Positions 1 through 64,000 of a DNA stretch of 64,000 nt are shown piece after piece. The DNA lies in NCBI RefSeq assembly GCF_026410505.1, contig NZ_JAPMIU010000015.1, forward strand, positions 1 to 64,000, read 5' to 3'. The stretch comes from Frateuria hangzhouensis. GTDB lineage: Bacteria; Pseudomonadota; Gammaproteobacteria; Xanthomonadales; Rhodanobacteraceae. The position numbers and the translations under genes were made by a program. Position 1 is the stretch's first letter. Each line of letters begins with the position of its first letter. The notes beneath the pieces were generated by a model that saw only the letters and a program-made list of their open reading frames with translations, had not been told where the DNA came from and ran no database searches.

Positions 1-1
1 G

Positions 2-514
2 CGCACGGTGGACTACGAGGCCAAGCTGCTGGGCGCGGTGGAGGCGGTCAACCACGCGCAGAAGGGCAAGCTGTTCGAGCTGATCGAGCGGCACTACGGC
101 GGCCAGCTGCAGGGCAAGACCGTGGCGCTGTGGGGCCTGGCGTTCAAACCCAACACCGACGACATGCGCGAGGCCTCCAGCCGCCGCCTGATGGAGCAAC
201 TGTGGGCGGCCGGGGCCACGGTGCGGGCGTTCGACCCGGAGGCGCGCGCGGAAACCACGCGCATCTACGGCGAGCGGGCGGACCTGACTCTTTGCGACGA
301 CGCGTACGCGGCGCTGGAAGGCGCCGACGTGCTGGCGATCGTGACCGAGTGGAAGGCGTTCCGCGCACCGGACTTCGCGCGCATCCGCGAGGTACTGAAG
401 GAGCCGGCGATGTTCGACGGCCGCAACCTGTACGACCCGGTGCAGGTGGAGGACGCGGGGCTGGCCTATTACGGCATCGGCCGCGGCCGCTCGCTGAGGC
501 AGGCGGATGTCTGA
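2..514 (+). CDS. ugd: UDP-glucose 6-dehydrogenase, C-terminal part (5' end outside window)
   Basis: The reading frame is open from the first bases, so the gene starts upstream of the window; about 170 C-terminal residues are visible. The enzyme oxidises UDP-glucose to UDP-glucuronate with two NAD+, feeding exopolysaccharide and capsule synthesis in the cytoplasm. Visible family marks are the segment WGLAFKPNTDDMREASS (hinge of the central and C-terminal domains), VTEWKAF and the late FDGRNLYDP. The catalytic Cys lies upstream and cannot be checked. The last 8 bases overlap the slyX start. A related nucleotide-sugar dehydrogenase (GDP-mannose type) is less likely given these motifs. Confidence 0.93.
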   Translation, partial: RTVDYEAKLLGAVEAVNHAQKGKLFELIERHYGGQLQGKTVALWGLAFKPNTDDMREASSRRLMEQLWAAGATVRAFDPEARAETTRIYGERADLTLCDDAYAALEGADVLAIVTEWKAFRAPDFARIREVLKEPAMFDGRNLYDPVQVEDAGLAYYGIGRGRSLRQADV

Positions 515-719
515 CCTGGAACGCCGCCTGGAAGATCTGGAGGTACGCCTCACCTTCCTTGACGACACGGTGGGCGCGCTGGCGGCTGCCGATGCCGAGC
601 AGGCGATGCGGCTGGTCGCGCTGGAACGGGTGTTGCACGACCTGCGCGCCGAGCTCGCCTCGCTGCGCACGGCACAGGGCAGCGATCCGCACAGCGAACC
701 GCCGCCGCCGCATTATTGA
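507..719 (+). CDS. slyX: SlyX family protein
   Basis: A 70-residue, Leu/Glu/Arg-rich protein with heptad-like spacing, beginning MSDLERRLEDLEVRLTFLDD and ending with a Pro-rich tail closing in HY. This is the pattern of SlyX, a short coiled-coil protein whose molecular role is not established. Size and the typical PPPPHY ending agree with the family. The ATG overlaps the ugd stop region by 8 bases, so translation is probably coupled to it. Confidence 0.85.
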   Translation: MSDLERRLEDLEVRLTFLDDTVGALAAADAEQAMRLVALERVLHDLRAELASLRTAQGSDPHSEPPPPHY

Positions 720-781
720 TGTCCCGCAGCCGGGACGCGCGTGGCGCACCCGGCAGCCCAACACCACACTGGAACCGGTTC

Positions 782-1342
782 ATGGCCGACTCCCTCCGTG
801 ATCAGCTGCTCAAGAGCGGCATCGTCAAACAGGTGCGCGACGAGCAGCGCCCGAAGCCATCGTCCCAGCCGCCGCGGGGCAACCGCCCGCCGCAGGGCAA
901 GGGCAAGCCGCAACGCCCGCCGACGCGCCGCGACCAAGGCGAAATGGACCTGGCCAAGGCCTACGCCATCCGCGCGCAGACCGAGGCCGCCGAGCGCAAG
1001 CGCGCCGATCAGGAGGCTGCTGAACAGGCCCGCCTCAGGCGCGAGCGCAAGGCCAAGATCCAGAAGCTGCTGGAAGGCCAGGTGCTGAACAAGGCCGAGG
1101 CCGACCACGTGCGGCACTTCGAGTACGGCGGCAAGATCCGCCGCGTGCATATCGATGCCGAACAACTGGCCGCGCTCAACGAGGGACGGCTGGGCATCGT
1201 CCAGCAGGGGGGGCGCTATCTGCTGGTCAGCCAGGCGATCGCCGAGCAGGTACGCGCGATCGATCCGCAGCAACTGGCGCTGCTGGTCGATCCGCAGGCA
1301 GCAATCGACGACGACGGCGTACCCGACGACCTGATGTGGTGA
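782..1342 (+). CDS. DUF2058 family protein (YaiL-like)
   Basis: A 186-residue cytoplasmic protein beginning MADSLRDQLLKSGIV, the usual start of DUF2058 (YaiL) proteins. The first third is very basic and rich in Pro/Arg/Gln (KPQRPPTRRDQGEMDLAKAY), followed by a charged helix rich in Ala/Glu/Arg and a compact C-terminal part with RHFEYGGKIRRVHI and YLLVSQAIAEQV. The family is uncharacterised, with suggested nucleolar-like or RNA-associated features only. I chose the ATG at 782 over an upstream in-frame ATG at 716, because the family begins with MADSL/MSNSL. Confidence 0.85.
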   Translation: MADSLRDQLLKSGIVKQVRDEQRPKPSSQPPRGNRPPQGKGKPQRPPTRRDQGEMDLAKAYAIRAQTEAAERKRADQEAAEQARLRRERKAKIQKLLEGQVLNKAEADHVRHFEYGGKIRRVHIDAEQLAALNEGRLGIVQQGGRYLLVSQAIAEQVRAIDPQQLALLVDPQAAIDDDGVPDDLMW

Positions 1343-1348
1343 GAGTCA

Positions 1349-1402
1349 TAGGGTGGGATTCACCCCACCGAGCTGGGTTGGAATGGTGGGCTGAAGCCCA
1401 CC
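1349..1402. repeat. Repeat family A pair (REP-like, GTGGGCTGAAGCCCAC core)
   Basis: Two short palindromes sit between the convergent DUF2058 and fadB-like genes: a diverged copy (1349-1369, GGTGGG...CCCACC) and a clean copy (1385-1402) with core GTGGGCTGAAGCCCAC. The same core recurs at about 6677, 6708, 15769, 26521, 55053 and 61537, always between genes. It may also serve as a weak terminator for the two converging genes. Confidence 0.8.
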
Positions 1403-1427
1403 TTACGTGACCGGCTATTGGAGAAGC

Positions 1428-3473
1428 TCAGGTGAGCGCCGGCGACTCCCATCCCTGCTTGGGCAGGAACCGTTCGCCATGGCGCTGCGCCAATTGCTCG
1501 AGTCGCGCGCGCACATTGCCGACGCCTTCGCTGCGCACGTACTGGATCGGGCCACCGCGGAACGGCGCGAAGCCGGTGCCGAAGATCACTCCGGCATCGA
1601 GCAGGTCGGCATCGTCCACCACGCCGTCGGCCAGGCAGGCGACCGCCTCGTTGACCATCGGCAGGATCATGCGGTCCTGCAGGTCGGGCGCCGGGGTGTA
1701 GCCCGGGTCGACCTCCGGCTTGACCGGCTTGCCGTCCTGCCACACGTACAGGCCCTGGCCGTCTTTCTTGCCGCGCTTGCCCGCTTCGAGCTTGTCCTCG
1801 AGGCCGGGCGGCAGCTCCAGGCCGAGGAACGGGGCCAGCTCCTTGCCGACCGAGGCGCACACGTCCAGGCCCACGGTGTCGGCCAGCTCGATCGGCCCCA
1901 TCGGCATGCCGAACTTCTTCGCCTCGCGGTCCAGTACCGGGCCGGGCACGCCTTCGCTGTACAGGCGCAGGGCTTCGAGCAGGTAGGGCATCAGTATGCG
2001 GTTGACCAGGAAGCCGGGCGTGCCCTTGACGGCCACCGGCACTTTGCCCAGCGCCTTGCAGAAGGCCAGCGCACGCTTCTCGACGGCCGGGTCCAGCTGG
2101 TCGTGGCGCACCACTTCCACCAGCGGCATCTGCGCCACCGGGTTGAAGAAGTGCAGGCCCAGGAAACGCTGCGGCGCGGCCAGCCCCTGGCGCAACTCGT
2201 CGAGCGGGATGCTGGACGTGTTGCTGGCGAGGATTTCCTGCGCCTTGAACTGCGGTTCGATCGTCGCGTACAGCTCGCGCTTGGCCTCGGCGTTCTCGTA
2301 GATAGCCTCGATCGCCAGATCCGCCGTGGCCACACCGGCACCCTCGACGTCCGCGCGCAAGCGGCCCATCGTGGCTTCGATCTTGTCCGCGCTTTTGAGT
2401 TTTTTCTCGTAATAGCTGCGGGCACGGTCCAGTGCGGGCTGCACGAACTTCATTTCGCGGTCCTGCAGGGTCACTTCGTAACCCTTGTAGGCCGCCCAGG
2501 CCGCAATATCGCCGCCCATCACGCCGGCGCCGACCACGTGCACGCGGCGGATGTCCGGGTCGACCCCGCCACCGGCGCCCTTGAGGCGCTCCTGCAGCAG
2601 GAATACGCGGATCAGGTTGCGCGCGGTGGGGGTCTTGGCCAGCTTCGCCACCGATCGCGCTTCCAGCTTCAGCCGCTGCTGGATGCTGCCGCCGCCGCGC
2701 TGCCATACGTCGATCAGCGCGAACGGGGCGGGGTAATGTTCCTTGCGCACCTTGGCCGCCGTCTGCTTGACCACCATCGGCGCCAGGATCTGCCGCACCG
2801 GCCACCAGTTGGTCGCCCACGCCTTGGCGCGCAGCGCGAACGGCCGCGCATGCGGACGGCGGAGCAGGGCGCGTGCTTCGGCCAGCAGGTCGGCCGGCGG
2901 CGCCACCCGGTCGACCACGCCCAGCGCCTGCGCGCGCCTGGCCGACAGTGGCCGGCCGGTGAGCATGATCGGCAACGCCTCGGTGGCGCCGATCAACCGC
3001 GGCAGGCGGGCGGTGCCGCCCCAGCCGGGGTGGATGCCCAGCATCACCTCGGGCAGGGCGATCTTCGTTTTCTCGTCGTCCGCGGCGACCCGCTGGCGGC
3101 AGGCCAGGATCAATTCGGTGCCGCCGCCCATGCAGGCGCCATGCACCGCCGCCACGGTCGGGCAGGGTAGCCGGGCGACCGATTCGAACACCTTCTGGCC
3201 ATGGCGGATGTTCTCCAGCACGGTGTCCTGCTCGGCGTAGCCCACGAACTCCTTGATGTCCGCGCCCACGGCAAAGCCGGAGGCCTTGCCTGAATGGATG
3301 ATCACGCCGGCGGGCTTCTCGATCGCCAGTCGCTCGACGATCTGCGCGAGTTCGTCCAGCACGTCGTGTGAAATGGCGTTCACGCTGCTGTCGGCGCGGT
3401 CGAGCGTCAGGGTGACGATGCCGCCATCGTCCACGCTCGTCTTCCAGTGATTGAAGCGCAATCCTTCGAACAT
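1428..3473 (-). CDS. Multifunctional enoyl-CoA hydratase / 3-hydroxyacyl-CoA dehydrogenase (FadB/FadJ type)
   Basis: A 681-residue fusion enzyme of fatty-acid beta-oxidation that hydrates trans-2-enoyl-CoA and oxidises the 3-hydroxyacyl-CoA with NAD+. The N-terminal crotonase domain (about 1-190) carries both catalytic Glu sites (GGGTEL and LPEVMLGIHPGWGG) and the FAVGADIKEF oxyanion region. A Rossmann domain begins near residue 315 (GAGVMGGDIAAWAAYKG), and the dehydrogenase His/Glu pair lies in GLHFFNPVAQMPLVEVV. The start ATG at 3473 gives MFEGLRFNHW, as in the family. No thiolase (FadA) partner lies beside it, so the pair must be completed elsewhere; that makes fadB versus fadJ undecidable here. 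Confidence 0.93.
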   Translation of the reverse strand: MFEGLRFNHWKTSVDDGGIVTLTLDRADSSVNAISHDVLDELAQIVERLAIEKPAGVIIHSGKASGFAVGADIKEFVGYAEQDTVLENIRHGQKVFESVARLPCPTVAAVHGACMGGGTELILACRQRVAADDEKTKIALPEVMLGIHPGWGGTARLPRLIGATEALPIMLTGRPLSARRAQALGVVDRVAPPADLLAEARALLRRPHARPFALRAKAWATNWWPVRQILAPMVVKQTAAKVRKEHYPAPFALIDVWQRGGGSIQQRLKLEARSVAKLAKTPTARNLIRVFLLQERLKGAGGGVDPDIRRVHVVGAGVMGGDIAAWAAYKGYEVTLQDREMKFVQPALDRARSYYEKKLKSADKIEATMGRLRADVEGAGVATADLAIEAIYENAEAKRELYATIEPQFKAQEILASNTSSIPLDELRQGLAAPQRFLGLHFFNPVAQMPLVEVVRHDQLDPAVEKRALAFCKALGKVPVAVKGTPGFLVNRILMPYLLEALRLYSEGVPGPVLDREAKKFGMPMGPIELADTVGLDVCASVGKELAPFLGLELPPGLEDKLEAGKRGKKDGQGLYVWQDGKPVKPEVDPGYTPAPDLQDRMILPMVNEAVACLADGVVDDADLLDAGVIFGTGFAPFRGGPIQYVRSEGVGNVRARLEQLAQRHGERFLPKQGWESPALT

Positions 3474-3621
3474 GGCGTTTGGGAGTGGCCGGGGAGCCCT
3501 GAACCTTACCGCTGCGTGCGGATGAATGCGAGTTGGCCGGCGGGTGGCAAATCCGGGTGATTTTTCCGAACGGTGACCTGGCGCTATTGCGCTTCGCTGG
3601 CGAGTGCGTAACTTACGTGCG

Positions 3622-4119
3622 ATGAACCCCCTGCTGGCCTCCGCCCCGCCGCCGCCCGGCATCGAGATCTTCGAGCGCATCCTGGCCGCACCGGCCGGGT
3701 TGATCCTGCTCGAGAGCTGCGACAGCCCGGCGCTGATCGAGCAGTTCCGCGGCATCGTGCGGCGCAGCGGGCAGGCGGTGTATTTGTGGCAGCCGGACCT
3801 GGGGCTGGGCAACCTGAGTGACGGCCATGCCCGCGTGCCGGGCAGCCAGCGCCTTGGCGCGGCCCTGCGCTACATGCAGCAGAGCATGCATTTCGGTGTC
3901 TACCTGCTGATGGGCCTGGAGCCACCGCTGTCGGCGATGGACAGCACCCTGCTGCGCCAGTTGGCCAAGCCGCCGGCCGGACATGTCCGCCGCGTGGTGC
4001 TGCTGGACGCCTCGCCGGCGCTGATCGACCACCTGGGCGACATGGCCATGCGCATGAAGGGCCAGCCGGACGCGCCGCTGCGCCCGCGCCTGCGCGACGG
4101 CCGCTGGCTGGTCGCCTGA
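3622..4119 (+). CDS. Hypothetical protein, coupled to the GGDEF-EAL gene
   Basis: A 165-residue protein I do not recognise. It has no signal peptide or membrane segment, is rich in Leu/Ala/Arg, and has alternating strand-like and helical stretches (AGLILLESCDSPALIEQFRG, GQAVYLWQPDLG, RVVLLDASPALIDHLGDMAM), suggesting a small alpha/beta fold. The YLWQPD and hydrophobic-strand pattern loosely recalls a degenerate P-loop or receiver-like fold, but no Walker motif is visible. Only 13 bases separate it from the downstream c-di-GMP gene, so the two are almost certainly co-transcribed. I chose ATG 3622 over an ATG six codons upstream because the preceding residues look like leader sequence. Confidence 0.75.
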   Translation: MNPLLASAPPPPGIEIFERILAAPAGLILLESCDSPALIEQFRGIVRRSGQAVYLWQPDLGLGNLSDGHARVPGSQRLGAALRYMQQSMHFGVYLLMGLEPPLSAMDSTLLRQLAKPPAGHVRRVVLLDASPALIDHLGDMAMRMKGQPDAPLRPRLRDGRWLVA

Positions 4120-4132
4120 CCCGGGGGCACGC

Positions 4133-6670
4133 ATGAGTACCGGCATCCTGGTGATCGCTGCCCAGCGCGATTTGCGCCGGAACATGTTCGACGCGCTCGA
4201 GGGTGCTGGCCACCCGACCGTCCATACCGCCCGCGGCGTGCCGCACGCCGAATTGCTGCTGGATGGCCGCCCGCCACTGGCGTTGGCGGTGGTCGCCTTC
4301 GATGGCGACGCGGTCGACGCCCAGGCCACCTGCGAACAACTGCGACGCATTCCTGCCTGCGCCGAGGCGCCGATGATCGCCGTGCTGGCCGATGGCGCCA
4401 CGGTCACCCCCGGCCAGCTGCCGGCCGGCATCGCCGACTGGCTGTACGGCTCGCAGGTGGCGCTGGAGCTGGTCGCCCGCTGGCGCCGCGCCCGTCCGCA
4501 GGCGCTGCCGGTGCAGGCCGGACCGGATCACTACCGCTTCGCGTTCGAGGAGGACGCGAGCGAATGGCTGATCGTCGACCCGCAGACCGAGCGCGTGCTG
4601 GAAGCCAGTTCGGCCGTGGTGCGCCACAGCCAGCTCGAGGTCGAACAATTGGTCGGCCGCGGCCTGCGCGAGCTGCTGGCCTTCGAAGGCATCGCCGCCG
4701 AACACGTGCTGCAGCAGGCCGACCGGCGCTGGTACGCCTGCCAGCGCCGATCCAGCCGCGGCGCGGACACCGGCCAGGCCAGCGCACGCCGGATCCAGCA
4801 TGGCGGGGGCGAGGCGATCGCGCTGATGTTCCGCAGCGACCGCGCGGACATCCGCGCCGAGGCCGCGCTCAGCCTGCTCTCGCGCATGTTCGCATCGGCC
4901 AGCGGCATCGACACGCAGAAGGTCGCCGCACGATTGCTGGTCGACGAACTGGGACTGGATTATCTGGCGTTGTGGTCGGCGCGGAACGGCGAGGGCGCGG
5001 CCACCCCCAACCTGTTGATCCAGCTATGGCGGGGCGAGGACCAGCCCTGGCCGGCGGCGGCCCAGCAGCGGGCCTTGCGTCAGGTGCTGGACGGCAAGGC
5101 GGTGCTGCATCCAGCCGATGCGCGCCGGCTCGCCGCCGGCGACCCGCTGGTCGAGCTGATCGGCGTGTCCGGTTTCGCCGGCCTGCCGCTGTTCGACGAA
5201 CGCCGCGCCGTACTGGGCGCGCTGCTGGTCGGCAGCCGCACGCCGTTCGGTGACGTGGGCCTGGTCGAACCGGTGCTGCGCTGCGCGGCGGCGCGCTTCG
5301 CGCACGCGATGGAATTGCGGTTGACGCGCGAACAGGGCCGCGCCGAGGGCCTGATCGACTCGCTCACCGGTCTCCCCAACCGATTGCTGTTCAGCGACCG
5401 TCTGGACACCATCATCCGCGAGGCGCACCGCACCGGCGAAACCTTCGCCGTGCTGTTCGTCGACCTGGACCGCTTCAAGGACATCAACGACACGCTGGGC
5501 CATGCTGCCGGCGACCAGGTGCTCAAGACCGTCACCCACCGCCTGTGCTCCAGCGTACGCGCTTCCGACACGGTCGCCCGCTACGCCGGCGACGAGTTTG
5601 TGGTGGTACTTCGCCACATCATCAAGAACGACGACGTGCTGCGGGTGGCCGAAAAGATCGTGCAGGTGATGGAGGCGCCGCTGAAGCTGGGCGGCGAGGA
5701 CGCGCCACTGAAGGTCACCGCCTCCATCGGCGTGAGCTTCTTCCCCGACGATTCGCCCGATGCCGAGACCCTGCTCAAGCACGCCGACGAGGCGATGTAC
5801 GCGGCCAAGCGAAAAGGCCGCAACAACTTCCATTTCTACGAGATCAGCCCGGAACAGGCGCAGCAGCACGATGTCCTGCTCAAGACCCGGCTGCGACACG
5901 CCGAGGGCAATGGCGAATTGCGCGTGTTCTACCAGCCCCAGGTCGACGCGGTCAGCGAGGACATCGTCGGCATGGAGGCGCTGGTGCGTTGGGAGCATCC
6001 GGAGCTGGGCGGCATCAGCCCCGGCGTGTTCATTCCCCTCGCCGAGGAAACCGGCCTGATCGTCTCGCTCGGCGCCTGGGTGCTGCAAACCGCCTGTCGC
6101 CAGGCGCGCGAATGGGAGGAGAAGTACGGGTTGGGCCTGCGCCTGGGCGTGAACCTGTCGGCCGTGCAGCTGATGGAGCCGGACCTGCTCGACACGGTGA
6201 CCGCGGCGCTGGCCGAATCGGGCCTCGATCCGCGCCTGCTGGAACTGGAAGTCACCGAGAGCATCAGCATCAAGGCCGTGCCCAACCTGGTGGAGAACCT
6301 GCACGGCCTGCACCGCCTCGGCTGCCGCATCGCCATCGACGATTTCGGCACCGGCGCGGCGTCGCTGGACTACCTGCGCAAGTTGCCGGCCGACCGCATC
6401 AAGATCGACCAGAGCTTCGTGCGCAACATCGGCATCGACCCGGACGACGAGGCGATCGTGCGCGCCACCATCGAGATGGCCCATCGCCTCAAGCGCGGCG
6501 TGGTGGCCGAGGGCGTGGAAATCGAGCAGCACCTGAAGTTCCTGCGCGCCAATGATTGTGACGAGTTGCAGGGTTACCTGTTCTGCCGCCCGCTGCCGCA
6601 CCCCAGCTTCGACCGCCTGCTGGCCGAACGCCAGCGCCTGCTGGCCGAACCGCAGGCCAACGTGGCTTGA
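4133..6670 (+). CDS. GGDEF-EAL cyclic-di-GMP protein with receiver-like, PAS and GAF-like regions
   Basis: An 845-residue cytoplasmic protein of c-di-GMP turnover. A receiver-like N-terminus (about 1-125, acidic residues weakly conserved) is followed by a PAS-like region (about 130-230), a GAF-like region (about 245-390), GGDEF (about 400-570) and EAL (about 585-835). The cyclase motif reads AGDEF near residue 485, with the allosteric RxxD (RASD) five residues before it. The phosphodiesterase half looks complete: MEALVRW, the ELEVTES and IDDFGTG segments, DRIKIDQSFV, and VVAEGVE. It may therefore degrade c-di-GMP with GGDEF acting as a GTP sensor, or be bifunctional. It follows the unknown gene by 13 bases. 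Confidence 0.93.
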   Translation: MSTGILVIAAQRDLRRNMFDALEGAGHPTVHTARGVPHAELLLDGRPPLALAVVAFDGDAVDAQATCEQLRRIPACAEAPMIAVLADGATVTPGQLPAGIADWLYGSQVALELVARWRRARPQALPVQAGPDHYRFAFEEDASEWLIVDPQTERVLEASSAVVRHSQLEVEQLVGRGLRELLAFEGIAAEHVLQQADRRWYACQRRSSRGADTGQASARRIQHGGGEAIALMFRSDRADIRAEAALSLLSRMFASASGIDTQKVAARLLVDELGLDYLALWSARNGEGAATPNLLIQLWRGEDQPWPAAAQQRALRQVLDGKAVLHPADARRLAAGDPLVELIGVSGFAGLPLFDERRAVLGALLVGSRTPFGDVGLVEPVLRCAAARFAHAMELRLTREQGRAEGLIDSLTGLPNRLLFSDRLDTIIREAHRTGETFAVLFVDLDRFKDINDTLGHAAGDQVLKTVTHRLCSSVRASDTVARYAGDEFVVVLRHIIKNDDVLRVAEKIVQVMEAPLKLGGEDAPLKVTASIGVSFFPDDSPDAETLLKHADEAMYAAKRKGRNNFHFYEISPEQAQQHDVLLKTRLRHAEGNGELRVFYQPQVDAVSEDIVGMEALVRWEHPELGGISPGVFIPLAEETGLIVSLGAWVLQTACRQAREWEEKYGLGLRLGVNLSAVQLMEPDLLDTVTAALAESGLDPRLLELEVTESISIKAVPNLVENLHGLHRLGCRIAIDDFGTGAASLDYLRKLPADRIKIDQSFVRNIGIDPDDEAIVRATIEMAHRLKRGVVAEGVEIEQHLKFLRANDCDELQGYLFCRPLPHPSFDRLLAERQRLLAEPQANVA

Positions 6671-6676
6671 AACGCA

Positions 6677-6730
6677 GGGTGGGCTTCAGCCCGCCGCCTC
6701 CCCACACGGTGGGCTGAAGCCCACCTTACG
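6677..6730. repeat. Repeat family A pair
   Basis: Two copies in opposite orientation, GTGGGCTTCAGCCCGCC at 6679-6695 and GGTGGGCTGAAGCCCACC at 6708-6725, lie just after the GGDEF-EAL stop. The second is followed by TTACG, the same trailing bases as the copy at 1385-1402, which supports a defined element boundary. Confidence 0.8.
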
Positions 6731-6874
6731 AGGCTCCGGCCGCTTGCTGGCCGAACCGCAGGCCAGCGTGGCCTGAAAGTCCTGGCACGGCGGGGCGGCG
6801 CTCTTGATCCGCCCGTTCCAGACCCGCATTTACAGCTACTCGCCGTCACCGGGCGGTTCCAGTGACGTTCGCGT

Positions 6875-6902
6875 GAACTTGCGCCGCCGCCGCTTGTCTG
6901 AA
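6875..6902 (+). promoter_or_regulatory. Sigma-E type promoter of rpoE
   Basis: GAACTT at 6875-6880, a 16-base spacer, then TCTGAA at 6897-6902 match the extracytoplasmic sigma-E consensus (GAACTT-N16-TCTGA) exactly. It lies 64 bases upstream of the rpoE start, so rpoE-rseA-mucD is very likely autoregulated by its own sigma factor. Confidence 0.85.
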
Positions 6903-6965
6903 GGCGGCGCGTTACCATCCGGCTGGCGCTTCCCCCACGCGTTCACGACAAGGAGAAAGGCCCGG

Positions 6966-7562
6966 ATGGGCGAAAACGAACTGGATAGCGCGCTGGTCGA
7001 GCGTGTCCAAAACGGCGACCGGCGCGCCTTCGACCTGCTGGTGCGCAAGTACCAGCACAAGGTGATCGGCCTGATCTCCCGCTACGTCAACAACTACGCC
7101 GAGTGCGAGGACGTGGCGCAGGAGGCGTTCGTGCGCGCCTGGCGGGCGATCGGATCGTTCCGCGGCGACAGCCAGTTCTACACCTGGATGTACAAGATCG
7201 CGGTCAACACCGCCAAGAACCATTTGGTCGCGATGGGGCGGCGTCCGCCGATGGACGACATCGCCGCCGAAGACGCGGTGTTCCTCACCGGCACCGAACG
7301 GATGCAGGAGGGCGCCACGCCCGAACGCGAGCTGCTGCGGCAGGAAATTGAACAAACCGTCTTCAGTACTGTCCAAGCGCTGCCAGAAGAGCTCCGTACC
7401 GCCATCACGCTGCGTGAAGTGGATGGCCTGAGCTACGAGGAAATCGCCGAGGCGATGGGTTGTCCCATCGGCACGGTGCGTTCGCGGATCTTCCGTGCGC
7501 GCGAGGCGATCGATCAGCAACTGCGGCCGCTGCTGTCGGACCGCGAGGATCATTCGAAATGA
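6966..7562 (+). CDS. rpoE: RNA polymerase sigma-E factor
   Basis: A 198-residue ECF sigma factor that redirects RNA polymerase to envelope-stress genes. Region 2 spans about residues 20-90 (DLLVRKYQHKVIGLISRYV, YAECEDVAQEAFVRAWRAI, FYTWMYKIAVNTAKNHL). Region 4 spans about 135-190 with the helix-turn-helix SYEEIAEAMGCPIGTVRSRI. Length and the opening residues GENELDSALVERVQNGD match the RpoE/AlgU group. The ATG at 6966 follows AAGGAGAAAGG. The TGA overlaps the rseA start (ATGA), and a perfect sigma-E promoter lies just upstream. Confidence 0.97.
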   Translation: MGENELDSALVERVQNGDRRAFDLLVRKYQHKVIGLISRYVNNYAECEDVAQEAFVRAWRAIGSFRGDSQFYTWMYKIAVNTAKNHLVAMGRRPPMDDIAAEDAVFLTGTERMQEGATPERELLRQEIEQTVFSTVQALPEELRTAITLREVDGLSYEEIAEAMGCPIGTVRSRIFRAREAIDQQLRPLLSDREDHSK

Positions 7563-8200
7563 GCGAAGCCCAACGTGAACACCTTTCCGCCGGTATCGAC
7601 GGCGAACTCGCCCGGGAGGAACTCCGCTTCCTGCTGCGCCGGTTCGAGCACGATGCCGAGCTGCGGCAGAGCTGGACGCGCTATCACCTGGCGCGCGACG
7701 GGCTGCGCCGGCAACTGCCGGCGGTAGCTTCCAGCGGATTCGCGAGCCGGGTGGAACAGGCGATCGCCCAGGAGCTCCAGGCCAAAGGTGGACGCCGTGC
7801 GCCGCACTGGTTGCGCTGGTCGGCCGGTGGCGCGATCGCCGCCAGCGTCGCCGTCGCTGCCTTGATGATCGCTCGCCCGGCCGCCGACGATGACCGCGTG
7901 ACCGCCGGCCTGGCCCAGGCCAGCCCGACGACCGAAATCGCGCCGGTGACCGAGCCAACTGCGCCCGCCGCCGTGCCGCCGTGGCTGAGCGGCGACACCG
8001 CCTCGCGCTACAGCCAGCAGGCCGCCGCAACGCTCGGCGAGAGCTACGGCGAGATGCTGCTGCCCTACGCACGCAGCCTGTCGCCGTACCGCCTGCAGCG
8101 CGTACGTTCGCCCAGCGACGAACCGGGCTATTTCCTGTTGGTCGACCCCCGACGGGCACCCGCCGCCCATTCGCGCCAGGCCGCTGCCGGCGCACGATGA
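7559..8200 (+). CDS. rseA: Anti-sigma-E factor RseA
   Basis: A 213-residue inner-membrane protein that would hold RpoE inactive until proteolysis. The N-terminal cytosolic anti-sigma part (about 1-80) has the usual family pattern: a short opening, LSAGIDGELAREELRFLLRR, and WTRYHLARDGLR. One membrane helix lies at about 86-105 (WLRWSAGGAIAASVAVAALM), followed by a periplasmic part rich in Ala/Pro/Thr. Its ATG overlaps the rpoE stop by four bases. No rseB/mucB gene follows; mucD comes directly after a 112-base gap. Confidence 0.9.
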   Translation: MSEAQREHLSAGIDGELAREELRFLLRRFEHDAELRQSWTRYHLARDGLRRQLPAVASSGFASRVEQAIAQELQAKGGRRAPHWLRWSAGGAIAASVAVAALMIARPAADDDRVTAGLAQASPTTEIAPVTEPTAPAAVPPWLSGDTASRYSQQAAATLGESYGEMLLPYARSLSPYRLQRVRSPSDEPGYFLLVDPRRAPAAHSRQAAAGAR

Positions 8201-8312
8201 CTCGCGTCCGCGCGAGCGTCCGCAGTCGTTTCCCTTTTCCAGCCACCGGCCGGCCCCGCATACGGGCCGCGTACGGTCGCGTCCCTGGTTTTGTCCTGAA
8301 GGAGGAGTGCCG

Positions 8313-9794
8313 ATGAACCGAATTCCCTTGCGCACCTTGGCCTGCTGCGTGCTGATGGGCCTGGTCACGGCCGGCTGTGCACAGGCCGAGCCGCCGGCCG
8401 CACAGGCGAACGCCCCGGCAACGGGTACGCCCGCGCCGGCCATGGCCAGCCTGCCGGACTTCACCCAGATCGTGAAAAAGAACGCCCCCGCCGTGGTGCA
8501 CGTCGAGGCCAAGTACAACGGCCGGCGCCGCGAGCCGCGGATGCGGGCGGGCATGCCCGATGATCCGCAGATGGAACTCTTCCGCCGCTTCTTCGGCATG
8601 CCGATGATGCCTTCGCCGGAAGAGCAGGAGCACACCTCGCTAGGCTCGGGCTTCATCCTTTCGAGCGATGGCTACATCCTGACCAACAACCACGTGGTCG
8701 ATGGCGCCGACGCGGTCACCGTGCGCCTGCAGGACCGCCGCACGCTCAAGGCCAAGGTCATCGGCACCGACCCGAGCTACGACATTGCCCTGCTGAAAGT
8801 GGACGAGAGCGGCCTGCCGGCGGTGTCGATCGGCCAGTCACGCTCGCTCGAGCCGGGCCAGTGGGTGCTCGCGATCGGCTCGCCATTCGGCCTGGACTAC
8901 ACCGTCACCCAAGGCATCGTCAGTGCCGTGGGCCGTAACCTGGGCAACCGCGACCAACCCTATACCTCGTTCATCCAGACCGACGTGCCGATCAACCGCG
9001 GCAATTCCGGCGGCCCGCTGTTCAACCTGCAGGGGCAGGTGGTCGGCATCAACTCGCAGATCTACTCCAACACCGGCGGCTACCTCGGCGTGTCGTTCTC
9101 GATCCCGATCGACGTGGCGATGAGCGCCGTGCAGCAGATCAAGGACCACGGCTACGTCACCCGCGGCCAGCTGGGCGTGCAGGTGCGTGGGGTGGACGGC
9201 CAGATCGCCAAGGCGCTCAACCTCGACAACCCGCGCGGCGCCATCGTCGGCGTCGTGCAGGAGGGCAGCGCGGCCGACAAGGCCGGTATCCAGGTCGGCG
9301 ACATCATCACCGCCTATAACGGCCAGCCGATCATGGACGCCGGCGACCTGCCACCCGTGGTCGGCATGACCAAGCCGGGCACCAAGGTTCCGGTGGAGAT
9401 CCTGCGCAACGGCAAGCAGCAGACGATCCAGGTGACGGTTGGCGAGGTGCCGCACGACAAGGCCGGCGCCAGCGGCAACGACCACTCGCCGGCGCAGTCC
9501 GGTTCGGCGGCGCTGGGCCTGAGTGTGCGCGAGCTTGACGACGACGCCCGTCGCCAGCTCGACCTGAAAGCGGGTGAGGGCGTCTTGATCGGCGACGTCA
9601 CCGGGCCGGTAGCTGCCCGCGCCGGCCTGCAGCCGGGCGACGTGATCCTGCGGGTGGGCCAGAAGAATGTGGCCAGCGTGTCGGCCTTCCGCGCGGCGAC
9701 CCGGGACGTCAAGCCGGGCGACACCGTGCTGTTGCTGGTGCGGCGGGGGGACGACACCCGCTTCATCGCCCTGACGGTGCCCTCGGACAAGTAG
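8313..9794 (+). CDS. mucD: Periplasmic serine endoprotease DegP/MucD type
   Basis: A 493-residue HtrA-family protease/chaperone that degrades misfolded envelope proteins. An N-terminal export signal ends in TAGC, a possible lipobox, so it may be a periplasm-facing lipoprotein. The catalytic triad is visible: His in TNNHVVDG, Asp in SYDIALLKV, Ser in GNSGGPL. Two PDZ domains follow, about 275-365 (GQLGVQV...[12 protein letters not shown]) and 390-490 (GLSVREL...[12 protein letters not shown]). The start at 8313 is preceded by GGAGGAG. It is the last gene of the rpoE-rseA-mucD stress operon; in relatives loss of mucD raises sigma-E activity. Confidence 0.94.
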
Positions 9795-9809
9795 GCGACG
9801 CCTGCCTGG

Positions 9810-9835
9810 CAGGAGCCCACTTGCGGGCTCCTGCA
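9810..9835. repeat. Repeat family B half-unit (hairpin)
   Basis: GCAGGAGCCC and GGGCTCCTGC form a 10-bp stem around a six-base loop just after mucD. It matches one arm of the GTAGGAGCCC...GGGCTCCTAC family found near 20655, 29009, 31971 and, in a diverged form, 55840. There is no T-tract, so it is not a standard terminator. Confidence 0.7.
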
Positions 9836-9939
9836 CAGGCAGGGCGGGCATCCGATTCCATGCGACAATACCGGGTTCGTATCGCCATCCCGGCGGTCCG
9901 CGGCCTTTGCAGGTCGCGAAAGCCCGACCAGCGTATTCC

Positions 9940-11730
9940 ATGGAACTGATCCGCAATTTCTCCATCATCGCGCACATCGACCACGGCAAATCGACCCTGG
10001 CCGACCGCATCATCCAGCTCTGCGGCGGTCTGACCGAGCGCGAGATGGAAGCACAGGTGCTCGACAACAACCCGATCGAGCGCGAGCGCGGCATCACCAT
10101 CAAGGCCCAGTCCGTGTCGCTGCCGTACAAGGCGCGCGACGGCAAGACCTACCAGCTCAACTTCATCGATACCCCCGGCCACGTCGACTTCTCCTACGAG
10201 GTGTCGCGCTCGCTGGCAGCCTGCGAAGGCGCGCTGCTGGTGGTCGACGCCGCCCAGGGCGTGGAGGCCCAGTCCGTCGCCAATTGCTACACGGCGGTGG
10301 AGCAGGGGTTGGAAGTGGTGCCGGTGCTGAACAAGATCGACCTGCCAACCGCCGATCCGGAAAAGGTCAAGGGCGAGATCGAGGCGGTGATCGGCATCCA
10401 CGCCGACGATGCCGTGGCGATCAGCGCCAAGACCGGCCAGAACGTGACCGAGGTGCTCGAGGCGATTGTGGCGCGCATCCCGCCGCCCAAGCCGCGCGAC
10501 ACCGACCGCCTGCAGGCGCTGATCATCGACTCGTGGTTCGACAACTACCTGGGCGTGATCTCGCTGGTGCGCGTGATGCAGGGCGAGATCAAGGCCGGCG
10601 ACAAGCTGCTGGTGATGTCCACCGGCCGCGTGCACGAGGTCGACGACGTCGGCGTGTTCACGCCCAAGCGCAAGAAGCTGGACAAGCTCGGCGCCGGCGA
10701 GGTGGGTTGGATCAATGCTTCGATCAAGGACGTCCACGGCGCCCCGGTCGGCGACACGCTGACCCTGGCCGCGAAGCCGGCCGACAAGCCGCTGCCGGGC
10801 TTCCAGACCATGCAGCCGCGCGTGTTCGCCGGCCTGTTCCCGGTGTCGGCGGACGACTACCCGGCGATGCGCGAGGCGCTGGACAAGCTGCGCCTGAACG
10901 ACGCGGCGCTGTTCTTCGAGCCCGAGTCCTCCGAGGCGATGGGCTTCGGCTTCCGCTGCGGCTTCCTCGGCATGCTGCACATGGAGATCGTGCAGGAGCG
11001 CCTGGAGCGCGAGTACGACCTGAACCTGATCACCACCGCACCGACGGTGGTCTACGAGGTGCTCAAGACCGACGGCACCGTGATGGATCTGGACAACCCC
11101 GCGAAACTGCCGCCGGTGCCGCAGATCGACGAGATCCGCGAGCCCATCATTGTCGCCAACATCCTCACCCCGCCGGAGTACATCGGCAACATCATTACCC
11201 TGTGCGAGGAAAAACGTGGCGTGCAGCGTTCCATCCAGTACCTGGCCACGCAGGTGCAGATCAGCTACGAGATGCCGCTGGCCGAAGTGGTGCTGGATTT
11301 CTTCGATCGCCTCAAGTCCGTCTCGCGCGGCTATGCGTCGATGGATTACCACCACGAGCGCTTCGAGGCCGGTCCGTTCGTGCGCGTGGACGTGCTGATC
11401 AACGGCGACCGCGTGGACGCGCTCAGCCTGATCGTGCACCGCAGCCACGCCGACCGGCGCGGCCGCGACCTGGTCGAGCGGATGAAGGATCTGATCCCGC
11501 GCCAGCAGTTCGACGTGGCGATCCAGGCGGCCATCGGCGCGCAGGTCATCGCCCGATCCACGGTCAAGGCACTGCGCAAGAACGTGCTGGCCAAGTGCTA
11601 CGGCGGCGACGTCAGCCGCAAGAAGAAGCTTCTGGAAAAGCAGAAGGAAGGCAAGAAGCGCATGAAACAGGTCGGCCGCGTGGAAATTCCGCAGGAAGCC
11701 TTTCTTGCCGTGCTGAAAGTGGATAAATAG
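9940..11730 (+). CDS. lepA: Elongation factor 4 (LepA)
   Basis: A 596-residue ribosome-associated GTPase affecting translocation and initiation. G1 ([10 protein letters not shown]), G3 (DTPGHVDF) and G4 (NKIDLP) are intact. The elongation-factor domains follow, with [20 protein letters not shown], and the LepA-specific C-terminus carries many Lys residues ([19 protein letters not shown]). The ATG at 9940 gives the standard opening [16 protein letters not shown]. Its position between mucD and lepB is the conserved arrangement in this order. Confidence 0.98.
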
Positions 11731-11750
11731 TCAGGCCGGGATCCGGTATT

Positions 11751-11800
11751 CGGAATTCGGGATTCGAAAGAGCGGCTCGCGCTCCGAATCCCGAATTCCG
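11751..11800. repeat. Repeat family C inverted repeat (GGATTCG-rich)
   Basis: Arms at 11751-11766 and 11785-11800 are perfect 16-bp inverted repeats built from GGAATTCGGGATTCG units, with an 18-base loop. The element lies between lepA and lepB. A second, longer copy is at 14907-15037 between era and recO. Confidence 0.85.
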
Positions 11801-11832
11801 AATCCCGAATCGCGGCTCCAAAGGGAGCCACC

Positions 11833-12750
11833 ATGGAATTCGATTTCTCCGCCATCCTGCTGGCCCTCACCGTGCTGTTCGGCGTGGTGTGGGGGCTGGA
11901 TCGGCTGTTTCTCTACAACAAGCGCAAGTCGCGCCTGGATGCGGCCTGCGAGGAGTACCGCGACCCGGTGCCGGTGGACTGGGCGCGCTCGCTGTTTCCG
12001 GTGGTGCTGGTGGTGCTGGTGCTGCGCTCGTTCGTGGCCGAACCGTTCCGCATCCCGTCCGGTTCGATGATGCCGACCCTGGACGTGGGCGATTTCATCC
12101 TGGTCAACAAGTTCGCCTATGGCCTGCGCATGCCGGCCTTCAACAACAAGTTCCTGGACCTGGGCGAGCCCAAGCGCGGCGACGTGGTGGTGTTCCGTTT
12201 CCCCGGCTACCTGTGCCAGGACGAGGGCGGCAACTGGGTGCGCAGCGGCGATATCAGCTGCTCCGACCCGCACGCGCCGGTACCCAACCAGAACTGGATC
12301 AAGCGGGTGATCGGCCTGCCGGGCGACACCATCGAGTCACACGGCGACCAGTTGCTGATCAACGGCAAGCCGGTGCCGGCCGACACGACCGGGCCATTCC
12401 AGGGCCGTCCGAACGGCGACGAATCGCGCCTGATGCGTGACTACGGCGCCACCGTGTGGACCGAACACCTGCCACGATCGGACGGCAAGGGCAGCATCGA
12501 CCACATGATCGCCCGCATGCCGGCCTATTCGATGCCGCTCTCGATCCCCAACGACAAGGTCCCGGCCAAGGTGCCGGAGGGCTGCTATATCGTGATGGGC
12601 GACAACCGCTACAACAGCACCGACAGCCGCTGGTGGGGCTGCATGCCGGAGAAGAACCTGGCCGGCAAGGCCTTCCTGATCTGGCTGAGCTGGAAGGGCA
12701 TGCACGACGGCTGGATCGATTTCTCCCGCATCGGCAAGATCATCCACTGA
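11833..12750 (+). CDS. lepB: Signal peptidase I
   Basis: A 305-residue inner-membrane protease that removes signal peptides from exported proteins. Two membrane segments lie at about 5-25 and 55-72, placing the catalytic domain in the periplasm. The nucleophile Ser is in FRIPSGSMMPTL and the general-base Lys in NWIKRVIGLPGD; the late motif GDNRYNSTDSRWWG is present. The start at 11833 follows AAGGGAG. It is downstream of lepA across a repeat element and upstream of the DUF4845 gene, rnc and era. Confidence 0.97.
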   Translation: MEFDFSAILLALTVLFGVVWGLDRLFLYNKRKSRLDAACEEYRDPVPVDWARSLFPVVLVVLVLRSFVAEPFRIPSGSMMPTLDVGDFILVNKFAYGLRMPAFNNKFLDLGEPKRGDVVVFRFPGYLCQDEGGNWVRSGDISCSDPHAPVPNQNWIKRVIGLPGDTIESHGDQLLINGKPVPADTTGPFQGRPNGDESRLMRDYGATVWTEHLPRSDGKGSIDHMIARMPAYSMPLSIPNDKVPAKVPEGCYIVMGDNRYNSTDSRWWGCMPEKNLAGKAFLIWLSWKGMHDGWIDFSRIGKIIH

Positions 12751-12852
12751 TGCAAGGCGTGACGGAGGGCACCCGTGCCCCCGTGACCGGGGCCATGGCG
12801 GCGCGCAAGAATACAGACGAGGCAGCCGCCACAGCGGCATAGCGAGGGGACT

Positions 12853-13233
12853 ATGAAGAGCAAGCAAGCGGGCATCACCCTGATCGGGTTCCTGGTCGTC
12901 CTGGTGGTCGTGGCCTTCTTCGGCTACATGGCGATGAAGCTGGTACCGGCCTACACCGAGTACATGGGCGTGACCAAGGCCATGACCCAGGTGTCGACCG
13001 ACGGCGTGGAAGGCAGGTCGCTGGACGAGATCCGGCGCGACCTGTTGTTCAAGATGGACTTCCAGTATGTCGACGACGCCACCATCGAGCCGCAGGACAT
13101 CACCATCGATCGCAGCAACGGCAAACAGTTGCACGTGGCCTACGACAAGCAGATTCCGTTCATCTACAACATCGATTTCCTGCTCCACTTCGAAAAGAGC
13201 GTGCCGCTGCAGGGCAACTTGTCCTCGCTCTGA
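12853..13233 (+). CDS. DUF4845 membrane protein
   Basis: A 126-residue protein with one N-terminal membrane helix (about 8-30, AGITLIGFLVVLVVVAFFGY) whose G-x-x-x-I-G-F opening resembles a type IV pilin leader. The rest is soluble with several beta-strand-like stretches and probably faces the periplasm. DUF4845 genes sit between lepB and rnc in many gammaproteobacteria; function unknown. It ends 6 bases before the rnc start. The pilin-like opening may be coincidental, as no prepilin peptidase site is convincing. Confidence 0.88.
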   Translation: MKSKQAGITLIGFLVVLVVVAFFGYMAMKLVPAYTEYMGVTKAMTQVSTDGVEGRSLDEIRRDLLFKMDFQYVDDATIEPQDITIDRSNGKQLHVAYDKQIPFIYNIDFLLHFEKSVPLQGNLSSL

Positions 13234-13239
13234 TTCCAA

Positions 13240-13899
13240 GTGAAGCTCGATTACGCATTCCGTGACGCCACCCTGGCCGGCCTGGCGCTGACCCACCGCA
13301 GCGCGGGCCGGCCGAACAACGAGCGGCTGGAGTTCCTGGGCGATGCGCTGCTTGGCGTGATCGTCGCGGAGATGCTCTACGAGGCCCATCCACGCGCCAG
13401 CGAGGGCGAACTCTCGCGGCTTCGCGCACAACTGGTCAACGGACTGGCTTTGGCGGTGGTCGCCCGCGAACTGGAACTGGGCGACGGGCTCAAGCTGGGG
13501 CCCGGCGAATTGAAGAGTGGCGGCTACCGTCGCGACTCGATCCTGGCCGACGCGTTCGAGGCGCTGGTGGCGGCGGTCTATCTGGATGGTGGTTTCGACG
13601 CCTGCCGGACGACCGTGCGAGGCCTGTTTGCCCAGCGCGTGGCGGACCTGCCCAAATCGTCCAAGGACGCCAAGACGCGCCTGCAGGAGTGGTTGCAGGC
13701 GCGCGGCCTGCCGCTGCCGGTATACGAGCTGACAGGCAGCCAGGGCGAGGACCACGCCAAGCTCTTCGAAGTGTCCTGCAGCATTGCCGAACCCACGCCG
13801 CTGCGCGCCGAGGCTCGTGGCCCCAGCCGCCGCGCCGCCGAACAGGACGCGGCGGAGGTCGTGCTCGGCCAGTTGACCGACCCGCTGCCGCCCGCCTGA
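13240..13899 (+). CDS. rnc: Ribonuclease III
   Basis: A 219-residue endonuclease that cuts double-stranded RNA, including rRNA precursors. The catalytic domain (about 1-145) contains the family signature [20 protein letters not shown] and the later [17 protein letters not shown], which supplies the second acidic pair. The dsRNA-binding domain (about 150-217) includes KTRLQEWLQ and [15 protein letters not shown]. The GTG start at 13240 gives [21 protein letters not shown], a canonical opening. It lies 6 bases after the DUF4845 gene and upstream of era, as usual. Confidence 0.97.
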
Positions 13900-13978
13900 A
13901 CCCTTCCTACCCGGAAGCCTGGCGTCGCTCGCGCGGCGGCGCCATGCTTCGCCCTCTGCCCGCCGGAAACCCCCGATC

Positions 13979-14908
13979 ATGAACGAAGAAACCGAAGCCA
14001 CCGGCGAGTTGCCGCACCAGGACTTCCGCTGCGGCGCCGTCGCCCTGGTCGGGCGCCCCAACGTGGGCAAGTCGACCCTGCTCAACGCGCTGATCGGCTT
14101 TCGCCTGTCCATCGTCAGCCCGCGCCCGCAGACCACCCGTCACCGCATCCTGGGGATCGCCACCAGCGAGGCGGGGCAGGTGATGTACGTCGATACCCCG
14201 GGCCTGCACCGCGGCGCCAAGCGCGCCATGAACCGCAGCCTCAACCGCGCCGCGCGCACGGCCATGGCCGAGGTGGACCTGGCCGTGCAGCTGATCGAGG
14301 CCGGCCGCTGGACCGACGAGGACGAGGCACTGTATGCCGCCATGGTCGAGCAGAACGTGCCCCGCCTGCTTGCCATCAACAAGGTCGACCTGGCCAAGGA
14401 CAAGGGCGCGCTGTTGCCGTTCGTCGCCGAACTGGCCGCGCGCCACCAGTTCGAGGACATCCACTACGTCAGCGCGCTCAAGGGCAAGGGGCTCAAGGAG
14501 CTGGAGCGGGACATCCTGAAGCGGCTGCCGGTCAATCCGCCGGTCTTCGGCGAAGACGAAATCACCGACCGCAGCGAGCGGTTTCTCGCCGCCGAGATGG
14601 TGCGCGAGCAGTTGATGCTCCGGCTCGATCAGGAATTGCCTTACGCCACCACGGTCGAGATCGAGCAGTTCGCCGACCGTGACGATGGCGTGGCCGAGAT
14701 CCACGCGGTGATCTGGGTCGAGCGCGATGGCCAGAAGGCGATCGTGATCGGGCAGGGCGGCGCCCAGCTCAAGGCCATCGGCAGCGCCGCCCGCCGCCAC
14801 ATGGAGAAGCTGTTCGAGCGCAAGGTCTTCCTGAAGCTGTGGGTGAAGGTGCGCGAGGGCTGGGTGGATGACGAGGCGATGTTGAAGAAGCTCGGGTATA
14901 CGGATTAG
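13979..14908 (+). CDS. era: GTPase Era
   Basis: A 309-residue GTPase that binds 16S rRNA and aids 30S subunit maturation. G1 ([14 protein letters not shown]), G3 (DTPGLHRG) and G4 (NKVDLAKD) are intact. The C-terminal KH domain includes the conserved [25 protein letters not shown]. The start at 13979 gives a slightly long acidic N-terminus ([19 protein letters not shown]), common in this order. The stop codon runs straight into a family C repeat. Confidence 0.97.
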
Positions 14909-15037
14909 GGATTCGGGATTGGGGATTCGGGATTCGTAAAAGCGCGGGAAGCTCGCGTGGTGCGAGTCCTGGCCACCCCGACCCCGACCCCGACCCCGAT
15001 CCGACCCCCAAAATCGAATCCCGAACCCGAATCCCGG
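14907..15037. repeat. Repeat family C element with internal ACCCCG hexamer array
   Basis: Arms built from GGGATTCGGGATT units (14907-14936) face complementary CGAATCCCGAACCCGAATCCC units (15015-15036). Between them lie about four tandem ACCCCG hexamers (14975-14998). The element fills nearly all of the era-recO gap and ends 6 bases before the recO ATG, so it would form part of the recO leader. Confidence 0.8.
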
Positions 15038-15042
15038 CCTCG

Positions 15043-15753
15043 ATGCTCCTCGACCAGCAGCCCGCCTACGCCCTGCACGCGCGGCCCTACCGGGAAACCT
15101 CGCTGTTGCTCGAATGCCTGACTCGTGACCAGGGCCGGCTGGGCGTGATCGCCCGTGGCGTGCGGCGCGAGCGGGCGCGTTTGCAGCGGGCGCAGCTCGA
15201 GCCGTTCCAGCCGCTGGCGCTGGATCTGCTGTTGCGTGGAGAACTGGCGACCCTGCGTGGCGCCGAACCGGCCGGTCCACCGCTGCGGTTGACCGGCGAT
15301 GCCGGGCTCGCGGGGTTGTACATCAATGAACTGGTGGTGCGGTTGACCGGGCGCCAGGATCCGCAACCGGACCTGTTCGCGGCCTACGCGCGCACGCTGC
15401 CGCGGTTGGCCGGGCCCGGCCTCCTGGCCTGGCAGTTGCGCCGTTTCGAGCGGGACCTGCTCACGGCGATCGGCTATGCCTTGCAACTGGACACCGAAGC
15501 CGATACCGGCGAACCGCTGGCAGCGGATGGCTGTTACCGCTACCAGGTCGAGTATGGGCCGGTGCTTGCTCCTCCCTCGGCCCCGCGGGTGATCCGCGGC
15601 GCCGACCTGCTGGCGCTGGCCGCCGACCAGTGCCCGGATACGACCGGTCTGGCGTCGCTGCGGCGCCTGATGCGCGAGGTAATCCGCTTTCACCTGGGCG
15701 GCGGCGAACTGCACGCCTGGCGTGTCTTGGCCGCGGCCATGTCGCGCCGCTAA
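15043..15753 (+). CDS. recO: DNA repair protein RecO
   Basis: A 236-residue recombination mediator that helps load RecA on single-stranded DNA in the RecFOR pathway. The N-terminal OB-fold part reads QQPAYALHARPYRETSLLLE and DQGRLGVIARGVR, typical of RecO. A helical C-terminal region includes LLAWQLRRFERDLLTAIGYA and the late REVIRFHLGGGELHAWRVL. Length and position after era fit the family. The start at 15043 lies directly after the family C repeat, leaving little room for a strong ribosome-binding site. Confidence 0.93.
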   Translation: MLLDQQPAYALHARPYRETSLLLECLTRDQGRLGVIARGVRRERARLQRAQLEPFQPLALDLLLRGELATLRGAEPAGPPLRLTGDAGLAGLYINELVVRLTGRQDPQPDLFAAYARTLPRLAGPGLLAWQLRRFERDLLTAIGYALQLDTEADTGEPLAADGCYRYQVEYGPVLAPPSAPRVIRGADLLALAADQCPDTTGLASLRRLMREVIRFHLGGGELHAWRVLAAAMSRR

Positions 15754-15768
15754 CCCCGCCACTTCCCG

Positions 15769-15793
15769 TAGGTTGGGCTTCAGCCCACCTACC
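15769..15793. repeat. Repeat family A single copy
   Basis: A single TAGGTTGGGCTTCAGCCCACCTACC palindrome (bases 15769-15793, shown here to make the symmetry clear only by its core TGGGCTTCAGCCCA) lies between convergent recO and the receiver-Hpt gene. It could act as a shared transcription stop, but has no T-tract. Confidence 0.75.
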
Positions 15794-15821
15794 TCCACCC
15801 AGTGCGAAATGCTCCGTCCGA

Positions 15822-16562
15822 TCAGCGATTCAGCGCTGCCAGGGTCGCGACCAGCGCCTCCCGGAACCGTTCTTTCGCCCCGTCGCCTACCGAACCTTCC
15901 GCTTCCGCGTGCCGCTGCAGGTGCGTCGCCTGCGCCGCCAGCGCCGCGGCGCCGCAGAACCCGCACGCCGAACGCAACCGGTGCAGGCGCTCGACCAGCC
16001 ATGGCGGCTGGTCGCAGAAATCATCCAGCTCCTGCAGCAGGGCGGCCAGCTCTTCACGCAGCAGGCCGCGCAGGGCCTGCATGGTCCCGGCATCGCCGCT
16101 GGTCGCCAGGCCACCCGCGTCGTCCAGCAGCGGGGCGTGGCGCCCGCTGCTGCGGGCGAGCGTGAGCAATGGACGCAATGCGTCCAGTTCGCAGGGCTTG
16201 AGCAGCACGTCGCTGAACCCGAAGGCCAGCAGCTGCTGGCGGTCCTCCGGCGACACCTCGGCACTGGTGGCCACCGCCAGCGCATCGGCCGAACGGGCCT
16301 GGCTGTCGGCCCGCAATGCGGCCAGTACGTCGCGGGCACCGGCGCCGGGCATGCGGCAGTCCAGCAGCAACAGGTCGAAGGTCTCGATGGCCGCGCGGGC
16401 CAGCGCCAGCTGGCCGTCGGCGCATTCGTGCACGTGCGCGCCCAGCGCGCGCAGGCCGTCGCCCAGGAAGCGCCGGCTGGCCGGGTCATCGTCGGCCACC
16501 AGGACGTAGGGCAGGGCGGGTCTGGCAGCAGGCGGCACGTGGCGCAAGGTGACTGTGGGCAT
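15822..16562 (-). CDS. Receiver domain protein with C-terminal Hpt domain
   Basis: A 246-residue phosphorelay protein. The receiver (about 18-135) has the acidic triad VLVADDD, phospho-acceptor Asp near residue 68 (LLLLDCRMPG) and the conserved Lys in VLLKP (about 122). The C-terminal part (about 155-245) is helical and carries a histidine in ERLHRLRSACGFCGA, matching the Hpt H-x-L-(K/R)-(G/S) site. It could accept phosphate from a kinase and pass it on, or bridge two relays; no kinase gene is adjacent. It is transcribed divergently from the ydbH-like gene and converges on recO. Confidence 0.88.
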   Translation of the reverse strand: MPTVTLRHVPPAARPALPYVLVADDDPASRRFLGDGLRALGAHVHECADGQLALARAAIETFDLLLLDCRMPGAGARDVLAALRADSQARSADALAVATSAEVSPEDRQQLLAFGFSDVLLKPCELDALRPLLTLARSSGRHAPLLDDAGGLATSGDAGTMQALRGLLREELAALLQELDDFCDQPPWLVERLHRLRSACGFCGAAALAAQATHLQRHAEAEGSVGDGAKERFREALVATLAALNR

Positions 16563-16606
16563 GACGAATCCGTGTCGTTCAGCTGGTTTTGGCAGAATGA
16601 TGGCAC

Positions 16607-18628
16607 ATGCTCCTCCTTCCCCACCGCCTGCTGCTTTGCCTGGGCCTGCTCATCGTCGCCGCGTGGGCGGCTCCCGCGCGGGCGGACGTCGAGCTGACCG
16701 CCAAGGTGGTGGCGGTGCCCGGAGTGCGGCTGCAGCAGGTGAGCCTGCATGTGGGCGAGGACGGCCAGGGCGGGCTGGCGCTCGAGCTGCACGCGGCTCG
16801 CGCGGATATTCCGGCCATGGGCTGGCGCCGGGTCGGACTGGACCTGCAGGGGGCGCTCTCGCGCGACCTGCAGATGCGCTGGCTGCTCGATGGCAGCGTC
16901 GCGCTGCGCGGCGCGCCCGGCGGCGCGCTCAGCCACTCGGACGTGCGCCTGGTCATCGACGCCGGCGCCAACACCCTGCAGGCCGACATCATGCAGGCCA
17001 GCGCGGTGGCCAGTGCCTGGGTTCCGCTGGATCAGACCAGCCACGCCCAGATCACCCTGAAGAACCTGCCGGCCAACTGGCTGGCCGGCCTGCTCGGCAC
17101 GGTATGGTCGGGCCGGCCCACGGGCGGCCGGCTGGACGCCGAACTGGCGTTGGACGTGCACGACAACGGCATCCAGTCCTCCGGCGAGTTCGTGCTGGAC
17201 GGCGTCGGTTTCGATACCCCTAGCGGCACGCTGGCCGGACAGGGCGTGAACGGTAGCGGGCGGCTGGGCATCGACACGCAGGGCGGACCGGCGCGGGTGA
17301 GCCTGGATGCCAATCTCCGCGGTGGCGAACTCTTGCTCGGCCCGGTCTACGCCAAGCTGCCCGCGCACCCCGTCCACCTCAATGTCTCGGCGACCGGCAA
17401 GGCCGGTGCGCTGGCGATCAACCGGCTGCGGGTGAACGACACCGACGCGCTGCAGCTGGACGGCTCTCTTGCCTTCGATGCCAAGGGCAACCTGGACAAG
17501 CTGCGTTTGGAACGCTTCCAGGCGCGTTTCCCCGCCGCCTACGACCGCTACGGCGCCGCCTGGCTGGCCACGATGGGCCTGCACGACGTGCGGATGAACG
17601 GTGCCGTGAGCGGCAACATCGACCTGCGGGGCGATGGTCCGCGCGGTTTCGCCTTCACCGCCGACCACCTGGATCTGGCCACCGCCGACGGCCGACTGGC
17701 GATCGACGACCTGAACGGCGGGCTGGACTGGTCCGCGCAGGCCGACCGCCCGACCACCACGCTCGGCTGGCGCGGGCTGCGGCTGTACCGCCTGCCGTTC
17801 GGCCCGGCGCAGGCGCGCTGGCGCAGCCGGGACGGTGCCCTGGGGCTGATCCAGCCGCTGGCGATGGCGCTGCTCGGCGGCACGGTGCGCGTGGCCCAGC
17901 TCGACTGGCGCCCGGCCGCCGCCCAGGGCAAGCGGCTGGAGACCTCGCTGGCGGTGACCGGCGTGGACATGGCTGCCTTCAGCAAGGCGATGGGCTGGCC
18001 GCAGTTTCCGGGCACACTGGGCGGCGCGATTCCCTCGCTGCGCTGGGTCGACGACACGCTGGAGCTGGCCGGCGGACTGTCGCTCAATGTGTTCAATGGC
18101 TTCGTCGACATCACCCAGCTTGCGCTGGCGCAGCCGTTCGGGCCCAGCCCGGTGCTGGCGGCCGACATCAACCTGCGCCAACTGGATCTGGGATCCATCA
18201 CCAGCGTGTTCGACTTCGGCAGCATCACCGGCCCGCTGCATGGCAGCATCGACAACCTGCGCCTGGTCGATTGGCAGCCGGTGGCCTTCGAGGCGCGGTT
18301 GCTCGCCGACGAAGGCGGCCGGATCAGCCAGCGCGCGGTCAACAACCTCACCACGGTGGGCGGCGGCGGCATCGCGGCGGGCCTGCAGGGCGCGGTGCTG
18401 AAACTGTTCAAGACATTCGGCTACGAGCGCATCGGCCTCAACTGCACGCTGGTCGGTACGGTCTGCCACATGAGCGGGCTGGACAGTACTGGTGACGGTT
18501 ACACTATCGTCGACGGCAGCGGCTTGCCGCATCTGGAGGTCATCGGCCACCAGCACCAGGTCGACTGGCCGACCCTGGTGGGCCGGCTCAAGGCGGCCAC
18601 CGAAGGCGACGGCCCGCAGATCCGCTGA
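16607..18628 (+). CDS. ydbH: AsmA-like intermembrane phospholipid transport protein, YdbH family
   Basis: A 673-residue protein with an N-terminal hydrophobic segment (about 3-25) acting as signal or anchor, followed by a long beta-strand-rich body with repeated amphipathic strands. The C-terminus fits the YdbH family (once labelled dicarboxylate transport): DLGSITSVFDFGSITGPLHG, RAVNNLTTVGGGG, GDGYTIVDGSGLPHLEVIGH and a final VDWPTLVGRL. In E. coli YdbH works redundantly with YhdP and TamB in moving phospholipids to the outer membrane, with YnbE and YdbL as partners. Here a DUF1318 lipoprotein follows 30 bases later, reproducing part of that operon. Confidence 0.85.
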   Translation: MLLLPHRLLLCLGLLIVAAWAAPARADVELTAKVVAVPGVRLQQVSLHVGEDGQGGLALELHAARADIPAMGWRRVGLDLQGALSRDLQMRWLLDGSVALRGAPGGALSHSDVRLVIDAGANTLQADIMQASAVASAWVPLDQTSHAQITLKNLPANWLAGLLGTVWSGRPTGGRLDAELALDVHDNGIQSSGEFVLDGVGFDTPSGTLAGQGVNGSGRLGIDTQGGPARVSLDANLRGGELLLGPVYAKLPAHPVHLNVSATGKAGALAINRLRVNDTDALQLDGSLAFDAKGNLDKLRLERFQARFPAAYDRYGAAWLATMGLHDVRMNGAVSGNIDLRGDGPRGFAFTADHLDLATADGRLAIDDLNGGLDWSAQADRPTTTLGWRGLRLYRLPFGPAQARWRSRDGALGLIQPLAMALLGGTVRVAQLDWRPAAAQGKRLETSLAVTGVDMAAFSKAMGWPQFPGTLGGAIPSLRWVDDTLELAGGLSLNVFNGFVDITQLALAQPFGPSPVLAADINLRQLDLGSITSVFDFGSITGPLHGSIDNLRLVDWQPVAFEARLLADEGGRISQRAVNNLTTVGGGGIAAGLQGAVLKLFKTFGYERIGLNCTLVGTVCHMSGLDSTGDGYTIVDGSGLPHLEVIGHQHQVDWPTLVGRLKAATEGDGPQIR

Positions 18629-18658
18629 ATGCCACCCACATCCCCTCAGGAGCTCTAC

Positions 18659-19264
18659 ATGCGCAAGCTCGTCTACGCCCTGCTGACCACCGCGATGGTC
18701 GCCCTGGTCGGTTGCGTCACGATCAACGTGTATTTCCCCGAGGCCGCGGCGCAGAAAGCCGCGGACCGATTCATCGGCACGGTGATCGACCAGGGCGCCG
18801 CGCCGGCCCCCGACAGCCAGCCCGCGCCCGCGCCGCAGGCGCAGGATCCGATCCGGCCCTCGGCCATGCTGCTCGACCTGCTGGTGCCGGCGGCCTATGC
18901 GGCCGATACGCCCGACATCCGCGTGCAGACGCCAGCCACCGAGGCGATCCGCGGCCGCATGCAGGCGCGCTTCAAGAACACCCTCAAATCTTTGCTCGAC
19001 TCGGGTGGGGTCGGCTTCACCCACGACGGCCTGGTGGCCGTGCATGACGCGGGCAAGATCCCGCTCAGCCAGCGCGCGCAGGCCACCGCCGCGGTGGCCG
19101 ACGAGAACGGCGACCGCAACGCGCTCTACCGCGAGATCGCCCGCGCCAACGGCCATCCGGAATGGGAGTCGCGGATCCGTGCCACCTTCGCCAAGGGCTG
19201 GATCGAACGCGCGCATGCCGGCTGGTATTATCAGGACGCGTCGGGCGCCTGGAAGCGCAAGTAG
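18659..19264 (+). CDS. DUF1318 (YdbL-like) lipoprotein, possible YnbE-like N-terminus
   Basis: A 201-residue exported protein. The signal peptide MRKLVYALLTTAMVALVGC ends in a clear lipobox (LVGC), and the residues after the Cys, VTINVYFPEAAAQKAADRF, form a short beta-strand. A Pro/Ala/Gln-rich linker (about 45-65) leads to a DUF1318 domain (about 95-200) with TEAIRGRMQARF, VGFTHDGLVAVHD and ENGDRNALYREIARANG, as in YdbL. The ATG at 18659 is preferred over one at 18629: it has AGGAG at a good distance and gives a proper signal peptide. It follows ydbH, as in the E. coli ydbH-ynbE-ydbL operon, but no separate ynbE is present. Confidence 0.87.
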   Translation: MRKLVYALLTTAMVALVGCVTINVYFPEAAAQKAADRFIGTVIDQGAAPAPDSQPAPAPQAQDPIRPSAMLLDLLVPAAYAADTPDIRVQTPATEAIRGRMQARFKNTLKSLLDSGGVGFTHDGLVAVHDAGKIPLSQRAQATAAVADENGDRNALYREIARANGHPEWESRIRATFAKGWIERAHAGWYYQDASGAWKRK

Positions 19265-19292
19265 CCGCGCCCGTCCTTTTCAAGTCTTACCC

Positions 19293-19327
19293 CTGCGCCC
19301 GGGTCCCGATCCGGGCGCAGCTGTTTT
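19293..19327 (+). terminator. Rho-independent terminator after the ydbH/DUF1318 pair
   Basis: CTGCGCCCGG (19293-19302) pairs perfectly with CCGGGCGCAG (19311-19320) around an 8-base loop, followed by CTGTTTT. It ends 10 bases before the rlmD start codon and separates the two transcription units. Confidence 0.75.
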
Positions 19328-19337
19328 GCGAGTACCC

Positions 19338-20648
19338 ATGACAGAGTTCGAAGCAACTATCACCGACCTGGCCCACGACGGCCGCGGCGTCGCCCGCATC
19401 GACGGCAAGACCGTGTTCGTCAGCGGGGCGCTGCTGGGCGAGCAGGTGCGCCTGGGTATCCGCAAGCGCCATCGCAACTTCGACGAAGCCGAAACGCTCG
19501 AGGTGCTGGAGCGCTCGCCGCACCGCGTCGAGCCGCGCTGTGCCCATTTCGCACAATGCGGCGGCTGCTCGCTGCAGCACCTGGATGCCCCGGCGCAGAT
19601 CGAAGCCAAGCAGCGCGTGCTGTCGGACAACTTCGCGCGCATCGGCAAGGTCGAGCCGCAAAGCTGGCTGGCGCCGCTGACCGACGCGCCCTGGGGCTAC
19701 CGTCGCAAGGGGCGTTTGTCGGTGCGCGCGGTGGCGAAGAAGGGACGCGTGCTGGTCGGCTTCCGCGAGGAATCCAATCCCCGTTTCGTGGCCGACATCG
19801 CCCATTGCGACGTGGTGCATCCGTCGCTGGGCGGCAAGATCGGCCAATTGGCGGAATTGATCGGCGCCATGGATGCGTCCAACGACATCCCGCAGATCGA
19901 ATTCGCCGCGGGCGACGACGTGATCGCCCTGGTGTTCCGCCACTTGAAGCCCCTGAGCGAGCGCGACAGCCAGGCGCTGGCCGCCTTCGGCCAGGCGCAC
20001 GGTTTCGCGATCTACCTGCAGCCGGGCGGCGTCAGCAGCGTGCATCCGCTGTGGCCGGAACAGCCGCGGCTGACCTTCCGCTTGCCGGCGGGCGAGGGCA
20101 TGGACGAGGTGGAGCTGGAGTTCCAGCCGCTGGACTTCGTGCAGGTCAATGCCGGCATGAACCGGCGCATGCTGGCGCACGCCATGGAGTTGCTCGACCC
20201 GCAGCCGGGCGACCGCGTGCTCGACCTGTTCTGCGGCCTCGGCAACTTCACCCTGCCGATCGCGCGGCGCGTGGCCGAGATTGCCGGCGTCGAGGGCGAG
20301 CACGGTCTGGTCGGGCGCGCGGCCGCCAACGCCGGGCGCAACGGCATCGCCAACGCGCAGTTCCACGTCGCCAATCTGTTCGAGGACCAGCGCGGCAGCG
20401 CCTGGGCGCGCGCCGCGTGGGACAAGATCCTGCTCGACCCGCCGCGCGCCGGCGCCGAGCAGGTGTTGGAGTATCTGCCGCGCAAGGGTACCGACCGCAT
20501 CGTCTACGTGTCCTGCCATCCGGCGTCGCTGGCGCGCGACGCCGGCCTGCTGGTGCATCGTCACGGCTTCAGGCTCGCCGCGGCAGGGGTGATGGACATG
20601 TTCCCGCATACCGCGCACGTGGAGTCCATCGCGCTGTTCGAGCGCTGA
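19338..20648 (+). CDS. rlmD: 23S rRNA (uracil(1939)-C(5))-methyltransferase RlmD
   Basis: A 436-residue SAM-dependent methyltransferase for 23S rRNA U1939. The N-terminal TRAM domain (about 1-60) reads ATITDLAHDGRGVARIDGKTV. The iron-sulphur cysteines are visible as RCAHFAQCGGCSLQHL plus DIAHCDVV. The Rossmann part has VLDLFCGLGNFTLPIA and DKILLDPPRAGAEQV, the catalytic Cys is in VYVSCHPASLARD, and the base Glu is in MFPHTAHVESIALFER. The ATG at 19338 gives MTEFEATITDL. RlmD rather than RlmC is favoured by length and the TRAM domain. Confidence 0.95.
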   Translation: MTEFEATITDLAHDGRGVARIDGKTVFVSGALLGEQVRLGIRKRHRNFDEAETLEVLERSPHRVEPRCAHFAQCGGCSLQHLDAPAQIEAKQRVLSDNFARIGKVEPQSWLAPLTDAPWGYRRKGRLSVRAVAKKGRVLVGFREESNPRFVADIAHCDVVHPSLGGKIGQLAELIGAMDASNDIPQIEFAAGDDVIALVFRHLKPLSERDSQALAAFGQAHGFAIYLQPGGVSSVHPLWPEQPRLTFRLPAGEGMDEVELEFQPLDFVQVNAGMNRRMLAHAMELLDPQPGDRVLDLFCGLGNFTLPIARRVAEIAGVEGEHGLVGRAAANAGRNGIANAQFHVANLFEDQRGSAWARAAWDKILLDPPRAGAEQVLEYLPRKGTDRIVYVSCHPASLARDAGLLVHRHGFRLAAAGVMDMFPHTAHVESIALFER

Positions 20649-20654
20649 CGTTCC

Positions 20655-20728
20655 TTGTAGGAGCCCGCTTGTGGGCGATGCTCTTGTTACTGCGCCGAAA
20701 TGCATCGCCCACAAGTGGGCTCCTACAA
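20655..20728. repeat. Repeat family B full pair (REP-like)
   Basis: TTGTAGGAGCCCGCTTGTGG at 20655-20674 continues into GCGATGC and is mirrored by GCATCGCCCACAAGTGGGCT followed by CCTACAA, ending at 20728. Together they form an inverted pair about 74 bases long. It lies between rlmD and the CYTH gene. The same pair recurs at 29009-29082 and, with a longer centre, at 31971-32084. Confidence 0.85.
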
Positions 20729-20799
20729 GGGCGGCGCGCGTCGACGTAACCTCGCACCGGCCGCGTTATCCTTCGCGTTCCCTTCTACCGATCCCCGTC

Positions 20800-21345
20800 A
20801 TGCCCGTCGAAATCGAACGCAAGTTCCTGGTCGCAAGCGACGCGTGGCGCAACACCATCGCCCGCAGCGAACGCATCGCGCAGGGCTACCTGGTCGGCGC
20901 AAAGGCGCTGCACGAAGGCCATGCGCGCGCCTCGGTGCGCGTGCGTCGCGCGGGCGAGCGGGCGTGGCTCAACGTCAAGAGCGCCACGCTCGGCATCGAG
21001 CGGGCCGAATTCGAGTACCCCATGCCCCTGGCCGACGCCGAGGCCATGCTCGGTTCCCTTTGCGATGGTGTGCTGGAAAAGATCCGTCATCACGTCGAGG
21101 TCGACGGCACCCTGTTCGAGGTCGACGAGTTCCTCGGCGACAACGCCGGACTGGTGGTGGCGGAAGTCGAATTGCCCGCGGCCGACGCGCCGTTTCCGCG
21201 ACCGGCCTGGTTGGGCCGCGAGGTCAGCGCGCTGGGCCGCTACTACAACGTCAACCTGATCGCGCATCCGTTCGGCCGCTGGTCGGAGGCCGAACGCACC
21301 GCCGCCGATGGAGCGGGACCCGCAGGAGCTCAGGCATGCTGCTGA
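20800..21345 (+). CDS. CYTH domain protein (triphosphate tunnel metalloenzyme)
   Basis: A 181-residue protein opening MPVEIERKFLV, the ExExK motif that defines CYTH enzymes. Further family marks are RIAQGYL, the basic pair ASVRVRRAGERAWLNVKSAT, EFEYPM, and the acidic strand FEVDEFLGDNAGLVVAEVEL. These residues line a beta-barrel tunnel that binds metal and hydrolyses triphosphate substrates, most often inorganic triphosphate in bacteria of this size class. Class IV adenylate cyclase activity is possible but less likely. The last 10 bases overlap nagZ, suggesting co-translation. A family B repeat separates it from rlmD. Confidence 0.9.
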   Translation: MPVEIERKFLVASDAWRNTIARSERIAQGYLVGAKALHEGHARASVRVRRAGERAWLNVKSATLGIERAEFEYPMPLADAEAMLGSLCDGVLEKIRHHVEVDGTLFEVDEFLGDNAGLVVAEVELPAADAPFPRPAWLGREVSALGRYYNVNLIAHPFGRWSEAERTAADGAGPAGAQACC

Positions 21346-22352
21346 TCGGCCTTGCCGGGTTGGAGCTGGAACCTCGCGAGCGCGACTGGCTGGTGGCGCC
21401 CGGCGTGGCAGGTGTGATCCTGTTCGCGCGCAACTACGCCCATCGCGACCAATTGATGGGTCTGGTCGAATCGGTCCGCGAGGCGGGCGGCGAACACCTG
21501 CTGGTGGCGGTCGATCAGGAGGGCGGCCCGGTGCAGCGCTTCCGCGAGGGGTTCACCCGCTTGCCGGCGCTGGCGGCGATCGGCGCGGCCTACGCGCGCG
21601 ACCCGGAAAACGCCGTGCGCCTGGCCGAGGAACACGCCTGGGTGATGGCCAGCGAGCTGCGCGCCTGCGGCGTGGACTTCAGCTTTGCGCCGGTGGTGGA
21701 CCTGGCCCGCGGCAGCACCGCGATCGGCCCGCGCGCCTTCCACCAAGACCCCGCCATCGCGGGCGAACTGGCCCAGGCCTACGTGCGCGGCATGCACCTT
21801 GGCGGCATGGCAGCGGTACTGAAGCATTTCCCCGGCCACGGCTCGGTGGCCGCCGACACGCACAAGACGCAGGCGATCGACCCGCGCCCGCTGGATGCGA
21901 TCCACCAGGCCGACCTGCGCCCGTTCGCCGAGGCGATCGAGGCGCACGCCGAGGCGGTGATGATGGCGCACGTGATCTACCCGGCAATCGACGACAAGCC
22001 GGCAGGCTTCTCGCGCGTGTGGATCGACGACATCCTGCGCGGCGACCTGGGCTTCGGTGGCATCGTCATCAGCGACGACATCAGCATGGCCGCGGCCGGT
22101 GCCGCCGGTGGCGTGGGCGCGCGCGTGCAGGCGCATCTGGCCGCCGGTTGCGACCTGGTGCTGGCCTGCTTCCCCGATGTGGTGGATGAGGCGATCGCCG
22201 CGCTGCCGCCGCCGCCCGCCGGCGCCATGGAAGCTCTGGCGCCCCTCCGGGGAGCCATCGGCGCCACCTGGGAAGGCCTGCTGGACAACCCCCAACGCGA
22301 CCGCTTCATCGCGCGCATCACCGCGCTGGACGACACCGAAGGAACCGCATGA
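21336..22352 (+). CDS. nagZ: Beta-N-acetylhexosaminidase (NagZ)
   Basis: A 338-residue cytoplasmic glycoside hydrolase of family 3 that removes GlcNAc from muropeptides during cell-wall recycling. The family signature AAVLKHFPGHGSVAADTHK supplies the acid/base His region, and the nucleophile Asp lies in IVISDDISMAAA. Substrate residues include VAVDQEGGPVQRF and FAPVVDL. The ATG at 21336 follows GGAG, and the start overlaps the CYTH gene by 10 bases. The stop overlaps hpt by four bases, making a CYTH-nagZ-hpt-MTIP operon likely. Confidence 0.95.
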   Translation: MLLIGLAGLELEPRERDWLVAPGVAGVILFARNYAHRDQLMGLVESVREAGGEHLLVAVDQEGGPVQRFREGFTRLPALAAIGAAYARDPENAVRLAEEHAWVMASELRACGVDFSFAPVVDLARGSTAIGPRAFHQDPAIAGELAQAYVRGMHLGGMAAVLKHFPGHGSVAADTHKTQAIDPRPLDAIHQADLRPFAEAIEAHAEAVMMAHVIYPAIDDKPAGFSRVWIDDILRGDLGFGGIVISDDISMAAAGAAGGVGARVQAHLAAGCDLVLACFPDVVDEAIAALPPPPAGAMEALAPLRGAIGATWEGLLDNPQRDRFIARITALDDTEGTA

Positions 22353-22903
22353 GTACTCCGCTTTCCCCGCTGGCGCAGGCGCTGGCCAACGCCGACGTGC
22401 TGTTCGAGCGCGCCGAAATCGAATCCGTGATCGCCGACATGGGAAGGCGCATCGACGCCGCGCTCGATGGCGAGCGCGCGGTGTTCCTGACCGTGATGAA
22501 CGGCGCACTGATGTTCGCCGGCCAGCTTTCGCTGTCGATCCGCACCGACCTGGAATTCGACTACGTGCACGCCACCCGCTACCGCGGCGGCACCGCCGGC
22601 AGCGATCTGTGCTGGCTGCGCGAGCCGCAGGCGGCGATGGGCGGGCGCACGGTGCTGCTGGTCGACGACATCCTGGACGAAGGCCATACGCTCAAGGCCG
22701 TGCGCGATGACTGCCTCGCTCGTGGCGCCAGACGCGTGCTGATCGCCAGCATGTGCCGCAAGCTGCACGACCGTTGCGTGGAAGGCATCGCGCCGGATTT
22801 CAACGGCCTGGAATTGCCCGATCGCTACGTCTTCGGCTACGGCATGGATTATTACGAGCAGGGCCGTAACCTGCCGGCGATCTATGCGTTGGCATCCGAA
22901 TGA
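22349..22903 (+). CDS. hpt: Hypoxanthine phosphoribosyltransferase (hypoxanthine-guanine type)
   Basis: A 184-residue purine salvage enzyme converting hypoxanthine (and probably guanine) plus PRPP to the nucleotide. The PRPP-binding signature VLLVDDILDEGHTLKAV is intact, with VFLTVMNGALMFAG near the N-terminus and PDRYVFGYGMDYYEQGRNLPAIYAL at the C-terminus, typical of HPRTs. The start overlaps the nagZ stop (ATGA). The next gene releases hypoxanthine from methylthioinosine, so the pair forms a coherent salvage route. Confidence 0.92.
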   Translation: MSTPLSPLAQALANADVLFERAEIESVIADMGRRIDAALDGERAVFLTVMNGALMFAGQLSLSIRTDLEFDYVHATRYRGGTAGSDLCWLREPQAAMGGRTVLLVDDILDEGHTLKAVRDDCLARGARRVLIASMCRKLHDRCVEGIAPDFNGLELPDRYVFGYGMDYYEQGRNLPAIYALASE

Positions 22904-22916
22904 GCCGGGAACACAA

Positions 22917-23666
22917 ATGAGCGAGCCGAACATCGACCTGGCCGTGATCGGCGGCAGCGGCCTGTACCAGTTCCCGGGCCTGGAAAACACCAGCCGGCGT
23001 GCGCTGGAAACGCCTTATGGCCCGGCCTCCGGCGAGGTGGTTCTGGGCGATTTCGCCGGAAAGCGCCTGGCCTTCCTGGCACGCCATGGCGAGAGCCACA
23101 CGCTGGCACCGCACCGGGTCAACTACCGCGCCAACCTGTGGGCGCTGCACGCGCTGGGCGCGCGGCAGGTGATCGGTGTCAACGCGGTCGGCGGCATCCG
23201 CGCCGATATGGGGCCGCGCGCGCTGGTGGTGCCCGATCAACTGATCGACTACACCCACGGCCGCGTCACCAGCTTCTGCGATACCGAGGGCGCCGAGGTA
23301 AGGCACATCGACTTCAGCGAACCCTATACCGCGTCGCTGCGCCAGGCGATGCTGCAGGCGGCGGGCAGGGCGGGCATCGCCGTGATCGACGGTGGCTGCT
23401 ACGGCGCCACGCAGGGCCCGCGGCTGGAAACCCGCGCCGAAATCGCGCGCATGAAACGCGATGGCTGCGACATGGTCGGCATGACCGGCATGCCCGAGGC
23501 CGCGCTGGCGCGGGAGCTGGAGCTCGACTACGCCTGCCTGGCCCTGGTCGCCAATTTCGCGGCCGGCTGCGGCGACGAGGCGGAAATCAGCATCGAGGAA
23601 ATTTTTGCGCACCTGGCCGCGGCGACCGCGGCGGTGCCGGCGCTGCTCCTGGCAATGCTGTCCTAA
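22917..23666 (+). CDS. S-methyl-5'-thioinosine phosphorylase (MTAP/PNP family)
   Basis: A 249-residue phosphorylase of the MTAP/PNP group. Recognisable segments are LAVIGGSGLYQFPGLE, FLARHGESHTLAPHRVNYRANLW (shown in part; phosphate and ribose sites), INAVGG-like VNAVGGIRADMGP, GPRLETRAEI and DMVGMTGMPEAALARELEL. The adenine-specific Asp pair of true MTAPs is replaced by a pattern seen in the Pseudomonas MTIP, which sits beside nagZ as here. It would split methylthioinosine into hypoxanthine and methylthioribose-1-phosphate, and the neighbouring hpt recaptures the base. Methylthioadenosine phosphorylase remains the alternative. Confidence 0.85.
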   Translation: MSEPNIDLAVIGGSGLYQFPGLENTSRRALETPYGPASGEVVLGDFAGKRLAFLARHGESHTLAPHRVNYRANLWALHALGARQVIGVNAVGGIRADMGPRALVVPDQLIDYTHGRVTSFCDTEGAEVRHIDFSEPYTASLRQAMLQAAGRAGIAVIDGGCYGATQGPRLETRAEIARMKRDGCDMVGMTGMPEAALARELELDYACLALVANFAAGCGDEAEISIEEIFAHLAAATAAVPALLLAMLS

Positions 23667-23806
23667 TCAGCTATTCCGGCCGGGCTTTGCGCAAAGGACG
23701 GCCCGGGATGCGGTTTTTGCCACCGTCCGTCGCGAAAATCGGCCGCGATTACCACGCGCGCCATGATTGGCGCAGGCGTGGACGACGCAAAAATTAATCC
23801 AACATA

Positions 23807-23835
23807 TTGCGCTTTGCCCATAAACATGCTGATAC
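23807..23835 (+). promoter_or_regulatory. Candidate sigma-70 promoter of the cold-shock gene
   Basis: TTGCGC (23807-23812), a 17-base spacer and TGATAC (23830-23835) lie in a locally AT-richer stretch. A transcript from here would have a leader of roughly 80 bases before the csp ATG, in line with the long leaders of cold-shock mRNAs. Confidence 0.5.
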
Positions 23836-23924
23836 TTTCGCCCGTGCCAGGGGCGGCTGACCAAGGGGAAACGGCGGTCCAGCTCCAACCTTGGTGCATC
23901 CAGTCCTAGTCAGAGGTTCACGCA

Positions 23925-24131
23925 ATGCGTTTCGGTACGGTCAAGTGGTTCAACGACGCCAAGGGCTTTGGCTTCATCGCGCCCGAGGACGGTGGGGAGG
24001 ACGTGTTCGTCCATTTCTCGGCCATCAATTCCAAGGGCTTTCGCAGCCTTCAGGAAGGCCAGCGCGTGAAGTTCGAAGTCACCACGGGCCCCAAGGGCGC
24101 CCAGGCTTCGGGCGTGGAAGTGGCGGCCTGA
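23925..24131 (+). CDS. Cold-shock domain protein
   Basis: A 68-residue single CSD protein that binds single-stranded RNA/DNA. RNP1 (KGFGFI) and RNP2 (VFVHF) are intact within [20 protein letters not shown]. It ends with the usual [14 protein letters not shown]. It stands alone with its own promoter candidate and a strong downstream terminator. It may be cold-inducible or constitutive; the long leader hints at the former but does not prove it. Confidence 0.96.
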
Positions 24132-24160
24132 TCGCTCTCCTCGCGTCTTGAAAAAAAGAA

Positions 24161-24192
24161 AAGCCCCATGTTTCGGCATGGGGCTTTTTTTT
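24161..24192. terminator. Bidirectional terminator between csp and trxB
   Basis: AAGCCCCATG, loop TTTCGG, CATGGGGCTT is a perfect 10-bp stem followed by TTTTTT on the plus strand and preceded by a run of A on the same strand (T on the other). It serves both converging genes. Confidence 0.92.
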
Positions 24193-24211
24193 ATGCCGGC
24201 GAAGGGCCGGA

Positions 24212-25303
<1,092 letters not shown>

Positions 25304-25379
25304 TCAAGGCTTTCGCTTTGCCGCTTCCCCCATCGTCGACGCGTTTGCGCCGGCTCAACCCACAGGATTGCTAACTGCC

Positions 25380-26444
25380 ATGCGTATCGGTATTCCTTCC
25401 GAAACCAAGACCCTCGAAGGTCGCGTTGCCCTCGTTCCCGCCGCCGCCGCCGACCTGGTCCGCCGCGGCCATGAGGTGTTCATCCAGGCCGGCGCGGGCC
25501 TGAAGAGCGGTTTCTCCGACGAGGCCTACACCAAGGAAGGCATCACCGTCGTCCCCGACGCGGCGGCGCTGTACGAAAAGGGCGAGCTGATCGTCAAGGT
25601 CAAGGAGCCGATCGCCGGCGACCTGGCCCTGCTCAAAAAGCACCACTTGCTGTTCTGCTACCTGCACCTGGCCGCCGAGCCGGCGCTGACCCGGTCGCTG
25701 CTCGACATCGGCCTGACCGGCGTGGCGTTCGAATCGGTGGAGGAGAACGGCGGCCTGCCGCTGTTGCTGCCGATGTCGGTGATCGCCGGCCGCATTGCCA
25801 CGCAGATCGGCACGACCCTGCTGCATCGTCCGCAGGGCGGCAAGGGCAAGCTGCTGGGCGGCATGGCTTCCACGCCGCGTGGCAAGGTCGTCGTGCTGGG
25901 TGCCGGCGCCGCCGGTGGCAACGCTGCTGCGTTGGCCGCCGCCGCGGGCGCCAACGTGGTGGTGTTCGACAAGCGCCAGGACCGCCTGGCCGAAATGATG
26001 GCGATGGGCCCCAACGTGACCGCGCTGTACTCGTACGAGTCCACCGTGGCCGAGGAAGTGCGCGACGCCGACCTGGTCGTCGGTGCCGTGCTGGTGCCCA
26101 GCGCCAAGGCGCCGCGCGTGGTCACCAAGGAGATGGTCGCCGCGATGGAGCCCGGCAGCGTGCTGGTCGACATCGCGATCGACCAGGGCGGCTGCTTCGA
26201 AACCTCCAAGCCGACCACCTGGAAGGATCCGACCTACGACGTGCACGGCGTGACGCATTTCTGCGTGACCAACATGCCTGGCGCGGTCCCACAGACCTCC
26301 TCGCTGGCGATCTCCGCCGCGATCCTGCCGTACGTGCAGCGCCTGGCCGCCGGCAACCAGTGGCGCGAATTCGAGCCGCTGCGCGTGGGTGTCAACGTCG
26401 AGGGCGGCAAGCTGGTGCACCCGGCGCTGCAGGGTATGGTCTGA
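25380..26444 (+). CDS. ald: Alanine dehydrogenase
   Basis: A 354-residue NAD-dependent enzyme interconverting L-alanine and pyruvate/ammonia. The opening MRIGIPSETKTLEGRVALVP and EVFIQAGAGLKSGFSDEAY are hallmark segments. The substrate Lys lies in VKVKEP, the catalytic His in YLHLA, and the NAD-binding GAGAAGGNAAALAAAAGANV follows near residue 170. The C-terminal THFCVTNMPGAVPQTSS closes the site. Upstream lies a 205-base divergent region shared with trxB, in which I see no clear operator. Confidence 0.97.
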   Translation: MRIGIPSETKTLEGRVALVPAAAADLVRRGHEVFIQAGAGLKSGFSDEAYTKEGITVVPDAAALYEKGELIVKVKEPIAGDLALLKKHHLLFCYLHLAAEPALTRSLLDIGLTGVAFESVEENGGLPLLLPMSVIAGRIATQIGTTLLHRPQGGKGKLLGGMASTPRGKVVVLGAGAAGGNAAALAAAAGANVVVFDKRQDRLAEMMAMGPNVTALYSYESTVAEEVRDADLVVGAVLVPSAKAPRVVTKEMVAAMEPGSVLVDIAIDQGGCFETSKPTTWKDPTYDVHGVTHFCVTNMPGAVPQTSSLAISAAILPYVQRLAAGNQWREFEPLRVGVNVEGGKLVHPALQGMV

Positions 26445-26459
26445 GCTTTGTTCATGCTC

Positions 26460-26486
26460 CTCTACCCCGGCGCAGCCGGGGTAGAG
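26460..26486 (+). terminator. Strong hairpin after ald
   Basis: CTCTACCCCGGC and GCCGGGGTAGAG form a perfect 12-bp stem with a GCA loop, 16 bases after the ald stop. It lacks a T-tract. The trailing GGTTGGGG resembles family D repeats (51966, 52428, 61407), so this may be a decayed repeat arm reused as a transcription stop. Confidence 0.55.
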
Positions 26487-26520
26487 GGTTGGGGGAACAG
26501 GGGGCGCCTTCGTCTTTGGC

Positions 26521-26544
26521 GTTCGGGCTGAAGCCCACCCTACG
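26521..26544. repeat. Repeat family A single copy upstream of ftsK
   Basis: A half-degraded copy with GGGCTGAAGCCCACC and the trailing CCTACG lies in the ald-ftsK gap. The left arm has lost its GTG. Confidence 0.65.
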
Positions 26545-26663
26545 ACCCCATCGGGCGGTAGGTGCAGCTTTCCAAAAGCTGCGCCTTTCCAGAAAAATCA
26601 AGCTACTACCCCCTCCGTGCCCTGTGTAGACTTGGGGCGAAGTCTCGAGGGGAATCCACTTTG

Positions 26664-28988
26664 GTGGCGCGAAGCGCAGCAAACGTAAAGAAGGCACCCG
26701 AATCGGTCGGCCTCAGCGAAGAAGCCAAGCGTCGCCTGCGCGAGGCCGGCGCCTTGCTGCTGCTTCCGCTGGCGCTCTACCTGCTGGTCTGCCTGGCCAG
26801 CTACAACGACCAGGACCCGAGCTGGGGTCACGTCGGCACGGTCGAGCACGCGCGCAATTTCGGCGGCGCCGTGGGCGCCAACATCGCCAACCTGCTGCGC
26901 TACATCTTCGGCTGGGTGTCCTATTGCTTCCCGCTGCTGCTCCTGCTGCTGGGCGTACAGGTGCTGCGCCAGCGCGGGGAAGAGGCCGAGCACCCGTGGG
27001 AATCCTCGCTGCGGCTGATCGGCTTCGTGTTTTTCTTCGTCACCGCGCCCGCGCTGATGTACCTCAACTTCGACCAACCAGTGCTGCCGCAGGGCACCGG
27101 CGGAATCATCGGCCAATGGGTCGGCCACGGGCTGCTGCAGGCGTTCGGTGAGAAGGGCGCGCCGCTGCTGCTGCTGGCGCTGTTCCTGATTGCGGTGACG
27201 CTGGCGACCGGGCTGTCCTGGTTCAAGGTGATGGACTGGACCGGGCAGGGCACGCTGATCGTGTTCGGCTGGTTGCGCGGCAAGCTCAAGCAGGCGCCGG
27301 AAGTGGCCAAGGCGCAGCAGGCACGCGCCCAGCGCGACGTCGTCAAGAAGGCCGACGCGGCCCGGCAGGCCAGGCGCGAGCCGGTACGCATCGAGACGCC
27401 GCCCGCACCCGTGACCAAAAGCGAGCGGGCGAAGCTGGAGACGCAGATCCCCTTGTTCGTCGGCGCCGCCCAGCCCGGCGAGCTGCCGCCGCTGTCGCTG
27501 CTGGACGAGGCGCCGGAGCAGGGCCCCGGTTACTCCGAGGAAACCCTCGAGGTGCTCTCGCGACAAGTCGAGCTCAAGCTCAAGGACTTCCGCATCGAGG
27601 CCAAGGTGGTGGGCGTCTACCCCGGCCCGGTGATCACCCGCTTCGAACTGGAGCCGGCCGCCGGCGTGCGCGGATCGCAGGTCTCCAGCCTGGACAAGGA
27701 CATCGCACGCGGCCTGTCCGTGGTGAGCGTGCGCGTGGTCGACGTCATCCCGGGCAAGAACGTGATCGGCCTGGAGATTCCCAACACCCGCAAGCAGATC
27801 GTGTACCTGTCCGAGATCCTGCGATCGGACAAGTACGACCAGATGAAATCGCCGCTGGCGCTGGCGCTGGGCAAGGACATCGGCGGCAAGCCGGTGGTCA
27901 CCGATCTGGCCAAGATGCCGCACCTGCTGGTGGCCGGCACCACCGGCTCGGGCAAATCCGTCGCCGTCAACGCGATGGTGCTCTCGCTGCTGTACAAGGC
28001 GAGCCCGAAAGACGTGCGCATGATCATGATCGACCCGAAGATGCTGGAACTCTCGGTTTACGAGGGCATTCCGCACCTGCTCGCGCCGGTCGTGACCGAC
28101 ATGAAGGAAGCCGCCAACGCGCTGCGCTGGTGCGTCGCCGAGATGGAGCGCCGCTACAAGTTGATGGCCGCGGTGGGCGTGCGCAACCTGGGCGGTTTCA
28201 ACAAGAAGGTGCGCGATGCCGAGGCGGCCGGCCAGCCGCTGCTCGATCCGCTGTTCCGGCCCAACCCCGAGATGCCGAACCTGGCGGCCGAGCCGCTGGA
28301 ACCGCTGCCCTACATCGTCATCATCATCGACGAATTCGCCGACATGATGATGATCGTCGGCAAGAAGGTGGAAGAGCTGATCGCCCGCCTGGCGCAGAAG
28401 GCGCGCGCCGCCGGCGTGCACCTGGTACTGGCCACGCAGCGCCCGTCGGTGGACGTGATCACCGGCCTGATCAAGGCCAACATCCCTACCCGCATCGCGT
28501 TCCAGGTGTCTTCCAAGATCGACTCGCGCACGATCCTCGACCAGTCCGGCGCCGAAGCGCTGCTTGGCCACGGTGACATGCTCTACCTGCCGCCCGGTAC
28601 CGCCACGCCCGAGCGCGTCCATGGCGCCTTCGTCGACGACCATGAAGTGCATGGCGTGGTCGCCTGGCTCAAGGCACAGGGCGCGCCGCAGTACGTCGAA
28701 GGCGTGCTGGAGGAGGTGCAGGCGACCAGCGACGGCAAGTTCATCAACGACTCGGGCCTGCCGCAGGACGGCGAGGAAGGCGGCGATGCCGACGCCCAGC
28801 TCTACGACAAGGCCGTGGCCGTGGTCACGCAGACTCGCCGAGCCTCGATTTCCGGCGTGCAGCGCCACCTGCGCATCGGCTACAACCGCGCCGCGAGGTT
28901 GATCGAACAAATGGAGCAGGACGGCGTGGTCAGCGCCCCGCAGCACAACGGCAACCGCGAAGTGCTCGCCCCCCCACCGCCGAAATAG
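26664..28988 (+). CDS. ftsK: DNA translocase FtsK
   Basis: About 774 residues. An N-terminal membrane domain with about four helices (roughly 30-200) anchors it at the division septum, followed by a short Ala/Lys/Arg-rich linker and the motor. Walker [10 protein letters not shown] lies near residue 427 and Walker [14 protein letters not shown] near 553. The C-terminal gamma domain (about 713-770; [20 protein letters not shown]) reads polar chromosome sequences and activates XerCD. The start is uncertain: TTG 26661 and GTG 26664 both follow AGGGGA, and no ATG gives a better fit. The linker is short compared with E. coli FtsK, as in many relatives. Confidence 0.95.
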
Positions 28989-29008
28989 CTCGCTCATGCC
29001 ACAAACGC

Positions 29009-29082
29009 TGTAGAAGCCCGCTTGCGGGCGATGCCCTGGTTTCCCGGCCGAAAAAGCATCGCCCGCAAGCGGGCTCCTACAA
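29009..29082. repeat. Repeat family B full pair
   Basis: TGTAGAAGCCCGCTTGCGGG and the following CGATGC are mirrored by GCATCG and CCCGCAAGCGGGCTCCTACA, with about 22 bases between. The pair lies between ftsK and lolA. One arm has a single change (AGAAG for AGGAG). Confidence 0.85.
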
Positions 29083-29164
29083 TGGACGGCGGCTTGGTGC
29101 TTGTGTCCCGATTAAGCCGCACTCATCCAGACTTTCCCCGCACGCCTTCACGAACAGGGCCTCC

Positions 29165-29827
29165 ATGAACCGCCTTGCCGCCATTTTTCTTGCCACGCTC
29201 GCGCTGTCCCTTGCGGGCCTGGCCCACGCCGCCACCGGCCCCGCGCGACAGCGTCTGGATGCCTTCGCCACCGGCCTGCACTCGCTCAAGGGCAACTTCA
29301 CCCAGACCCTGGCCGATGCCAGCGGGCAGGGCGCCAAGAGCAGCTCCGGCACGCTCGCGTTGCAGGCTCCGCGCGAGTTCCGCTGGGATACGCTGAAGCC
29401 CTACAAGCAGACTATCGTCGCCGACGGCAGCCGCGTGTGGTTGTACGACCCGGAACTGGAGCAGGTCACGGTGCGCAAGCAAAGCACCGAGGAGGCGCAC
29501 AGCCCGCTCACGGTGATCACCGACCTCAAGCAACTGGACCGCGACTTCACCGTGGCCGAGCAGGGCGAGCGCGACGGCCTGGCCTGGCTGCGCCTGACCT
29601 CCAAGGCCAAGGATCCGCAGTTCGGTTACGCCGACCTGGGCTTCGACGCCAAGGGTCTGCGGCGCATGGTCTTCCAGGACCAGCTCGGCGCCATCACCGA
29701 CATCCGCTTCTCCGACTGGCAGCGCAACCTCGACCTGCCGGCGTCCACGTTCAACTTCGTCCCGCCGCCCGGCGCCGACGTGATTGGCGACCTGCCGGTG
29801 ATGACCACCCAGCCGCTGAAGGACTGA
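29165..29827 (+). CDS. lolA: Outer-membrane lipoprotein carrier protein LolA
   Basis: A 220-residue periplasmic protein with a signal peptide ending at AHA (about residue 22). It ferries lipoproteins from LolCDE to LolB. Family features are LHSLKGNFTQTLADA, the SSGTLALQAPREFRWDTLKPYKQTIVADG strand pair (partly quoted) and WLYDPELEQVTVRK, plus a C-terminal DITDIRFSDWQRN-like strand and FNFVPPPGADVI. It follows ftsK in the usual ftsK-lolA-rarA-serS order. Confidence 0.95.
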   Translation: MNRLAAIFLATLALSLAGLAHAATGPARQRLDAFATGLHSLKGNFTQTLADASGQGAKSSSGTLALQAPREFRWDTLKPYKQTIVADGSRVWLYDPELEQVTVRKQSTEEAHSPLTVITDLKQLDRDFTVAEQGERDGLAWLRLTSKAKDPQFGYADLGFDAKGLRRMVFQDQLGAITDIRFSDWQRNLDLPASTFNFVPPPGADVIGDLPVMTTQPLKD

Positions 29828-29835
29828 CCCGAGCC

Positions 29836-30507
29836 ATGCCGGTGCTGCGCCAGCTGCCCCGCTGGGCGTGGATCGGCGGCGGCGTGCTCGCCTTCATCGC
29901 CGGCATGGTCAATGCGGCGGGCTACATGGGCTTCCGCCACCAGTCGATCAGCAACCTGACCGGCTCGACGACCCTGCTCGGCATCGCGCTGGGCACCTTC
30001 GATGGCGCCGAGGCGCTGCACTGGACGCTGTCGCTGGCGGCTTTCGTGGTCGGCGCCATGCTCAGTGGCGTGATCGTGCAGAAAAGCACGCTCAAGCTCG
30101 GGCGGCCGTACGGCTTCGCGCTGCTGTTCGAATCGGTGCTGCTGTTCGCCGCCGTGCCGTTGCTGCAGCGCGAGTGGTCGGCCGGCCTGTGGCTGGCCTC
30201 GATGGCCTGCGGCCTGCAGAACGGCATGGTCAGCACCTACAGCGGCATGGTGTTCCGCACCACCCACGTCTCGGGCATGTTCACCGACCTGGGGATCTAC
30301 CTCGGCCATCGCCTGCGCGGGCTGGAGGTGGATTCGCTCCGGGTGCGCGTGTGCGTGCTGGTGATCGCCACCTTCATGCTTGGCGGCGTCGCCGGCGCGA
30401 TCCTGTTCGGACGCTTGCGTGAGCAATCCCTGCTGATCCCGGCCACGCTCACCGGGCTGTGCGGCGTGCTTTACAGCCTCTACCGCCAACGCGCGACCTC
30501 CCGTTAG
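29836..30507 (+). CDS. DUF1275 (YoaK-like) membrane protein
   Basis: A 223-residue integral membrane protein with about six hydrophobic helices (for example 12-30, 45-65, 70-90, 98-115, 170-190, 198-215). The segments GMVNAAGYMGFRHQSISNLTG and MACGLQNGMVSTYSG are typical of DUF1275, a family related to SulP-type transporters whose substrate is unknown. It starts 9 bases after the lolA stop and sits between lolA and rarA, where it is not normally part of the core order, so it may be a later insertion. Confidence 0.88.
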   Translation: MPVLRQLPRWAWIGGGVLAFIAGMVNAAGYMGFRHQSISNLTGSTTLLGIALGTFDGAEALHWTLSLAAFVVGAMLSGVIVQKSTLKLGRPYGFALLFESVLLFAAVPLLQREWSAGLWLASMACGLQNGMVSTYSGMVFRTTHVSGMFTDLGIYLGHRLRGLEVDSLRVRVCVLVIATFMLGGVAGAILFGRLREQSLLIPATLTGLCGVLYSLYRQRATSR

Positions 30508-30587
30508 GCGCCCACCGACCGCGACCGCCCGCGCGCGCTGCTACGTGGACGGGCGCCGTCACGCTGGCGGGCGTTATCATCGCCGCG

Positions 30588-31910
<1,323 letters not shown>

Positions 31911-31970
31911 CCTCTACCGCGCGCCATGTTCGGGGCGAGGGAAACGTCCCCTGGATTCCGACGACCCTCT

Positions 31971-32084
31971 GCAGGAGCCCACGTCTGGGCGATGCTGTCC
32001 GTGGAGTGGCCGCAGGAGCCACCGGCGAGCGGTGCGCGGGGCAGCGTGATCAGGCAAAGGCATCGCCCACACGTGGGCTCCTGC
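31971..32084. repeat. Repeat family B pair with long centre
   Basis: GCAGGAGCCCACGTCTGGGC and GATGC at 31971-31995 are mirrored by GCATCGCCCACACGTGGGCT and CCTGC ending at 32084, with about 64 bases between. The pair occupies much of the 295-base gap between rarA and serS; I see no other feature in that gap apart from the serS leader. Confidence 0.8.
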
Positions 32085-32172
32085 GAAAGCGCCACCGCGC
32101 ATCGCCCCTCCCTGGGCTGCTCCAGGAGGATCGGGGCGCGCGCGTTGCTAGCGCATACCCCCCACGCGATAA

Positions 32173-33486
<1,314 letters not shown>

Positions 33487-33513
33487 GGCGCGCAACGCAT
33501 CGCCAAGTCCAAC

Positions 33514-33603
33514 GGAGAGATGGCCGAGCGGTTTAAGGCACCGGTCTTGAAAACCGGCGAAGGGTCAAACCTTCCGTGGGTTCGAATCCCACTCTCTCCG
33601 CCA
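33514..33603 (+). tRNA. tRNA-Ser (anticodon UGA)
   Basis: A 90-base tRNA with acceptor stem GGAGAGA/TCTCTCC, anticodon loop CTTGAAA giving UGA, a long variable arm (GAAGG...CCTTC) typical of tRNA-Ser, the T-loop GTTCGAATC, and an encoded CCA. It reads UCA and related serine codons. It lies directly after serS. Confidence 0.98.
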
Positions 33604-33610
33604 ATCCAGT

Positions 33611-33635
33611 GACCGCGCATCGTCGTCGCGCGGTC
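33611..33635. terminator. Hairpin between tRNA-Ser and the Crp-like gene
   Basis: GACCGCGC (33611-33618) pairs with GCGCGGTC (33628-33635) around a 9-base loop. It has no T-tract but lies where both the tRNA transcript and the converging regulator transcript should stop. Confidence 0.4.
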
Positions 33636-33691
33636 CGGCCCCCGGGCCTCAGCTTTCCCCATGCCGCCTGAGCAGCCGCCCGGCGCCGCGC

Positions 33692-34486
33692 TCAACGGGT
33701 CGTGTCCGTACCGGGCGGGGACTGGGCTTTTCCGGTGCGGATGCTGCCGTCGTCGGACGGATAGACGCCTTTGAGGACCTCCCCGAAGTGCCGGCGAACG
33801 GTATCGTTGCATCGGCACGACATGCGCTGGAGTTCGGCCATGTCGTGTACCTTCACCGTCCCTCGCCGCGTTTCCAGGACGCCGCGCAGCCGCATGTTCT
33901 GGACGACACGGCTGATGTAGCTGCGACCGACCCCGAGCATCGACGCCAGTTGTTCCTGGGTCAGCGGCACGTCGCCGTCCCCGGTACGGTCGAGTGCCGC
34001 GATCAGCCATTTGGCCGCGCGCTGCTCGATGGTGTGGGCCGCGTTGCAGGCGACCGACTGGAACACCTGCGCGACCATGCAGTCGGCATACCGCGCGAAC
34101 TGGAGTCGCAGGGTAGGCGAGCTGATCTTCGCCTGTTCCAGCTGGCGGGTCCTCATGCGATAGAACAGGCCAGGAAACTGCACCAGGGCATGCGCGAAAG
34201 CGGGCAGCCGACCGTGGCTGACAATGCCGCCCACGGCGCCCTCCCGGCCGACCAGCGCTGTTTCCACGCCCCGGCCATCGTCGAGCATGACGCGGTAAGA
34301 GACGAGGCTGGGCCCACAGGGGAAATAGACGGTTCCCACGTTGTCGCCGGGTGCATACAGCACGTCTGCGGGTTCGCCGTACCAGGGCAGCAGGTGCGGC
34401 GCCAGCAACGACATGTCCTCCAGCGACAGGGAGCCGAGCAGGCTGTTTGCCGACCAGTTGGGTGCTGATTTTCCGGGCAACGCCAC
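33692..34486 (-). CDS. Crp/Fnr-family transcription regulator (copy 1)
   Basis: A 264-residue regulator with a cyclic-nucleotide-binding-like beta-barrel (about 25-145; VLYAPGDNVGTVYFPCGPSL, ETALVGREGAVGGIV), a dimer helix, and a Crp-type helix-turn-helix (about 185-215; LTQEQLASMLGVGRSYISRV). The FNR N-terminal Cys cluster is absent and the cAMP phosphate-site motif is not preserved, so the ligand is unknown. The start is GTG at 34486 with AAGGA upstream. It is closely related to the gene at 43255-44076; the two bracket the phytochrome cluster. Confidence 0.88.
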   Translation of the reverse strand: MALPGKSAPNWSANSLLGSLSLEDMSLLAPHLLPWYGEPADVLYAPGDNVGTVYFPCGPSLVSYRVMLDDGRGVETALVGREGAVGGIVSHGRLPAFAHALVQFPGLFYRMRTRQLEQAKISSPTLRLQFARYADCMVAQVFQSVACNAAHTIEQRAAKWLIAALDRTGDGDVPLTQEQLASMLGVGRSYISRVVQNMRLRGVLETRRGTVKVHDMAELQRMSCRCNDTVRRHFGEVLKGVYPSDDGSIRTGKAQSPPGTDTTR

Positions 34487-34882
34487 CGTGTTCCTTGTCC
34501 GCTCTTGTGCCTACCGCGACCTCCCGTAAGAACGGTCCATGCATGTCGGCGCTTGCTCTGCCGCCTTGATGGACGATGCCCCTGCGGACATCGACAGGTA
34601 ATGAGCGGGGGAGCTTGCCTGCAAGGCGGCGCCGCGCCTATCCACTTGTGAACACAAGGGAGTGATTTCGTGCAGATAGTGCGCACGTGATGGTCGCGGC
34701 TTCGCGGAACGGCGCGTCGTGCAAACACCCACGCCCGTGCGCGCGAACCCATACGGTCCGTTGAACGTGGTGCGTGTGAATGCCTGAAGCGGGGCGCAGG
34801 GGCCTCGCCTGCGCAGCTGCGGCCAGAGCCGCCGCGCGCCTGGCGAGGCTTCGAGCCAGCCCCGGGCCGGCTGCCTCATCGC
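34487..34882. other. 396-base gene-free stretch upstream of Crp-like copy 1
   Basis: No convincing reading frame, RNA gene or terminator is visible here between the Crp-like gene and the hybrid kinase stop. The one structured site is the inverted repeat CTTGTG-AA-CACAAG at 34645-34658, listed separately. The stretch presumably holds the promoter of the Crp-like gene. Confidence 0.6.
34645..34658. promoter_or_regulatory. Candidate operator palindrome CTTGTG-AA-CACAAG
   Basis: A perfect 6-bp inverted repeat with a two-base centre stands in a locally less GC-rich stretch 159 bases upstream of the Crp-like start. Size and symmetry suit a dimeric regulator, but the spacing is shorter than a classical Crp/Fnr box. 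Confidence 0.35.
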
Positions 34883-37303
34883 CTATTGCAAAGAGGCCGT
34901 ACGCCCTTCGAGCACGTCGCGGACCTTGCTTGCAAGGCCCGCGTAGGTAAACGGCTTGGGGATGATGGTGATGCCAGCCTCCAGTCGGCCGCCACTGGCT
35001 ATCGCATCACGCGTGTAGCCCGAGGTGAACAGGATCTGCAGTCCCGGATGCATCTGTCGGGCGCGATCGGCCAGTTCGCGACCGGACATGCCGGGCATGA
35101 CCACGTCGGTGAACAGCAACTGCACCGGCCCCTCCTGGCGCTCCAGCAGGCGCAGGGCCGATGCGCCGTCGTGGGCCTCAAGTACCCGGTAGCCCAGGCC
35201 GCGGAGGCACTCGACGGTGTAGGCACGCACGTCGTCGTCGTCTTCGGCGACCAGCACGGTCTCCTCGCGGAGACTGCCCTGCAGTTCGCCCCGGCAGGGG
35301 GCTTCTGCCTCGTGCGCGGCTTCACGCGCGAGGCGGGGAAGGTAGAGCTTTACGCAGGTCCCTTTTCCGGGCTCCGACTCGATCTGCACGTGGCCGCCGG
35401 ATTGCTTGATGAAGCCATAGACCATCGACAGCCCCAGCCCCGTGCCACGCCCCACTTCCTTGGTGGTGAAGAACGGTTCGAATACGCGCGCCCGGGTTTC
35501 CTCGGTCATGCCACAGCCGGTATCGGTGACGCAGACCACCGCGTAGCGACCCGGTGCAGCCTCGCCGTCGTTCGCGACGCAGGAGGCATCCAGGTACGCA
35601 TTGGAGGTTTCGATCACCATGCGGCCACCGGAGGCAAGCGCATCGCGCGCGTTGACGACCAGGTTGAGGATGGCCGCCTCGAGCTGGTTCGGGTCGGCCT
35701 CGACCGGCCACAGTCCCGGCCCGGTGGACACCTCCAGCTCGATGGTTTCCCCGAGCGAGCGGCGCAGCAGCTCGCACATGCCCAGGACCAGCTTGTTAAG
35801 GTCCAGCGGTCGCGGTTGCAGCGGCTGGCGACGGGAGAAGGCGAGCAGGCGTTGGGTGAGCGCAGCAGCGCGCTCGGCCCCCCGTTGGGCATTCTCCAGG
35901 GCGGCCGCGACCCGGGGCTCGAGCTGGCCGGCGCGTTCGGCCCTGGACCTGGCCATGTCGATGTTGCCGCCGATGACAGTCAGAAGATTGTTGAAGTCGT
36001 GGGCGATCCCGCCGGTGAGCTGCCCGACTGCCTCCATCTTCTGCGACTGGCGCAACGCCTCCTCGGCCTGGCGGCGAGCGGTCGTTTCCACGGCCTCGGG
36101 CACGATGGCGACCAGCTTGTCGTCGGCGTCGCGCAGGGGACGCATCGAGTAATCGAATGAGCGCTCGCCGGTCGGCAGCAGGAGCGTCAGCTCCTGGCGC
36201 ACGGTTTCGCCTGCCGCGGCGCGCTCCACCATCGCGCGGGCAATCCCGGGCGCCCCAGGGGTCCCGGAAAACCAGGGCGTCTCCCAGAACACGCGGCCGA
36301 CGACCTCCTCGCGCGTGCACAGGATGGATTCGAGCGACGTCGTATTGGCATCGAGCAGCCGGCCCTCGGGGGAGACCAGGCCATGGTGCTGCAGGCTGGT
36401 CTCGAACATCGCACGCAGCCGCGCCTGGCTCTGCAGCAACGCACGGGTACGCTCGCGCACCTGGCTTTCGAGTGTTTCGTTGAGATCCCGGAGCGCGGCC
36501 TCGGCCATCTTGCGCTTGCTGACGTCCATGCCCAGCGCGTAGTACCCCGTGACCCTGCCGTCGGCATCGCGCTCGGGGACATAGTCGACCTGCACCTGCC
36601 GCAACGAGGCGTTGCGGTAGGGGACCGACGTTTCGAAACTCTGCCATTCACCTGCCAGCACCCGCTCGATGGCCGGACGCACCCGCTGGTAGGTGGCCTC
36701 GCCGCTCACCTCGCTCACGTGACGGCCGACGATGTCCGGCAGTGCAAGCCCGAACCAGTCTTCGTACGCCCGGTTTGCGAAGCGGTAGTGCTGGCCGGTA
36801 TCGACGTAGGCGATCAGCACGGGCAGGGCATCGGCAATCTGGCGCAGCCGGTTCCTGCTCTGGTGCAGCTCCGCTTCGGTCGCACGCAAGGCCAGGCGCT
36901 TGCGCGCCTCGGCGATCGCGCGGCGCACCGCCTCGGGCAGCCGGTGCAGGCGCTGCTTCACCACATAGTCGGTCGCGCCCCGCTTCAACGCCTGCACGGC
37001 CAGCTCCTCGGTGAGCGTGCCGGAGACGAAGATGAACGGGATTTCCGGCGCACGCTGCTGGGCCAGCGTCAACGCCGTATCGCCGTCGAACTGGGGCAGC
37101 ACGTGGTCGGCGAGGATGACATCGGGGCGATCGCCGAGTGCCTGCAGGAATTGCTCGCGAGTCCACACCCTTTCCAGGGAAAACTGCAGGCCCGCCGCGC
37201 CAAGCTGGTTGGCGACCAGCTCCGCATCCAGCGCACTGTCTTCCAGCAGCAGGATGCGGATGCAGGACGCGGGGTCCAGGCTCTGGGCTTGCGATGTCGT
37301 CAT
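34883..37303 (-). CDS. Hybrid sensor histidine kinase (REC-PAS-PAS-HisKA-HATPase-REC)
   Basis: An 806-residue soluble kinase. The N-terminal receiver (about 15-130, Asp near 66 in VILADHVLPQFDG) is followed by two PAS domains (about 150-265 and 295-410), a coiled connector, HisKA with the phospho-His near 435 in GGIAHDFNNLLTVIGG, a HATPase with N box NLVVNARDAL and GTGLGLSMVYGFIKQSGGH, and a C-terminal receiver (about 690-800, Asp in LFTDVVMPGMSG). With no membrane segment it senses an internal cue or partner. It overlaps the response regulator gene by four bases, so it belongs to the phytochrome operon and may be a downstream relay. Confidence 0.92.
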   Translation of the reverse strand: MTTSQAQSLDPASCIRILLLEDSALDAELVANQLGAAGLQFSLERVWTREQFLQALGDRPDVILADHVLPQFDGDTALTLAQQRAPEIPFIFVSGTLTEELAVQALKRGATDYVVKQRLHRLPEAVRRAIAEARKRLALRATEAELHQSRNRLRQIADALPVLIAYVDTGQHYRFANRAYEDWFGLALPDIVGRHVSEVSGEATYQRVRPAIERVLAGEWQSFETSVPYRNASLRQVQVDYVPERDADGRVTGYYALGMDVSKRKMAEAALRDLNETLESQVRERTRALLQSQARLRAMFETSLQHHGLVSPEGRLLDANTTSLESILCTREEVVGRVFWETPWFSGTPGAPGIARAMVERAAAGETVRQELTLLLPTGERSFDYSMRPLRDADDKLVAIVPEAVETTARRQAEEALRQSQKMEAVGQLTGGIAHDFNNLLTVIGGNIDMARSRAERAGQLEPRVAAALENAQRGAERAAALTQRLLAFSRRQPLQPRPLDLNKLVLGMCELLRRSLGETIELEVSTGPGLWPVEADPNQLEAAILNLVVNARDALASGGRMVIETSNAYLDASCVANDGEAAPGRYAVVCVTDTGCGMTEETRARVFEPFFTTKEVGRGTGLGLSMVYGFIKQSGGHVQIESEPGKGTCVKLYLPRLAREAAHEAEAPCRGELQGSLREETVLVAEDDDDVRAYTVECLRGLGYRVLEAHDGASALRLLERQEGPVQLLFTDVVMPGMSGRELADRARQMHPGLQILFTSGYTRDAIASGGRLEAGITIIPKPFTYAGLASKVRDVLEGRTASLQ

Positions 37304-37761
37304 TCCGCTCGGTTCCTCTTGCCACGGTGCGGTGGCGGCTCGTTGGTGATGCCCCAGAACATGCCCAGCCCCTGGATGGCTTCGAAGAATTCGCGGAAGT
37401 CCACCGGCTTGACCACGAAGGCGTTGACGCCCAGCTCGTAGCTGCGGATCAGGTCCTGCTCCTCGCGCGAGGAGGTGAGCATGACGATCGGCGTACTGCG
37501 CAGGTGCTCGTCACGGCGGATCTCTTCCAGCACTTCCAGGCCATTGAGCTTGGGCATCTTGATGTCCATCAGCATCACGACCGGGCCGGGGTCCTCGCGA
37601 CCGGCGAACTTGCCTTCGCTGCGAAGGAAGTCGAGCGCCTCGGCACCGTCGCGCATGAGGATCACCTCGTTGCAGAGCTTGCACCGCTTGAGCGCAGCCA
37701 GGGTGAGCTCCGCATCCTTGGGGTTGTCCTCTACCAGCAGTATCGGCCTCAATTCCTTCAT
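37300..37761 (-). CDS. Single-domain response regulator (Rcp1-like, phytochrome partner)
   Basis: A 153-residue stand-alone receiver. The acidic pair is in ILLVEDNPKDAELT, the phospho-acceptor Asp in VVMLMDIKMPKLNG, Thr in VMLTSSREEQD, and Lys in FVVKPVDFREF. The KDAELTLAALK opening and long loop before the final helices resemble Rcp1-type regulators that act as phosphate acceptors of phytochrome kinases. Its start overlaps the bphP stop and its stop overlaps the hybrid kinase start (ATGA in both cases), which implies tight co-expression. It has no DNA-binding or enzymatic output domain. Confidence 0.92.
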   Translation of the reverse strand: MKELRPILLVEDNPKDAELTLAALKRCKLCNEVILMRDGAEALDFLRSEGKFAGREDPGPVVMLMDIKMPKLNGLEVLEEIRRDEHLRSTPIVMLTSSREEQDLIRSYELGVNAFVVKPVDFREFFEAIQGLGMFWGITNEPPPHRGKRNRAE

Positions 37762-40010
37762 GGCTGCACACCCGATGTATCTGGAAGCGTGAAATAGACG
37801 CTGGCGCCCTTGCCGACCTCGCCCTCGGCCCAGGTGCGTCCCCCGTGCCGCTCGATGATCCGTCGCACGTTGGCCAATCCGATCCCGGTTCCTTCGAACT
37901 CCTCCACGTGGTGCAGCCGCTGGAACACCCCGAACAGCTTGTGCACGTAACGCATGTCGAAACCGCAACCGTTGTCGCGAACGCAAAAAACGTACTCGTG
38001 GTGTTGCGCCTGGCCACTGACCTGGATGACCGCCTTCTCCACGTCGCGGGTGAACTTGATCGCATTGGACAGCAGATTCTGGAACACCAGCCGCAGCATC
38101 ATCGGGTCGGCCTCGACCGTCGGAAGGGTGCCGATCTTCCATTCGATGTCGCGCCCGACGGTGTCCACTTCGAGCAGCCTGCGCACTTCCTCCAGGAGGT
38201 GGTGCATGTTCACCTTGACCTTGCCAAGTGTGGTCCGTCCCATCTGCGAGAAGCTGAGCAGGTTGTCCACCAGGACGCCGGCGGAGTTGGCCGACTCGAT
38301 GATGGTGGCCACGAAACGCTTTTCCTGGTCGCCGAGCTTTTCGCCCGCCGACTGCAGCAGCAGCTCCGAATAGCCCACGATGTGGCGGAACGGGGCGCGC
38401 AGATCGTGGCTCACCGAATAGGAGAAGGCCTCGAGCTCCTTGTTGCTGCGGACCAGCTGCTCATTGAGGTCGGCCATTTCCTCGGCCTTGCGAAGCACGA
38501 TGTCCACGATCGCCGTCCGCAGCTCCAGGGCACCCTCCACGTCGGCCTGCGTCCAGGGCAGGGAGCGCAACCGTACGGTCTCCTTCCAGGCCTCGAATGA
38601 GGTGCGAGGACTGAGACGCGCGGGATCGGCCTGCTTGCGCGGGTCGCCGCCCCATTGGACGGTGTGGACGATCTCCGGACGAAACCAGAGCACATAGCTC
38701 GCGTGCATCTGGGAAATCGACACGGCGAGCAGGCCGCTGGCGGTGTCCTTGCACCCCAGGGCGGCGGGCCACTCGGTGGCCAGGCTGTCGCTGTGGAACG
38801 TGTCGTCCCGCCGGGTGGACTCGAGCCAGTTCACCAGCTCCATCACCGCTTGTTCGCCGGGCGCGCGGCCCAGCAGGACGCAGCGGCCCAGGTGGACGAT
38901 CGCCGCGCCCTCGGACTGGGTGAGCGAGAGCAGTTGCCCTGGCTCGCGGGCGAGCCCCTTGAGGAAGTCGTCTTCCGCGGCCATCAGCGCCAGCAGGCGT
39001 GCCTGGATGGCGCGCCGGGCCACGCGCTGCTCCACTTCCGCCGCATGTTCCTTGGCGGCGACCTGCAACGCCAGCACCTGGCCGAGAAGATCGCAGGCGG
39101 TGCGAACGTTGTAGGGCACCCGGCACGGGGCGCGGTTGTGGCATGAAACCAGCCCCCACAACCGGCCCTCGCGCAGGAGCGAGATGGACATGGAAGTCCC
39201 GGTGCCCATGTTGCGCATGTACTGCAGGTGCACCGGGGAGACGCTGCGCAGCAGTGCCTGCCCCAGGTCGGTCGGCTGTCCGGTGAGGGGGTTGATGGCC
39301 GGCTCGATCGGCACCGGGGTGTAGTCACAGTTCGCGATCAGGCGCAAGCGGCTGGTGCGGTACAACTCGCGCGCCTGGGCAGGGATGTCCGACGCGGGGA
39401 AACGCAGGTCGAGGTAGGAAGGCAACGCCTCGTTGCGCGACTCTGCGATGACGGTACCGTTCCATCCGGTATCGAAGCGGTAGATGAGCACGCGGTCCAG
39501 GCCGGTGATCCGGCGCAGCTGACGCGCCGCCAGGTCGCACAGAGCGGCGGTATCGGGTGCCCGTTCGAGGTCGGCCATGAACTCGCGGATGAGCGGGTAG
39601 AGGTCTTCGAGCGACCCCAGTTCGTCGGGCCTGGCTTCCTCCAGTTCGAGCAGGATCATGCCCTGCGCGCGATGGGCGGTTGCATGATGCGCCACCCCCT
39701 TCAGCGAGACGATGCCGAGATGGACCGTTCCGCGATCGGGCGCGACCAGGACCGACGATGCCAACCCGGCGAGCGCGCCTCCCAGCACGCGCTCGAGCCT
39801 TTGCCCGCGTGGGCAATCGAAGTCCTGCAGCAGTGGCGTGCCGGGGATGGCGCTTTGCACGATGGTGCCGCCTTCGGGTTCCACCACGAGCAACAGGCCG
39901 GCTGGCTGGATGGAGCCCGGGATATGGATCTGTTCGCGCGCGCACGCGTCCAGATCGAGCGGGGCGGTTGTACTGTTCGCAGCAATCATTTCAGGATTCG
40001 TGGCAGGCAT
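37758..40010 (-). CDS. bphP: Bacteriophytochrome histidine kinase
   Basis: A 750-residue red/far-red light sensor kinase with PAS-GAF-PHY-HisKA-HATPase order. The biliverdin-attachment Cys is residue 23 in DACAREQIHIPGSIQP. In the GAF domain, Asp208 sits in RFPASDIPAQARELY, His261 and Tyr264 in VSPVHLQYMRNMG, and His291 in LVSCHN. The PHY tongue keeps PRTSF (Arg469) after QWGGDP. Phospho-His is about 535 (YSVSHDLRAPFRHIVGYSEL), and the ATP lid reads DNGCGFDMRYVHKLF and GTGIGLANV. One oddity is QPAG in place of the usual QPHG. The start overlaps the heme oxygenase gene by 20 bases. Confidence 0.96.
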   Translation of the reverse strand: MPATNPEMIAANSTTAPLDLDACAREQIHIPGSIQPAGLLLVVEPEGGTIVQSAIPGTPLLQDFDCPRGQRLERVLGGALAGLASSVLVAPDRGTVHLGIVSLKGVAHHATAHRAQGMILLELEEARPDELGSLEDLYPLIREFMADLERAPDTAALCDLAARQLRRITGLDRVLIYRFDTGWNGTVIAESRNEALPSYLDLRFPASDIPAQARELYRTSRLRLIANCDYTPVPIEPAINPLTGQPTDLGQALLRSVSPVHLQYMRNMGTGTSMSISLLREGRLWGLVSCHNRAPCRVPYNVRTACDLLGQVLALQVAAKEHAAEVEQRVARRAIQARLLALMAAEDDFLKGLAREPGQLLSLTQSEGAAIVHLGRCVLLGRAPGEQAVMELVNWLESTRRDDTFHSDSLATEWPAALGCKDTASGLLAVSISQMHASYVLWFRPEIVHTVQWGGDPRKQADPARLSPRTSFEAWKETVRLRSLPWTQADVEGALELRTAIVDIVLRKAEEMADLNEQLVRSNKELEAFSYSVSHDLRAPFRHIVGYSELLLQSAGEKLGDQEKRFVATIIESANSAGVLVDNLLSFSQMGRTTLGKVKVNMHHLLEEVRRLLEVDTVGRDIEWKIGTLPTVEADPMMLRLVFQNLLSNAIKFTRDVEKAVIQVSGQAQHHEYVFCVRDNGCGFDMRYVHKLFGVFQRLHHVEEFEGTGIGLANVRRIIERHGGRTWAEGEVGKGASVYFTLPDTSGVQP

Positions 40011-40620
40011 GTTTCAGGCTGCGCTCCATGCAGGCGAAGGCTTGGCGTGCACCTTCGGCCATGCATGCGAGAGCGTCTTGTCCTCGTCCGTACGTCTCGA
40101 TGCTCGAGCAGACGGCCCTCCACCGCACGCCGCTGTCGGGCATGGGCTGGAAGAAGCGACGTCCGTCCAGGCGTGGACCGAAGAGGGAATCCAGCGCCCG
40201 GTGGATCACCCTCGATCCGAGCACCGAGCCTTCCACGACCCACACCCAGCCCACGGCCTCGGGTCGCGTGCCCGGCCGCGCCTGGGCGAAGTGCGCCGGG
40301 AGTAAGCCACTCAGTGCGTAAAGATCCGCGGCGAGCAAGGCCAGGGGAGCCTGGGCGGGGGCGTGGACGCCCAATCCGTCAAGTTCCCGATAGCCAATCT
40401 CAAGATTAAGCGAAGCCGACGTGTGGAAAGCGTGATAGGCCCTCAGCAGCCGAACGAGGTCCATCGTTCCCGCCTTGCCGGCCAGGACCGGCAAGAAGAT
40501 CGGAAGGGCCTCCAGGCGAGCATGCACTTCCGCGGTCTTATCCCGCAGGTAAGCGCGGATGGCGCCTTCCGGGCGCAACGGCTCTGGCGGCTCGGGCGGC
40601 GCCGGCTCGGACATGGGCAT
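39991..40620 (-). CDS. bphO: Biliverdin-producing heme oxygenase
   Basis: A 209-residue helical enzyme that opens heme to biliverdin IX-alpha, iron and CO. The proximal heme His is about residue 33 in DKTAEVHARLEALPIF. Later helices include LLRAYHAFHTSASLNLEIGY, and GWVWVVEGSVLGSRVI holds the distal glycine-rich helix. A Pro/Glu-rich N-terminal tail (about 15 residues) precedes the domain. The start at 40620 is preceded by AGAGAG; a second Met two codons later is possible. It overlaps bphP by 20 bases, the standard pairing that supplies the phytochrome chromophore. Confidence 0.92.
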   Translation of the reverse strand: MPMSEPAPPEPPEPLRPEGAIRAYLRDKTAEVHARLEALPIFLPVLAGKAGTMDLVRLLRAYHAFHTSASLNLEIGYRELDGLGVHAPAQAPLALLAADLYALSGLLPAHFAQARPGTRPEAVGWVWVVEGSVLGSRVIHRALDSLFGPRLDGRRFFQPMPDSGVRWRAVCSSIETYGRGQDALACMAEGARQAFACMERSLKHACHES

Positions 40621-40784
40621 TGGCTGATCTCTCTGCTGGGTCGAAGAACGACTGCCGAACGCGCGGATCCGGACGGCGACGTCACCTGCGGCGGATTCGT
40701 CAATGGGACCGGCGCCACGGAATGTTACCGGCCGCCATCGAGCCGATGAAGAGTGCCCGGGCAGCAAGAGAGTCGGCCATGGCA

Positions 40785-42995
40785 CTACGCGGTCGTCTTT
40801 CCGGGCGCATCGGAGCAATCGCGGTTGGCGCCTGGCCCGAGGGGAACCGTGATGGTCACCGTGGTGCCGTCGGTGCCTGTCACGGTCTGCGCGTCGCCGC
40901 CAAGCTGCGCGGTGAAGATCCGGATGAGTTTCGAGCCAAGCCCTCCACCCTGGACCCTTCCGTGCATGCCCAGCCCCTGATCCCGAACACGGACCCGCAG
41001 CCCGTAGTCCGTGCGGTCGGCTCGAACCTCGACCGGACCCGGTGCGCCGGCGTAGGCGTACTTGGCTGCATTGGTCAGCAGCTCGGTGACCAGCAGGGCG
41101 AGCGTGACGGCAGTCTGGCTGGGAATGGCCGCGTCCGTCGCTTCCACCGCAACGCGGCCGGACCAGCCATCGCCCCAGGACGACATGAGGTCCGCGCAGA
41201 GCTCTTTCAGGTAGGGCCCGAGCTGGACGCTCTGCGCATCGCTGGATCGCCACAGGTGACGATGCACGGCGCTCACGGCCATCAGGCGGTTGACGGCGCC
41301 CTCGAACTGGGTGCGTACGTCACGGTCGGGTGTCTGGCGTGCCTGCAACTGCAGCATCGAATTGACGATCTGCAGGCTGTTCTGCACCCGGTGATGCACC
41401 TCCTGCATCAGCACGTGTTTCTGGGCGACCAGGGACTGCTGTTCGGCCAGCGTCTCGCGCAGGCGCTGGTCGAGGTTCCGCACGGCCTGTTGCTGGAACA
41501 GGGCGGCCAGCGAACACCCCAACTGTCGCGCGGCACCGACTTCGGCCCGGGTCCAGGGGCGGGTCGTCTGGTGGATGGTCTGTTCCCAGGTGGCGAAGGA
41601 GGTCTGCAGAGCCGGCAGGGGCGGCGGGTCTGCGCCGGCGCAGGCATCGGCAGGATGGCCCGCCCATGTCACGCGGGTGACTTGTCCGCTGCGGAACCAC
41701 AGCAGCATGTCCGGACCGTTCGCGTCGACGAAGGTGGCCAATACGCCGGCCGCCTCCCTCGCACAGGGCCGGGCCGCGCCCAGGTGACCCGCCAGGTGGT
41801 GGGTGGCGAATACCTCGTGGTTGGACGACTGCTTCAGCCAATCGGCGAGGGCCGCGGTTTCCACCGTGCCGGGGGTGTGCCCGTACAGTTCGATGCGTCC
41901 CTGAGACACGCGCGCGACGCCGTCGCACGGAACCATGGTCGCGAGTCGGCCCAGCTCCAGTTCCAGTGCGCGGCCGCCTTCGAGCATTTCGCGCAAGTCG
42001 TCCAGCCAGGCTCTGCGGAGATGGCGCAGGCGGGCGCTCTGGCGCTGGTGGCGGGCCTCCTCGCGGTCCTGGATCCGATGTGCGAACACCCGCGCCAGAT
42101 GCCGGCAGGCTTCGCGCACCTCGTAGGCCACGTGCCGCGGCTCGCGGTGGTGGCAGGCGACCAGGCCCCAGAGCTCGTTGCCCACCACGATCGACAGGGT
42201 CATCGCGGAAGCCACGCCCATGCTCTTGAGGCTCTCCAGCTGGAGCGGCGAAACGCTGCGCAGGGAACAGTCGCTCATGTCGAGCGTCGCGGCATCCCGC
42301 CGCCCGGAGGACCGCAGTGGCGCAGGGATGTAGTGGGCGTCGGGAACGACGGTGAAGCGATTGCGCAGGAAGGGCTTGCGCGCCTGGCCTGGAAAACCCG
42401 AGCCCGGAAAACGATGGTCGAGCAGGGAGGGCAGGGTGTCGGACCGGGCTTCTCCGACGACCTCGCCCGCGTCGCCTTCCAGAAAGCGGTAGACGAGGAC
42501 GCGATCGAAGCCGGCAAGCCGGCGCACCTCGGCTGCCATGGTCCCGAACAGGTCATCGTGCTCGCCAGGCCGATCGAGCGAGGCCATGGCCCGCGACAGC
42601 CGCGCCATGCTGGCGGCGGCCTCCGCGTTGGCCGCCACCGCCGGCTCGAACTCGATGATGGTGCCCTGCCGGCCCGGATGTGCCGTGATGTCCCACGCAC
42701 CGCCCCCCGGTGGCTGCGGATGCCACTTGGCCACGAAGCCGTGCTGCGGCGAGTCGAGACGATCCATCAGCTGCGCCAGTTCGCGGCCCTGGCGGTCGAC
42801 CAGCGTGCCGATGGGCTGCCCCAGCAGCGCCTCGGGGGGTACGCCGATGGCCCGGCACGTGTCCCCGGCAAGGTGGGTAACGACGCCCAGGCCGTCGAAC
42901 GACAGCAAGGCGCCGTGCGGCTGGATGGCGGCGGGAAAACGGCTCGAATCCCGTTCGCCCGGGCTGTGATGGTGCATCTGGGGGGAAAAACCCAT
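40785..42995 (-). CDS. Phytochrome-like HisKA_2 kinase lacking chromophore-binding residues
   Basis: A 736-residue protein with the phytochrome order PAS-GAF-PHY followed by a HisKA_2/HWE-type kinase (phospho-His about 535 in MQEVHHRVQNSLQIVNSML; N box LLVTELLTNAAKYAY). The PAS keeps AIQPHGALL, but no Cys precedes it: the first Cys is residue 47. PASDIP is changed to PGSGFP (Asp to Gly200), the GAF His to Gln252 (SPLQLESLKSMG) with the nearby Tyr to Ser255, and the tongue PRxSF to LQTSF (Arg to Gln464). An upstream in-frame reading also shows no Cys. Thus the photosensory fold remains while all key biliverdin contacts except the ACHH His are lost. It lies 164 bases upstream of bphO on the same strand. 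Confidence 0.88.
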   Translation of the reverse strand: MGFSPQMHHHSPGERDSSRFPAAIQPHGALLSFDGLGVVTHLAGDTCRAIGVPPEALLGQPIGTLVDRQGRELAQLMDRLDSPQHGFVAKWHPQPPGGGAWDITAHPGRQGTIIEFEPAVAANAEAAASMARLSRAMASLDRPGEHDDLFGTMAAEVRRLAGFDRVLVYRFLEGDAGEVVGEARSDTLPSLLDHRFPGSGFPGQARKPFLRNRFTVVPDAHYIPAPLRSSGRRDAATLDMSDCSLRSVSPLQLESLKSMGVASAMTLSIVVGNELWGLVACHHREPRHVAYEVREACRHLARVFAHRIQDREEARHQRQSARLRHLRRAWLDDLREMLEGGRALELELGRLATMVPCDGVARVSQGRIELYGHTPGTVETAALADWLKQSSNHEVFATHHLAGHLGAARPCAREAAGVLATFVDANGPDMLLWFRSGQVTRVTWAGHPADACAGADPPPLPALQTSFATWEQTIHQTTRPWTRAEVGAARQLGCSLAALFQQQAVRNLDQRLRETLAEQQSLVAQKHVLMQEVHHRVQNSLQIVNSMLQLQARQTPDRDVRTQFEGAVNRLMAVSAVHRHLWRSSDAQSVQLGPYLKELCADLMSSWGDGWSGRVAVEATDAAIPSQTAVTLALLVTELLTNAAKYAYAGAPGPVEVRADRTDYGLRVRVRDQGLGMHGRVQGGGLGSKLIRIFTAQLGGDAQTVTGTDGTTVTITVPLGPGANRDCSDAPGKTTA

Positions 42996-43125
42996 GGGCT
43001 CGGCCTGTGGGACCGCCTGGCGTCTGCGGCGTGGGGTGTGGACGTACGCTTCCGCCTGGTGCTCTGGACGACGGGCGTGGCGTGGAAGTGCCGCCCGACT
43101 GTAGGGGAGGACCCCCGCAAAGTAT

Positions 43126-43146
43126 GTTCAATTGTGGACATTGACC
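43126..43146. promoter_or_regulatory. Candidate operator in the divergent region upstream of Crp-like copy 2
   Basis: TCAAT (43128-43132) and ATTGA (43140-43144) form an inverted repeat with a 7-base centre, extended imperfectly by one or two bases. It lies between the divergent phytochrome-like kinase and Crp-like gene, in the most AT-rich part of that gap. It loosely recalls the TTGAT-N4-ATCAA Fnr box but is inverted in sense and spacing, so this is a weak call. Confidence 0.3.
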
Positions 43147-43254
43147 TGACGCGACGCTCACACCGAAACCACGCGCGGCGCCTTGAGATAGCGTCACAAA
43201 CCCGTGGCTGCGGCGTCCCCGACGCGTGCAGGGCCACGGCCATCAGGGGCTTCT

Positions 43255-44076
43255 ATGGCTAGCCAGTACGAGCGCGCGCAGTCACCCGGCGAATTGAGCG
43301 AGGCCGCGCCACCGAACAATCTTCTGCGCGCGCTGCACCAGGACGACCTGGTCGCGCTGCAGCCCCACCTCGAATCCCAGCGGATGGAGGTGGGCCGTGT
43401 GCTCTACGAACCCGGCGACCCGGTACGCCACGTCTACTTCCCCTGCGGTCCCGCGCTGGTTTCGTTCATGGTGCTGCTGGAAGACGGTCGTGGCATCGAG
43501 ACGGCGCTCGTGGGGAGGGAGGGCGCGGTCGGCGGCATTGTCAGCCAGGGGCGGCTGCCGTCGTATTCGCGTACCGTCGTGCAGTTCCCCGGTCCGGTGT
43601 TGCGGATAGGTGCTGCGGAGCTGGAACAGGCCAAGATGCGGTCGCCCAGCCTGCGCAATCTGTTCGCCCGCTACGCCGACTGCCTGATGGCCCAGGTGTT
43701 CCAGTCCGTGGCCTGCAATGCGGCGCACTCCATCGAGCAGCGGACCGCCAAGTGGCTGATCGCCGCCCTGGATCGCACGGGCGACCACGACGTGCCGCTC
43801 ACCCAGGAGCAACTCGCTTCCATGCTCGGTGTCGGGCGCAGCTACATCAGCCGCGTGATCAAGCAGTTGAAGGCCCGCGGCATCCTGGAGACCCGCCGCG
43901 GCGGCGTGCGCGTGACCCAGGCGGGAGGACTGGAGAGCATTGCCTGTGGCTGCAACCGGGCCGTGCGCTCGCACTTCGACGACGTATTGCGGGGCGTTTA
44001 TCCGGTGGAAGAAGAGAGCGCCGCGATCAAGGTCAGGGCCGGTGACCTGCAGCCAGGGTCGCGCATGCCCGGTTGA
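43255..44076 (+). CDS. Crp/Fnr-family transcription regulator (copy 2)
   Basis: A 273-residue regulator closely matching the gene at 33692-34486 along its whole length: VYFPCGPALVSF, ETALVGREGAVGGIVSQGRLP, FARYADCLMAQVFQSVACNAAH and the helix-turn-helix LTQEQLASMLGVGRSYISRV are nearly identical between the two. The N-terminal 30 residues and the C-terminal tail after GVYP differ. No FNR-type Cys cluster is present, so the effector is unknown. The ATG at 43255 has AGGGGC upstream. It is divergent from the degenerate phytochrome kinase. Confidence 0.9.
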   Translation: MASQYERAQSPGELSEAAPPNNLLRALHQDDLVALQPHLESQRMEVGRVLYEPGDPVRHVYFPCGPALVSFMVLLEDGRGIETALVGREGAVGGIVSQGRLPSYSRTVVQFPGPVLRIGAAELEQAKMRSPSLRNLFARYADCLMAQVFQSVACNAAHSIEQRTAKWLIAALDRTGDHDVPLTQEQLASMLGVGRSYISRVIKQLKARGILETRRGGVRVTQAGGLESIACGCNRAVRSHFDDVLRGVYPVEEESAAIKVRAGDLQPGSRMPG

Positions 44077-44515
44077 GGGTAAGTGCACTCCCGTCGCGCA
44101 ACCGGGATGCCCTTCGGCGATGCCGGGTCTTTGTCGTCGGCGGGCGAGCAACCTGCCGCAAGCTGCGTGTACTTTCCAGGTCCCGGGCGTGACGCAGCGA
44201 ACCGCGAAGTTTTCCACCTCGCGGGCCTGCGGCAACCGCCCGCTGATTGCCGTGCGGCCCGGCGTGCCCGCGTGCGCGGTCTGGACGACGCCTGGGTGAG
44301 CGGAAGTCGCGGTGGAGCGGGGCTGATCTGTGCGCTCACACCAGAATCAGACTTTCCCTACGGCGGCCGACTCGCTGGCCGCTCATACTTCGAGCGGATG
44401 CCGACCAGGCGTCAGGGGGTCCCGGACACGCTGTCCGGCCGTAGCCGCGAACCGTCTCCTGTCATGAATGCGGCGTAGCATGGGCGTTCCCGCGGGTCGC
44501 CCGGTGTCATTGACC
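44077..44515. other. Gene-free stretch after Crp-like copy 2
   Basis: I see no supported gene here. It contains one clear hairpin at 44422-44438 (CCGGACA-CGC-TGTCCGG) and an imperfect stem near 44099-44126 just after the regulator stop that could help end its transcript. Base composition is similar to its surroundings. Confidence 0.5.
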
Positions 44516-44722
44516 ATGGCCATCGACGAGAAGCTCCAGGAAAGATTGGCCCAGGCACACCGTCTTTTGGCTCTGGAGATCGAGCATCGCGAACGGGTGC
44601 GGGCGGAATGCCTGGACGATTCGGATGCGGAGAAGGCGGTTCGCCTGCGTCAGGCCTGCATCGAGCGCATCCAGCGGGTGCTGGCCCGCCACCACTCGAT
44701 CATCCGCCTGCGGGCGGGTTGA
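44516..44722 (+). CDS. Small hypothetical helical protein
   Basis: A 68-residue product beginning MAIDEKLQERLAQAHRLLAL, strongly charged (Arg/Glu) and predicted helical throughout, with heptad-like Leu/Ile spacing. I do not recognise it. In-frame ATGs at 44468 and 44480 would lengthen it by 16 or 12 residues that look non-coding. Its last 23 bases overlap the end of the convergent antiporter gene. The charged, ordered composition favours a real gene, but ribosome-binding evidence is weak. Confidence 0.5.
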   Translation: MAIDEKLQERLAQAHRLLALEIEHRERVRAECLDDSDAEKAVRLRQACIERIQRVLARHHSIIRLRAG

Positions 44723-45902
44723 CCGTCCCGCCGGCCGGATAGCGCTTCAGCATCCAGGCCAGCACCGGTGGCGTGACCATCGCAGTGAGCAGCGACATGG
44801 CCACGATGATCGCGTAGATGCGGTCGCTGAAAACGCCGGCGGCCAGCCCGAGGCTGGCTACCACCACGCCCACCTCGCCGCGTGGCACCATGCCGAAGCC
44901 GACGATGGCGGCGGCGTTGCGTCCCAGCGCCAGCGAACCGAGCCAGCCTCCGGCGAACTTCGAGACGATGGCGATCACGGTGACGATGGCCAGCGTCCAT
45001 GCCGCTTCGGGGCTGGCCAGCTGGGCCAGGTCGATCTTGCTGCCGGTGATCACGAAAAAGAACGGCGTGAGCAGGGCCAGCAGCGGCTGGGTCTGTGTTT
45101 CCAGCGTGTGCTGCTGGCGCGTTTCCGAGGCGATCATGCCGGCAAGGAAGGCGCCGATGATCGCCGCCAGGCCCAGCAGGGTCGAGAGCCACGCCAGGCC
45201 CAGGCAGATCGCCAGCACGATCGCCAGCGGCGAGTGGGCGCTGTGCGGTTTTTCCAGCCAGCCGGAGTTCCAGCGCATCACCCGCGCTCCGCCCAGGCCG
45301 ACCAGCACGATGAAGCCGATCGCGCTGCCCAGCACCGCGAGCAGCTTGAAGGGCTCGAAGCCCTGGCCCTCCTGCAGCGACACCACCACGCCCAGCAAGA
45401 GCATGGCCAGGATGTCGTCGATCACCGCGGCGCCCAGGATCACCTTGCTTTCCACCCGCTGCAGCGCACCCAGCTCCTGCAGCACGCGCGCGGTGATGCC
45501 CGCGGATGTAGCCACGAACGCGGCGGCGATGAACAAGGCGTTGCTCCACGCAAACCCGCTGCCGTGCGCCCATGCCCCGCCCATGGCGAAAGGAATCAGC
45601 ACGCCCAGCACGCCGACCAGGAAGGCCACCTTGCCGACCTTCTTCAGGTCCTCCAGCCGTGTCTCCAGGCCCACCGAGAACAACAACAGGACCACGCCGA
45701 TCTCCGCCAGCACGTCCAGTGGCGTGCCGGGCAGGGTCTGGTCGGGACTGATCCAGCCGAGCAGGGAAGGGCCGATCACGCAGCCGGCGGCGATCTCGCC
45801 CACCACTCCCGGAAGCTTCAATCGCTGGGCGATCTCGGCGCCGACCTGCGCGGCGACGAAGACCAGGAACAGGGTGAGCAGGATCTCGCTGGCGTGGTGC
45901 AT
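44700..45902 (-). CDS. Cation:proton antiporter, CPA2 family
   Basis: A 400-residue inner-membrane protein with about 12-13 helices and short loops. Family marks are LPGVVGEIAAGCVIGPSLLGWI, GVVLLLFSVGLETRLEDL, the core SKVILGAAVIDDILAMLLLG with the ion-binding Asp pair, GAFLAGMIASE, and MVPRGEVGVVVASLGLA. No regulatory TrkA domain follows, so it is the short NapA/KefB-like type. It would exchange Na+ or K+ for H+. It lies 72 bases downstream of nhaD on the same strand, forming a likely ion-homeostasis pair. Confidence 0.92.
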   Translation of the reverse strand: MHHASEILLTLFLVFVAAQVGAEIAQRLKLPGVVGEIAAGCVIGPSLLGWISPDQTLPGTPLDVLAEIGVVLLLFSVGLETRLEDLKKVGKVAFLVGVLGVLIPFAMGGAWAHGSGFAWSNALFIAAAFVATSAGITARVLQELGALQRVESKVILGAAVIDDILAMLLLGVVVSLQEGQGFEPFKLLAVLGSAIGFIVLVGLGGARVMRWNSGWLEKPHSAHSPLAIVLAICLGLAWLSTLLGLAAIIGAFLAGMIASETRQQHTLETQTQPLLALLTPFFFVITGSKIDLAQLASPEAAWTLAIVTVIAIVSKFAGGWLGSLALGRNAAAIVGFGMVPRGEVGVVVASLGLAAGVFSDRIYAIIVAMSLLTAMVTPPVLAWMLKRYPAGGTVNPPAGG

Positions 45903-45974
45903 GGGTTTCCTTCGGGTGTTCGGGCGCGGCCGGCCGGTAGCGGTGTGGTCGCCCCGGGGCGCTACCGTAAAAGG

Positions 45975-47351
45975 TTACGTGCCGTGGAGGGCCAGGTGCA
46001 GGGCAATGCTCGCCGCATAGCCCAGGGCGATCGCCCAGCTCCAGCGCAGGTGGCACATGAAGGTGTAGCGTCCGCCCGAGGCCCCCATCAGCGCCACGCC
46101 CGCGGCCGATCCGACCGAGAGAAGGCTGCCGCCCACGCCGGCGGTGAGCGTGATCAGCAACCACTGCGCCTGGTCCATTGGCGGGTTCATCTGCAGCACC
46201 GCGTACATGATCGGGATGTTGTCGATCACTGCCGAGAGCACGCCCATGGCGGTATTGGCCCAGGTCGCGCCGAGTGCGCCGTAGAGCGTGTGCGAGGCCA
46301 GTTCGAGATAGCCCAGCGCGGCCAGCCCGCCGACGCAACCGAACACGCCGTAGAAGAACAGCAGCGTGTCCCATTCGGCGTTGGCGATGATGCGGAAGAT
46401 CGAATAGGGCTCCTCCTCGGCGCCTTGCGCCAGCGCATAACGTCGCTGGCTGCGGTCGATGCGCGAGGCCAGCAGGTTGAGCAGCGCCAGTCCGGTCAGC
46501 ATGCCGTAGGCCGCCGGCATGCCCAGCCACTGCTTGCCAAGCACCGTGATCGCGATGGTCAGCGCGAAGGTCAGGCAGATGCCGATGCCGCCGGGTTTGA
46601 CGGGTACGCGTCCGGGCAGGGACTCGGGCTGCCCCTTGGGCAGGGCGAAATGCATCGCGACGGCCGGCACCAGCCAGTTGACCAGTGCGGAGGGGAACAG
46701 GCGGAAGAAATCGAAGAACTCGGCCTTGTGCGCCTGCCACACCATCAGCGTGGTGATGTCGCCGAACGCGCTCCAGGCGCCGCCGGCGTTGGCCGCGACC
46801 ACCAGGTTGATCAGCGAGAGCGTGGCGAAGCGCGCCTGTCCGCCGCCCACGGCCAGCACCACAGCCGACATCACCAGCGCGGTGGTGAGATTGTCCAGCA
46901 CGGGCGAGAGGAAGAAGGCGAGGGTGCCGGTGATCCAGAACAGCGCGCGGTAGCCCAGCCGGCGCCGGGTCAGCTGGGCGCGCAGCGCCTCGAACACGTT
47001 GCGCTCGCCCATTGCGGTGACGTAGGTCATCGCCACCACCAGGAAGAAAAAGATCTCCGCGTACTCGAGGAACATCGCCTGGAAGGCGTCCCGCGCGGCG
47101 GCTGAGCCACCGTCGGTGCGGGTTTCCCATGCAATAAGGCCCCAGATCAGCGCCGCGGCGAGCATCACCGGCTTGGACTTGGCGATCTGGATGCGCTCCT
47201 CGAGTACCACCGCCACGTAGGCGAGTACGAACAACGCCAGCGCCAGCCAGCCGGCAGGATGGCCGGTCAGGTGGAAGTTCGGGCTGGTTTCGGCTGCGAG
47301 GGCCGAGGCGGGGAAACCTCCGGCCGCGAGGAGGAGCAAGATCGAACGCAT
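45975..47351 (-). CDS. nhaD: Sodium:proton antiporter NhaD
   Basis: A 458-residue protein with an N-terminal signal-like segment ending near ALAAE and about 12 membrane helices. NhaD-type features are EYAEIFFFLVVAMTYVTAMGERNVFEAL, FFLSPVLDNLTTALVMSAVV, NLVVAANAGGAWSAFGDITTLMVW and, in the second half, GVLSAVIDNIPIMYAVLQMNP and GVGGSLLSVGSAAGVALMG (longer segments partly quoted). The duplicated LDN/IDN and AFGD/VGSA motifs are the ion pathway. The ATG at 47351 follows AGGAAACG; an upstream in-frame start would spoil the signal segment. It precedes the CPA2 antiporter. Confidence 0.92.
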   Translation of the reverse strand: MRSILLLLAAGGFPASALAAETSPNFHLTGHPAGWLALALFVLAYVAVVLEERIQIAKSKPVMLAAALIWGLIAWETRTDGGSAAARDAFQAMFLEYAEIFFFLVVAMTYVTAMGERNVFEALRAQLTRRRLGYRALFWITGTLAFFLSPVLDNLTTALVMSAVVLAVGGGQARFATLSLINLVVAANAGGAWSAFGDITTLMVWQAHKAEFFDFFRLFPSALVNWLVPAVAMHFALPKGQPESLPGRVPVKPGGIGICLTFALTIAITVLGKQWLGMPAAYGMLTGLALLNLLASRIDRSQRRYALAQGAEEEPYSIFRIIANAEWDTLLFFYGVFGCVGGLAALGYLELASHTLYGALGATWANTAMGVLSAVIDNIPIMYAVLQMNPPMDQAQWLLITLTAGVGGSLLSVGSAAGVALMGASGGRYTFMCHLRWSWAIALGYAASIALHLALHGT

Positions 47352-47409
47352 GGGTCGTTTCCTGGGAACGCCCGCCAAGCCTAGCAGGCGCGCACGTGCC
47401 GGCCGCACC

Positions 47410-48855
47410 TCATGCGGGCAGCTCCCGGCGCGCCGGACGGTCGGCCCCGAGCCGGCTGAACACGCGGCTGGCCGATGCGGTGACCACCGCCAGGATCAGC
47501 ACCGTCCAGCGGAATGCGGCCACGTAGTCCGAGTGCGCGTGCCCCTGCAGCAGCGATTCCATCAGCAGCGTGGCCAGCGCGATGCCGAAGCTCATGGACA
47601 GGTACTGCGCAGTGGAGGCCATCGACGAGGCCATCGAGGCATGCCTGATGTCCAGGTCGTGGTAGATGAGCGTGTTCATCGCGGTGTACTGCAGGCCGCC
47701 GAAACCGCCGTAGAGGAACACCATCAGCGCGATCAGCCACGCGGGCGTGTCCCTCCCGAAGGTGGCGAACGAGGCCAGCAGCATGGCCACGATCAGCGTG
47801 TTGCCGATCAGCAGGCGGCGATAGCCCAACCGTGCCAGCGCGCGATTGACCAGCCACTTGGCGCTGATCGAGCCCAGCGCCTGCGGCACCATCATCATGC
47901 CGGCCATCAGTGCCGACCAGCCGCAGCCGACCTGCAGGAACAGCACCAGCAGCAGGAACATGCCCGAGATGCCCAGCCGGGTGAACAGGTTGCCCGCCAG
48001 CGCCACCCACACGCTGCGCACTTTGAGCAGCGAGAGATCGGCGACCGGGAACGCGGTCCGCCGGCTGTGCCAGACGTAGATCACGCCGATCAGCAGCGCC
48101 AGCGCGGTGCACTCGCCGATGTGGCCCCACGCCACGTGTTCGGCACCGACCAGTTCCGATGCGGTCAGCAGCAACGCGGAAGCCGCGCCGAACAGCAGGA
48201 ACCCGGCCAGGTCGAAGCGATTGGCATGGTGCAGGCGGTAGTCGGGCATGTCCTGCCGGTTCATCCACAGCCCGGCGATGCCCACCGGCACGTTGATCAG
48301 GAAGATCAGCCGCCAGGAGGTGAACTCCACCAGCGCGCCGCCCATCAATGGGCCCAGCACCGAACCGAGCAGGCCAAATGTGGCCACCGTGCTCATCACC
48401 GCCACGAACTCCCGCTTGTCGATGCTGCGCACCAGCACGTAGCGACCCACCGGCATCAGCGCCGCGCCACCGACGCCCTGCAGCACGCGCGCGGCGACCA
48501 GTTGGGGCAGCGTCTGTGCGATGCCGCAGAACAGCGAACCCAGCCCGAAGACGGCGATCGCCGCGCCGAACACCCGCCGCGTGCCGAAGCGGTCGCACAG
48601 CCACGGGCTGGCCGGAATCAGTATCGCCAGGGTCAGCACGTAGCTGGTCAGCGCGCTGCGCATGTCCAGCGGACGCACGTCCAGCGCCGATGCCATGGCG
48701 GGCACCGCCGTATTGACGATGGTCGAGTCCAGCGCCTGCATGAAGAACGAGGCCGAGACCAGCCAGATCAGGCCGCGATAACGCTGGCGCAAGGGTTTCG
48801 CGCCCTGCGCGCCCGCCTGTAGGGTGGAGGCGGGCGTGACGGCGTCGTTCGGCAT
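47410..48855 (-). CDS. MFS transporter, DHA2 (14-helix drug:proton antiporter) type
   Basis: A 481-residue permease with about 14 hydrophobic helices. Motif A is CDRFGTRRVFGAA, helix 1 carries FFMQALDSTIVNTAVPAMA, typical of the DHA2/EmrB group, and motif C-like GLLGSVLGPLMGGALVEFTSWRLIFLINVPVG follows in part. These transporters export drugs, dyes or metabolites using the proton gradient; the substrate is unknown. No EmrA-like adaptor gene is adjacent. It is upstream of nhaD on the same strand with 58 bases between, and divergent from rnk. Confidence 0.9.
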   Translation of the reverse strand: MPNDAVTPASTLQAGAQGAKPLRQRYRGLIWLVSASFFMQALDSTIVNTAVPAMASALDVRPLDMRSALTSYVLTLAILIPASPWLCDRFGTRRVFGAAIAVFGLGSLFCGIAQTLPQLVAARVLQGVGGAALMPVGRYVLVRSIDKREFVAVMSTVATFGLLGSVLGPLMGGALVEFTSWRLIFLINVPVGIAGLWMNRQDMPDYRLHHANRFDLAGFLLFGAASALLLTASELVGAEHVAWGHIGECTALALLIGVIYVWHSRRTAFPVADLSLLKVRSVWVALAGNLFTRLGISGMFLLLVLFLQVGCGWSALMAGMMMVPQALGSISAKWLVNRALARLGYRRLLIGNTLIVAMLLASFATFGRDTPAWLIALMVFLYGGFGGLQYTAMNTLIYHDLDIRHASMASSMASTAQYLSMSFGIALATLLMESLLQGHAHSDYVAAFRWTVLILAVVTASASRVFSRLGADRPARRELPA

Positions 48856-49050
48856 GGGGGCGCATGATACGGGTGCCGCTGCCCCGGGTGCGTGCAGGCG
48901 AGGGCTCCGGACCCGCGTTTTGGCTTCGATCGCTTGCCTTTTCGCCGGAATGACACCAGATTCATGGGGCCTGCCGTCCCGCGTGGGCGTTGGTCCCGTT
49001 GTCGCCCTGCGCCCGCCGGCATGTCCGGCGACTTTTCCATGGAGAACCCA

Positions 49051-49458
49051 ATGAGCCGGCCCGCCATCGTCTTGTCCCGCCTGGATGTGGAACGCATCGA
49101 GAACCTGCTCGATCGCCTGCCGGCCAAGGAGGCGCAGCAGCACGCGTCGTTGCGGGCGGAGCTGGAGCGGGCCGAGGTGCGGGAGCCGACCCAGATGCCG
49201 GCGGACGTGGTCACCATGAACTCCACGGTGACCTTCGGCGAGGAAGGCACGGGCGACCGCATCACCATCTCGCTGGTGTACCCGGCCGCCGCCGGAAAGC
49301 CCGGCGCAGTATCGATCCTGGCACCGGTCGGCAGCGCCCTGCTCGGATTGGCGCGCGGCCAGGAGATCGACTGGCCGATGCCCGGCGGCCAGTCCCGACG
49401 CCTTCGCGTGATGGACATCGACTACCAGCCCGAGTCCGCCGGCGACCTGCACCGCTGA
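49051..49458 (+). CDS. rnk: Regulator of nucleoside diphosphate kinase (Rnk, GreA/B-like)
   Basis: A 135-residue protein with an N-terminal helical hairpin (about 1-50; DVERIENLLDRL, AKEAQQHASLRAELERAEV) and a GreA/B C-terminal FKBP-like domain (about 52-125; VVTMNSTVTFGEEGTGDRIT, ISILAPVGSALLGLARGQEIDWPMP in part). Rnk binds RNA polymerase near the secondary channel but lacks the acidic tip needed for RNA cleavage. An upstream in-frame ATG at 49039 adds four residues; 49051 has GGAG at a good distance and is preferred. Confidence 0.92.
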   Translation: MSRPAIVLSRLDVERIENLLDRLPAKEAQQHASLRAELERAEVREPTQMPADVVTMNSTVTFGEEGTGDRITISLVYPAAAGKPGAVSILAPVGSALLGLARGQEIDWPMPGGQSRRLRVMDIDYQPESAGDLHR

Positions 49459-49553
49459 CCCTCTGCTGGAGCGCTCTGGTGCGCGACCGCCATGGCACCA
49501 GGCGTGCCGCGCGGCGTTCCTGCCTTGCACCGGCTTCCCGGGTGCGACGCTAA

Positions 49554-51956
<2,403 letters not shown>

Positions 51957-51965
51957 ACAGCAAGA

Positions 51966-52088
51966 GCCTCCCCCTCTCCCCAACCCTCTCCCCCGGCGGT
52001 GCCGGGGGAGAGGGAGTCACAAGCTCACCGCGTCCTGCTCCCTCTCCCCCCGCGCAGCGGAGGGAGAGGGTTGGGGAGAGGGGGAGGC
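51966..52088. repeat. Family D palindromic element, upstream copy (R1)
   Basis: A 123-base element with perfect 27-bp terminal inverted repeats (51966-51992 and 52062-52088), composed of CTCTCCCCAACCCTCTCCC and its complement. Each arm carries its own GC hairpin; the left is CCCCCGGC-GGT-GCCGGGGG. It starts 9 bases after the ligA stop and ends 23 bases before the DUF559 ATG. Confidence 0.93.
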
Positions 52089-52111
52089 CTTTCGGCCAAG
52101 GAGAAGAAGCG

Positions 52112-53506
52112 ATGGATCGCACAAAACAACTACGGAAGAACCAGACCGACGCCGAAGCGAAACTGTGGTCACGTCTGCGCGCCGCCCAGCTAGGCGCCAA
52201 GTTCCGCCGCCAGCATCCGGTGGCCGGCTATTACGCCGACTTCTGCTGTGTCGAGCACCACCTGATCGTGGAACTCGATGGCGGCCAGCACGGCGAGCAG
52301 CAAGCCTATGACATCCGTCGAACCCACGCGCTTGAAAGGGCAGGCTTCAACGTGCTGCGCTTCTGGAATGACAACGTGCTGCTGCACACCGACGACGTGC
52401 TGGAAGTGATCGTCCGCGCCCTGGACGAAAGGCCTCCCCCTCTCCCCAACCCTCTCCCCCGGCGTCGCCGGGGGAGAGGGAGCCAGGCAAGCGCGCCGCG
52501 CCCTTTAAGCTCCCTCTCCCCCGGCACTGCCGGGGGAGAGGGTTGGGGAGAGGGGGAGGCCTTTGCTTCTGCGCTCAGGTTGCGCGCCGGCCTTTACCAC
52601 CTGATCCGCCACTTCTTCGCCAACCGCCACCTGCTTGAGGTCGAAACCCCCATCCTGTCCGCCGCCGGCAACACCGACCCCAACATCGAAAGCTTCACAG
52701 CCACGTTCAGCGGCCACGTCGACGCCGGTGCCCGCGAGCGCTGGATGCGCACCTCGCCGGAGTACCCGTTGAAACGCCTGCTCGCCGCCGGCGTGGGCGA
52801 CTGCTACGAGCTGGGCCGGGTGTTCCGCAACGGCGAGGCGGGCGGGCGACACAATCCCGAGTTCACCATGCTCGAGTGGTACCGGGTCGGTTGGGATCAC
52901 CATCGCCTTGCGCAGGAGGTGGTCGAACTGGTGCAGGCGGCGCTCGCCCTCGTCGATCGCCGGGCGGACGTGCGGGTGTGCAGTTACCGGGAGCTGTTCC
53001 GGGACACGCTGGGGCTGGACCCGCTCGCGGTACCGCTGGAAGCGCTGCAGCACGCCATGGCAAGCGCCAACGTCAACCCGGAAGGACTGACTCGCGACGA
53101 TTGGCTCGATCTGCTGATCACCCACCGTCTGCAGCCGCACTTTCCGCGCGACCGCATCACCGTGATCCACGACTACCCGGCCAGCCAGTGCGCGCTGGCC
53201 CGGATCCGCCAGGACGATCCGCCGGCCGCCGAACGCTTCGAGCTCTACCTCGGCGCCTACGAGCTGGCCAACGGTTATCACGAACTCAATGACGCCGCCG
53301 AGCAGCGCAGGCGCTTCGAGCGCGACAACGCCGTGCGCCGGGCCCGCGGCCTGCGCGAGATGCCCATCGACGAACGGCTGCTCGAGGTGCTCGACGAACT
53401 GCCGGACTGCGCCGGTGTTGCTCTTGGGGTGGAACGCCTGCTGATGTGCCTGGCCGGCACCGATGCGATCGGCGACGTGCTGGCGTTTCCCTTTGCCGAA
53501 GCCTGA
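52112..53506 (+). CDS. epmA: Chimeric reading frame: DUF559 endonuclease-like domain joined to EpmA
   Basis: One uninterrupted 464-codon frame. Residues 1-107 form a DUF559 (Vsr-like, PD-(D/E)xK) domain, MDRTKQLRKNQTDAEAKLWS... with the likely metal site Asp43, Glu54, Asp56 in YADFCCVEHHLIVELDGG. Residues about 106-151 are encoded by palindromic element R2 and are low-complexity (PPPLPNPLPRRRRGRG). Residues 152-464 are EpmA, the class II synthetase-like enzyme that puts (R)-beta-lysine on EF-P, with YELGRVFRNGEAGGRHNPEF (motif 2) and GVALGVERLL (motif 3). The usual EpmA N-terminus (W-x-P-S-A-S) is absent; the match begins at SALRLRAG. ATG 52112 has AAGGAG 8 bases upstream. EpmA may instead start at TTG 52580, with a poor ribosome site. 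Confidence 0.87.
   Translation: MDRTKQLRKNQTDAEAKLWSRLRAAQLGAKFRRQHPVAGYYADFCCVEHHLIVELDGGQHGEQQAYDIRRTHALERAGFNVLRFWNDNVLLHTDDVLEVIVRALDERPPPLPNPLPRRRRGRGSQASAPRPLSSLSPGTAGGEGWGEGEAFASALRLRAGLYHLIRHFFANRHLLEVETPILSAAGNTDPNIESFTATFSGHVDAGARERWMRTSPEYPLKRLLAAGVGDCYELGRVFRNGEAGGRHNPEFTMLEWYRVGWDHHRLAQEVVELVQAALALVDRRADVRVCSYRELFRDTLGLDPLAVPLEALQHAMASANVNPEGLTRDDWLDLLITHRLQPHFPRDRITVIHDYPASQCALARIRQDDPPAAERFELYLGAYELANGYHELNDAAEQRRRFERDNAVRRARGLREMPIDERLLEVLDELPDCAGVALGVERLLMCLAGTDAIGDVLAFPFAEA
52428..52564. repeat. Family D palindromic element, downstream copy (R2)
   Basis: A 137-base element with perfect 36-bp terminal inverted repeats (52428-52463 and 52529-52564), bounded by AAAGGCCT and AGGCCTTT. 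It matches R1 in arm sequence and internal hairpin layout but has a different centre. It lies inside the DUF559-EpmA frame and is translated without stop codons. Confidence 0.95.
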
Positions 53507-53567
53507 CGTTGACGGACGGCGCGCCGATGCGCAAAGTGGCCGCTTCCTTCACCCGCCGAGAACACCG

Positions 53568-53732
53568 ATGCGCCCCAGCGTCCCTGGCATCATCCTGATC
53601 GTCATCGGCATCCTGTTCCTGCTGCGCAACTTTGGCTTCGACCTGCACCTGAGCGAGCTTTTCGCCACTTGGTGGCCGCTGGTGCTGGTCGCGCTGGGCG
53701 TGGGAATGCTGTTCAAGAACAAGCGCATCTGA
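53568..53732 (+). CDS. Small LiaF/DUF5668-like membrane protein
   Basis: A 54-residue protein with two hydrophobic helices (about 6-20, PGIILIVIGILFLLRNFG, and 32-47, WWPLVLVALGVGMLF) and a basic end (KNKRI). The I-x-G-x-x-F-L-x-x-N-x-G pattern and the WWPL motif are typical of the LiaI/LiaF-like transmembrane domain, often found alone in Xanthomonadales. Role unknown; related modules act in envelope-stress sensing. It sits 61 bases after the chimera and 22 bases before the MFS gene. Confidence 0.82.
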   Translation: MRPSVPGIILIVIGILFLLRNFGFDLHLSELFATWWPLVLVALGVGMLFKNKRI

Positions 53733-53754
53733 GCGTTGGCGCACGGCGGAGGCC

Positions 53755-55056
53755 ATGAACGCATCGACGCTTTCCATGGACGCCGACCGCCGGCTGGGCC
53801 GCTCGGACGCGCGCACGCTGGCATTGGCGGCCCTGGGCGGGGCGCTGGAGTTCTACGACTTCGTGGTGTTCGTGTTCTTCGCGATCCCGCTCAGCCAATT
53901 GTTCTTCCCGCACGACAGCGTGCCCTGGCTGGCACAGGTGAAGGTCTTCGGCATCTTCGCCGCCGGCTACCTGGCGCGGCCGCTGGGCGGCATCGTGATG
54001 GCGCACTACGGCGACAAGCTCGGGCGCAAGCGCATGTTCACGCTGAGCGTATTCCTGATGGCCGTGCCGACGCTGGGCATCGGCCTGCTGCCGGTCTACG
54101 CGCAGGTCGGCATGTGGGCGCCGCTGCTGCTGTTGCTGCTGCGCGTGGTGCAGGGCATCGCGGTCGGCGGCGAGGTGCCGGGGGCGTGGGTGTTCGTGGC
54201 CGAGCACGTACCGCCGCGGCGGGTGGGTTTTGCCTGCGCCAGCCTGACCTCCGGACTCACCGTGGGCATCCTGCTCGGTTCGCTGGTGGCCGCCGAGGTC
54301 AACCGCTCGCTGTCGCCCGAGGCCCTGCTCGACTACGGCTGGCGGCTGCCGTTCCTGGTCGGCGGCGTGTTCGGCTTCCTGGCCGTGTGGTTGCGTCGCT
54401 GGCTCAGCGAGACGCCGGTATTCGAGGCGATGCATGCGCGGCGCGAGCTGGTGGCCGGGATGCCGCTGGCGCAGGTGGCGGCGCGGCACCGGCCGGCGGT
54501 GGTGCTGTCCATGCTGGTGACCTGGATGCTGACCGCGGCGATCGTGGTGCTGATCCTGATGACGCCCTCGCTGGTGCAATCGGTGTTTCATATCGCGCCG
54601 GCACGGGCGTTCCTGGGCAACAACGTGGCCTCGTTCGCGCTGGCGGTGGGCTGCCTGTTCTACGGCGGCCTGTCCGACCGGATCGGGCCGGCACGGGCGC
54701 TGCTGCTCGGCGCCGCAGGATTGCTGCTGAGCGGGTACGCCCTGTACCTGGACCTGGCCGGCGGCGGCGCGCATTTCATCGCGTTGTACGCGCTGGCCGG
54801 CCTCGCCGTGGGCGTGGTCGGCGTGGTGCCGGTGCTGATGGTCCAGGCGTTTCCGCCGGCGGTGCGGTTCTCCGGGCTGTCGGCTTCGTACAACGTGGCC
54901 TACGCGTTGTTCGGCGGCCTGACGCCGCCGCTGATCGCACTGCTGGTGAAGCGCTTTGGCGTGCTGGCGCCGGCGCATTACGTCGCCGCGACGGCGGTGC
55001 TCGGGATGGCGGTGGCGCTCGTGCTGCTGCGCCGCCAGCCGGCACATGCCGCGTAG
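53755..55056 (+). CDS. MFS transporter, metabolite:proton symporter (MHS/ProP-like) family
   Basis: A 433-residue permease with 12 hydrophobic helices. The MHS signature is clear: GGALEFYDFVVFVFFA in helix 1, AAGYLARPLGGIVMAHYGDKLGRKRMF (partly quoted), RVVQGIAVGGEVPGAWVFVAEHVP, and TPVFEAM after helix 6. Such proteins import osmolytes, dicarboxylates or other organic acids with protons; the substrate cannot be read from sequence. The start ATG at 53755 follows GGCGGAGG. A family A repeat pair follows the stop and probably separates it from the convergent DUF2461 gene. Confidence 0.92.
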   Translation: MNASTLSMDADRRLGRSDARTLALAALGGALEFYDFVVFVFFAIPLSQLFFPHDSVPWLAQVKVFGIFAAGYLARPLGGIVMAHYGDKLGRKRMFTLSVFLMAVPTLGIGLLPVYAQVGMWAPLLLLLLRVVQGIAVGGEVPGAWVFVAEHVPPRRVGFACASLTSGLTVGILLGSLVAAEVNRSLSPEALLDYGWRLPFLVGGVFGFLAVWLRRWLSETPVFEAMHARRELVAGMPLAQVAARHRPAVVLSMLVTWMLTAAIVVLILMTPSLVQSVFHIAPARAFLGNNVASFALAVGCLFYGGLSDRIGPARALLLGAAGLLLSGYALYLDLAGGGAHFIALYALAGLAVGVVGVVPVLMVQAFPPAVRFSGLSASYNVAYALFGGLTPPLIALLVKRFGVLAPAHYVAATAVLGMAVALVLLRRQPAHAA

Positions 55057-55109
55057 GGTGGGCTTCAGCCCACCGCACCAACGGCCGGTGGGCTGAAGCC
55101 CACCCTACG
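55053..55109. repeat. Repeat family A head-to-head pair
   Basis: Two complete copies, TAGGGTGGGCTTCAGCCCACC and GGTGGGCTGAAGCCCACCCT, face each other about 12 bases apart between convergent genes. The first overlaps the stop codon of the MFS gene. This is the best-preserved example of the family and shows the flanking TAGGGT/ACCCTA that marks element ends. Confidence 0.88.
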
Positions 55110-55125
55110 ATGTCTTCGCCAAGGA

Positions 55126-55812
55126 CTAGAACTCCAGTTCCTGGGCAGCGCACAGGTAGTCGACCATCGGTGCCACGCGCTTGAAACTTTCGACCGCCCA
55201 CGGCAGCAGCTCGGACGAGCAGGCGAACGCGTCGTCGAAGTTCTCGCCGGCGGCGAAATCCTTGCGCTTGAGGTCCTCGATCAGCTCGTGCCCGGGATCG
55301 AAGCCGCGCGGCGGACGGGTCAGCGCCGCACCCCAGAAGCTCAATCGCTCGCGGAACGCCTTGCCCTGGGTGGCACGCTTCCATGCTTCCGGGTTGTCGG
55401 CGAGGAAGCCGCGAATGTTCTTCAGCGTGTCCGACTCCGGGTGCCACATGCCGCCACCGGCGAAACAGTCGCCCGCCTCGATGTGCAAATAGAACGAGGG
55501 CGCCGGAATCTCGTGGCGGCGTTCGTGGAAGAAGCGGGAACCCTGCCAGGTCTTGTACGGCAGCTTGTTGTTCGAGAAGCGGGTGTCGCGGTGGATGCGG
55601 AACAGCGATCCGCCGTTCTTGCGTGCATCGGCGCGGTAGTGCGGGCTGATCCTGCCCAGCGGCGCGGCCATGTCGGCGATCAGCGCCAGGAACGGTTCGC
55701 GCACGTGGCGTTCGTAGTCAGCCTTGTGCGCGGCGAACCATTCGCGGCTGTTGTTGCGGCCCAGGGCGCGCAGGAAGCGGAAGGTGGCGGGAGTGAAGTA
55801 GGGCTGGGACAT
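55126..55812 (-). CDS. DUF2461 family protein
   Basis: A 228-residue soluble protein. Typical segments are FTPATFRFLRALGRNNSREWFAAHK, RADARKNGGSLFRIHRDTRFSNNKLPYKTW (partly quoted), FYLHIEAGDCFAGGGMWHPE and FKRVAPMVDYLC. DUF2461 proteins are widespread and uncharacterised; the conserved Arg/Asn/Lys cluster and His-Ile-Glu suggest a binding or catalytic pocket, but no role is known. The start ATG at 55812 gives MSQPYFTPATFRFL, as in homologues. Confidence 0.9.
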   Translation of the reverse strand: MSQPYFTPATFRFLRALGRNNSREWFAAHKADYERHVREPFLALIADMAAPLGRISPHYRADARKNGGSLFRIHRDTRFSNNKLPYKTWQGSRFFHERRHEIPAPSFYLHIEAGDCFAGGGMWHPESDTLKNIRGFLADNPEAWKRATQGKAFRERLSFWGAALTRPPRGFDPGHELIEDLKRKDFAAGENFDDAFACSSELLPWAVESFKRVAPMVDYLCAAQELEF

Positions 55813-55839
55813 CCGCCGATTATCGATCAAAGGGCGGCT

Positions 55840-55915
55840 GTAGGAGTGCCCTTGGGCGCGACTGCCATGCCTCGCACCGCGTGATACCGCGGTCGCGCCC
55901 GAGGGCGCTCCTACA
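55840..55915. repeat. Diverged repeat family B pair
   Basis: TGTAGGAGTGCCCTTGGGCG and the following CGAC are mirrored by GTCGCG and CCCGAGGGCGCTCCTACA, with about 30 bases between. The stem sequence differs from the other family B pairs (GTGCCC for GCCCGC), indicating a subfamily. Confidence 0.75.
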
Positions 55916-56000
55916 GGGCACCTCGAAAAACCCCGTACGCTTCCGGCGACCACTGTAGGGCTGCTACAACATCGCGCGAAAGGAAGTTATTCGAGGATCC

Positions 56001-57461
56001 CTACAAGATCGCTCCGGCCAGCGCGGGCGAGGGCGCCAGTTCATGGCCCCAGGCTTCGAGCTGGTCGAGCAGGATGGTCTGTTCGGGCCGCTGCTGGCGC
56101 AGCGCCGCGATGCGGGCGAAGTAGTCGTCCAGCGTGCGTGCCGTGAGCGCGCCGGGGCGTGTCAGGCGCGCCTGGCGGAACGCCTCCCAGCGGGCCTGTT
56201 CTTCCGCGTCCAGGGCATCGGGCCAGTTGCGCGCGCGGTAGCGGAACAGCAGTTCCGCGTAGCGTGGATCGCGGAACGGGAAGCTGCGCCCGCCCAGCTG
56301 CTCCGGCGGCGTGGCGCGCACGTCGGCCAGCAGGCGCTTGTCGGCATCGGGCAGGAAGCCGTTGTAGAGGGCCAGCTCCGGGTCGTCCGGCGGCGCCAGA
56401 TCGGCGGCGCGGGCAAACACCCGGCGCAGCTTGTCGGCCAGGCCGTCGGTGGCGCGCAGCAGGGCGTGGTGGCGCAGGCAGCGCTCCAGGTCCAGCTTCA
56501 GCCGGCCGTGGTCCAGGTCGCGCAGTACCGACAACGGCGCCAGCGCGGGGGCGCGATTGGCGCGCACGGTGCGCAGCGGAATGCGCTCGACGCCCTCGGG
56601 CAGGTCGGCGCGCGCGGTGAAAATGCGGTCGGCGATGTCCTCGTCGTCCAGCGCCAGCCAGAGCGCCGGATCACAGTCCAGGTCGTAGACGATCACCTCG
56701 CCGGCACGCGACGGATGCGGCGCCAGGGGTGCAATTACCGCCAGGCAGTGGCGGCTGGCCGGGTAGCGCGAAGACACGTGCACCAACGGGGTCATGCCGG
56801 CCACATCCAGCAGCCCGAATACCTTCTGTTTGCGGCGCAGCGCGAAGTGCCAGTCCCACAGCCGCGGCTGGCGAACGCGGATCAGCCGCGCCAGGTCGAT
56901 CAGCGCGTAGACGTCGGACAACGCGTCGTGCGCGCGCTCCTGCTTCAGGCGGTTGGCGGTGGCCAGGTGCTCGAGCTTGAAGCTGGGCGTGCCGTCCTCG
57001 CGGGTCGGCCAGGCGATGCCCTCGGGCCGCAGCGCCTGGCACATGCGCACCAGGTCGATCAGGTCCCAGCGAGAATTGCCGTTCTCCCATTCGCGGCCGT
57101 ATGGCTCGAAGAAGTTGCGGTACAGCAGTTGCCGGGTGAACTCGTCGTCGAAGCGCAGCGAGTTGTAGCCCACGCCGCAGGTGCCGGGCGCGGCCAGCTG
57201 TTCGTGCACGCGGGCGGCGAATTCGGCCTCGCACACGCCCTCGCGCTCGGCCTGCTGCGGGGTGATGCCGGTGATCAGGCAGGCATCCGGGTCCGGCGGC
57301 ATGTCGCGCGGGGGGCGGGCGAAGAACATCGCCGGTTCGCCGACGATCTCCAGATCGGCGGTGGTGCGGATGCCGGCGAACTGCGCCGGCCGGTCGCGCC
57401 GGGGGTCGGCACCGAAGGTTTCGTAGTCATGCCAGAGGAACGTCTGCATGAAGCCGATCAT
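56001..57461 (-). CDS. sbcB: Exodeoxyribonuclease I
   Basis: A 486-residue 3'-5' single-strand DNA exonuclease acting in recombination and mismatch repair. The DEDDh residues are visible: Asp and Glu in [13 protein letters not shown], Asp in [14 protein letters not shown], and His/Asp in [19 protein letters not shown]. The [10 protein letters not shown] and FYRNFF-like [19 protein letters not shown] segments match ExoI. The SH3-like and C-terminal extension (about 200-486) complete the ring. Starts at 57461 and 57449 are both possible. It is divergent from orn with about 60 bases between starts. Confidence 0.95.
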
Positions 57462-57521
57462 CGCATGACCAGCGGCCGTACACGGACGCCTGCGCTAGAC
57501 TGCGCGCTCCAAGGAGGATGC

Positions 57522-58082
57522 ATGAGCCACGCGAACGACGAAAACCTGATCTGGATCGATCTGGAGATGACCGGCCTGGATACGGACAACGATTCCATCC
57601 TCGAGATCGCCACGATCGTGACCGACAAGGATCTGAACGTGCTGGCCGAGGGGCCGGTCTTCGCGATCCGCCACGAAGTGGACCGGCTGGAATCGATGGA
57701 CAGCTGGAACCGCAACCAGCACAGCAAGTCGGGCCTGTGGCAACAGGTACTCGATTCGACCACCGACCACGCCCAGGCCGAGCAGGCCACGCTGGATTTC
57801 CTCAAGCCCTGGACGCCGGCCGGGAAATCGCCCATGTGCGGCAATTCGATCTGCCAGGATCGGCGCTTCCTGCATCGTCAGATGCCGCGGCTGGAGCGGC
57901 ATTTCCACTACCGCAACCTGGACGTGTCCACGCTCAAGGAGCTATCGCGGCGCTGGTCGCCGGCGATCGCGCGCGGGCTGAGCAAGGAAGCGGCGCATAC
58001 CGCGCTGTCTGACATCCGCGATTCCATCGCGGAGCTGCGCTATTACCGCCAGCACATGGGCGCGCTGGGCGGACAAGACTGA
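57522..58082 (+). CDS. orn: Oligoribonuclease
   Basis: A 186-residue 3'-5' exoribonuclease that finishes RNA decay by degrading di- to pentanucleotides, including pGpG from c-di-GMP breakdown. The DEDDh residues lie in [30 protein letters not shown] and [18 protein letters not shown]. The start at 57522 follows AAGGAGG; another ATG four bases earlier is out of frame. Since the window also encodes an EAL protein, orn links to the same signalling cycle by removing its product. Confidence 0.97.
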
Positions 58083-58090
58083 TTCCGAGC

Positions 58091-58999
58091 ATGTTCGAAG
58101 ACCCCTTCGCCACCGTTCTCGATTGCGCCGGCCGGTCACTGGTGCTCGACCGCGCGCGGGTGGTCGGCATCCTCAACGTGACCCCCGATTCGTTTTCCGA
58201 TGGCGGCGCTTTCGCCGACACTGATGCCGCCGTGGCGCACGGCCTGGCGATGGCGGAGCAGGGCGCCGACATGCTCGACGTGGGCGGCGAATCGACCCGG
58301 CCCGGCGCGGACGACGTGCCGATGGAAGAGGAGCTGCGGCGCGTCATGCCGGTGATCGAACAGTTGATCGCGCGCACCACGCTGCCAATCGCCATCGACA
58401 CCTCCAAGCCCGAAGTCATGCGCGTGGCCGTGGCTGCCGGCGCCGGCATGATCAACGACGTCTACGCGCTGCGCCGCGAGGGCGCGCTGGATGCGGCCGC
58501 CGAACTGCGCGTGCCGGTTTGCCTGATGCACATGCAGGGCGAGCCGCGCGGCATGCAGGACGATCCGCGCTACGACGACGTGGTTGGCGAGGTGCACCGC
58601 TTCCTGACCGACCGCCTGTTCGCCTGCGAGCTGGCGGGGATCGACAAGCGTCGCGTACTGGTCGACCCCGGTTTCGGCTTCGGCAAGACGCTGGAGCACA
58701 ACCTGGCGCTGCTGCGTGCGCTGGAACGCTTCACCGGCCTGGGCGCCGGTGTCTACGCGGGCCTGTCGCGCAAGGCGGTGATCGGCACGCTGACCGGCCG
58801 GCCCGCGGGCGAGCCGCGCGCCGCCGGCTCGGCCGCCGCGGCGCTGGTCGCGGTACAGCGTGGCGCGCGCATGGTGCGTGTACACGACGTCGCGGCCACC
58901 GTCGATGCGCTGGCCGTCTGGCGGGCTGTGCAGGAAGGCGACACGCCGCCCCGTCGCGACACGCCGCCGCCGGCTCCACGCTGGCCAGACGAAGACTGA
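58091..58999 (+). CDS. folP: Dihydropteroate synthase
   Basis: A 302-residue folate-pathway enzyme joining 6-hydroxymethyl-7,8-dihydropterin pyrophosphate to p-aminobenzoate, the sulfonamide target. The pterin signature reads [16 protein letters not shown], the pABA/sulfonamide loop [13 protein letters not shown], followed by [39 protein letters not shown] and the C-terminal [17 protein letters not shown]. It starts 8 bases after the orn stop and precedes glmM, the conserved pairing. Confidence 0.96.
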
Positions 59000-59045
59000 G
59001 CTACATAGGTGGTGCCCGTCCCGTGGCGCCGCGCAAGGAACGACG

Positions 59046-60413
59046 ATGAGCACACGCAAATACTTCGGTACCGACGGTATCCGCGGCCTGGTCGGGGAAT
59101 GGCCGATCAGCGCCGACTTCATGCTGCGGCTGGGGCGCGCCGCGGGCGCGGTGCTGGCGCGCGATTCGGAGCGCAAGCCACTGGTGTTGATCGGCAAGGA
59201 CACCCGCGTGTCCGGTTACATGTTCGAGTCGGCGCTGGAAGCGGGCCTGGTGGCCGCCGGCGTGGACGTCGGCCTGCTCGGGCCGATGCCGACGCCCGCG
59301 GTGGCCTTCCTCACGCGCTCGATGCGGGCGGCCGCCGGCATCGTGATCAGCGCCTCGCACAACCCGCACCACGACAACGGCATCAAGTTCTTCTCCGCGC
59401 AGGGCGAGAAGCTCTCCGACGAGATCGAGCAGGCGATCGAGGAGGAACTGGAGGCCGAGTTCGTCACCGTGCCTTCCGAGCAACTGGGCAAGGCCACCCG
59501 CGTCGCCGATGCGGTGGCCCGCTATGCCGAGTACTGCAAGGCGACCGTGCCCGAGGAATTTTCCCTGCGCGGCATGAAAATCGTGCTCGACTGCGCGCAT
59601 GGCGCCACCTACCAGGTGGCACCGAAGGTGTTCAGCGAGCTCGGTGCGGACGTCACCGCCATCGGCGACAAGCCGGACGGTTTCAACATCAACCGCGACG
59701 TCGGATCGACGCATCCACAGGCGCTGCAGCAGGCGGTGCTGGCACGCAACGCCGACGTCGGCATCGCCTTCGACGGCGACGGCGACCGGGTGATCCTGGT
59801 CGACCGCAACGGCACCATCGCCGACGGCGACGACATTCTCTACGTGCTCGCGCGCAGCCTGTTTGCGCGCGGCTGCCTGCGCGGGCCGGTGGTCGGCACG
59901 CTGATGAGCAATTACGGCCTGGAGCAGGCGCTGGCCGAGCTGGAAGTGCCGCTGATCCGCGCCAACGTGGGCGACCGCTACGTGTTGCAGCAGCTGAAGG
60001 CCCATGGCGGCATGCTCGGTGGCGAGACCTCCGGCCACATCCTGTGCCTGGACCGCGCCACCACCGGCGACGGCATCATCGCCGCGCTGGCCGTGCTGGA
60101 GACGCTCGCTGCGTCCGACCAGGATCTGGCGCTGGCCCGCCGCGGCCTGCAGAAGCTGCCGCAGGTGATGGTCAACGTGCGTGCGCAGGGCGCGCGGGAG
60201 GCGTTGGCCAGCGACACCGTGCGCCACGCGCTGACCGAGGTGGAACGCACCCTGCAGGGACGGGGGCGCGTGGTGTTGCGGGCATCGGGTACCGAGCCGG
60301 TGGTGCGGGTCACCATCGAGGCTGCCGATGCGGGCGAAGTGCAGCAGTTGGCCGGCTGGCTGGCCGACGCCGTAAAATCCGCCGCGCATGTGCACATGAC
60401 GGAAAATCCATGA
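59046..60413 (+). CDS. glmM: Phosphoglucosamine mutase
   Basis: A 455-residue enzyme converting glucosamine-6-phosphate to glucosamine-1-phosphate for peptidoglycan and LPS precursors. The phospho-Ser lies in [17 protein letters not shown] (about residue 103), the metal loop in [14 protein letters not shown], the sugar-binding loop in [11 protein letters not shown], and the phosphate loop in [11 protein letters not shown]. The opening [20 protein letters not shown] is canonical. Its stop codon overlaps the ATG of the next gene (ATGA). Confidence 0.97.
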
Positions 60414-61342
60414 AGCAAGTCCCCACGCTCGACATTCGCCGCTACGATACCGACCGCAACGCCTTTGTCGCCGAACTCGGCGCGGCCTACCGCCAGTTCG
60501 GTTTCTGCTGCATCAGTGGGCACGGCATCCCGCGCGACCTGGTCGATGGCGCCTATCAGGCGTTCGAGCAATTCTTCGCCCTGCCTGCCGATACCAAGAT
60601 GAAGTACCACGTGCCCGGCTCCGGCGGCGCGCGCGGCTACACCCCGTTCAAAGTGGAAACGGCCAAGGACAGCCGCTTCCCCGATCTGAAGGAGTTCTGG
60701 CACGTCGGCCGCGAAATCCCGCGCGACTCGAAATTCGCCGACGTCATGCCGCCGAACGTGTGGCCGGAGGAAGTGCCGCAATTCAGGCCCTGCGGTTATG
60801 GCCTGTACGAGGCGCTGGATCAGTTGGGCACGCGCGTACTGCGCGCGCTGGCGCTGCACATCGGCTTGCCCGAACACTACTTCGAGGACAAGACCGACCA
60901 GGGCAACTCCATCCTTCGCCCGATCCACTACCCGCCGATCACCCAGGACAACATCCCCAACGTGCGCGCGGGCGCCCATGAGGACATCAACTTCATCACG
61001 CTGCTCGTCGGCGCCAGCGCCGAGGGCCTGGAAGTGCTGAGCGAGGGCGAGTGGCTGCCGATCACCACCGAGGGCGACGCCATCGTGGTCAACATCGGCG
61101 ACATGTTGCAGCGGCTGACCAATCACGTCTATCCGTCTACCTCGCACCGCGTGGTCAACCCGCAGAACGAGAACGCGCGCAAGCCACGCTATTCGGTGCC
61201 GTTCTTCCTGCATCCCAACCCCGACGTGGTGCTGGATCCGCTGCCCGGGTGCGTCACACCCGACAATCCAAGCCGCTACGACACCTCGTTGACCTCGCAC
61301 GAATACCTGATGCAGCGGCTGCGCGAGATCAAGCTGATCTAG
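60410..61342 (+). CDS. Isopenicillin N synthase-like 2-oxoglutarate/Fe(II) oxygenase
   Basis: A 310-residue non-heme iron oxygenase of the IPNS/2OG superfamily. The N-terminal DIOX_N part reads [20 protein letters not shown] and [13 protein letters not shown]. The jelly-roll core has the metal ligands His and Asp in [13 protein letters not shown], the distal His in STSHRVVNP, and the co-substrate Arg-x-Ser in [11 protein letters not shown]. Bacterial relatives oxidise diverse small molecules and the substrate is unknown. The ATG overlaps the glmM stop by four bases, so translation is coupled to an essential cell-wall gene, which is unexpected for an accessory oxygenase. Confidence 0.9.
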
Positions 61343-61406
61343 AGCACGCTCCACTTCTCTTCCTTCCGGGCATCCGGTCCGGATGTGTGCGGTCCCCGCG
61401 ATGTGC

Positions 61407-61447
61407 TCCCTCGCCCCTCCGGGGAGAGGGTTGGGGTGAGGGGCCGG
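61407..61447. repeat. Solo family D repeat arm
   Basis: CCCTCGCCCCTCCGGGGAGA and the following GGGTTGGGGTGAGGGG resemble one arm plus hairpin of elements R1 and R2 but with ACCCCTC-type substitutions. No partner arm or gene is attached. It sits in the gap after the IPNS-like gene. Confidence 0.7.
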
Positions 61448-61536
61448 GGCTCGCCATGATCTCCATTTTTTCTTCCCCGCCTACCCGCGCCAGCGTGGAG
61501 GGCAGGGTTAGGAAGCGTTCTGCCCCGTCAGAAAGC

Positions 61537-61559
61537 GGCGGGCTGAAGCCTGCCCTACG
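61537..61559. repeat. Repeat family A single copy
   Basis: GCGGGCTGAAGCCTGC followed by CCTACG is a slightly diverged copy with compensating changes that keep the stem. It ends just before the stop codon of the convergent DUF6445-like gene. Confidence 0.7.
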
Positions 61560-61565
61560 CGCCGG

Positions 61566-62240
61566 TCAGGCCATCCAGAAAAACACCGCCGTCATCCGTT
61601 TGCTCGCGGCATCCTCCAGCCCCCAGTACGCGCTGGCACTGTGCACGAGATTGGCCTTGTACAACAGCAGCCGGTTGAACCGATGCGCCACGCGCACGTC
61701 CTCGACAAAGGCGTTGGGTTGCACGAAGCGGTTGCCCAGCGCGTCCACCAGGTTGCGGTGCGGCGGCGCCACCATGTTGCCGCCGAGCTGGCCGCCGGGC
61801 ATGCGCTGGCGGAAGAAGCTGGTGCCGCAACTGTCGGGCACCGCCGGGTTGAGGTACAGCACGCCCGCGTAGCGGCAGAGATTGAGCGAATCGGTATGCG
61901 GCTTGATCGCGCCTTCGACCGCGCCCACCACCTGCACGCAATTGTGGTTGAGCTTCTGCCCGGCTTCGGTCTGCTCGACCCACAATTTCCTCGCGCCGGT
62001 GGCGGTGCGCACCTGTGCCTCGATCGCGGCCAGTTCGTCCAGTTCCAGTGCCGGCATGGTCCGCATCCCGGGCCAGGCCTCGCCGGTGGTCGGGAAGCCG
62101 TATTCCCAATCCGTCCGGGCCAGGCAGCGTTCGCGCACCGCCATCGGGTCGGGCAGCGCATCGTCGACTACCCAGTAATCGCGTCCCTCGGTGGGCTTGC
62201 GGTAGGGCAGCGGGCGCATCTGGGTTGGAAACAGGCTCAT
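61566..62240 (-). CDS. DUF6445-like protein, putative 2OG-Fe(II) oxygenase fold
   Basis: A 224-residue soluble protein. It opens MSLFPTQMRPLPYRKPTEGR and includes DYWVVDDALPDPMAVRE, a feature of the DUF6445 family. A His-x-Asp in GAIKPHTDSLNLCRYAGVLYL (partly quoted), a distal His in NLVHSASAYWG and an Arg in KRMTAVFFW match the metal and co-substrate pattern of 2-oxoglutarate oxygenases. Similar proteins are often found in Xanthomonadales near tryptophan halogenase genes, but none is here. Role unknown. Confidence 0.72.
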   Translation of the reverse strand: MSLFPTQMRPLPYRKPTEGRDYWVVDDALPDPMAVRERCLARTDWEYGFPTTGEAWPGMRTMPALELDELAAIEAQVRTATGARKLWVEQTEAGQKLNHNCVQVVGAVEGAIKPHTDSLNLCRYAGVLYLNPAVPDSCGTSFFRQRMPGGQLGGNMVAPPHRNLVDALGNRFVQPNAFVEDVRVAHRFNRLLLYKANLVHSASAYWGLEDAASKRMTAVFFWMA

Positions 62241-62294
62241 GGCGGGTCTCGCGGCGGCAAGCGGCCACGGTAGCGCAGTCGGGTGATGCGCAGA

Positions 62295-63101
62295 TCAATC
62301 GAGCTGGCGGTAGCGCTTCGATTCGCGTGCCGACAACCACAGCCCGAGCCGATCGGGAGTGAGCTTGGCCAGCGCCTTGATGGCGCGGTTGACCCGGCCG
62401 GCGACGTGGACGGCCTCGCCACGATCGACCGCTTCGATACCCTCGCGCACCACCGTTCGCGCGTCCTGCCACATGAAGCGAGGCAGCTTGCCCACCAGCG
62501 CGCGGGTGCCGGTTACGTCGTGGAACTCCGACCAGGTGAAGCCCGGGCAAAGCGCGCACACGTGCACGCCCAGGTGCCGGTTCTCCAGCGCCAGCGACTG
62601 CGAGAACTTGATCAGGTAGGCCTTGCTCGCTGCATACAACGTGTGCCCGGCCGAGCCCGGCACATGCCCGGCCAGCGAAGCGACATTGACGATGCGCCCG
62701 TAACCGCGCTCGCGCATGCCCGGCAGCAGCCGCCATGCCAGTTCGGTCGGCGCGGTGAGCAGCACCTGGAGAGAGTCCGCGTGGACCGGCCAGCCGCTGG
62801 CCTCGAAGGTGCCCGGGACGCCATAGCCTGCGTTGTTGACCAGCCAGTCCACCGCCAGCCCCCGGTGTTGCAGGGCGTCAGCCAGTTCGCGCGGCGCCGC
62901 CGGATCGGCGAGGTCGGCAGGCAGGACGTGGGCCTGCACGCCATGGCGCTCGTGCAGCTCGGCGCCAAGCATGTGCAGGCGCTCGGCCCGCCGTGCCACC
63001 AGCACCAAGTCGTGGCCGCGTGCGGCCAGTTCACGCGCGAAGGCGGTGCCGATGCCGGCGGAGGCGCCGGTGACCAGGGCGAGCGGGCGATCGGCAGGCA
63101 T
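62295..63101 (-). CDS. Short-chain dehydrogenase/reductase (SDR)
   Basis: A 268-residue classical SDR. The cofactor motif is ALVTGASAGIGTAFARELA, followed by LVARRAERL (Arg pair favours NADPH), DWLVNNAGYG, and the catalytic Ser/Tyr/Lys in NVASLAGHVPGSAGHTLYAASKAYLIKF (partly quoted). The C-terminal extension ends with a basic helix (LSARESKRYRQLD), resembling the YohF/DltE group. The substrate cannot be named. Several in-frame Met codons exist; ATG 63101 begins just before the cofactor strand. Confidence 0.88.
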   Translation of the reverse strand: MPADRPLALVTGASAGIGTAFARELAARGHDLVLVARRAERLHMLGAELHERHGVQAHVLPADLADPAAPRELADALQHRGLAVDWLVNNAGYGVPGTFEASGWPVHADSLQVLLTAPTELAWRLLPGMRERGYGRIVNVASLAGHVPGSAGHTLYAASKAYLIKFSQSLALENRHLGVHVCALCPGFTWSEFHDVTGTRALVGKLPRFMWQDARTVVREGIEAVDRGEAVHVAGRVNRAIKALAKLTPDRLGLWLSARESKRYRQLD

Positions 63102-63221
63102 CGGCGGTTCCATGGCAGGCGGAAAGGCCATGATGGCCGAGCGCCCGCACACCTGCCAGCACCCGTTTGCCGCCCTGCGAGGCGCTCGCTATCCTTGCCG
63201 TTTTGTATCGGGTGACTTCGC

Positions 63222-63971
63222 ATGCGCAGGAAACTGATTGCCGGCAACTGGAAGATGCATGGCAGCCGCTCGATGGCCGAGGCGCTGGTCGCCGGCATTG
63301 CCGCGCAGCGTCCGCAGGATGTCGACGTGCTGGTGTTCCCCCCGTTCCCGTATCTGGCCGAGCTGGCCGCGCGCCACGGTGCCAGCGGCATCGGTTTCGG
63401 CGGCCAGGATGTCAGCGAGCACGAGGGGCAGGGCGCCTACACCGGTGAAGTCTCCGCGGCCATGCTGGCCGACGTGGGCGCGCAGTGGACCTTGGTGGGC
63501 CATTCCGAGCGCCGCCAGTATCACCGCGAGAGCGACGAGCTGGTCGCGCGCAAGTTCGCCGCCGCCTGCGCCGCCGGGCTGACGCCGATCCTGTGCATCG
63601 GAGAAACGCTGGAGGAGCGCCAGGCCGGGCAGACCGAGCAGGTACTCGCGCGCCAGCTTCGCGCCGTGTTCGCCCATGGCGGCATCGCCCCGTTCTACAC
63701 CGCCGTGATCGCCTACGAGCCGGTCTGGGCGATCGGCACCGGGCACACCGCCACGCCCGAGCAGGCGCAGCAGGCGCACGCCTTCATTCGTAGCCAACTG
63801 GAAAACGAAGATGCTATGATTGCCCGTCTGACCCGGCTGCTTTACGGCGGCAGCGTCAAGGCGGCAAATGCCGCGGCATTGTTCGCGCAGCCGGACGTGG
63901 ATGGGGGCCTGATCGGCGGTGCTTCGCTCACCGCAGACGATTTCCTCGGCATCTGCGCCGCGGCGCACTGA
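63222..63971 (+). CDS. tpiA: Triosephosphate isomerase
   Basis: A 249-residue glycolytic enzyme interconverting dihydroxyacetone phosphate and glyceraldehyde-3-phosphate. Active-site Lys is in AGNWKMHGS, His in LVGHSERRQ, Glu in [11 protein letters not shown], and phosphate-binding [13 protein letters not shown] and GLIGGASL follow. The start at 63222 gives [14 protein letters not shown]. Downstream, secG usually follows in gammaproteobacteria. Confidence 0.98.
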
Positions 63972-63993
63972 AGCGCCCACGGATTCCTAAAGA

Positions 63994-64000
63994 ATGTTTG
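63994..64000 (+). CDS. Possible start of secG, cut by the window end
   Basis: An ATG at 63994 lies 22 bases after the tpiA stop, the place where secG normally starts in this group; only two codons are visible, so this is inference from gene order alone. Confidence 0.25.

Follow-up and report, generated by a model that had tools for sequence, protein, structure and literature searches.

A DUF559 nuclease gene and its flanking boxC-type palindromes as a candidate selfish unit resembling RAYT/REP systems

Why should a small gene for a predicted nuclease lie between two long, matching palindromes, and do the gene and the palindromes belong to one another? The question is raised by a window of 64,000 nucleotides from Frateuria hangzhouensis (the whole stretch of DNA that was analysed), in which a DUF559 gene is bracketed by the palindromic elements R1 and R2, and which a first-pass annotation had read as carrying a candidate mobile or homing unit. 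The reading that we favor, at a probability of roughly 0.6, is that the DUF559 gene and its flanking boxC-type palindromes constitute one selfish, RAYT/REP-like unit, in which the nuclease would act on its own palindromes and host repair would spread them.

The locus begins where ligA ends, at position 51956, and continues with R1, the DUF559 gene, R2 and the conserved part of epmA (Table 1). R1 is composed of two 51-nt arms with 21 nt between them that are 90% complementary, and R2 of two 56-nt arms with 25 nt between them that are 95% complementary; both are doublets, each with two hairpin-plus-arm units, and single-strand DNA folding yields z-scores of -11.6 for R1 and -16.0 for R2. The two elements are real and match one another, as had been claimed, and reading the arms shows that perfect pairing extends over the outermost 27 bp in R1 and over 36 bp in R2. 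The motif CTCNCCCCNNCCCTCTCCC, with two or fewer mismatches, has five matches in the window where 0.13 are expected, with four inside R1 and R2 and one at 61422. Rfam was tried as a source of a family for the palindromes and rejected, as all matches fell below the gathering scores and were mostly to microRNA families that fit long hairpins, which we judged to be chance. At 55052-55109, where an MFS transporter gene ends, lies an inverted repeat of a different palindrome family, perfect over 24 nt and with a loop of 10 nt (CGTAGGGTGGGCTTCAGCCCACCG).

Table 1. Coordinates of features in the window.
Feature	Position	Strand	Basis
R1, boxC-type palindrome doublet (arm-hairpin, 21-nt spacer, hairpin-arm), putative upstream unit end	51966..52088	.	
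Hairpin within R1 left arm (CCCTCTCCCCCGGC / GCCGGGGGAGAGGG)	51984..52014	.	
AAGGAG, likely ribosome-binding site of DUF559, immediately outside R1	52098..52103	+	sequence inspection
DUF559 (PF04480) domain, predicted nuclease of Vsr-like/EDxHD-like fold	52112..52423	+	Pfam 1.6e-39
Open frame DUF559 - R2 linker - EpmA (tRNA-synt_2, PF00152), stop-free	52112..53506	+	
R2, boxC-type palindrome doublet, putative downstream unit end, in-frame linker	52428..52564	.	
Lone dispersed boxC-type motif, elsewhere in the window	61422..61440	-	pattern search

The unit had been placed exactly between the ligA stop and the epmA coding sequence. This holds on the ligA side, where R1 comes next after the gene, and fails on the other, where the DUF559 frame continues into epmA: from the DUF559 ATG (52112) the frame spans 464 residues, crossing R2 into epmA without a stop, and no start codon of epmA's own is obvious. 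Since DUF559 is in frame with epmA, the unit does not lie between two separate genes.

The DUF559 protein is a single domain of 104 residues, directly after which the frame enters R2. Pfam identifies DUF559 and MTES_1575 on this domain and no Y1 domain (PF01797), and in the window unit as a whole it recognizes DUF559 and no known transposase gene. Across an alignment of 35 DUF559 relatives, residues E54, D56 and H60 do not vary. A structure search with the predicted model (pLDDT 87) returned as nearest solved structures 3hrl, and then I-Bth0305I, an EDxHD homing endonuclease (catalytic domain, 3r3p; E 3e-4, TM 0.70/0.74). The first of these, NGO0050 of Neisseria gonorrhoeae, is a close relative of the window protein, 48% identical in the structural match, and its record title is that of a putative endonuclease-like protein, without a function given. 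Vsr (1cw0/1vsr) comes next, at E about 0.02 and beside mitochondrial ribosome chains, and there was no significant match to TnsA. The fold is related to that of the Vsr mismatch endonuclease, but the window protein scores 15.3 bits against the NCBIfam vsr model, below its cut-off of 97.85. Passages of three papers term DUF559 or YcjD proteins Vsr-like, PD-(D/E)XK or EDxHD (PMC12907096, PMC1189080, PMC9403480), and the first ties one of them, Caulobacter VsrA, to mismatch repair, methylation and SOS, with mobility not among the roles given in that passage. Two other contexts were considered and rejected. PADLOC gave two hits, to DpdF (1.6e-4) and Hhe (3e-4), which are too weak for a defence call, and as to phage or plasmid cargo, matches to the window protein are few, in 44 of 72,556 plasmid and 3 of 50,697 phage records.

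The palindromes are not confined to this locus. The motif CTCTCCCCAACCCTCTCCC, allowing at most two mismatches, has 107 copies genome-wide (24 for the reversed pattern), and R1-type doublets occur at further genome sites (L005, L007, L022, L033). All three other DUF559 matches of this genome also adjoin palindromes: at L065 the R1/R2 motif itself lies beside DUF559, at L066 a different pyrimidine-arm hairpin is present on both sides of the gene and there are no copies of the motif, and L004 is a DUF559 fragment that covers profile positions 58-107 and lies within 229 bp whose ends match each other. To judge from its sequence, L004 is a copy of the unit that retains a palindrome at each end and has lost part of its interior, which places it midway from a complete unit to a pair of palindromes without the gene. 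It is the one clear remnant, and inspection by eye of the 19 listed doublets of this genome, G000 (R1 and R2 included), revealed no DUF559 remnants inside gene-less palindrome pairs.

Does this association extend beyond one genome? We assembled a first set of 81 loci, consisting of the window and 80 Pseudomonadota loci, mostly of 20 kb, from a search of 299 Pseudomonadota genomes, of which 112 have a DUF559 match; the 80 were a part of the best-scoring listed places and not a random draw, and two (L065 and L139) were chosen with flanking motifs already seen, such that the choice there was not palindrome-blind. The motif TCACCCCNNCCCTCTCCC, with at most one mismatch, has 40 copies within 400 bp of the domain vs 15 in the other 1.52 Mb, a 45-fold enrichment that involves 18 of the 81 loci, and the reversed pattern is absent from all 81. 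The core CTCTCCC-loop-GGGAGAG is found 100 times near DUF559 and 64 times far from it (26-fold; 44 of the 81 loci), compared with one near and two far for a scrambled core. When no sequence is fixed and hairpins with 7-nt pyrimidine arms are counted, there are 196 near (within 350 bp) and 184 far, a 28.6-fold difference in density; such hairpins lie near DUF559 in 80 of the 81 loci, and on both sides in 44. In L110, the single locus without one, inspection by eye reveals two palindromes, both imperfect.

A second set was made up of the best 80 of 577 confirmed stretches from a bacteria-wide scan, partly in draft or metagenome assemblies, and includes records of Nitrospirales, Dadabacteria, Gastranaerophilales and Stahlbacteria. 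Pyrimidine-arm hairpins are present beside DUF559 in 68 of these 80 loci, on both sides in 51, at a 33-fold density, and no hairpin was found near DUF559 in the other 12, which include both Legionella loci, a Chloroflexi, an Anaerolineales and a Phycisphaeraceae. Purine-first hairpins, counted as a control, are near DUF559 in 6 of 81 and 4 of 80 loci in the first and second sets, respectively. The first-pass annotation had proposed counting DUF559 genes beside such palindromes, and the enrichment is there, at 26- to 45-fold the density in the rest of the loci. Pairing of DUF559 with palindromes is very frequent, and matched inverted ends are present in many loci; the near and far densities of both sets, together with the motif excess in the window, reject chance co-occurrence.

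A further candidate, that such palindromes accompany any small nuclease or mobile gene, received no support. In the 299-genome sample, adjoining hairpins are seen at 0 of 28 Vsr loci and at 0 of 21 Y1_Tnp loci (top-scoring, and IS200-like by look), with 2 of 30 Vsr loci (3 of 30 in a later run) and 9 of 30 Y1_Tnp loci dropped at contig ends; these loci are hairpin-free far from the gene too, such that the controls show no enrichment and have little power. Within the genus g18, hairpins are located at 13 of 14 solo DUF559 genes vs 1 of 7 weak or long-protein DUF559-like matches.

Judged by what they are made of, R1 and R2 are boxC-type palindromes (PIT, or TM triplex-motif elements). They share with boxC/PIT/TM elements the core CCCTCTCCC-loop-GGGAGAGGG, a G/C-rich third arm, the occurrence as inverted pairs and the repetition in the genome; an intrastrand triplex is a further mark of that family, and the form computed for R1 and R2 is that of hairpins. 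In the passages of Holder et al. (2015, PMC4666352) that concern us, boxC/PIT/TM palindromes are G/C-rich, present in E. coli and more than 260 genomes, intergenic in E. coli and tied to genome instability, and their flanking genes have no consensus function; those passages report no mobility gene, and they report promoter and terminator activity as absent from PIT elements. The family described here differs in that it is tied to DUF559, with palindrome sequence varying between DUF559 loci. In E. coli K-12, boxC copy no. 9 of the published list is found some 170 nt beyond the DUF559 gene ycjD on its downstream side, and a second, degenerate hairpin is at the 3' end of the gene; our strict hairpin test found none around ycjD, where the boxC stems are mismatched, and so missed both nearby palindromes. 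The ycjD gene and boxC are situated between fabI and sapF in 3333 of 5426 E. coli genomes (query coverage of 80% or more; L035, L205), and in one other record viewed the slot without ycjD holds an efflux operon, named eefRABCD in other lineages in a passage of PMC12817139. A literature search, with most subscription and all preprint-server papers outside it, found none linking DUF559 to boxC-type palindromes.

The two ends of a locus were also compared with each other. Hairpins flank the gene on either side in 95 loci, and in these the similarity of the upstream end to the reversed downstream end averages 0.579, vs 0.310 for ends of different loci, and a locus's own partner end is the best match of all in 44 of the 95 and in the top 5% in 65. 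Locus L171 represents a minimal unit of one palindrome, the gene and an inverted palindrome, and in the Deinococcus locus L369 the unit ends differ at 2 of 52 bp. Arm orientation is variable, with arms either facing the gene or outermost, and both kinds are present in the window. The DUF559 unit has terminal inverted repeats, as does an insertion sequence or a MITE.

That most hairpins are close to DUF559, on both sides, is also what would be expected if the palindromes served to control a nuclease gene that can do harm, as its operators, attenuators or terminators, and had been copied to other places through processes unrelated to it, and a terminator role is suggested for CCCTCTCCC..GGGAGAGGG repeats of Enterobacter sp. 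638 in a passage of PMC2869309. We consider such control elements very unlikely, as control sites do not need matched inverted copies, the frame in the window runs straight through R2, and the palindromes number up to hundreds of copies alongside one or two strong DUF559 matches per genome; the reported inactivity of PIT elements as promoters or terminators (PMC4666352) points the same way.

Palindrome type and copy number offer two further comparisons with the protein. Across 148 loci, protein and palindrome similarity are correlated (Spearman 0.22, 0/300 permutations), a correlation that taxonomy may cause, and a within-genome triplet test in ten genomes was not significant (0.591, 353/2000). 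Among 16 Rhodanobacter-, Dyella- and Luteimonas-type loci, there are four palindrome types for four protein clades (r=0.48, 5/5000 genus-group-restricted permutations), in a test that was run after the null triplet test, on loci picked from earlier results, with L143 (which has no clade likeness) dropped from 17, and with L212 and L227 (not named Rhodanobacter) and the three loci of the window's genome put in the Rhodanobacter group. Within this one group of genera palindrome type follows DUF559 clade, and the window's genome itself holds three of the four protein clades and palindrome types.

With regard to copy number, a strong DUF559 match is present in 30 of 37 genomes with at least ten motif copies vs 56 of 262 motif-poor genomes (odds ratio 15.8, from a tally by eye). 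Palindrome copies equally abundant in genomes with no DUF559 gene had been named in the first-pass annotation as evidence that would count against it, and they are not equally abundant, with exceptions: six DUF559-free genomes have at least ten motif copies, as does a seventh with a weak match, and the genus g18 has five DUF559-free genomes with 136-271 copies. In a Pseudomonas-like genus the median number of motif copies is about 205 (204.5, n=14) with DUF559 vs 43 (n=11) without it (one-sided p=0.014); the reversed-pattern control is not independent for these counts because the motif is mirror-like.

Comparison of orthologous sites shows how the two are gained and lost. A single intergenic site was compared across 25 genomes of the Pseudomonas-like genus: DUF559 is present in six, each with 2-6 palindrome cores, and the DUF559-free site has palindrome cores in 0 of 19 loci, with the right flank alignable in 16 of the 19. 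DUF559 and its palindromes come and go as a block at this site. Divergence of the gene there is similar to that of its flanks, a pattern suggestive of an old insertion and repeated losses of the block, not of recent jumps. The first-pass annotation had called for a comparison of occupied with empty sites; in it the presence and absence of a block is evident, and inspection by eye of the sites compared turned up neither a target-site duplication nor a sharp boundary or insertion site common to them. The DUF559-empty sites of this genus (L290, L292, L293, L294, L295) often carry another palindrome, GTAGGAGCGAGCTTGCTCGCGA-like, which we take to be a RAYT-type REP, such that two families are found at one intergenic spot.

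The same sites bear on passive hitch-hiking, in which the palindromes are recombination landing pads, travelling DUF559 genes are caught on them by homologous recombination, and the nuclease is inert on the palindromes. Several genomes do keep palindromes without DUF559, and E. coli ycjD occupies a slot that in other lineages holds eefRABCD (according to the passage of PMC12817139 noted above), both of which fit this account; nonetheless, the 19 empty sites lack a palindrome core that could be a pad, each element has ends that match one another, palindrome types track protein clades in one group, and Vsr and Y1_Tnp loci, albeit as low-power controls, have no such hairpins, and we regard it as unlikely.

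A second orthologous site is the ligA-epmA junction, where DUF559 is present in 6 of the best 30 epmA loci of the family. The six occupied junctions have 4-12 half-motifs each upstream of epmA, and a lone half-motif is found in just one of the other 24; in 20 of these 24 DUF559-free junctions the genes are 53 nt or less apart, three are occupied by another small gene, and the gap in the remaining junction is 154 nt. This small gene, in three loci of one genus (L146, L148, L149; 125 codons in L146), is glyoxalase-like by eye. The DUF559-epmA frame is open in five of the six occupied junctions (the window, L147, L150, L162 and L171, not L167). This DUF559-palindrome-EpmA frame is kept despite differing spacer lengths, and the translated palindrome may serve as a linker of the conserved enzyme EpmA. 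A warning for annotation is that certain annotated DUF559 C-termini are translated palindrome.

Could the unit move by homing? The nuclease would then cut palindromes or an unoccupied site, with repair from the gene-bearing copy through palindrome homology, and the unit would enter existing palindromes. I-Bth0305I, an EDxHD homing endonuclease, ranks second among the solved structures (TM-score 0.70), DUF559 is bracketed by copies of a repeat found elsewhere in the genome, and the ligA-epmA junction is occupied in several genera, all of which would suit homing by gene conversion. We nevertheless think it improbable, since no target palindrome is present in the empty Pseudomonas-like sites (core 0/19) or in most empty ligA-epmA junctions. 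The likeness to EDxHD homing endonucleases is one of catalytic fold; those are described in a passage of PMC3943268 as long multi-domain proteins with separate DNA-binding regions, whereas DUF559 is a lone domain of about 104 residues without a long DNA-binding region, is rare in phage and is associated with dispersed palindromes.

In the selfish-unit reading that we prefer, the DUF559 nuclease would recognize its own palindromes, either in duplex form or as hairpins (extruded or single-stranded), and would nick or cut them; host repair or recombination would then copy palindromes to other locations and, on rare occasions, the gene-bearing unit in its entirety. Host processes are invoked because one small nuclease domain is all that was found, with no transposase. 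Internal deletions would leave palindrome pairs, and this would be the origin of boxC-type elements.

RAYT/REP systems consist of a lone nuclease gene flanked by inverted palindromes, with many dispersed gene-less copies and gene-less doublets. The analogy to them drawn in the first-pass annotation agrees with the anatomy seen here, as the DUF559 gene likewise lies between inverted palindromes and gene-less copies and doublets are dispersed. The enzyme is different, being DUF559, of Vsr-like fold, and not an HUH Y1 transposase (PF01797), and top-scoring Y1_Tnp loci lack such hairpins; because the enzyme differs, the DUF559 unit is not a RAYT/REP member. We give about even odds to the broader proposal of a bacteria-wide selfish system that parallels RAYT/REP without being related to it, in which a lone nuclease of Vsr/EDxHD fold acts on palindromic ends, host repair seeds up to hundreds of gene-less palindromes of clade-specific types, and the missing source of boxC/PIT/TM elements is supplied. 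If it is true, arrangements of the REP/RAYT kind have evolved two times or more, around enzymes that are not related. The boxC-type palindromes, for which we have seen no enzyme or origin named before, acquire a candidate enzyme, and E. coli K-12 offers a place to test where they come from; DUF559, which is widespread but little understood in function, gains a likely biological context.

Finally, two groups of plasmid-borne DUF559 genes have distinctive neighborhoods. On three Deinococcus plasmids (L368, L369, L375) DUF559 is found among hpa genes in antisense orientation, with the gene junction differing between plasmids, and three cyanobacterial plasmid DUF559 genes (L370, L371, L372) adjoin genes annotated as DUF1156 or PglX methyltransferase and may be defence-related.
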